From: a virus
Direction: 5' to 3' (one strand)
Length of the DNA stretch: 32,473 nucleotides
Virus record (IMG/VR): IMGVR_UViG_3300013093_000154
Coordinates: 1 to 32,473 of that record
Each line of letters begins with the position of its first letter. Positions within the stretch are counted from its first letter, which is position 1. Below are positions 1-32,473 of the stretch, piece after piece. The position numbers were made by a program, and so were the translations under genes. The notes below the pieces were generated by a model. The model worked only from the letters and a program-made list of their open reading frames with translations, was not told where the DNA came from and did no database searches.

Positions 1-3000
1 GTTAGGTAATAGACCTGTTTGAATTTCATTATAATTACTCTTCATCCATAGACTATAATCAAAAGTAGTCGATGGTTGAATAATATCTATTGCTGACCAA
101 TACTCATTCTTGAACAGTACGATTTGTCCTTTAGTATACTTTTGATTAGGAATCCATTCAACAATATTATTTTGATTTAATATAAAGCCAGGTGCATTAA
201 CTAAACCAGTCCAATCGTTAGAAATCGATCCCGATACTAATATACGATCTTGACGTGCTCCAGTGACTGGATCATAAATCAAGTCAGCAAAAATACTAAC
301 ATTGTTGACAATTACTATATGCTCATAGGCAGTGAATTGTAAATCTAAGAAGTTAATAGTGTTAGAAGTCAAGCTGGTAACACGGAAGTTATTGCCAATT
401 CGATCAACAACTAAATCGCGTGTTGGCAATGCTTCTTTGTTTTGATTTTGAATAACATTGTCTGGAGAATAGACAAAAATGTTATCAACAATTGCCTGTG
501 GTTGTTCAACACTGATGGTTTGTGCACCAGGGTTCAAATTAATAATTGATCCGACTGCGAATCCCTGCTGGCTCCAGTATAAGAATTCCTGGGCCATTTG
601 TAACCATGATAAAACATAACCGTTTTCAATAGTATCAAAAATTAGGCCTTGAGATTCTAAGAAGGCACCGTAGCTGGCAATAAAGTCGCACATGCTTGAT
701 AGGTTAGCAAATACATAACCATAAGGCACACGTACAACATTGTTAGTATAAGTTGTATTAACTTTTATATTAATACCGTTATAGGATACTGTTGTCGACG
801 CTCCACTTGACTTAGAAACTAATATTTCAAAGTAAGGACTTTGTGTGCTGTAACCAAACACCGCCCAACCTTGTTCAACTTTTTGTACAATAATACTGCT
901 ATAAATGATTTCGTTAAACGGCTGATTTTTATACAATAATATATTGTAACTTTCTTGAGGCAGTAATAGGCTGTCATTAGTGCTGCCTGGAGTACTACGT
1001 TCAGTGTACAACTTTAGATAATTCTTATCGGTATAACCAGCAACACGCCAGCATAAACGAAGATCTAAATTGTTTAATGTAGTGGTTAATGTGTCTGTTG
1101 AATTAACACCTAACTGACGGTTGTAATCAATTATCCAATCTAAGTAACTGGCTTTGCTTGTGCCATTTCCGTATAAAGGAGTTAGCTCAGTTGCATTTAA
1201 ACGATAGCGGCCATCCCATAGATATTGTAATAATGCATCGTTATAAACATAACGGTCGCGATCTACAAACAAGCTAAAGAACTTAGCAGGTTTAGTCAAA
1301 GCCAATAGACGCATAACAGAGAATGGATAGCTACTGCTGGTACGCCATGAATTTTCAACTGGGCCATCGTCACCAAAAGCCCAACTACGTTGGAAACTGG
1401 TTGAATCGTAATTGCCGATTACACTGAGTAAAGGATTTACTAAATTACCTTCTGAATCAACCGGCAATACTGATTGTAGACCTGTGCGTATATAACGCGG
1501 GTCTACGTAAGCTCCAGCTGGATCACGAATTAAACCATTGGCAAGGTCGTCCCATAAAACTAAGTTACCGCTGGTATAAGGCGCAGGACCGTATTCGTTT
1601 TCCCACCAAGTTGGTTTTTGTGCCAATCCTAACATTTCCCATGGAGTTGTGTTAGGAGTATATGTATCGTAGAAATAATTGTATATTCCGCGCCAGGCGC
1701 CTGCTTCAACTGGACCTGTGGTTAACTTATTAGCACTTTGACTATAATTGTAAGTAAATGGATTACCGGCAATGTAATCTTGTGTTGTATAATCAAGTTT
1801 ATTCCAACCTATCCAGGTTAAGAAATCATCCGATAAGATTTGATTAATCTGAGTTAGGGTATATTCAGTAGTACGGAATTGTCCCGGTACAACATCTGCC
1901 GCAGTCAAGGGTATTGGTGACTTAATCTTTAAGTTATTAAAGATACGTGTTTCAAATTCTAATAGAACTTGGTCACGATAATCGCCGTAGGCTAATGTTA
2001 TCGATCCATCGTGTCCTTGGATTACTGTACGTGGTTCGATGTAACTTGTATCTACGTAAATCTCAGGACGGAAAGCAGGATATAGACCTAACTTAGTAGG
2101 TGTGTTAGGTACATAATTTCCGTATGTTTCTGGGTATTCACGAATAGTAACAACATCACCGACTGCCAATGGAACTGTAACAGTTACAGTTGGGGTGTCT
2201 ATGCCGACTGTATAATCGTAACCAGTGGTCAATATCAATCCATTTAGATAAACTAATAGTCCTTGATAGTTGCTGGTAGTAAAGCTATAAGTCTGCACTG
2301 TATCGAACACATTGGTACTGATATTAGTATAGGTATAACTATTCTCGATATAGGTTGCACTGGATGGCAACATATCGCTCCAATAAAATGGACTGATATC
2401 GCTACGACCTAATGCAATTTCTTGTACTACTGCATCTAATATTTCAGTAGGAGTATATCCTTCATAGTCGCCTGTTGTAGCAAGATTTATTAACAATGCC
2501 TTATACTTGATATATTCCTGGCTGTTAAAATTTAATGATTTAAACAGTTCGTATTGTTTTTCACGCAGGAATACACCAGTTAATACAGCAGGACTTGAGT
2601 TTTGTACTAATATCTGTCCATAGCGTAATATATCACCAAGGTCACGTGTGTTGTTTGCACCGATAATTGGACCTTGAATATTTTTAAGATTCTGTCCAAT
2701 GCTTTGATAATGTGTACGAATTGTGCCTAAAGATAGAGTTTTAGAATTTTCATTCAATCCGTTATTAGCCAAGTTTAACGGAACTTGATAGAATCCGACT
2801 TGGCTTGTTTGATTACTAATCACCAATACTTCTATTACTGTTCCGGCTAAAATTGTAGTATCGGCAATGGTAATAACAGTTGTATTGCTGGTAACGGTAT
2901 ATGTATATCGTGTTGGATCAACAAATACACCTTCGATGAATAATTGAACTGGGGAATAAACAGAAGTTGTATCAACCGCTACATCTAATTGAAGAGGTGT

Positions 3001-5721
3001 CGATCCGTCATAGGTAAACTGGAATTCTTGACGACTGCGATTTTCCATTGCAGCCGCTTGCCATCCGATTAGATTACTAAATTCTGTACGTTCAATGTAT
3101 TGTCGTGCAAAGCCTGTGCTGATAGCTGTTGTGGTACTGACATTGTTACGTACATAAATGAAAGTATCTGAATATAGATAATTTTGAAATACTATATCAC
3201 CTAAATTATTAATGTTTAGGTATTGTAGTGCAAATCCTAATACAGTATCTACAGTCGATCCACTGCCTAACGCATATCCGAATAATTGGCTACCTGTAAA
3301 TGTACTGCTGGGATATACAATTGAATTACTAAAACTGATTCCATTACTATCAAATACATCAAATAGTGGCGGTTGGTTAACACTGGTTTTTTGTTGTGCT
3401 AAAATCCAGTTAACTCCATTAAACCAAAAACTCTTTCCTTGTTGTGTATTACCACTTAATGTAACTACAGTCTGATTAACTGTTGCTGTACCGCCTACTG
3501 CCGGAACAAGATCAATTATTAAATTGCCAGAGTTGTCTGGATCAATGAAATTAACAAAATAAATGTGGTTGCGTACATTTGGATCAAGATCCGCTGCAAA
3601 AATAACACGGGTACCGTCGATGAATGTATATCCGTCAATGCTGTATCCAGGTTGACCATTGATATTGCTAAATGCATCAGTTTGACTGAAGTCAACAATA
3701 TTAACTGGATCTTTACCCTGTGTTCCAAAATCGTACAGATACATATCTGTACGGAATTCAATAATAGGACGTTTAGCACGTAAGGCATTGTCTAAACTCA
3801 ATACCTGATTATTGTAAGTAGCGGTTGCTGCAATAACATCTTTGTGGAACCAACGATTGCTACGGCTCCATGCATTGCGATCTTGACTTGCACGGTTAAT
3901 TGTAATATAGTCAGGCACTTCCGGTGCATTTAAACTTGCATCATAGGGCTGACTGTCATAACTGGTACTGTCATAAGGAACGCTTGCACTTACTGTATAT
4001 GTTTCTGGTGTGACTAATTCACTAACAGGTATTAATCGAATGCCGTTGCCTACTGTTGCACCAGCGACACCTGTATTAGGCAGAGGAGCACCTGTTGGGC
4101 CACCTGCTCCATAGTTTAATAGACTTTCTGCTACAGTAGAATAAATGTATTGCTGGTATGTGCCATCTGCACCAGTACCGGCGATCAGTTGGCCGTTTGA
4201 AATATAAAATGGACCAAAGTAAGCTTCACCATCAATGAAACCAATACGTGACGATGTGCCTGGACCGGTTCCTACTCCTTCAACATAATAAGTTAAATTT
4301 TCGTATTGTGCAGGATAAGTTGGACCACGGAATTGAACTTTAAGTCCATTGGTAAACACTACACCGTTTGGACTGGTATAATTTTTTGCACCTATGATCT
4401 CATCGATATCGATAGTAACTTCTTGACCAGGATCAACTAAACGTATTTGTCCAAATAATTCTGGATTACTGGCGTCCTGATACCAAAGTGTATCTAAAAC
4501 TGCTGTCAGTAATGGAACTTCTTCAAAATATCCAGATGCATTTTTATACCAAGTTGTGCTGGCCCATTGTGTTCCAAATTTAATAGTAAATTTACTTAGG
4601 TTAGGTACTGTTGATATGCTGTTTAAACGCATAAATGGATTGCCATCTACATCGTTAACATATTGAATCTGCCAGATACTGTACTGTTGTTCTGGATCTG
4701 TGATAGCAGTAGTTTGGTCAAATAATAAAGAATCAAAACTGCCAGGCTGACCGTTATTAGAATCTAAACGTAACAGCGGATCAAATTGCGTTTCGACTTC
4801 CCAGCCTCCTGCCTCAGGATCTGTTTGTGTATTTGCAAATACAATAGTACGACCATTTAAAGATGTGATGCCATCAATACCATTGGGATTAGCAGCTAAA
4901 AATTGACTTACATATATATTATTAAGCTGATTGAATAATACTGTTTCGGTCAATAGATCAACTGTTCCGATTGAATTCAGTGTGTAATAAAAATCTTGTG
5001 CAGTTTTTAAAGGAACATTAAATGTAACTTGTCCTTGTGACTCGCCATTGTCGAGTACACCTAAAACTGTACGACTTGAAATATTAGGTGTAGCAGGCAT
5101 TGTGCCTGACACACCTGGTGCAGCTTGAATGTAAAAGCCATAACCAGGTTGATTAACTGTGAATGTATAGTTGCCGCCACGTGCTAAAGTAATAATTGGA
5201 TTATTACCCGAAGTATCACTAAATGTGTAGGCATTAGCACCACGAGTGACATCCCAATTATTAGTAAGAGGAACTGCTGTACCAGATACATTAACTGGAT
5301 CTGGACCATTGGCCAACCAATAATATTGGCTGTAATTAGTAAACTTATCTAAGTCACAGAATGGATCCCACGAATAAAATTCGCTTTGCCAAAGAGCATC
5401 TTGACGTGTAGTTTGTGCGCCTTTAAGGTTAAGCGCATCAATCATACCAGGATATGTTATTGCATCGTTAGGATTACTGGTGTTAGGATCTAAAAATACT
5501 ACACCCGGCTCAAGTTGATAATTGGCACGTACTGCACTTGGCTCTGTCAAGTAGTTGTCGGCAGGATTAACACCTGGACCAACCTTTCGACCTATATATC
5601 CTTGTACACGTTTAAAATTACTATCTTGCGTTAATTGATCAAGAGTAGCACTTAAAAATTGTGTATTGGTACTGGTACGGAATATTTCCGGTAATAGATC
5701 TACTGAACGTGGTGTTGCCAT
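1..5721 (-). CDS. Very large baseplate wedge-like structural protein (gp7 position), 3' end outside window
   Basis: The frame stays open from an ATG at 5721 down to base 1, giving at least 1907 codons with the C-terminus outside the window. The ATG shares one base with the gp6 stop (TAATG), so translation is probably coupled to gp6. The N-terminus reads MATPRSVDLLPEIFRTSTN, followed by an FLSATLDQL stretch and later a YSQYYWLANGPD motif. The rest is rich in Thr, Asn, Tyr and Gly, as expected for beta-rich phage structural proteins. Near the left edge WIPNQKYTKGQIVLFKNEYW resembles small carbohydrate-binding modules. In T4 the gene after gp6 is gp7 (about 1030 aa), so a wedge role is inferred from position only. 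It could instead be a fused wedge/fibre-connector protein. No signal peptide or membrane segment was noticed. Confidence 0.75.
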   Translation of the reverse strand, partial: MATPRSVDLLPEIFRTSTNTQFLSATLDQLTQDSNFKRVQGYIGRKVGPGVNPADNYLTEPSAVRANYQLEPGVVFLDPNTSNPNDAITYPGMIDALNLKGAQTTRQDALWQSEFYSWDPFCDLDKFTNYSQYYWLANGPDPVNVSGTAVPLTNNWDVTRGANAYTFSDTSGNNPIITLARGGNYTFTVNQPGYGFYIQAAPGVSGTMPATPNISSRTVLGVLDNGESQGQVTFNVPLKTAQDFYYTLNSIGTVDLLTETVLFNQLNNIYVSQFLAANPNGIDGITSLNGRTIVFANTQTDPEAGGWEVETQFDPLLRLDSNNGQPGSFDSLLFDQTTAITDPEQQYSIWQIQYVNDVDGNPFMRLNSISTVPNLSKFTIKFGTQWASTTWYKNASGYFEEVPLLTAVLDTLWYQDASNPELFGQIRLVDPGQEVTIDIDEIIGAKNYTSPNGVVFTNGLKVQFRGPTYPAQYENLTYYVEGVGTGPGTSSRIGFIDGEAYFGPFYISNGQLIAGTGADGTYQQYIYSTVAESLLNYGAGGPTGAPLPNTGVAGATVGNGIRLIPVSELVTPETYTVSASVPYDSTSYDSQPYDASLNAPEVPDYITINRASQDRNAWSRSNRWFHKDVIAATATYNNQVLSLDNALRAKRPIIEFRTDMYLYDFGTQGKDPVNIVDFSQTDAFSNINGQPGYSIDGYTFIDGTRVIFAADLDPNVRNHIYFVNFIDPDNSGNLIIDLVPAVGGTATVNQTVVTLSGNTQQGKSFWFNGVNWILAQQKTSVNQPPLFDVFDSNGISFSNSIVYPSSTFTGSQLFGYALGSGSTVDTVLGFALQYLNINNLGDIVFQNYLYSDTFIYVRNNVSTTTAISTGFARQYIERTEFSNLIGWQAAAMENRSRQEFQFTYDGSTPLQLDVAVDTTSVYSPVQLFIEGVFVDPTRYTYTVTSNTTVITIADTTILAGTVIEVLVISNQTSQVGFYQVPLNLANNGLNENSKTLSLGTIRTHYQSIGQNLKNIQGPIIGANNTRDLGDILRYGQILVQNSSPAVLTGVFLREKQYELFKSLNFNSQEYIKYKALLINLATTGDYEGYTPTEILDAVVQEIALGRSDISPFYWSDMLPSSATYIENSYTYTNISTNVFDTVQTYSFTTSNYQGLLVYLNGLILTTGYDYTVGIDTPTVTVTVPLAVGDVVTIREYPETYGNYVPNTPTKLGLYPAFRPEIYVDTSYIEPRTVIQGHDGSITLAYGDYRDQVLLEFETRIFNNLKIKSPIPLTAADVVPGQFRTTEYTLTQINQILSDDFLTWIGWNKLDYTTQDYIAGNPFTYNYSQSANKLTTGPVEAGAWRGIYNYFYDTYTPNTTPWEMLGLAQKPTWWENEYGPAPYTSGNLVLWDDLANGLIRDPAGAYVDPRYIRTGLQSVLPVDSEGNLVNPLLSVIGNYDSTSFQRSWAFGDDGPVENSWRTSSSYPFSVMRLLALTKPAKFFSLFVDRDRYVYNDALLQYLWDGRYRLNATELTPLYGNGTSKASYLDWIIDYNRQLGVNSTDTLTTTLNNLDLRLCWRVAGYTDKNYLKLYTERSTPGSTNDSLLLPQESYNILLYKNQPFNEIIYSSIIVQKVEQGWAVFGYSTQSPYFEILVSKSSGASTTVSYNGINIKVNTTYTNNVVRVPYGYVFANLSSMCDFIASYGAFLESQGLIFDTIENGYVLSWLQMAQEFLYWSQQGFAVGSIINLNPGAQTISVEQPQAIVDNIFVYSPDNVIQNQNKEALPTRDLVVDRIGNNFRVTSLTSNTINFLDLQFTAYEHIVIVNNVSIFADLIYDPVTGARQDRILVSGSISNDWTGLVNAPGFILNQNNIVEWIPNQKYTKGQIVLFKNEYWSAIDIIQPSTTFDYSLWMKSNYNEIQTGLLPN

Positions 5722-8700
5722 TAATACTCACCTGTTTGACTTAAACTACTTCCAAGACTTGGCACAGGATATAATCCCGATACTGATGTCTGGCTACGGA
5801 TGTTGCTTTGTGTTAATGCTGTAATTACTTTTACATCATTAACGGTAGCTGCACTTACAAATATTTGATTTGGTGCCGAACGAATTTCGTATAGGTCACC
5901 AAAACTCTTCAATGGGTTTATTGGAACTAATACAACTGAACTAATAATTGTGCCTAAGTTCTGATGCAGATAAGCTGCTAATTCACTGAAATAGAAAGTA
6001 TCTCCGAAATTCCATTTATCAATAGAAAAATATTGATTGATATATGTAATAACTTGACTCTTTATTTCGCTGGTACTTGCTACAGTATTAGGAGCTTGAA
6101 CAACTTTAATAGTTGCTTGCAATGCTGGTTCTGCTTTGGCACCAAATAGCGGCTGGAACGAAACAGAATTTAATACCAATGTATCTGACAACATTTTATA
6201 ATTGTTTAATCCGCCATAGACAGTGGTTAATTCATCAATAGTAGGCGGTGTTGGTTCTGCTACAGTACCAGTTGTATCTTTAATATAATTTTGATATGCA
6301 GTATAATAGCTTTGTGTAACCAAATACATATCGATAATATTAGTTGAACCTGGATCAATTACATTGGTCAATGGGCTATTGTGACGATATTGGTAATATA
6401 GACTTTGACGTCCGACTCTGCTGATGTAATCAGTTTGCGGTACTAATGTACGCTGTATCTGACCATTGGTAGTAGTTATTACCAATTGATAAAATGCATT
6501 TTCGCTGTAAGCAAAGAATATTTGGCCGTTAACGAATTCACTCTTAACTAATTCAATCGAGTCTAATGTAGGATAAGCAAAGTTCACCACACCTGCCGCA
6601 ACGGGCAAATAAGTTTCTGTATTATCAAAATTTTGTGATAGTACTAAAAACACATATTTGGTATTAGAATTTACACCAGGTGCAACAATCTCATCAAAGA
6701 AATCTGGATTATCCGGTACGCCATCGCTGTTAGTATCAGTGTAGCTAACATAAACTTCGTAGTCGTTCACATATCCATCGCTTTCGACAGGTTGTCCAAT
6801 GATTTCCATTTGAACATCGCTTGGCAATGGAGTGTTGATGTCAGGTTGGCTATTTGACTTCAATGCTTTAACAAAGTCAGAAATAACTTTACCTGTACGA
6901 CTGTCGTATACTTTCTGGCTACCATCATAATAGAAACGTGTTTCAATTACACTGGCAAATAGATAATCTAATCCACGATAAGTTACTGTGTATGTAACCC
7001 CGTTGGTTACAAACTGCATTAACCACGAGGCATCTAAGTTAAGACCTTGTGTATTTTGTGCATATTGTAAACTGAAAGCACTATCTTGTGCCAGATTAGG
7101 AGCAGTAATTAGATACCAAGTACTGGTTAAATTATTATAACCGATGCCAAAGTTACGTGCTAATTCAATTTGCTGTAGCATTTGAGTTTGTAGTGCATCT
7201 GGTAATGTATCAACAAAAACTGGAATGACCAGTTGAGCAATAGCACCAGTTGGTACAAAATTATTAATCGCCACAGGACCAGAACCATTGGATAAATTGC
7301 CTAATCCTGAATTAGTTCCGTCTAATACTACAGCAGATACAGTAGCCCAGATTTCTAATTTTTCATCACTACGAGTTGGAACTCCTAACTTTAATTGATT
7401 ATTGGCATCAAAGAAATAACCAGTAGGAGGAATAAATTTAACCAACGAACCTTGTGCAATATATTTGGCATTATTGCTAGCGTAACTGCCAATTGACTGC
7501 GGTGTTGAATTAAGAATATTATAAAAATATCCTGTAGTTTCGTTAACCACAGTGGTGCTTTGATGCCAAGCTAGATCCAAAACAGTCAATGACGGACGTG
7601 GATAATTAGCGTAATAAAATTGTGTAAGACTGCGATTGCTTAATAATGGCTCAACATTATTGGTAATAACATCGACGATATCGTTAATATTGACCCAGTC
7701 AAATTGGAATGTAGGTAGAGTATTTTCTCTATAGATCATTCCATCGTCGCCGAATATATTAGTCGAACTGTATTTGCCAGTTATATCATTGACATCTAAG
7801 TAACGACTTGTACCTACAGCAGAACGAACAATTGCATTACTCTTAATAATGCTGTTATACTGCGTAAACGGGAAGTTATCATAATCTTCGCCGTTGACCA
7901 TACGATTCTGTGTATAATAACGTGCAGGAGCACGTTGTTTAATTTGATCAATTGTTTCACGAATAGCTGCATTGCTAACAGGAGCAGTAATACCGCAGGT
8001 AAATGTAATTGTTTCTAAACGTCCAGAACGGCTAATGTATGTAATTGGAATTATTACGTTTTGCATTTCTACCGGATTAATAATATATTGTAATCCGTTG
8101 CTGGCACGAACGTATGTGCGGAATGTTCCTACCGGAATTGTAGCAAATACACCATCGCCAAATGTCAATGTAATTTGGTCATTGGCACGACTGGTAATTG
8201 AATAGAATGTACGTTGATCTGGCGACAATTGCTCAGTGGCTGCTGCATATATGCTCGGAGCATAAGTCCATTCTTGACTGATACTACCTGTATTATCTAA
8301 CTGATATAACCAATAGTCCTGATTGTTGATACCATCAATGTTGATATCTACTGTACGATTGGGTACAGCTTCTGCTAGGTTAAAATCTTGATTCTGTAAT
8401 ACACCTTGCTTGAATAAGAAAAAGAATCCGGTATTTCCAGATCCAAAGCCCATTTGATCGTTTTGATATAGCATATTAAATGCGCCACTGGGTTGAGGAG
8501 CAGGTTCATAAATGTAATCTTCGCCTTGCGTAGTTCCACTTACTGCTTCAAATGGCATATTGATGCTGTCAATGTTTGCTGAATAAGGAATTACAGGCAA
8601 ATAGCCCGGAATCAAGTTAATAGTATATTCGTCGGTGCGGATTCCTAATAACGTTTGACTGTTTCCGGGACGCCCGAATTTTTGACTGTCAATTAAGGCA

Positions 8701-9194
8701 GCGTTAACAATATATGTAAACTGATCTAACCAGTTAGCATTAGTTGGATCGTTCCAATTGATAGTAACATTGCTGAGATTTACACCGTTAAAGTCTGTAA
8801 TACTTTCTGTAGTCTGTACTGCAAATACTTTTAATAGTCCTTGTGCAGCAGTATTACGCTTAGGTGTATAGCTGACTAAATTAGCGAGGCGTACAACTGA
8901 ATCGCGACGTTCAGCTGTGTCAATAAAGTTTTCTCGTGCATTTAAATCGTTACGGAAAGCTAAACTTTGACCCATAAAGGCCATGACATCAAGCAATGCA
9001 ATAAATTCGCTTGATTCAATATAATCATTAAATGTTTCTGGATAGTAAAGACGTAGATAGTCTACGAAGCTCTTTCGTAGAGTTTCAAAATCGTAGCTTT
9101 GGAAATCAGCTTCTCTGTATGCTTGATACAGGGCTTTCCAATCTTCTACGCCAAATAGGGCAGCTTGTCTTGCAGTTTGTACAGGTTGTGCCAT
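5721..9194 (-). CDS. gp6: Baseplate wedge protein gp6
   Basis: This 1157-aa protein matches the gp6/Baseplate_J type. Near the N-terminus are LRLYYPETFNDYIESSEF and the helical motif ALLDVMAFMGQSLAFRNDLN, followed by a VRLANLVSYTPKRNTAAQG segment typical of gp6. The C-terminal part has the DKWNFGDTFYFSELAAYLHQ helix region seen in wedge proteins. In T4, gp6 dimers form the inner ring of the baseplate and join neighbouring wedges. T4 gp6 is about 660 aa, so roughly 500 residues are added here, mostly in the middle as beta-rich, Tyr/Asn/Thr-rich sequence. Relatives in aquatic T4-like phages also tend to be long, as I recall. The gene lies 47 bases after gp25 and has its own CATAAATA late-promoter-like box 18 bases before the ATG. 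Its stop overlaps the next start. Confidence 0.93.
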   Translation of the reverse strand: MAQPVQTARQAALFGVEDWKALYQAYREADFQSYDFETLRKSFVDYLRLYYPETFNDYIESSEFIALLDVMAFMGQSLAFRNDLNARENFIDTAERRDSVVRLANLVSYTPKRNTAAQGLLKVFAVQTTESITDFNGVNLSNVTINWNDPTNANWLDQFTYIVNAALIDSQKFGRPGNSQTLLGIRTDEYTINLIPGYLPVIPYSANIDSINMPFEAVSGTTQGEDYIYEPAPQPSGAFNMLYQNDQMGFGSGNTGFFFLFKQGVLQNQDFNLAEAVPNRTVDINIDGINNQDYWLYQLDNTGSISQEWTYAPSIYAAATEQLSPDQRTFYSITSRANDQITLTFGDGVFATIPVGTFRTYVRASNGLQYIINPVEMQNVIIPITYISRSGRLETITFTCGITAPVSNAAIRETIDQIKQRAPARYYTQNRMVNGEDYDNFPFTQYNSIIKSNAIVRSAVGTSRYLDVNDITGKYSSTNIFGDDGMIYRENTLPTFQFDWVNINDIVDVITNNVEPLLSNRSLTQFYYANYPRPSLTVLDLAWHQSTTVVNETTGYFYNILNSTPQSIGSYASNNAKYIAQGSLVKFIPPTGYFFDANNQLKLGVPTRSDEKLEIWATVSAVVLDGTNSGLGNLSNGSGPVAINNFVPTGAIAQLVIPVFVDTLPDALQTQMLQQIELARNFGIGYNNLTSTWYLITAPNLAQDSAFSLQYAQNTQGLNLDASWLMQFVTNGVTYTVTYRGLDYLFASVIETRFYYDGSQKVYDSRTGKVISDFVKALKSNSQPDINTPLPSDVQMEIIGQPVESDGYVNDYEVYVSYTDTNSDGVPDNPDFFDEIVAPGVNSNTKYVFLVLSQNFDNTETYLPVAAGVVNFAYPTLDSIELVKSEFVNGQIFFAYSENAFYQLVITTTNGQIQRTLVPQTDYISRVGRQSLYYQYRHNSPLTNVIDPGSTNIIDMYLVTQSYYTAYQNYIKDTTGTVAEPTPPTIDELTTVYGGLNNYKMLSDTLVLNSVSFQPLFGAKAEPALQATIKVVQAPNTVASTSEIKSQVITYINQYFSIDKWNFGDTFYFSELAAYLHQNLGTIISSVVLVPINPLKSFGDLYEIRSAPNQIFVSAATVNDVKVITALTQSNIRSQTSVSGLYPVPSLGSSLSQTGEY

Positions 9195-9212
9195 AGCATC
9201 TCTTTATTAGAG

Positions 9213-9220
9213 TATTTATG
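9213..9220 (-). promoter_or_regulatory. Late promoter-like box upstream of gp6
   Basis: The minus strand reads CATAAATA, a match to the T4-type late -10 element (TATAAATA; NATAAATA in cyanophages). It lies in the 47-base gap between gp25 and gp6, 18 bases before the gp6 ATG. That would give a short leader holding an AAAGAG ribosome-binding site. The 18-base spacing equals that of the box before the first gene of the operon. Confidence 0.6.
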
Positions 9221-9241
9221 CTGGTTATAAACTGAGTATTT

Positions 9242-9616
9242 TTAGACGTAGGTTGCTCTGCGTGTATTTTGATCAAAGAAGATTGCTAACTGTTCTGCAG
9301 TACTACCGTTGACTACGCTAACTAATAGCTGAATTAGCATGCCGTTTTCCTGCTGGAATACCTGTGTATCGTTAAGGAAAATTCTTGGATCGCCAGCAGC
9401 TACACGTTGGATTTCTGCTGTTATCATTTCAACTAATGTTGGGGTTTGATTTTCAAATAGGTAACTCCAGACCACTGTTCCGTAATCTGGACGGCCAGGT
9501 ACTTCGCCCTGTTGAATATTCAATGCATTAATCAAGTCGCGTTTGATTAAATCAAAGTCTACAAGAGTAAACTTTTTATATTGATTAATTGAGTTGTAAC
9601 CGATAAAAGTAGCCAT
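9242..9616 (-). CDS. gp25: Baseplate wedge protein gp25 (lysozyme-fold family)
   Basis: The 124-aa length is close to T4 gp25 (132 aa), and the pattern is that of the gp25/GPW family. It has a helical N-terminal part (LIKRDLINALNIQQGEVPGR), a GRPDYGTVVWSYLFE segment that corresponds to the conserved Arg/Pro and Phe-Glu region, and a C-terminal beta strand pair. gp25 belongs to the inner core of the wedge, next to gp6 and gp53, where it helps start sheath polymerisation. It lies between gp5 (16-base gap) and gp6 (47-base gap) in the structural operon. The ATG at 9616 is the natural start; no strong Shine-Dalgarno is seen just ahead of it. Confidence 0.93.
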   Translation of the reverse strand: MATFIGYNSINQYKKFTLVDFDLIKRDLINALNIQQGEVPGRPDYGTVVWSYLFENQTPTLVEMITAEIQRVAAGDPRIFLNDTQVFQQENGMLIQLLVSVVNGSTAEQLAIFFDQNTRRATYV

Positions 9617-9632
9617 AACACTATTTACTCAT

Positions 9633-12164
9633 TTAACTGTAACCTGGATTCACGTTAGGAGTCGGATTAAGATTCGCTAATGCATTTGCACCTGCTAAAT
9701 TACCGGCTGCACTACCGATATTTTCAGCTTCTGCTTCTGTTTTGCCTTGAGCAAGTGCTTCGTTAAAAGCCTTAATCTTAGCATCTTGTTGTATTTGTGT
9801 TACATCAATAGATGTAGTAGTCCCTCCTGATGCACTGGCAGTGGAAGTAGAAGAACTACCGGTACTGGAACTTGCGACAGGATTACTGTAATTAGGAGTT
9901 GGAACTTTTTTATTACCAATTACTGCTGCTAATGCTGCATTAACTACTGTACGGTTAACTGTGTTAGTAGCAACCGAACCAGACCCTCCGCCGACGCTCC
10001 CAAAGCCGCCGATACTCAAACCGCCAAACGCATTTTTAACAAGATTAACAGAAAACTGTGCATTTTTAGTAAAGGCATTAATCTGTGCAGTTAAGGTCGG
10101 ACCTGCAATACCTTGTGCCCACTGTCCAACACTGGCTGCGCCAAATTTACTTGCTGATGATACTAAGCCTGCCAATTGTAATGTACTTTCTTTTCCTGTT
10201 ACAATTCCAGACAATCGTAATTGATTTAGTCCTGTTGTCATTAATCCCTGTTGTACTTTAGTCTGTAGCGGAGCATTGCTTAGGAATGTATTAAGATTAA
10301 ATGTATTGTTCTTGCCTGTCCATACGCTTGGACTTTGTAATACAGAAGTTAAACCTCCAGCAATACCACCAAACTGTGCATTAGTACCGGGTTTAACAAA
10401 TCCTGCTTGTTCAAGTTGGCTAATAGAGAAACCAAATTGTCCTACACCTTTGCTATTGCTAATTACTCCGGTAGCTTGACCTACCATTGCTGATGTTGAA
10501 CTCATTAATCCAGTTACCTGGGACGCACCCAAGGCACCAACATTAGTTGAAGCAGGAATTTGTGTCAACACATTAGCTGGCGTTACAGGCTGTGTTACAG
10601 GAGCAGTATTCAATTGTTCCATAGCCGATGCAGATGGTGTTTCTGGATTAGCAGTAGGCAATACACCTTCTGGGGTTCCCGGTACAGTATCCACTGTGCC
10701 GCCACCATCGCCAGATGTTTCGTTTGCAGGCTGTGCAAGATCAACTTTAGTCGATACACCTTTGTTGTGATTTGGGTAAGGTTCGTGTGTAGGAGCTCTT
10801 GTAACAATAGTAGTGATTGCACCGTCTTTTACTTGCCAACCTGTGCCTTCGACAAATGCTGTACCAGGCAATTGACTATCAGCAATAATAGTAGGCTTAC
10901 TAATTGATACAGATCCGCCGCCACCATTAAGATTAATTCTACCTGCCTTAAAACTAAGATCTCCATCAGACTGCACAGACGACGATTGTGCTTTAAATCC
11001 CAACGATCCGTCGGCTAAGAATCCTAAATCTGCTTGACTGTAGACTGTTAATTTATTAACTGATGCAATGTTTAATTCGTCGCTGCTGTTAATGTTAACT
11101 TTTTTGCCTTTAATATTGAAGTTATTACCAGCATACATGTTAATATCCTGGTCGGCGTGTAAGTTTAATGTACCTTCTGTGCGGACATTAACTGAGTTAG
11201 TAGCATATACATCCACTGTACCTTCTGCACCTAACTCAATCCAAGTCTGCCCGTTAGCATGTATAATATAAAAGAAGTCGCCCGAATCACTCATTGTGAT
11301 TTGATGACCTTTGCTGGTACGAATACGTACCAGATTGTCTTGTCCTGTTAGATCGCCGTCGTCCATAACAATACTGTGGCCGCCACGTCGTGCTACTATT
11401 TTAACATCTGTTGGTTTAAGATTGCCAGATTCAACCTGTGACTTAATATCTTCATCAGTTAGGCCGCCGGCATATACAGGACGTCCTGGAGTAACAATAC
11501 CATAAGCATTACTGGGACTTTCACGTTGTGCATTACTGGTAATAGGTCCTCGATCAACGTCATTAATAATACCCTGCTGCAACATAATACCTGCTACTAC
11601 AGAATGTACTGGTTTCTTTTGATCAAAGAATTTAGGATTTTCGCTTACTGTTTGATTATCGTCGTTAATTTCAGTAACAGGTAATTGCTTACTGTCAGCA
11701 AAATATTTCTGTTGATCTGAATTTTGTAAATCAAAGTTTTTACTTGCTCCGATACCCGGTATCATATGATTAAGACCAGTATCAGGTACACAGCCAACAT
11801 AATAACCTTGGTTAGGATCACCTGCTACAAAGAAACAGATTACTAATGTTCCTAAATCTGGCGGAGTAAACCACATACCATAACTTTGAGGATTACCTAC
11901 AAATGTTCCTGTACCTGTGTCAGTTCCGTTTTGTACTACTGAACCGTAAAAAGGTGGAACATAACTAACTGTGCGCCAAAGACTTTCGTCAGTTTTATCG
12001 TCGCCGGCAAATTGCTCAATATAAACTTGTACACGGCCAGAACGAACTGTATCAACGTTATTCATTACTTCGCCGATAAATGGTCCCATTTCGGCTGGAT
12101 TACCGCCGCGATCAAACTTATAACCTTGGCCTCTACCTCGACTTCGTTGTATATTTTCTGCCAT
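9633..12164 (-). CDS. gp5: Baseplate hub spike protein gp5, without the lysozyme domain
   Basis: Residues about 25-130 look like the gp5/VgrG OB-fold domain (GPFIGEVMNNVD, GRVQVYIEQF, GMWFTPPDLGTLVICFF). Residues about 280-415 form the repetitive beta-helix needle (for example VDVYATNSVNVRTEGTLNLH and INMYAGNNFNIKGKKVNI). In T4 a lysozyme of about 170 residues sits between these parts. Here the 150-residue linker (about 130-280) has no T4-lysozyme-like motif. The protein is 843 aa against 575 in T4, because the needle is followed by a Thr/Pro-rich linker and then a helical domain (about residues 560-720) with FGFSISQLEQAGFVKPGT and WTGKNNTFNLNTFLSN. The tail after that is Ser/Gly/Thr-rich. 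The gene abuts the upstream gene: base 12164 belongs to both its ATG and the preceding stop. Confidence 0.88.
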   Translation of the reverse strand: MAENIQRSRGRGQGYKFDRGGNPAEMGPFIGEVMNNVDTVRSGRVQVYIEQFAGDDKTDESLWRTVSYVPPFYGSVVQNGTDTGTGTFVGNPQSYGMWFTPPDLGTLVICFFVAGDPNQGYYVGCVPDTGLNHMIPGIGASKNFDLQNSDQQKYFADSKQLPVTEINDDNQTVSENPKFFDQKKPVHSVVAGIMLQQGIINDVDRGPITSNAQRESPSNAYGIVTPGRPVYAGGLTDEDIKSQVESGNLKPTDVKIVARRGGHSIVMDDGDLTGQDNLVRIRTSKGHQITMSDSGDFFYIIHANGQTWIELGAEGTVDVYATNSVNVRTEGTLNLHADQDINMYAGNNFNIKGKKVNINSSDELNIASVNKLTVYSQADLGFLADGSLGFKAQSSSVQSDGDLSFKAGRINLNGGGGSVSISKPTIIADSQLPGTAFVEGTGWQVKDGAITTIVTRAPTHEPYPNHNKGVSTKVDLAQPANETSGDGGGTVDTVPGTPEGVLPTANPETPSASAMEQLNTAPVTQPVTPANVLTQIPASTNVGALGASQVTGLMSSTSAMVGQATGVISNSKGVGQFGFSISQLEQAGFVKPGTNAQFGGIAGGLTSVLQSPSVWTGKNNTFNLNTFLSNAPLQTKVQQGLMTTGLNQLRLSGIVTGKESTLQLAGLVSSASKFGAASVGQWAQGIAGPTLTAQINAFTKNAQFSVNLVKNAFGGLSIGGFGSVGGGSGSVATNTVNRTVVNAALAAVIGNKKVPTPNYSNPVASSSTGSSSTSTASASGGTTTSIDVTQIQQDAKIKAFNEALAQGKTEAEAENIGSAAGNLAGANALANLNPTPNVNPGYS

Positions 12165-15100
12165 TATTCGTCTCTACTTATTAATTGTGGTGTAGTATTT
12201 GTTGCGTCTGGCACTGGACTATTAGCACCCGATGCTTGAATTTGTGGTGCAAATTGTTTTAGACCTGCATTATAGGCCTGAGAGCTGGCTTGTAACTGTG
12301 ATGTTGTAAATATGCGACTCGGAGTCCAACCGGGGTGAGCCGCTTCAAGTTGTGCTTGTATCTGTGGTTGTAAAACTCTTTCCTGTTGGTTTACATAAAC
12401 TCTAAACTCTTCGGCACTCTTGGGATCGTTTTGAGTGAACACCGAAAGATCGGTTGTTTGAGTCGGTGTCGTTACTCTTACATTAGTAGTCCCGCTGGTT
12501 GGATCCTCTGCGGCCGGAGCAAATCTTGCATTTCTACGTTGAAGTAAGTATGGTTGTGACTCTGTGTCTACATTCTGTATCGAATCTGGTAATTGTGTTG
12601 CTCTTGCTTTTACACCCACACTCTGTGTTCCACCTGGGCCACTGTGTGCTGTAGAATTTCTATATCCAATAAAGGCATTACCTGCGGTATTTGTACCTAA
12701 GAATCCGTTAGCAGCAAAGGTAGACGCTGCATTTGCAGTAGGTCTACCATTGCCAACTTCATTGGCAAACGCCGAAAGAGCATTAACTTTAACAGGGAAA
12801 GTAATTAATACTCCTTCTAAGTCTTGTGTAAAGCGACCCTTGCTAAAAATACTGGTTACTTGTATAGCTTTGTAAACGTAGCTTTGCGATGGGCCATTGG
12901 TTTCGCTGGGTGTTCGCGATATGATTTCATTTCCGCCATTGGTAGCTTGAGTTGGGTCAATAACACCTGTGCCGATGTCATAGTCTACCGGTTTATTAAA
13001 TAAAATTTCAAATAGAGGTTCTTGACTTTCTGGATTAATTGTTCCGTCGACTAAGAAAGGATTATAGCTAAAGTTTGTTCCAGCAATACCAGACCATACT
13101 TCTCCTTGAATGATCCATGCCGGATCACCTACAATACTTAAATTAACTTTACTTAGATCAGCAGGACTGTATAGGCGATCAGCTGCCGATGCTGCACCTT
13201 CGAATGTTTTGCCGTCGGCACCTTGATCGCTTTCATTGCTACGAGTTTGATAAGAATATTTAGGCACATCTCTGTAGTCTGCTGTAGTCCATATTCCACT
13301 CTGCGGAGTATTGGAAGTGATCATAAACTGTGCGTTAAATGTCTGTTCGTAATTTAATATCTGAGTATTTTGACCAGTGAACCAATAATAATATTGTTTT
13401 TGTACACCACGGAATTCTCCATCTGGAAACCAAGGAATATGCAAATTGCTTACAAGGTATGGACTAATCTGATAGGTAATTTTATAAGCATAGTCATTAC
13501 GCTTATTATCATACCCCTTAGGTTCAACCTGCATACCAACTCGATACCAACCAAATGCTTTGGCATTATTTGAACGTTTTACAAGTTTTTGTGTAACAGG
13601 ATCAATAATATAAACCTGCTGACTTGAAATGTAATCGCTACCTTTGATAGTTTGATCAATAAATTGCAGTAAGCTGGTACCCGCAGTAGCACTGATATTT
13701 TTACTGTTAGTACTCATGCTTTGTGTAGCAGGATTTACCTGCTGCGATGCTGTAGCATTACTACCCATCGGTGTCTTACTTTTATCAGTTTCGCCCGGAG
13801 GAACGGTACTGGCATTAGCAATAACAGGATCAACAAATACTACTGAATATTCGTGCGGTATTTCAAAAATTCCTTCGCTTACGTGCTGTTTTTCATATTG
13901 ATTTATAGCATCAATAATTCCCGAAGTTACTACTTTTGTAGGTGCAGCGTTGGCTTTTGGAGGAGCAGAACTTGAGCTATTAGCACTCGGCGGAGTTGAA
14001 CTACCGGTTGCTTCTCTTCCGCTGCCAGCATTAGCAGCAGTAGATGTTCCAAATGCTGCAACTCCGTTGAATACATCTTTAAGAGTCGAAGCAGTTAGCT
14101 CTACATTATAAGGAATAGTACCAGCTGCCTGTCCCGACGCAATATTGTTTTGTGTAACAATAGCTTGACATTCGTATTCAGTCAATTTATTAGCAACACG
14201 AAACTTAATGTTAGTAAATTGAAAAGGAATATATTTTTCGACTATAGCAGTTTGATCTGTTAACCCAGTTACTGTGGTTTGATTTGCGTTTGATACTGGT
14301 AATAGATTTCCGTTTTGATCATAACCATAGAAACGTATTACCATAAGATAATTTTGCGACAGATAATTTTCTGTTCTACCTATATACTGCTTAACAGCTC
14401 TAAATAGATTATCTAATAGACTAATGCCATTGGGTTCAATGATTCTTATATCAAGTTCGTAACTTGAATAGGCTCCTCTGGTTCCTTTGCCTGGCATTAA
14501 AGTTTTAACTTTAACTTCATCGATATAGAAGTCCAATGGAAAGAATTGACTACGCCCAGGTGCAGTCTGTCCGGTTACAGTTTTTGTGCTTATAGGTGCG
14601 CCACCGGACTGTATTAATAACTGAGGGCCTGATACCATATGAGATTTATCATTAACCATATTTGAGTAATCTTTTTGATTCAATAGATAAATGCTGATAT
14701 TGTACGAGTACGATGAGTATTTGTCTAAAATATTACCTTGTGGTTGTACGTGTGCATTTTGACCAGAGGCTGCAATTTGATTAATACGAGAAGTAACCGA
14801 TGCACCATAATCATCAGATGATACGCTGCCAGATGATCCAATTGCACCTACACCGCCAAGTTGAGTACCGCCTGCGACAAATTGTCCAATAGATGTAGCT
14901 GCCGCAGTGATAGGATCTGAGTTTAGTGTCGGCTGTGCAGTTGGTGGTGGTACAGTCTGTGTAGTCGATAACTTGCGACTCGGAGCATCAGTTCCAGTTG
15001 TGGTATTTTTAGCATAGTAAAAACTATTTGCGTTAGTAGGTATAGTATTATTATTTGGTGCTACACGACCAGTTGTAGGATCAACTTTAATATTATCCGG

Positions 15101-15199
15101 TGCCGGAGTTTGTACTGGTGCACCGTCGTCTCGGGCTACTTGAGCCTGCTCGACAGTAGTTCCAGCGTTTTGTTCAGGAAAAGTAACTTCAGATGCCAT
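12164..15199 (-). CDS. Large structural protein, probable baseplate hub component (gp27 position)
   Basis: This 1011-aa protein starts 4 bases after gp53 and its stop overlaps the gp5 ATG. Residues 1-160 are Thr/Ala/Gln-rich and probably flexible. A well-folded beta-rich domain covers about 160-390 (YSSYSYNISIYLLNQKDYSN, SSYELDIRIIEPNGISLLDN, KYIPFQFTNIKFRVANKLTE). After a Ser/Pro-rich linker (390-425) a second folded region runs to about 800 and includes VTSIFSKGRFTQDLEGVLIT. The last 200 residues are Gln/Ala/Thr-rich. Its place directly before gp5 and its beta-barrel-like first domain suggest that it takes the part of T4 gp27, which holds the gp5 spike, but I see no sequence motif that proves this. 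Similar large proteins occupy this slot in marine T4-like phages, from memory. A tail-completion role remains possible. Confidence 0.72.
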   Translation of the reverse strand: MASEVTFPEQNAGTTVEQAQVARDDGAPVQTPAPDNIKVDPTTGRVAPNNNTIPTNANSFYYAKNTTTGTDAPSRKLSTTQTVPPPTAQPTLNSDPITAAATSIGQFVAGGTQLGGVGAIGSSGSVSSDDYGASVTSRINQIAASGQNAHVQPQGNILDKYSSYSYNISIYLLNQKDYSNMVNDKSHMVSGPQLLIQSGGAPISTKTVTGQTAPGRSQFFPLDFYIDEVKVKTLMPGKGTRGAYSSYELDIRIIEPNGISLLDNLFRAVKQYIGRTENYLSQNYLMVIRFYGYDQNGNLLPVSNANQTTVTGLTDQTAIVEKYIPFQFTNIKFRVANKLTEYECQAIVTQNNIASGQAAGTIPYNVELTASTLKDVFNGVAAFGTSTAANAGSGREATGSSTPPSANSSSSAPPKANAAPTKVVTSGIIDAINQYEKQHVSEGIFEIPHEYSVVFVDPVIANASTVPPGETDKSKTPMGSNATASQQVNPATQSMSTNSKNISATAGTSLLQFIDQTIKGSDYISSQQVYIIDPVTQKLVKRSNNAKAFGWYRVGMQVEPKGYDNKRNDYAYKITYQISPYLVSNLHIPWFPDGEFRGVQKQYYYWFTGQNTQILNYEQTFNAQFMITSNTPQSGIWTTADYRDVPKYSYQTRSNESDQGADGKTFEGAASAADRLYSPADLSKVNLSIVGDPAWIIQGEVWSGIAGTNFSYNPFLVDGTINPESQEPLFEILFNKPVDYDIGTGVIDPTQATNGGNEIISRTPSETNGPSQSYVYKAIQVTSIFSKGRFTQDLEGVLITFPVKVNALSAFANEVGNGRPTANAASTFAANGFLGTNTAGNAFIGYRNSTAHSGPGGTQSVGVKARATQLPDSIQNVDTESQPYLLQRRNARFAPAAEDPTSGTTNVRVTTPTQTTDLSVFTQNDPKSAEEFRVYVNQQERVLQPQIQAQLEAAHPGWTPSRIFTTSQLQASSQAYNAGLKQFAPQIQASGANSPVPDATNTTPQLISRDE

Positions 15200-15202
15200 T
15201 GA

Positions 15203-15505
15203 TTAGAATCCCAATGCTGTTTGCAAGGTAGTGATTTTTGGTAAGAATATTTCTACTCCAGGAGCGAAATCCCAAGGCGGAGCAGTTAATGTGTTTGGAT
15301 TACGTTGATAAAAGACCCACCATAATTCTGCTCGATTGTACAGGTCATATGCTAACAGATCTGGTCGATATTGATATGTTTGATTGATAGTAAACAATTG
15401 ATCATCTGACTCTTTAGGAATAGGTCTGTTGACCATTACATCTAAAAAGAATTGCGAATACTGAGTTAAGAAATAGGGACTTGTTGAGCCATAGGTTGCA
15501 GCCAT
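15203..15505 (-). CDS. gp53: Baseplate wedge protein gp53
   Basis: This 100-aa protein matches the gp53 family, which carries a LysM-like fold. The key stretch is YQYRPDLLAYDLYNRAELWW, followed by VFYQRNPN, PPWDFAPG and IFLPK, the usual order of the family. It is shorter than T4 gp53 (196 aa), as is common in aquatic T4-like phages. In T4, gp53 joins the wedges around the hub and contacts gp25 and gp6, both encoded downstream here. The ATG at 15505 shares one base with the stop of the upstream gene (TAATG), which suggests translational coupling. Confidence 0.88.
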   Translation of the reverse strand: MAATYGSTSPYFLTQYSQFFLDVMVNRPIPKESDDQLFTINQTYQYRPDLLAYDLYNRAELWWVFYQRNPNTLTAPPWDFAPGVEIFLPKITTLQTALGF

Positions 15506-17874
15506 TACCAGAAACCTCCTTTGATTAAGTCTCCGTTAGCAAATTTAGCTAAACTAAATTGCTGACTGACTTGCTGTCGTGTTTGTACTGGTAATAATGT
15601 AATACCAATTTCCATTTTAGTAGGTACGTAAGTAGGTGCATCGACTTGTAGAGTCGATGCTGCCGGCGGCCCGCTGATAGCACCTTTAGTCAAATTGTTA
15701 TTGGCCAATCTGGTTTGACTTGTGCCAGTATAATTAGTAGGCAAATTCTGTTGAGCACGGCGATCATTTAAATTAGTTCCAGGATTACTTACACTGGTTG
15801 CACGTATATAGTCAACATCTCCCGGCAGGTTATAATCAAACTGTGCAATTACACAAGGATGTAAATTAAACTGATATGTTCCTAAACCTTGCAAAAATAC
15901 CAGCGGCGGAGGAGAACCACGATAGTTAGTATCTTGTCCGTAAAACATTTTTGTAGCTGATCGGAAAAAATGTATTACTGCCAAAAGATAATTTGCTTCA
16001 TTGGTATCCTGTGCTGTAAACATTGCCTGAATACGTATTTCTCCTACTGAGCTACCTTGATAAAAATAACCTTTGTAGTTACTGTGTGTTAGATCGTAAC
16101 TGCTATAGTTGGCCTTGTAGCTTGTGTTGATAACAGGGGTATAAGGAAATATTACGCCGCCTGTAACCTGTAGTGGTTGTAATATTCCAGGACCGTCTGG
16201 GTTATTGTATAGATATTGACTGCCGCCAGCTAACCGTAACTTAACACGCCAGTCACCATCATTAGCCTGTTTACGCTGTGCCTGTATCTGTGCTGTTTGT
16301 AATGCTAATTGTTTTTGGGCAGCAGCTTGATCAGCAGCTAATTGATCTGATGTTGGTATGTTAGATGTATTAACTGCACTATTAGTTGCTGTTGTAGCAG
16401 AATTAAGTACGCCGGTTAGGACTCCTGATGAGTTGATATCAGCATATGCAGCCGAATAAGGATCGACTGTATCAGCTGTGCTAACACTTGTAGTAGGAAC
16501 AACGCTACCTGTTTCAGAACCGACAGCAGCATATGGATCAACTGTGTCAGCTGTATTAACTTCGGTTGCAGCTACATTATTATCAAATCCAGGTGTATCA
16601 TATGGATTAGTTGTGTCAGTAGTATTTGTTTCTGTGGCAGCTACATTATTATCAAATCCAGGTGTATCATATGGATTAGTTGTGTCAGTAGTATTTGTTT
16701 CTGTGGCTTCTACCGCAGTATTCGTTGTATCTGTTACGTATGGATTATCTTGATTACCGGTATCAGCGGCAGTTGTTGCTACGGCTGTATCAACTGGAGG
16801 AGCAACATAAGGGTTTGATTGATTACCAGTACTTGCAGTTGTAGCAGCTACAGTAGTATTGATAGGTGGAGCAACTACTGGAGGTGGAGCATTTTCTGTG
16901 CTGGCCGCAGTAGTAGGCGGTACTGGATCTGCTGTTGCTACAACATTACCTGCACCAGCCGCAGCAATTTGATCTTGATATTTGGCATTGGCAATTTGTT
17001 TTGCTTCTAAGTTGGCTTCATCGCGTAATTGATTTTGTTCTGAAATATCGTCAGGAAACGGCGATTCTGCTATTTTTTGTGCATATAAGGCATCAGACTG
17101 AGACTTAACTGTGGCTTGATAGTCGGCAAATGTTGCGGGGTCGTTTTTCGCTAACGTTGCTTGACTTACGTTAGAAGCTGTAGTAGATTTTTCAATTTGA
17201 GGTACAGCAGGATCAGCAGGTGGTACCGAAGACCCAGGGCCAGCGGCAGCTACTTGTGTGTTAGCAGCAGGTGCAGTAACTGCCGGAGTAGCATTTTCTG
17301 TACTGGCTGAAGTAGTCGGAGCTGTTTTAACCCAAACAGGATTACCACTACTATCAAATCTATCTAATACTGCACCGTCTGCTCTAACATCTCCAACAAA
17401 ACGACTGTACCCACCTGTGTCACTGTTAGTGTTTGTTGAAGAAGAGGTAGAAGCTACGTTAGTATCAGCAGGCGGTGTGCTAACTGGAGGTACAGTATTA
17501 TTGGTACTTGCAGCAGTAGTAGGTGGTACTTGATCTGCTGTTGCTGTTAATGTCCCTGCGTTAGCAGCAACAATCGGTACTTGATATTTTGCATTAGCAA
17601 CTTGTTTTGCTTCTAATGTTGCTTCGTCTTTAAGATCATTCTGTACATTAACGTCAATTGCGTCTAATCCAGATGCTGCCGCAGCGGCAAGTTTTTGTTG
17701 GTATAACGCATCGGTTTGAGATTTAACTGTAGCTTGATAATCGGCACTTGCAACAGGATTGTTGGCTGCAAGCGTAGCCTGACTAACGTTGTCAGCCGTA
17801 GTAGCTTTAGTGATCTGCGAAATAGCTGGATCTGCTGGCGGTATTGACGAACTGTTATTTGTGGTTGTAGCCAT
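15505..17874 (-). CDS. gp48-like baseplate tail-tube cap protein with a long repetitive N-terminal extension
   Basis: The C-terminal 250 residues (about 538-789) form the conserved part. It contains DWRVKLRLAGG, GGVIFPYTPVI, LTHSNYKGYFYQGS, FTAQDTNEANYLLAVIHFFR and MFYGQD. I recognise this pattern as the tail-tube cap/baseplate-tube junction protein (gp48-type) of marine T4-like phages, which would start tail-tube polymerisation. Residues 1-535 are very different: Ala/Thr/Asn/Pro-rich low-complexity sequence. Two related modules of about 130 residues (about 8-140 and 214-345) share NVSQATLA, DYQATVKSQ and LEAKQ.ANAKYQ. They are followed by short repeats ending in NPYDTPGFDNNVAATE. T4 gp48 is only about 364 aa. 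It is the first gene of the structural operon, with a late-promoter-like box 18 bases before its ATG. Function of the extension is unknown. Confidence 0.75.
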   Translation of the reverse strand: MATTTNNSSSIPPADPAISQITKATTADNVSQATLAANNPVASADYQATVKSQTDALYQQKLAAAAASGLDAIDVNVQNDLKDEATLEAKQVANAKYQVPIVAANAGTLTATADQVPPTTAASTNNTVPPVSTPPADTNVASTSSSTNTNSDTGGYSRFVGDVRADGAVLDRFDSSGNPVWVKTAPTTSASTENATPAVTAPAANTQVAAAGPGSSVPPADPAVPQIEKSTTASNVSQATLAKNDPATFADYQATVKSQSDALYAQKIAESPFPDDISEQNQLRDEANLEAKQIANAKYQDQIAAAGAGNVVATADPVPPTTAASTENAPPPVVAPPINTTVAATTASTGNQSNPYVAPPVDTAVATTAADTGNQDNPYVTDTTNTAVEATETNTTDTTNPYDTPGFDNNVAATETNTTDTTNPYDTPGFDNNVAATEVNTADTVDPYAAVGSETGSVVPTTSVSTADTVDPYSAAYADINSSGVLTGVLNSATTATNSAVNTSNIPTSDQLAADQAAAQKQLALQTAQIQAQRKQANDGDWRVKLRLAGGSQYLYNNPDGPGILQPLQVTGGVIFPYTPVINTSYKANYSSYDLTHSNYKGYFYQGSSVGEIRIQAMFTAQDTNEANYLLAVIHFFRSATKMFYGQDTNYRGSPPPLVFLQGLGTYQFNLHPCVIAQFDYNLPGDVDYIRATSVSNPGTNLNDRRAQQNLPTNYTGTSQTRLANNNLTKGAISGPPAASTLQVDAPTYVPTKMEIGITLLPVQTRQQVSQQFSLAKFANGDLIKGGFW
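16568..16705 (-). repeat. Exact tandem repeat, 2 x 69 bp, inside the gp48-like gene
   Basis: Bases 16568-16636 and 16637-16705 are identical. Each unit encodes 23 residues including NPYDTPGFDNNVA. More diverged units (TADTVDPYAAVG, TADTVDPYSAAY, TGNQSNPYVAPP, TGNQDNPYV) lie on both sides, so the array is older, but the exact pair is a recent duplication or is kept uniform. The repeat keeps frame. Confidence 0.92.
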
Positions 17875-17892
17875 ATCGGTTATCCTATCACT

Positions 17893-17900
17893 TATTTATT
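17893..17900 (-). promoter_or_regulatory. Late promoter-like box for the leftward structural operon
   Basis: The minus strand reads AATAAATA, a 7/8 match to T4 TATAAATA and a full match to the NATAAATA form. It is 18 bases before the ATG at 17874, as in the box ahead of gp6. The leader would be about 12 bases, with AGGATAAC before the ATG. It lies in the 113-base divergent gap between this operon and gp55. Confidence 0.6.
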
Positions 17901-17925
17901 GTCTATAAAAACGGCTAAGTTTATT

Positions 17926-17952
17926 AAAAAATGTTGCTCTTTTGCAACATTT
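17926..17952 (-). terminator. Rho-independent terminator-like hairpin, leftward
   Basis: The arms AAATGTTGC (17929-17937) and GCAACATTT (17944-17952) pair perfectly over 9 bp around a 6-base loop. Read on the minus strand, the hairpin runs into a run of six T. It would stop leftward antisense transcription from the gp55 side just before the structural operon promoter. On the plus strand no T-run follows. Confidence 0.5.
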
Positions 17953-17962
17953 ATGTTATAAT
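17934..17962 (+). promoter_or_regulatory. Sigma70-like promoter for gp55
   Basis: A perfect TATAAT at 17957-17962 lies 17 bases after a weak -35 (TTGCTC, 17934-17939). Transcription would start near 17969, about 19 bases before the TTG start at 17988. The -35 falls inside the 17929-17952 hairpin. The perfect -10 fits an early or middle gene read by host RNA polymerase. Confidence 0.5.
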
Positions 17963-17976
17963 AAGTAATCGACATT

Positions 17977-17980
17977 GGAG
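17977..17980 (+). promoter_or_regulatory. Ribosome-binding site that decides the gp55 start
   Basis: GGAG lies 7 bases before TTG 17988. The alternative in-frame ATG at 17931 has no Shine-Dalgarno, sits in the hairpin, and is upstream of the -10 box, so it would not be on the mRNA. Confidence 0.6.
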
Positions 17981-17987
17981 AACTATA

Positions 17988-18935
17988 TTGTCTGAGGCTA
18001 CTCCCACTAAACCATTTAAAACACCTGCAAAGGTTAACTATCTCAACAACAGAGATTTATTAAAACAAATACATCTAAGTAAAAATACATATTGCAGCTA
18101 TAGAGATCCAAAAACTGATCATCAATATGATATCATTTTACCTAACTTAGACAAAATCAATCAGCGTACTATTGCAGAAGCAAGACGTAATCGTACAGAT
18201 CGTATCAAGCGAGAAACAGGCGAAATTGTAGATCAAAAAAAGATTCCCAATACTGATCTTGTATTTAGAATTACCTGTTGGGATCATATACCGATTGCAC
18301 CCAAAAAAGTACCTAAGACTGCTGCTAAAAAGAAAAATCTTAAAGATATGCTCATGCTCGACGAAGAAGAAACTGTCGAGGATCCATTGGCCGATATTGT
18401 CGATGAAGTTGTATTAGATCCTACACATGTGCGTGTTAACTTTCCTCCGTTTTATCACTATCGTATAACCGAAGAAAAGGAACCTTATCTTGTGGGCAAA
18501 AGTCACTGGAAAGGCGATTTAGTTACAGGAGAATATTCAAGAGATCACGGAGAGATGACTGCTGAATTAGCACGTATGTTCTTAAAGCTATGCGAACGCT
18601 ATGCTACACGTAGTAATTGGCGTGGTTATACATACAACGAAGAAATGCGTGGACAGGCTTTGTTACAATTGAGTCAGATCGGATTACAGTTTGACGAATC
18701 CAAAAGTCAAAACCCATTTGCCTATTATACCGCTGCTATCACTAACAGCTTTACTCGAATCCTAAATATCGAAAAGAAAAATCAAAACATACGTGACGAT
18801 ATTTTAGAAATGAACGGGTTGAATCCTTCTTGGACCAGACAGAATTCAAATAAGAGTTATCAAAAACCCGGACCGGTTACTATCGTTGATCCAAGCACTT
18901 ATAAATTGCCAGACGACTTGACTGAGTCCGAGTAA
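17988..18935 (+). CDS. gp55: Late-transcription sigma factor gp55, TTG start
   Basis: With the TTG start the protein is 315 aa, against 185 in T4, and begins (M)SEATPTKPFKTPAKV. The diagnostic part is the C-terminal half: GEMTAELARMFLKLCERYA, YTYNEEMRGQALLQLSQIGL, and NPFAYYTAAITNSFTRILN followed by EKKNQNIRDDIL. These match the sigma region 2-like helices of gp55, which binds the host RNA polymerase core and recognises the TATAAATA-type late promoter. The first half is basic (many Lys/Arg) with an acidic patch (LDEEETVEDPL) and has no T4 counterpart that I can see. The gene heads the plus-strand cluster and is 45 bases before gp47. In T4-like phages gp55 acts with the sliding clamp and gp33, which are not in this window. 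Confidence 0.9.
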   Translation: MSEATPTKPFKTPAKVNYLNNRDLLKQIHLSKNTYCSYRDPKTDHQYDIILPNLDKINQRTIAEARRNRTDRIKRETGEIVDQKKIPNTDLVFRITCWDHIPIAPKKVPKTAAKKKNLKDMLMLDEEETVEDPLADIVDEVVLDPTHVRVNFPPFYHYRITEEKEPYLVGKSHWKGDLVTGEYSRDHGEMTAELARMFLKLCERYATRSNWRGYTYNEEMRGQALLQLSQIGLQFDESKSQNPFAYYTAAITNSFTRILNIEKKNQNIRDDILEMNGLNPSWTRQNSNKSYQKPGPVTIVDPSTYKLPDDLTESE

Positions 18936-18980
18936 AACTGTTATTATATCAGTTACTTGCGATGATCGTTAAAGGATATA

Positions 18981-19997
18981 ATGAGTAACTTATTTAAAAA
19001 GACTGCTATTTGTACTGATATACATTATGGTCTTAAATCAAACAGTTTAGTACACAATCAAGATTGCGATAGCTTTATTGATTGGTTTATCAACACAGCT
19101 AAACAAAACGGTTGCGAAACTGGAATGTTCTTAGGTGACTGGCACAACCATCGTGCCAGTATTAACCTACAGACTCTCCAGTTTAGTCTACGTGCATTAG
19201 AAAAGCTGTCGGCTGCATTTGATCAATTTTTCTTTATTCCGGGCAATCACGATCTCTATTACAGAGATAAACGAGACATACACGGTGCTGAATGGGCTCG
19301 TCACTTACCTAATATTACTATTGTTAATGATTGGTTCAAGGAAGGCGATGTTGTTATTGCTCCTTGGTTAGTCGGCGACGATTATAAAAAAATACCTAAG
19401 TTGTCCGGAAAATACTGTTTTGGACACTTTGAACTACCACATTTTAAAATGAATGCCATGGTAGAAATGCCAGACCATGGCGATCTTAAAGTTGACAACT
19501 TTGGCGGGTTTGAATCTGTTTATTCTGGACATTTTCATTTACGGCAACAAAAACGCAACATCAACTATATTGGCAACTGTTTTCCGCATAACTTTGCCGA
19601 TGCCGGCGATGACAATCGAGGTATGATGATTAAGGAATGGGGCAAGGAAGATCAGTATTTTGCCTGGCCCGGTCAACCTAAGTATCGTGTTTACAACCTA
19701 TCCGATGTGATTGATCGACCTGATGAACTACTTGCACCACGAATGCATGTGCGTGTTCAACTGGATATAGGTATTAGCTACGAAGAAGCCAACTTTATCA
19801 AAGAAACATTTATAAAAACTCATAATCTTAGAGAAATGGCTTTGATACCTGCTAAGAATGCCAGTATCGAGACTGACATGGCACCAGGCGATGTTAAGTT
19901 TGAATCTGTAGATCAAATCGTAACTGATCAGATTACCAATATCGAAAGCGAGTTTTATGATTCAAAGTTGTTGCTTAAAATCTATCAAAATTTATGA
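18981..19997 (+). CDS. gp47: Recombination nuclease subunit gp47 (SbcD/Mre11-like)
   Basis: All metallophosphoesterase motifs are present in this 338-aa protein: D13 and H15 (TDIHYG), D53 (LGDWHNH), N89-H90 (PGNHD), H149 (FGHFE) and H184/H186 (YSGHFH). gp47 is the nuclease of the gp46/gp47 complex, which resects DNA ends for recombination-dependent replication and helps degrade host DNA. T4 gp47 is 339 aa, so the length fits. An AAAGGA site 4 bases before the ATG supports the start. The stop overlaps the next start by ATGA, so the following radical SAM gene is probably translated by coupling. In T4 the partner gene 46 lies close behind; here two unrelated genes come between them. Confidence 0.95.
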   Translation: MSNLFKKTAICTDIHYGLKSNSLVHNQDCDSFIDWFINTAKQNGCETGMFLGDWHNHRASINLQTLQFSLRALEKLSAAFDQFFFIPGNHDLYYRDKRDIHGAEWARHLPNITIVNDWFKEGDVVIAPWLVGDDYKKIPKLSGKYCFGHFELPHFKMNAMVEMPDHGDLKVDNFGGFESVYSGHFHLRQQKRNINYIGNCFPHNFADAGDDNRGMMIKEWGKEDQYFAWPGQPKYRVYNLSDVIDRPDELLAPRMHVRVQLDIGISYEEANFIKETFIKTHNLREMALIPAKNASIETDMAPGDVKFESVDQIVTDQITNIESEFYDSKLLLKIYQNL

Positions 19998-21505
19998 ATC
20001 CGTTTGATCAAGCAATTGCTGATCTTGAACAAAAATTTAATGTTGTAGGTGTTGTGAATCTATATGATTCACAACTATACCAACGACTACAAAACTTATA
20101 TCAGACTGAGTACAATCACAACGATAGAATCATAATAATACAGGATACAGCAGACACTTACGACTATATCGATTTGCCAGGAGCAGCAATACTTAGATTA
20201 CAAAAATATCTTGATCAAATAGATATATCAAAATTTTTTATTGTCGTTGTCACTGGTAATGCTGATATCAAAAACGAACTATTGCAAATAAGCAATGAGA
20301 TATCCTTTATACAGGTCGAACCTTATTTTAACAATGTAGTTATACGTTACGAAGATACCTTTTGTCCGTTGCCATGGATGCATTTATATGTAGGCACAGA
20401 CGGCAATGTTCTTCCGTGCTGTGTTGCTGATCATCAATACCCAATGGGTAATATCGAAGAAGCTACTCCGTTAGAGATCGGCAATAATAAAAAATTTATT
20501 CAGATCAGACAAAATATGTTGTCTGGGCAACGTAGTAAAGAATGTTCTTACTGCTATCAAAAAGAGGATAGTGGATTACCAAGTCTAAGACAAGAACAGA
20601 TAAAAAGATGGAAGATCGATACTGATTCTGCGTTTAATCCAATCTATTTAGATATACGGTTAAACAACGTTTGTAATCTTAAATGTCGTATGTGTAGCGG
20701 TTACTTCAGTAGTTCTATTGCTCAGGAAGATGCAGAACTGTTTGGAACTACTATTTCTATTGAAAATTCTTTACGTAACCGACAGCGTAAATTGGCCTTA
20801 GAAGAGATAGTAGAATTTTTACCCAGCGCAGAAAAAATTTACTTTGCCGGCGGTGAACCTTTGCTTGCACCCGAACACTATATAATATTACAAAAATTGA
20901 TAGACTGCGGCAATACTGATTTAGAAATTTTTTACAATACTAACTTTACTCGATTACAGTTTCGCAATATTAATGTTCTTGATCTTTGGAAAAAGTTCGG
21001 TCAAATAACAATCGGTGCCAGTTTAGATGCTATTGGGCCAGTTGCCGAATATGTTAGACACAGTACTGTTTGGACCGACATTGAAAATAATTTAGATTTG
21101 CTACAAAATTATTGTCCCAACGTTAATTTTACAGTTACATCGGCTGTGGGATTCATGAATGCGGCCAGTTTGATCGAATTGCAAAAAAACTGGCACAATA
21201 ACCGACGGTTAGATATTTCTAAATTTAGTCTACATGCAATAACTTCTCCGGAACATATGACATTGGCTGTGTTACCTGACCATCATAAAAATCGATTAGA
21301 AAAACTTATAACCGATCATATACATTGGTGCTGCGGTCGAGATGCCTATATTCTTGCAGAACAGTGGCAAGATATGTTAAACTATATGTTGTCTACAGAT
21401 CTCACACATTATTTAGATGAGTTTCGTAGATTAACACGTATAATGGATCAACATCGTAAACAAGATTTTGGTCAAGTATTACCTGAATTTAAAGATTTAT
21501 TATGA
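19994..21505 (+). CDS. Radical SAM enzyme with N-terminal SPASM/twitch-like cysteine module
   Basis: In this 503-aa protein the CX3CX2C cluster of radical SAM enzymes is at C227, C231 and C234 (NNVCNLKCRMCSG), and the SAM-binding GGEP is at 286-289 (YFAGGEPLL). Before it lies a second cysteine set: C124 (CPLPWMHLYV), C142-C143 (DGNVLPCC) and C184/C187 (CSYCYQKED), with a GN motif (PMGNIEE). This resembles a SPASM/twitch auxiliary iron-sulfur module placed at the N-terminus, a layout I recall from the 'twitch domain-containing radical SAM' proteins of marine phages and bacteria. Residues 1-115 are a separate domain without recognised motifs. The substrate is unknown; a protein, peptide or other small target is possible. 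The gene overlaps gp47 and the SGNH-like gene by ATGA on either side, so it is made together with the recombination nuclease. Confidence 0.85.
   Translation: MNPFDQAIADLEQKFNVVGVVNLYDSQLYQRLQNLYQTEYNHNDRIIIIQDTADTYDYIDLPGAAILRLQKYLDQIDISKFFIVVVTGNADIKNELLQISNEISFIQVEPYFNNVVIRYEDTFCPLPWMHLYVGTDGNVLPCCVADHQYPMGNIEEATPLEIGNNKKFIQIRQNMLSGQRSKECSYCYQKEDSGLPSLRQEQIKRWKIDTDSAFNPIYLDIRLNNVCNLKCRMCSGYFSSSIAQEDAELFGTTISIENSLRNRQRKLALEEIVEFLPSAEKIYFAGGEPLLAPEHYIILQKLIDCGNTDLEIFYNTNFTRLQFRNINVLDLWKKFGQITIGASLDAIGPVAEYVRHSTVWTDIENNLDLLQNYCPNVNFTVTSAVGFMNAASLIELQKNWHNNRRLDISKFSLHAITSPEHMTLAVLPDHHKNRLEKLITDHIHWCCGRDAYILAEQWQDMLNYMLSTDLTHYLDEFRRLTRIMDQHRKQDFGQVLPEFKDLL
20051..20075 (+). repeat. Perfect 10-bp inverted repeat inside the radical SAM gene
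   Basis: GTTGTGAATC (20051-20060) and GATTCACAAC (20066-20075) pair perfectly around the loop TATAT. It lies 57 bases inside the gene and encodes residues near VNLYDSQL. The RNA stem-loop should be stable enough to affect translation or RNA processing, but no role can be shown from sequence. Confidence 0.8.
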
Positions 21506-22260
21506 TTGTATACTCTAACTCGTGCAGTTTTGGTGAGCCCGGTCAGGGACATGAAGTTTATGCTGACCACGTTGCTGATTATTTTAAAGCCGAGTTAATT
21601 AACCGCGGTCAAGCAGGATCTTGTAATCGTCGTATCATACGTACCACGTTGAGAGATTTAATTGAATATGGTTCCAACGATGTTGTTGTATTACTTGGAT
21701 TGACCTTTATCAGTCGTACTGAACTTTGGCAACCTTGGTTACCGGCCACTGTTAATGATGGGCATTTTCATTCGATCACCGTAGATCATCAAAAAATAAA
21801 TTGGAGTATCAAAGGTCTGATTGATACTATAGTACCGGATATACATCAGTTAGCTGATGCAAGAATAAAAGATTATTATAAGCAATGGTTATCTCACTAT
21901 GACCGAGAAGCAGAAGTAACCAATCTGTTGACGGATATTATCATGTTAACAGGATGGATGCAAAGTCGTTCTATTCCTTATATAATTTTTTCTAATGTCG
22001 ATGTGCTTCCAGATTCTGATTTAGTAGGATATAACAGTCCTTTCATATCAAGTCTGCAGGAAACAATAAGAGCAGACAATTCGATATTAGATTTATGGAA
22101 ATTTAGTTTTGGAACTTATTCATTAGAAAATGGATTTATACCGAAAGACTACGATCTGTATAAGCATCACGGACATCCTGGTGGTGATGCACACAAGTTT
22201 TTCGGAAACTACTTAATTACAAATTTAAACGAAAGATATTTTAACAAGGAAATTCGGTGA
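21502..22260 (+). CDS. SGNH/GDSL hydrolase-like protein
   Basis: This 252-aa protein begins MIVYSNSCSFGEPGQGH, which looks like the first SGNH block with the nucleophile Ser (probably S7). NRGQAGSCNRRIIRT at residues 34-48 would provide the Gly and Asn blocks. Near the C-terminus HHGHPGGDAHKFFGNYL could give the Asp-His pair. The strand DVVVLLGLTF after residue 58 fits the third block. SGNH enzymes cleave esters on lipids, glycans or other small groups. This family member appears diverged and I cannot name a substrate. It overlaps the radical SAM gene (ATGA) and gp46 (GTGA), so all four are probably co-translated. No signal peptide is visible, so it should act in the cytoplasm. An alternative is a non-catalytic SGNH-fold protein. 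Confidence 0.62.
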   Translation: MIVYSNSCSFGEPGQGHEVYADHVADYFKAELINRGQAGSCNRRIIRTTLRDLIEYGSNDVVVLLGLTFISRTELWQPWLPATVNDGHFHSITVDHQKINWSIKGLIDTIVPDIHQLADARIKDYYKQWLSHYDREAEVTNLLTDIIMLTGWMQSRSIPYIIFSNVDVLPDSDLVGYNSPFISSLQETIRADNSILDLWKFSFGTYSLENGFIPKDYDLYKHHGHPGGDAHKFFGNYLITNLNERYFNKEIR

Positions 22261-24020
22261 TTAGTATAAAAAATTTAACCGTAAAAAACTTTATGAGTGT
22301 CGGTAATGCTACTCAAGCAATCGACTTTGATCGACGTGACCTAACTCTGGTGTTGGGAGAAAATCTCGACCTCGGCGGTGATGGTTCTCGTAACGGTACT
22401 GGTAAAACTACAATCATCAATGCACTTAGCTATGCACTTTACGGAAATGCTTTAAGTAATATTCGCAAAGATAATTTGGTTAATAAAACCAATGGCAAAA
22501 ATATGTTAGTCAGTTTAGACTTCATAGTCGGCGGTCAAGAATATCGAATCGAACGTGGTCGTAAACCTAACGTTCTAAAATTTTATGTTAACAACAAAGA
22601 ACAAGAAATTACCGACGACAGTCAAGGTGACTCGAGAGAAACACAAGAAGCTATTGAAAGAACGTTAGGGCTCAGCCACGACATGTTTAAACATGTATTG
22701 GCCTTAAACACTTACACAGAACCTTTCTTAAGTCTCAAAGCCAACGATCAACGTACTATTATCGAACAACTATTGGGTATTACACTTCTTAGCGAACGTG
22801 CAGAAAAGATCAAAGAGCTAAACAAGTCTACTAAAGACGGCATTAGTCAAGAAGAATTTCGTATTCGTGCTGTACAAGAAGCTAATAAGCGTATTGAAGA
22901 ACAGATCGAAAGTCTGCGCAAACGTCAAAAGATGTGGGCAACTAAACAGGCGGAGGATGTTGCTGGGTTTGAATCAGCAATTTCCAGCCTTGAACATATT
23001 GATATCGAAGCAGAAGTTGCTGCACACAAAGCATTAACAGAATATAATAATCTTGTTAAAGAACGTGCAGATTTACAAAAAACTTTAGCACGAGCTCGAT
23101 TGGATCAAACACGTGAAATAAAAACTGCAGATAAAATAACAGCCGAACTTGCAGCGTTAATTGATCACAAGTGTCATGCTTGTGGACAAGAGTTGCACGA
23201 CGATAATCACGATGCTATTGTTACTGCTAAAAAGAAAGAACTGGATGCAGCGGCTGTTGAAGTCGACTTAGCTGGCGTTACTATCATTGAATTAGAAAAT
23301 GAGTTGGAGGATCTTGGCGAACCTGGTGCGCAGCCTAAGGTCTTTTACGATACTTTAGAGGATGCGCTTAATCATCGCAACAGCTTAGAAGCACTACGCA
23401 AAGAACTTGCTACACGTTCTGCAGAAACTGATCCTTACGGCGAGCAGATTGTAGATATGCAAAATCAAGCACTACAAGAAGTTACATACGATCAAATGAA
23501 CGAGTTAACAAGATTGCAAGAGCATCAAGAATTCTTACTAAAGTTGTTAACCAATAAAGATTCATTTATACGCAAGAAGATCATTGAACAGAATCTATCA
23601 TATCTAAATGCCCGATTAACACACTATTTAGATCGAATCGGTTTACCTCATACTGTGGTATTCCAAAACGATCTAACAGTTAGCATTGAAGAATTAGGTC
23701 GTGAACTGGATTTTGATAACCTAAGTCGAGGAGAACGTAACCGACTTATTCTTAGTATGAGTTGGGCGTTCCGAGACGTTTTTGAAAGTCTATACCAACC
23801 TATCAATGTATTGTTTATTGACGAAATGATTGACAATGGGTTAGATACACAAGGTGTCGAAAACGCATTAAGTTTATTGAAACAATTAAGTAGAGAAAGA
23901 CATAAGAGTGTTTGGTTAGTAAGTCACAGGGACGAACTTGCAGGGCGTGTGGAAAACATTTTAAAAGTTGTTAAAGAAAATGGTTTCACATCCTACAATA
24001 CCGATGTCGATATTGCATAA
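22257..24020 (+). CDS. gp46: Recombination nuclease ATPase subunit gp46 (SbcC/Rad50-like), GTG start
   Basis: The 587-aa protein has the Rad50/SbcC plan. The N-terminal ATPase half carries a Walker A with an insertion (GENLDLGGDGSRNGTGKTT, residues about 34-52). A coiled coil runs on both sides of a zinc hook, C306-H-A-C309. The C-terminal ATPase half has the ABC signature LSRGERNRL, Walker B VLFIDEMIDNGLD and a final SHRDEL switch region. T4 gp46 is 560 aa. It pairs with gp47 to resect DNA ends. The start is GTG at 22257, overlapping the previous stop as GTGA, with AAGGA 6 bases ahead. The stop codon at 24018-24020 lies beside the left arm of a perfect inverted repeat that also covers the start of the next gene. 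Confidence 0.95.
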   Translation: MISIKNLTVKNFMSVGNATQAIDFDRRDLTLVLGENLDLGGDGSRNGTGKTTIINALSYALYGNALSNIRKDNLVNKTNGKNMLVSLDFIVGGQEYRIERGRKPNVLKFYVNNKEQEITDDSQGDSRETQEAIERTLGLSHDMFKHVLALNTYTEPFLSLKANDQRTIIEQLLGITLLSERAEKIKELNKSTKDGISQEEFRIRAVQEANKRIEEQIESLRKRQKMWATKQAEDVAGFESAISSLEHIDIEAEVAAHKALTEYNNLVKERADLQKTLARARLDQTREIKTADKITAELAALIDHKCHACGQELHDDNHDAIVTAKKKELDAAAVEVDLAGVTIIELENELEDLGEPGAQPKVFYDTLEDALNHRNSLEALRKELATRSAETDPYGEQIVDMQNQALQEVTYDQMNELTRLQEHQEFLLKLLTNKDSFIRKKIIEQNLSYLNARLTHYLDRIGLPHTVVFQNDLTVSIEELGRELDFDNLSRGERNRLILSMSWAFRDVFESLYQPINVLFIDEMIDNGLDTQGVENALSLLKQLSRERHKSVWLVSHRDELAGRVENILKVVKENGFTSYNTDVDIA

Positions 24021-24058
24021 TTTTAGACCTGGCTGGATCAGTCATAACTATGCAATAT
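24010..24058 (+). promoter_or_regulatory. Perfect 10-bp inverted repeat spanning the gp46 stop and the GIY-YIG start
   Basis: ATATTGCATA (24010-24019) pairs exactly with TATGCAATAT (24049-24058), leaving a 29-base loop that can itself form a small bulged stem. The right arm ends inside the ATG at 24057-24059. In RNA this hairpin would hide the start codon until ribosomes ending gp46 open it, or until a transcript begins inside it. T4 homing endonuclease mRNAs are known to use hairpins for such control. No good Shine-Dalgarno precedes the ATG. Confidence 0.6.
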
Positions 24059-24485
24059 GACATGGTATTATAATGGTGAACCAGTAAATGAATTACCCGA
24101 AGATGCAATCGGATTCGTCTACTTGATTACTAATCTTACCAATGGCAAAATGTACGTGGGCAAAAAGCTCGCAAAGTTTGCTAAGACAACATATAAAGTA
24201 GTAAAATTAAAGAACGGCACTAAAAAACGCAAAAAAATTCGAAGTAAAATAGACTCAGACTGGCAACAATACTACGGCAGCTCTCCCAATCTCACAGAAG
24301 ATATCAACAAGCAAGGCACAGGCAATTTCAAACGCGAAATCTTATATTATTGTAAATCAAAAGCCGAATGCTCGTACATAGAAGCACGTGAACAATTTTC
24401 ACGGCGAGTACTGGAATCAGATGACTACTACAATGGTCATATTCAAGTACGTGTACATGGATCACACATAAAAAACAAAATTTAA
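24057..24485 (+). CDS. Compact GIY-YIG nuclease
   Basis: The 142-aa protein is almost only a GIY-YIG domain. GFVYLITNLTNGKMYVGKK at residues 23-41 is the GIY...YIG hairpin in VY/YVG form. It is followed by a Lys/Arg-rich insert (KLKNGTKKRKKIRSK), SDWQQYYGSS, a likely catalytic Glu in YIEAREQF, and YYNGH near the end. The family is found free-standing in many T4-like phages, as a homing endonuclease or a related DNA-cleaving enzyme. Unlike the two other GIY-YIG genes in this window it has no NUMOD3 DNA-binding repeats, so target choice, if any, must come from the basic insert. It is the last gene of the plus-strand cluster, 36 bases after gp46, and is followed by a long hairpin-rich region. 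Confidence 0.82.
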   Translation: MTWYYNGEPVNELPEDAIGFVYLITNLTNGKMYVGKKLAKFAKTTYKVVKLKNGTKKRKKIRSKIDSDWQQYYGSSPNLTEDINKQGTGNFKREILYYCKSKAECSYIEAREQFSRRVLESDDYYNGHIQVRVHGSHIKNKI

Positions 24486-24919
24486 CAGGCAACTTCAGCA
24501 GTTTTGACCAGCATCAGTTAATTTCGGATGCCCTAAACCTGGCCCACGTGGCACAGGGATGGAAGTCTTCGCGCTGCACGAAGCACTCAACTACTATCCT
24601 TAACAGGACGAAGATCGCTTTTAAGACCCGCGGTTTAGTTGTTTGAAAAAATTAAAAAGGCAAAAAGAGGGACAGTGAATTCCCAGGTTATTACGTAAGA
24701 TAACGTTTATGTAATAGCTACCGTTGTATATTAAGACGGAACGAGTAGGTACCGGACAACCGCCTACGCAAGATATGTAGTTTATATCCGATAGTTCTAA
24801 CGTTATGTGGTTTGTGCGAGCTCAGATGAAGCCCAACTTTTTTCTTAACCCTGTAGTGGGTTAAGTGTGGCTGTTGAGTCTAGATGAAGTATCTTATCGC
24901 TTCGCTCTACTTTCTACTA

Positions 24920-24962
24920 TTAAAATAAAAAAAATAATGTTGTGAGCGATAGCGAAACAACA
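24920..24962 (-). terminator. Leftward terminator after the homing endonuclease gene
   Basis: TGTTGT (24938-24943) pairs with ACAACA (24957-24962) across a 13-base loop. On the minus strand the stem is followed by TTATTTTTTTTATTTTA (24937 down to 24921). It ends the minus-strand unit that finishes at 24981. The stem is short, so strength is uncertain. Confidence 0.5.
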
Positions 24963-24980
24963 GATGTTCGTTAGAACATC
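24963..24980. terminator. Hairpin between convergent units
   Basis: GATGTTC and GAACATC pair over 7 bp around GTTA. It directly abuts the stop codon of the minus-strand gene at 24981. T-runs on both sides are poor, so it may act as a weak two-way terminator or as a 3'-end stabiliser, possibly in tandem with the adjoining 24938-24962 hairpin. Confidence 0.4.
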
Positions 24981-25601
24981 TTATAATGTAACTAACTTCT
25001 TTAACTGATATTCCTTCTGAGATTTGCTGTTAGCAATATTATGCTCTAGGGATTTGGGTTTGCCTTTATGTGTATTGCTAATCTTAGCTCTTGATTCAGA
25101 TGTTAAGAATTCGTCTGCTTTCTTGCCTTTATTATGTGGGATATGCCCTTTCATATTAGCTTTATGTGCATCGGATTTAGGAACACCTTTTGTACTGCAA
25201 CTTTGTTTAGCGCATGATTCGGCAGAACGTGGACCAGTTGATAGTCCTTTATTCCAAGGTACCCTTCCTTTAAGTTTAGATCCGACTTTAGCTTTTGTTT
25301 CTGCCGACAGATTTATAGACCCGTCGCCGCCGTCTGTTTTGTTGTTTAATATTCCTGTGCCTTGATCTTTGCGACCGTACCAATGAATCATTCTACGTTC
25401 TAGTGCCAGTGCTCCTAATTCTATTAAGTTAGCTTCGAGTATAACAATCTTGGTGATATCTTTTGGTATTCTAAAATGATGCTTACCCCAAGCTCTACTA
25501 CCTTGCCCTTTGCCAATGTAGTAAGGGGTATTATCTGATTTGCGTAAGTAAGCGTAGATGTAAAATCCAGGCGGCGTATGCGATTTGTTGTAAATATACA
25601 T
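24981..25601 (-). CDS. GIY-YIG homing endonuclease with NUMOD3 repeats
   Basis: With the ATG at 25601 the protein is 206 aa. This start is preceded by AAGGAG at a spacing of 7 bases, whereas the longer in-frame ATG at 25643 has no such site. The GIY-YIG domain begins [20 protein letters not shown], then GSRAWGKH with the likely catalytic Arg, a Glu-containing helix ([16 protein letters not shown]) and [12 protein letters not shown]. The second half holds NUMOD3-type DNA-binding repeats: [40 protein letters not shown] and [15 protein letters not shown]. Such proteins are free-standing homing endonucleases that cut an intron-less or gene-less allele. A second, related gene lies at 26933-27550. 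A late-promoter-like box is 60 bases upstream of the start. Confidence 0.88.
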
Positions 25602-25608
25602 GCTGATG

Positions 25609-25614
25609 CTCCTT
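25609..25614 (-). promoter_or_regulatory. Ribosome-binding site that decides the homing endonuclease start
   Basis: The minus strand reads AAGGAG, 7 bases before ATG 25601. It is one of the strongest Shine-Dalgarno sequences in the window and favours 25601 over 25643 as the start. Confidence 0.7.
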
Positions 25615-25661
25615 GAAAGCGTTAGAGTAGTTGGATACGTCAATATCGCGAACTACAACTT

Positions 25662-25669
25662 TATTTATT
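25662..25669 (-). promoter_or_regulatory. Late promoter-like box before the homing endonuclease gene
   Basis: The minus strand reads AATAAATA, overlapping the stop codon of the upstream DUF6614-like gene. It would give a leader of about 50 bases ahead of ATG 25601. T4 homing endonuclease genes also often have their own late promoters. AT-rich chance matches are possible. Confidence 0.4.
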
Positions 25670-26003
25670 CAAATACATCTGGAAAATCCCTATAGAGCGC
25701 ATGCTGGATTGTTGAACAATCCACAAATTGATTAAATGACTTGTGCTTAGTTTCGAGTTCTCCTTCTAATGGAGCAACACGTTTAAACGCTGCTTCCATT
25801 TGAGCCATATCACGAAACTCCATCATAATGTGCCACTCTGGCATGTCAGCTATACTGCGAAATCCCATCTTACAGCGTGTGATTCTAAATGAAATCATTT
25901 TGTGTTCGTCAACTAAGTGCGTAAGAAACGCTCGCATGTTAGCTACCCATTCTCGATCCGTGATGTCGCCTTCTTTGTTTGCCCAAATATGATATATGTC
26001 CAT
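25665..26003 (-). CDS. DUF6614-like small protein
   Basis: The 112-aa protein starts MDIYHIWANKEGDITDREW and ends HALYRDFPDVFE. Between these are MISFRITRCKMGF, PEWHIMMEFRDMAQMEAAFK and a short C-terminal helix. From memory this matches the bacterial DUF6614 family, which has the same start (MDIYHIW), a GEFHI-like strand and a LYRDFPD end, and probably folds as a dimeric alpha-beta barrel. No reaction is known for it. The ATG shares one base with the stop of the GNAT-like gene (TAATG), so it is coupled to it. Its close likeness to a bacterial family suggests capture from a host. Confidence 0.65.
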   Translation of the reverse strand: MDIYHIWANKEGDITDREWVANMRAFLTHLVDEHKMISFRITRCKMGFRSIADMPEWHIMMEFRDMAQMEAAFKRVAPLEGELETKHKSFNQFVDCSTIQHALYRDFPDVFE

Positions 26004-26437
26004 TATTGCATTGGTCCCAGTAATTCAAAGCCTTCGAAGCCTTGTTTGTATAAGTGTGCTTGATCTAAGTAAAGATACTGAAATCCACGTTCTCTATAGA
26101 TAGCACACTCGGTTTTTAAACTTTCTATACCCAAACGTAGCTTAGGATTGTGATAAGTCCAAGCAAACTGAGCACACAAAGCATTAGCTGTATCGTAGCG
26201 TTTGATTAAAGAGAACGCTACCATTCTCTCATTGTCGTAATAACCAATTACATCTGTGTCAGGGTCTGTATATTGACTGTCAAAGATAGGCATTACACTG
26301 GAAAAATGTTTATAGATACAGTAAGTTCTGTAGATATTGTTTAACTCGTTAATATCAATGTCTTTGACATAAGCCCATTTAACACTGGGTTTATAGGTAG
26401 TTTTAGACAGATCAATACGTGCATACTGATATGTCAT
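26003..26437 (-). CDS. GNAT-like acyltransferase domain protein
   Basis: This 144-aa protein shows a GNAT-like order: a strand pair VIGYYDNERMVAFSLIKRYD, then QFAWTYHNPKLRLGIESLKT, a long helix, FQYLYLDQAHLYKQGF and a closing FELLGP. The second half recalls the C-terminal acyltransfer domain of arginyl-tRNA-protein transferases (LG..SL...I......G..YLYL). The classic GNAT pyrophosphate loop (Q/RxxGxG/A) is not clear, so it may be a diverged or inactive member. It overlaps the previous gene by ATGA and the next by one base. With those two it forms a coupled trio between the homing endonucleases. Confidence 0.5.
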   Translation of the reverse strand: MTYQYARIDLSKTTYKPSVKWAYVKDIDINELNNIYRTYCIYKHFSSVMPIFDSQYTDPDTDVIGYYDNERMVAFSLIKRYDTANALCAQFAWTYHNPKLRLGIESLKTECAIYRERGFQYLYLDQAHLYKQGFEGFELLGPMQ

Positions 26438-26931
26438 AATCTAGGATCCTCACGACCTGCAAACAGTTCTGTAAGATATTCTTCGGGCCAGCCGTTATAG
26501 TAACCTTGTCGAGCCAACAGTCGTGCAAAGTGATTGAGTTTAGATAAGTCTTGTAAGAATACAACGGCGTAAGTGCCTTGATTCATTGTAACACCGTTTA
26601 CTGTTTCTACAGATTCAGGATGATCTGCTAGTGCAAATAAACCTCTAATTGATAGGAAATTTCGATTAAGTCTTTGCACTAGCAGATCAAAATCATTGGC
26701 GGTAAACTCTTTAGGATCGTAAGCATAGGCAATTACTTCATAGTTGTCCATTACTGCATTGGCTAAGTCTACTAATGGATCTATACGACCTACACGTATA
26801 TCTACAGTTCCATCTATTCTGGCTTTGCGAGCATAGGGACACGGAGGCCAACCCGCAAGATCTCTGTTAGGTTGTTCTACAAACTCAACAATCCATTTTA
26901 GTATATCAGATTTTACTTTTTCTATATCCAC
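26434..26931 (-). CDS. Uncharacterised 165-aa protein, GTG start
   Basis: I do not recognise a named family with certainty. The protein begins at GTG 26931, one base after the stop of the homing endonuclease gene, and ends with a 4-base overlap (ATGA) with the GNAT-like gene. Its most marked motif is LAGWPPCPYARKARIDGT (about residues 25-42), with a single Cys followed by a basic patch. This recalls the CPFA motif of some small bacterial DUF proteins, but the likeness is faint. Further on are an acidic alternating strand-helix part (YEVIAYAYDPKEFTANDFD) and HFARLLARQGYYNGWPEEYL. It has no signal peptide or membrane helix. It is a soluble, conserved-looking protein, possibly of host origin. 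Confidence 0.7.
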   Translation of the reverse strand: MDIEKVKSDILKWIVEFVEQPNRDLAGWPPCPYARKARIDGTVDIRVGRIDPLVDLANAVMDNYEVIAYAYDPKEFTANDFDLLVQRLNRNFLSIRGLFALADHPESVETVNGVTMNQGTYAVVFLQDLSKLNHFARLLARQGYYNGWPEEYLTELFAGREDPRL

Positions 26932-26932
26932 G

Positions 26933-27550
26933 CTACTTTTGTTCTCTTAGTGCTGCATACTTGGCTCTTCTACCTTCTGAAATAGCTTTTCGGTGTGCAT
27001 CGGATTTTGGTTTACGCATTTTTTGTTTAGTTTCTTCCGATCGTAAGCCATTTGATTTACCTGTAAAGTGTTCTGATAATTTTTTCTTATGTTCTTCTGA
27101 CTTTGGAGCAGTACCTTTTCCTTTGCGATTTTTAGATATTTTGTCAGATATCGCCTTTATCTCGTCTGCTGTTTTTTCTTTGCGATTTAATTGCGATAAT
27201 CGCATTCTTTCTTTTTGCTCCGGAGTGCGTTTTTTACCTGTATTTTTTGCTACTCTTTTTTCTACAGTTTCAATAGTAGCTATTCTTCCAGATACACCTT
27301 CGCCACCGTCGGTTAGATTTCTGAGTATACCAGTTCCTAAGTCTTTTCTTCCGTGGTATGCAATAAGCTCAATTTCTAATCTAAATGCATCCTCTTCTGA
27401 TAGATTTTCTTTAATCAGTTGTATTCTATTATTATCAACAGGCTTGGGCGTGGTTCTATTATTGATATAAGCCCTATTACCTTTTCCTTTGCCAATGTAA
27501 TACGGAGTTCCGTCTTCTCTAAGATATTGATAAACATAATAATTATTCAT
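26933..27550 (-). CDS. GIY-YIG homing endonuclease with NUMOD3 repeats
   Basis: The 205-aa protein starts MNNYYVYQYLREDGTPYYIG, continues KGKGNRAYINN, a Glu-bearing helix (EEDAFRLEIELIAYHGRKD) and GILRNLTDGGEG. The C-terminal half has NUMOD3-like DNA-binding repeats (TPEQKERMRLSQLNRK, KSEEHKKKLSEHFTGK, RSEETKQKMRK, KSDAHRKAISEGRR) and is strongly basic. It is clearly related to the 24981-25601 gene (shared [22 protein letters not shown]). The gene fills the space between the gp51-like gene (28 bases) and the 165-aa gene (1 base) and looks inserted without disturbing either. No Shine-Dalgarno is visible, and a late-promoter-like box lies only 5 bases before the ATG, so the mRNA may be leaderless. 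Confidence 0.88.
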   Translation of the reverse strand: MNNYYVYQYLREDGTPYYIGKGKGNRAYINNRTTPKPVDNNRIQLIKENLSEEDAFRLEIELIAYHGRKDLGTGILRNLTDGGEGVSGRIATIETVEKRVAKNTGKKRTPEQKERMRLSQLNRKEKTADEIKAISDKISKNRKGKGTAPKSEEHKKKLSEHFTGKSNGLRSEETKQKMRKPKSDAHRKAISEGRRAKYAALREQK

Positions 27551-27555
27551 AAATT

Positions 27556-27563
27556 TATTTATC
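27556..27563 (-). promoter_or_regulatory. Late promoter-like box abutting a homing endonuclease start
   Basis: The minus strand reads GATAAATA, a full NATAAATA match, 5 bases before ATG 27550. If it works as a T4-type late -10 element, transcription would begin at or within a base or two of the ATG. Confidence 0.4.
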
Positions 27564-27578
27564 AGGTTTAGTATTTTT

Positions 27579-27755
27579 CTAAAAAAATGGTAAGCCGCTT
27601 TTCTTAGTGGTCTCTAAGTTGTCTTTAACTATGCGACCTATTAAGTCGCGTTCGTTAAAACTGAGATTCATTGCTTCGTTGTATGTGATACCGCCACGCA
27701 TATACCAGCAGAGTTTTAATATTTCGCTGCGTATTTGCTCAGCCTCCTTGTCCAT
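27579..27755 (-). CDS. Small baseplate hub assembly-like protein (gp51 position)
   Basis: A 58-aa frame follows gp26 after 38 bases and starts MDKEAEQIRSEILKLCWYMR, then GGITYNEAMNLSFNERDLIG, and ends KKSGLPFF. The pattern of LCWYMRGG, an NEAM..S..ERD helix and a TTKK end is one I associate with the small protein next to gp26 in marine T4-like phages, sometimes labelled gp51 (hub assembly catalyst). The start is unsure: the frame stays open upstream into gp26 (DYQKIEELVDK precedes the ATG), but there is no ATG, GTG or TTG in that stretch, so ATG 27755 is chosen unless a rare ATT start is used. No ribosome-binding site is obvious, so coupling to gp26 is likely. Confidence 0.72.
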   Translation of the reverse strand: MDKEAEQIRSEILKLCWYMRGGITYNEAMNLSFNERDLIGRIVKDNLETTKKSGLPFF

Positions 27756-27793
27756 TTTATCTACCAGTTCTTCAATTTTCTGGTAGTCACTGA

Positions 27794-28633
27794 CTAGGAG
27801 GCGGGATCGAAAAAATTAGCCATGTCCAATGTAAAGATTTGTGTGTACTGGTGCTGACATGACGGACATGATACTGTTAGCGGTTTAAGTTCGCTATCTT
27901 CACGCATTTTAACAATGTGATCTCTGATAGAGTTAAACAAGTTTCTATCGCAATTATGTAAAAATTCTTCTATATAAGCCTGCTCGGTAACAATGCTATT
28001 GTTAGTTCGAATTTCGGTAATGCTCTGACTCATAGCAGTTACAGTAACTTCTATTAGACTTCGCATCATTGAGTTTAGCTGAGCCACTTTATCTTTTTCA
28101 GGGATAGTTTCACTTGAATTAATTGCCTGTAGTGTTTTTTGTTGTTCGAACTGCTGTAAGCTATTATTAGTCATTTCTCTGTAGGTCAATGGTCTAAAAT
28201 GCAATTGCAAATCACCTTTAACTAAAGGCTGATCAAAGTCGGCAGATTTTAAATTGTCAATAACTGTACGTAGGTCTAAACCAAATTCATGTTCTTCACC
28301 GCAACTTGGGCATGTAGAAGAAATATCCATGCTATGACCATAACTGGCAATACGTATAGCAACTAATAAGACATCCAAGTCAACACTGGGTGTTGCCCAT
28401 GCATTGACGATATTTGGGCAACAGCTTTGTATAACACCAGTAACCGCTTCGCCGTTGAATAAGGCATCAGGAGTACGATAAGTGATTTCGTCGATAGCTG
28501 TCATTGGCAATACAGGTAATTCGCCTGTTTCGGGGTAGTTAATAGTGCCAATGGCCCAATTTTTACCGTTGCTGGGTAAGCGTGTATAAATGGCAGGTTG
28601 ACGAAAAAACTTCATTAGCGGATTGGAATTCAT
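27794..28633 (-). CDS. gp26: Baseplate hub protein gp26-like, with zinc ribbon
   Basis: This 279-aa protein fits the T4 baseplate (gp26-type) family: [20 protein letters not shown] at the start, [37 protein letters not shown] and [17 protein letters not shown]. Two CPSC pairs (C108/C111 and C256/C259) probably form one zinc site, a feature of these proteins in aquatic T4-like phages. T4 gp26 is 208 aa and takes part in hub assembly. The gene starts a leftward unit and is divergent from the tape-measure-like gene, with 45 bases between them. It is followed by the gp51-like gene, as expected for hub assembly partners. Confidence 0.87.
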
Positions 28634-28645
28634 GGAAAATCCTTA

Positions 28646-28653
28646 GGTAAATA
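28646..28653 (+). promoter_or_regulatory. Weak late promoter-like box before the tape-measure-like gene
   Basis: GGTAAATA differs by one base from the NATAAATA form and lies 25 bases before ATG 28679 in the divergent gap. It overlaps an imperfect palindrome (28647-28668). Confidence 0.35.
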
Positions 28654-28668
28654 TAGTCGTATACTTAC
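28647..28668. repeat. Palindrome in the gp26 / tape-measure divergent gap
   Basis: GTAAATATA (28647-28655) and TATACTTAC (28660-28668) pair over 9 positions with one mismatch around GTCG. Its site between two divergent starts suits an operator or a two-way promoter element. This is inferred from position only. Confidence 0.45.
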
Positions 28669-28678
28669 CACGAGAAAT

Positions 28679-31600
28679 ATGGCTGACGACAATTCTGAAG
28701 AGTTAAACCGAAAATTAGACGAGATGATCTCGGCTCTAACAGCCTTGACCACTGCAACTACGGCCGCTGCAAAAGAAAGTAAAATTGCCAACGATGAAGT
28801 AGCTAAAGAAACAAAGCGTACTGCTGATGAATTAGAAAAAAATACTAAAGAAAGCGAAGCACGCCGTAAGCAATCTAAAGCACTGGCAGATCGAGAAAAA
28901 TCCAAAACCAGTGCTAAAAAATACGCAGAAAAAAATCAATATTCAAAATCTATTTCTGATGCATTTTCAAAAGAAATGGATAAAATGGCTAAGATTTTTA
29001 TCCAAGGCCAAGCCAAGGCATCTGCTAGAGCAGCTCAGGCATCTGTAAAAGCCTCAGGTGGAGATAAAGCTGCTCAACAAGCTGCTGGAATGAAAGCAGC
29101 AGCTACATCGCAATTAAAATATGCAAGCATACTAAAACAGGGCGTAGATTCTCTTGTCGAATTTGGCGGTGCATTAAAAAGTTTAAATTCAGAACTTTAT
29201 AAAGGTGCCGACGGATTAGCTGGATTTGGTAAGGTAGCAGGATCAGCAGTTAACGGTCTTGGTACAATGGCTGGAATGCTTGTTGGAGGTCCGTGGGGCA
29301 TAGCAATCGGACTTGCTACAAAAGCATTAGTAGCCTACGGCGAAGCAGCAGTTAAACAAGGCGATGCTGAGTGGAAATCCTATAAAGCATTATCTCAATT
29401 TGGTGCAACAACAGCCGAAGGAACCCAAGGCGTATTTAAACTTGCACAAAGTTTTAATATCAGTGTTACAGAACTTGACAAACTTAATAGACTAATAGGT
29501 GAAAATACCTACGGTCTTACTATGTTTAAAGGTGACGTTGCTGATGGTGCCAAGGCAATGGCCAATGTTTCCAAAGGAATGGAAAAGTCTGGTATTAGAG
29601 ACCAATTCATTCAGCTGGGATATAGTGTCGATCAACAAAACGAAGCGTTAGCTGGGTTTGTCACACTACAATCGAGACTGGGCAGAATACAAAATAAAAC
29701 AACCGACGAAACGGTTGCAAGCATGAATGCTTATATGAAGGAAACCGATGCTTTAACTAAGCTAACCGGTGCTACTCGTAAGCAACAAGAAGAAGCTCAA
29801 AATCGTGCTATGATGGACGATGCTTTCAGAGCTAAAATTGAAGAAGAATTAGCCTCTGGTGATGAGCGCAGAATAAAAGCCGCCAACGAGGCATTAGCAA
29901 CAAGTAAACGTGTTGAAGGAATGAATCCAGAATTAGCTGCCGCACTACGAGCAGGATATGCATCTGGAGGAGTAGTAACTAAAGGTGCACTTGGGCCTAA
30001 TCAATTAACTGGTGGTGCTGTTGCACAGCTTGGTTCTCAAATGGGCACAATGAACCAGGATGAATTAGTTAAACAGTTAGGTATATCCATTCAACAAGGA
30101 CTCCAAACTGCAGGTGGTGCAACAAAAGTCGGTGCATTTAGTGATATATTCAGTGGTACTAAAGCAGCACCTTTGTATGATTTTGTTAGACAAGCAGCCG
30201 GTCAAAAGACCCTGGCAGAAGTGACAGCAGCACAAAATCAGCAGATTAATGCAATGGATAAAGGTACCAAGGCAGCAGCAGAAGCTGAATCGGCTAACAT
30301 CAATACCATGAAGAACATGCAAGATTTTGTGCAATTAGGTGTTTCGCCCGCACAGCGTGCTCTTTCTGGATTAGCAGTAACTGCCGATAAACTAACCAGT
30401 GTACTTCCTGGACAAACAGGCAGCGGATTTTCTTCTGGCGGGTATACAGGTCACGGCGGAAAATACGAGCCTGCTGGTATTGTACATAAAGGTGAATACG
30501 TACTAAATTCCGAAACAACCAAAGCCTTAGGATTAGATCGACTTCCTGGATATGCTAATGGTGGAGCAGTTGGTGCTGCTCCTGGATCTGGATCAAGTGC
30601 TGCTTTTAGTGAAACTAACAAAACAATATACACATTTAACGACGGTCTAACCCGAATCACACGTAATCAAGTGTTATTTGGAACTGGTCCAAACAGTCTT
30701 TTAGGACCTGATGGAATAATAATACAGTTATCTGATGCTATGCGTCAATTGTTAGGTACGGTAAAAGATACTGGCGGTACTGTATTTGATTCTATAGCAA
30801 ATATGTTTTCTGGTAAGGGAGGGGTTACTCCTCCTACTGGAGTAAATTGGGCAGCAAATGCAGGCGAAACAGGCGGTGGTGCTTCAACAGCCAACACCGC
30901 CGCTACACAGCGTGGCATGAAATATGGAGCTACACAAGCTGGACCTGCAGCTCCTGCTTATGAAGGCCTTGGCGGTATGTCCGAAAAATATGAATCGGGC
31001 GGCAAAGGTAGTGCAACAGTAGGTTGGGACAAAGTAGGCGGTACCAGTTACGGAAAATATCAAATTGCATCCAAAGTTGGATCAATGGATCAGTACCTTA
31101 AGTTTTTAGAGCAGTCAAATCCCGAAGCTGCTGCAAAACTTAGAGCAGCAGGCCCAGCAGATGCAGGTAAAGAAGGACAGTTTGCACAAGTTTGGCAACA
31201 AATGGCCAAATCGGGTGAACTTGGAACTTCAGAACACGATTTTATTAAAGCTAAGAGTTATGATCCTGCAATGGCAGGTCTTAAAGATGCTGGTCTAAAA
31301 GAAATGATCGGAGGAAACAAAGCCCTCCAAGATATGATGTGGAGTACTGCGGTACAACACGGTGGTGCCGGTGCATCCGGCATTATGAACAAAGTATACA
31401 AGCAAGGTATGAGTCCAGAGGAACTTACTAAAGCTGTATATGCAGAACGCGGTACAAGATTTGGTAGCAGCACACCAGAAGTTCAAGCAAGTGTACAAAA
31501 ACGATTTGTTAGCGAACAAGCAGAAACTCTTGCCAGATTAAAAGATCCTATGTCAGCAATGGCTACTGCTGGCGCACCTGGTGCAATGCCTGGAGCAATG

Positions 31601-31879
31601 CCTGGTGCGACAATGGCAGGACCTGTATTACCTGTAGCAACAACAGCACCAACTTCAACACAGGTATCGGACATGATGACCGGTGCACAACAGCAAATGC
31701 AAGCTGCTGTAGCCGGAGGAGTAGGTGCAGCAAATGCCGGAACCGCAGCAGTAGGCGGAGCAGGTACAGCAGTAGCAGCAAGCGACTCACATCAAACACA
31801 GTTACTCGAAAACTTAGTATCTCTGACTCGAGATCAAAACGCTACTATGAACAAAATACTACAGAGTAGCACAGCTTAG
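28679..31879 (+). CDS. Tail tape-measure-like protein with C-terminal lysozyme-like domain
   Basis: This 1066-aa protein starts with a charged, coiled-coil-like region (residues 1-130), followed by a hydrophobic Gly/Ala segment at about 186-222 ([20 protein letters not shown]) of the sort found in tape measures. Residues 586-625 carry [20 protein letters not shown], a motif common near the end of tape-measure proteins. Residues 765-950 form a separate domain: EKYESGG (E772), [18 protein letters not shown] (D784) and [11 protein letters not shown]. This matches the lysozyme-like C-terminal domain of VgrG3-type proteins, in which the ESGG Glu and a following Asp are catalytic. The last 110 residues are Ala/Gly/Met/Pro-rich. 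T4 gp29 is 590 aa and has no such enzyme. A hub or internal virion protein is the alternative. It precedes portal gp20 by 33 bases. Confidence 0.75.
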
Positions 31880-31912
31880 TGATAAGTAAACTACTACAAT
31901 CGGAATAGATTA

Positions 31913-32473
31913 ATGGCAGATCAAGACAAAAAAGGGTGGAAAAAGTATTTTAAAGTCGCTAACGTAGCTGGCGATATAAGTCCATTGTCTGGCAGAGGTG
32001 CTGATGGATTACCTGGATACGGACGTAATGATGGCCGCGATCCCTTGCGTGGACATGCAGATATAGTATATCGTAACTATGCAAGCCGTTTACCTGAAGT
32101 TTATACTGGGCACCCAAACCGTGTAGAACGTTATAATCAGTACGAAAACATGGATAGCGACACAGAGATCAACGCCTGTTTGGATATCTTAGCTGAATTT
32201 TGTACACAAACTACAGGCGACGATGTAGTACCTTTCCAGGTCAAATATAACGACAAGCCAACCGACAACGAAGTTGAAATTATCAAAAAGCAACTGTTAC
32301 AGTGGGTTAAACTTAACAAGTTAGATCAGCGTATCTTCCGTATTTTCCGAAATGTACTCAAATACGGCGATCAAGTATTCATTCGTGACCCTGAAACATT
32401 TGAGTTAATGTGGACTGACATGACTAAAGTTGCTCGTGTTATTGTTAACGAGTCAGAAGGTAAGCGTCCAGAA
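31913..32473 (+). CDS. gp20: Portal vertex protein gp20, N-terminal part
   Basis: The frame is open from ATG 31913 to the end of the window, giving 187 residues. It starts MADQDKKGWKKYFKVANVAG and contains YRNYASRLPEVYTGHPNRVE, RYNQYENMDSDTEINACLDI, FCTQTTGDDVVPFQV and YGDQVFIRDPETFELMW, the usual N-terminal pattern of T4-type portal proteins (about 520-560 aa in full). gp20 forms the dodecameric ring at the head vertex through which DNA is packaged and to which the neck attaches. The start follows the tape-measure-like gene by 33 bases and has only a weak GGAA upstream. A GATAAGTA sequence at 31881-31888 is a poor late-promoter match. Confidence 0.95.
   Translation, partial: MADQDKKGWKKYFKVANVAGDISPLSGRGADGLPGYGRNDGRDPLRGHADIVYRNYASRLPEVYTGHPNRVERYNQYENMDSDTEINACLDILAEFCTQTTGDDVVPFQVKYNDKPTDNEVEIIKKQLLQWVKLNKLDQRIFRIFRNVLKYGDQVFIRDPETFELMWTDMTKVARVIVNESEGKRPE

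What the first reader, a model, noticed from the sequence alone, without database searches (positions are those of the whole stretch)
24486..24980. 495-base gene-free block packed with stem-loops: possible new phage structured RNA
In a genome where gaps are usually under 60 bases, this block has no gene but at least ten stems, including a 13-bp stem with several G-U pairs (24686-24719), an 8-bp perfect hairpin (24844-24865) and a stem with an ACAA loop (24745-24767). The G-U pairs fit a plus-strand transcript. It follows a GIY-YIG nuclease gene and ends at hairpins next to the convergent gene. I could match it to no RNA class that I know by eye.
Basis: partly seen in the sequence, partly recalled or inferred. 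Interest (0 to 1): 0.72.

Follow-up and report, generated by a model that had tools for sequence, protein, structure and literature searches.

The report
Twin-word structured RNA of T4-like phages
The gene-free block makes a large folded RNA shared by about 200 T4-like phage contigs and by small chromosomal islands in bacteria; only its first third was known (as an RNA of unknown function), and it carries two copies of a short word that always change together, so it probably binds one target twice.

Summary
Block 24486-24980 encodes a conserved ~480-nt structured RNA. It is not wholly new: 24506-24644 is Rfam RF01718 (Polynucleobacter-1, function unknown; 110.5 bits, cut-off 37). The remaining ~340 nt lie outside Rfam yet are equally conserved: 146 of 206 loci match nearly full length. 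In 40 sequences a 69-pair model with two pseudoknots pairs in 96.7% of cells, 43 pairs with two-sided changes (0/500 shuffles). A second class keeps the 3' half but has a different 5' half.

Most striking, two 3' arms carry the same 8-nt word (window AGAUGAAG at 24824 and 24882) after CUC and UCU. The word differs between phages, yet both copies change together: 44 of 44 inferred changes fall on the same branch. No partner was found in the RNA, phage or host.

Homologues sit in ~7-kb chromosomal islands (20 of 186 genomes of one genus) behind a T4-late-type TAAATA box, beside DUF6641, tyrosine recombinases and a T4-type clamp-loader gene: probable satellites of T4-like phages. Best reading: a trans-acting, probably bivalent RNA; partner and function unproven.

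The parts
24057..24485 (+). SegE-type GIY-YIG endonuclease gene directly upstream; usual but not obligatory neighbour of the RNA
   Evidence: PF19835 6e-34; same-strand homologue upstream in 182 of 206 RNA loci, usually within 60 nt
24487..24980 (+). Whole RNA (5' boundary approximate), ending in two hairpins
   Evidence: nhmmer over 206 loci, 146 of them over nearly the whole model; covariation
24506..24644 (+). 5' domain = Rfam RF01718 Polynucleobacter-1
   Evidence: cmscan 110.5 bits, E 2.2e-23, model 1-141 of 141
24498..24577 (+). Long-range helix 24498-24501 with 24574-24577; its 5' strand lies outside the Rfam model
   Evidence: 3 of 4 pairs with two-sided changes, 96.3% paired; 24500-24575 significant
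24511..24531 (+). Hairpin 24511-24515 with 24527-24531
   Evidence: 99.5% paired, 4 of 5 pairs with two-sided changes
24588..24641 (+). Three-way element: helix 24588-24593 with 24636-24641, inner hairpins 24598-24607 and 24613-24635
   Evidence: 99.6-100% paired; 24590-24639, 24591-24638, 24592-24637, 24616-24632 significant
24687..24718 (+).
   Evidence: helices 8 and 9: all 9 pairs have two-sided changes
24701..24805 (+). Pseudoknot 1: loop 24701-24706 with 24800-24805
   Evidence: 6 bp formed in 40 of 40 sequences, 5 of 6 pairs with two-sided changes; 24704-24802 and 24705-24801 significant
24723..24760 (+). Pseudoknot 2: 24723-24727 with 24756-24760 (the 'ACAA loop')
   Evidence: 96% paired, 3 of 5 pairs with two-sided changes
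24739..24797 (+). Helix 24739-24742 with 24794-24797 enclosing hairpin 24747-24765
   Evidence: 99.4% paired; top-scoring covarying pair 24739-24797 GC/CG/UA/AU
24821..24831 (+). Twin word, copy 1: CUC + AGAUGAAG
   Evidence: identity covariation with copy 2
24844..24865 (+). 8-bp hairpin between the two words
   Evidence: 93.4% paired; 24847-24862 significant
24879..24889 (+). Twin word, copy 2: UCU + AGAUGAAG
24939..24961 (+). Terminal hairpin GUUGU-GAGCGAUAGCGA-AACAAC
   Evidence: the GAGC..GCGA-type motif follows copy 2 in 141 of 186 phage loci and 22 of 23 chromosomal loci, against 5% of random windows
24963..24980 (+). Last hairpin GAUGUUC-GUUA-GAACAUC
   Evidence: sequence; same arrangement in the relatives printed

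Best explanation
The block is the gene of a ~480-nt trans-acting non-coding RNA of T4-like phages. SHOWN: it is a conserved plus-strand RNA fold with a 5' domain (RF01718 in this class), a central domain with two pseudoknots, two 3' arms that each carry CUC or UCU plus an identical 8-nt word, and terminal hairpins. SHOWN: in phages it has no T4-late-type box upstream, so it is probably the 3' part of the gp46/GIY-YIG transcript; in chromosomal islands the same RNA sits behind its own TAAATA box. INFERRED: it is released by processing or termination and acts in trans. INFERRED: the two arms are identical binding sites for one partner (two molecules, or one dimer or paired target), which is why the word changes only in both copies at once; the constant CUC/UCU and G/A differences are all transitions, as if both copies could pair (with wobbles) to one strand ending GGG. 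INFERRED: the island version, with a different word and late expression, serves a satellite that exploits T4-like phages. Split of my confidence: conserved RNA of this extent 0.95; acts in trans 0.7; bivalent recognition 0.4.
For: RF01718 match. Full-length conservation over phage loci. Covariation: 27 significant pairs against a tree-aware null; 34 of 69 RNAalifold pairs with two-sided change; 96.7% of cells paired, 0/500 shuffles, slid controls 35-42%. Second class with another 5' half: no Rfam match in 16 loci, 69 pairs, 21 two-sided, 96.9% paired. Twin word: 24824=24882, 24828=24886 and 24830=24888 identical in 102 of 102, far above the null; word shared in 193 loci and quite different in distant ones, e.g. 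ACGAAATG, ATAGCAGA, ATGAAGAG; 44 of 44 changes at five positions on the same branch, against 66% for Watson-Crick pairs and 5% for columns 52 apart. Downstream gene convergent in many loci; TATAAATA within 150 nt after the RNA in 32 of 113 but upstream in 0 of 121. RNA without the GIY-YIG gene, behind a PDDEXK_15 gene instead. Chromosomal copies; TAAATA and DUF6641 in all 27; clamp-loader-like AAA protein (phrog_168, 5.8e-21) and integrases.
Against: No transcript data were available. No partner was found: no covarying column in the RNA, no clear excess of complements within the loci (20 seen, 13.6 expected) or in eight phage contigs, and no 14-nt complement in island-bearing host chromosomes other than the RNA itself. 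The total absence of one-sided changes would also fit copying between the two sites. 'Satellite' rests on gene content and a promoter-like box only. Being next to gp46/GIY-YIG leaves a 3'-UTR role open.
Confidence: 0.5

Rival explanations
1. The twin words are kept identical by DNA strand exchange or conversion between them (for example they are crossover sites of a site-specific recombinase, whose overlap sequences must match), not by a shared partner.
For: 44 of 44 changes hit both copies and none hit one; chromosomal islands carry tyrosine recombinases nearby; no nucleic-acid partner found.
Against: Flanking CUC/UCU and mostly G/A differences persist, so conversion would have to stop at exactly 7-8 nt; spacing varies (mostly 47-60) without helical phase; no integrase was seen next to the phage copies; some Watson-Crick pairs are equally strict.
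Confidence: 0.2
2. It is a cis-acting element: a 3'-UTR stabiliser/terminator of the gp46-GIY-YIG operon, or a leader of the next gene, as the 2010 table suggested (probably cis-regulatory).
For: It starts at the GIY-YIG stop codon in most loci and ends in terminator-like hairpins; PMC2864571 lists Polynucleobacter-1 as probably cis-regulatory.
Against: Upstream and downstream genes differ between loci, the downstream gene is often convergent or has its own TATAAATA box; in islands the RNA has its own box and other neighbours. Two pseudoknots and twin words exceed what a terminator needs.
Confidence: 0.2
3. It is an architectural RNA of the GOLLD/ROOL type that assembles into an RNA particle during infection; the repeated arms are assembly contacts.
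For: Large, ornate, multi-pseudoknot phage RNA; GOLLD and ROOL form homo-oligomers (PMC12286853, from its abstract); abundant large ncRNAs exist in phage ICP1 and its PLE satellites (PMC7567579).
Against: No similarity to GOLLD or ROOL models; identical words cannot pair with each other across molecules.
Confidence: 0.12
4. It is the ribozyme or guide part of a mobile element driven by the GIY-YIG nuclease (group I/II intron relic, HEARO/omega-RNA-like guide).
For: Same-strand SegE-type gene in 182 of 206 loci.
Against: No Rfam match to introns, HEARO or omega RNA even with permissive filters or in class II; the RNA persists without that gene, behind PDDEXK_15 genes or in chromosomal islands; the SegE family itself is common in isolate phages, in which no such RNA was found by DNA similarity.
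Confidence: 0.06

Closest known systems
Rfam RF01718 Polynucleobacter-1 RNA (Weinberg et al. 2010, PMC2864571)
   Same: 24506-24644 matches the whole 141-nt model at 110.5 bits; the chromosomal copies found here fit its founding members
   Different: The real RNA is about three times longer, includes a helix strand 5' of the model, two 3' pseudoknots, twin words and terminal hairpins; most relatives found here are in phage contigs; the cis-regulatory label is not supported
GOLLD and ROOL large phage RNAs
   Same: Large, ornate, phage-associated, function unknown
   Different: No Rfam match; no twin identical words known for them (own knowledge)
ICP1 and PLE non-coding RNAs (PMC7567579)
   Same: A lytic phage and its satellite both express abundant non-coding RNAs
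   Different: No sequence relation tested or claimed; here phage and island RNAs are homologous
Two-site RNA guides and sponges (for example CsrB-type decoys, C/D-box double guides; own knowledge)
   Same: Repeated short words presented by a folded RNA
   Different: Here the word itself varies between relatives while staying identical within each RNA; no known binding motif fits all words

Membership tests
RF01718 Polynucleobacter-1 | Covariance-model score above gathering cut-off over the whole model | tested here: met
   110.5 bits against 37, model 1-141
RF01718 Polynucleobacter-1 | Cis-regulatory position in a 5' UTR (2010 table, not part of the Rfam definition, which types it 'Gene; sRNA') | tested here: not met
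   In phages it follows the upstream gene, and downstream genes are often convergent or have their own late-type box
Group I / group II intron | Conserved catalytic core detectable by Rfam models | tested here: not met
   No match up to E = 5 with permissive filters
GOLLD / ROOL | Match to their Rfam models | tested here: not met
HEARO / omega RNA | Rfam match and a neighbouring IscB-type gene | tested here: not met
   No Rfam match; neighbour is PF19835 SegE GIY-YIG
tmRNA | tRNA-like domain and tag ORF | tested here: not met
   ARAGORN finds none in the window
Phage satellite (for the chromosomal copies) | Integrase, compact island, more than one copy in some genomes, patchy distribution | tested here: met
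   20 of 186 genomes, five with two copies; integrases and about 7-kb gene set
Phage satellite (for the chromosomal copies) | Induction and packaging by a helper phage | not testable with these tools
   Only indirect: T4-late-type TAAATA box in 27 of 27 and a T4-type clamp-loader-like gene

The most novel reading that the evidence does not exclude
A widespread family of phage and satellite RNAs works as a bivalent recognition device: a constant scaffold presents the same exchangeable 8-nt word twice, the word evolving by strictly concerted change to follow its target, and satellites carry a differently addressed copy switched on by the helper phage's late transcription.
Probability: 0.3. Interest if true: 0.85.

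Novelty: new variant of a known kind. Interest (0 to 1): 0.66.

Why it matters
An orphan Rfam motif is shown to be the 5' third of a much larger RNA that is common in uncultured T4-like phages and in chromosomal islands. The perfectly concerted twin word is an unusual evolutionary signature in an RNA and gives a direct, testable handle on its partner. If the islands are satellites, phage and parasite share one RNA, a concrete entry point into their conflict.

Tried and rejected
DNA similarity of the block and of both RNA classes to known phage records: nothing useful. Pattern scan of bacterial genome contigs with the RF01718 core: 81 hits, all chance by nhmmer. Regions after SegE genes in four isolate phages: no gap long enough for this RNA directly after the gene. 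Intron, HEARO, GOLLD, ROOL and tmRNA ideas: no match. A cis partner for the words: none. A trans partner: no enrichment in loci, eight phage contigs or host chromosomes. Copy 1 pairing with copy 2: excluded because the words are identical, not complementary, and distant words lose any partial pairing. DUF6641 in phage contigs: none found. tRNA-mimic and start/stop-codon readings of the word were considered by eye and dropped because they fit only some words. My twin-word finder requires CTC/TCT and at least 7 of 8 identity, so its count of 193 is not unbiased; the unbiased evidence is the alignment columns and parsimony. Exceptions seen: one mismatch in L319, and L042, L125 and L307 fit only loosely by eye.

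Full report
OBSERVATION. The block has no gene of its own and folds better than 100 shuffles, z = -3.05, and -3.48 for its 3' two thirds alone. Rfam identifies 24506-24644 (+) as RF01718, Polynucleobacter-1, at 110.5 bits against a cut-off of 37. The 2010 source lists that motif as probably an RNA, probably cis-regulatory, in Burkholderiales and fresh-water or estuary samples (PMC2864571).

EXTENT. A pattern from the RF01718 core found 29 IMG/VR stretches, and alignment showed that conservation runs on for some 240 nt past the Rfam model to the second word, with hairpins beyond. Two further scans, with a core and a 3' pattern, raised the set; nhmmer with the full-length alignment gives 206 loci at E <= 1e-3, 146 of them matching nearly the whole model. 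About fifty more match only the 3' part from about model position 228; many of them follow the same GIY-YIG gene but have another 5' half, with no Rfam match in 16 loci tested.

STRUCTURE. On 102 class-I sequences an own R-scape-like test (substitutions re-dealt along the tree, 30 null alignments) gives 27 pairs with E < 0.05, about 21 of them Watson-Crick. RNAalifold on 40 sequences gives 69 pairs, 34 with two-sided changes. A model of the same size with two pseudoknots added (24701-24706 with 24800-24805; 24723-24727 with 24756-24760) pairs in 96.7% of cells, with 43 two-sided pairs and none of 500 shuffles reaching it; partners slid by 1-3 columns pair in 35-42%. The structure was partly derived from the same alignment, so the slid control leans in its favour; the tree-aware test does not depend on it. 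The second class has its own fold: 27 sequences, 69 pairs, 21 two-sided, 96.9% paired.

TWIN WORD. Several of the strongest covarying column pairs are not complementary but identical: 24824/24882 (GG 68, AA 34), 24828/24886 (AA 52, GG 50), 24830/24888 (UU 77, AA 23, GG 2). They lie in two arms 52 columns apart that read CUC-word and UCU-word; the 8-nt word is AGAUGAAG in the window. In distant relatives the word is quite different (ACGAAATG, ATAGCAGA, ATGAAGAG, TGGTAATG) but still the same in both arms. Parsimony places 44 of 44 changes at five positions on the same branch in both copies; Watson-Crick pairs of the same RNA share 66% and columns 52 apart 5%. GUGAC-like sequence before both words also tends to change together (by eye). 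No column of the RNA covaries as a partner, and no partner stands out in the loci, in eight large phage contigs or in host chromosomes.

SURROUNDINGS. The upstream gene is a SegE-type GIY-YIG gene (PF19835), on the same strand in 182 of 206 loci, after an SbcC/gp46-like gene (phrog_77). It is not obligatory: in L016 and L068 a PDDEXK_15 gene takes its place, and others lack it. Downstream genes vary; many are convergent. TATAAATA, the T4 late-promoter word (own knowledge), is absent upstream of the RNA (0 of 121 within 150 nt, 0 of 115 in the next 300) and inside it (0 of 119), but lies within 150 nt after it in 32 of 113.

CHROMOSOMAL COPIES. RF01718 is found in 4 of 399 genomes of the order that contains Undibacterium, and in 20 of 186 of one genus with ~2-Mb genomes, consistent with Polynucleobacter; five of these carry two copies. 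All 27 loci have DUF6641 divergent and a TAAATA box just before the RNA; twin words are found in 23 of 27 by the finder, mostly AGCGAAAG, also AACAAAAG, ATCAAAAG, GGCGAAAG. The islands carry small and large tyrosine recombinases and an AAA protein like the T4 clamp loader (phrog_168). I read them as satellites of T4-like phages; helper dependence is not shown.

INTERPRETATION. That this is a large conserved RNA I hold near certain; that it extends to the terminal hairpins, very likely; that it acts in trans, likely; that its two arms bind one partner twice, the best single mechanism but unproven. Recombination between the words is the main rival. The RNA is a member of RF01718 by score, but the family as described covers only its 5' third.

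Noticed in passing
window 24981-25643 (-): Convergent second GIY-YIG-like homing endonuclease gene (phrog_15526 and phrog_314 matches; no Pfam match).
   Followed up: partly
L304-L307, L312-L334, L402-L405: About 7-kb chromosomal islands: DUF6641, the RNA, variable cargo, 188-aa tyrosine recombinase, clamp-loader-like AAA protein, 424-aa integrase; repeated 18-21 kb apart in two genomes. Genes around them include a C5 methylase (L308) and MotB/ZorB-like genes (L309).
   Followed up: partly
L364 6863-7268, L374 9791-10232, L379 11681-12075: Permuted tmRNA genes called by ARAGORN in large relatives, beside clusters of 20 or more tRNA genes.
   Followed up: no
L164, L197, L044, L059, L120, L049, L082, L081 and others: About 0.8-1.8 kb of extra DNA separates the GIY-YIG gene from the RNA; probable insertions of other genes.
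   Followed up: no
window 24597 and 24609: Perfect U:C / C:U switch between two columns (52 and 50 sequences), linked to two alternative loops of the inner hairpin; looks like a tertiary-contact swap.
   Followed up: no
downstream of the terminal hairpins in relatives (e.g. L003, L005, L019): T4-late-type TATAAATA boxes follow the terminal hairpins in many relatives and would serve the next gene.
   Followed up: partly
window 25665-26003 (-): DUF6614 protein; its homologues are the first downstream gene in many relatives.
   Followed up: no
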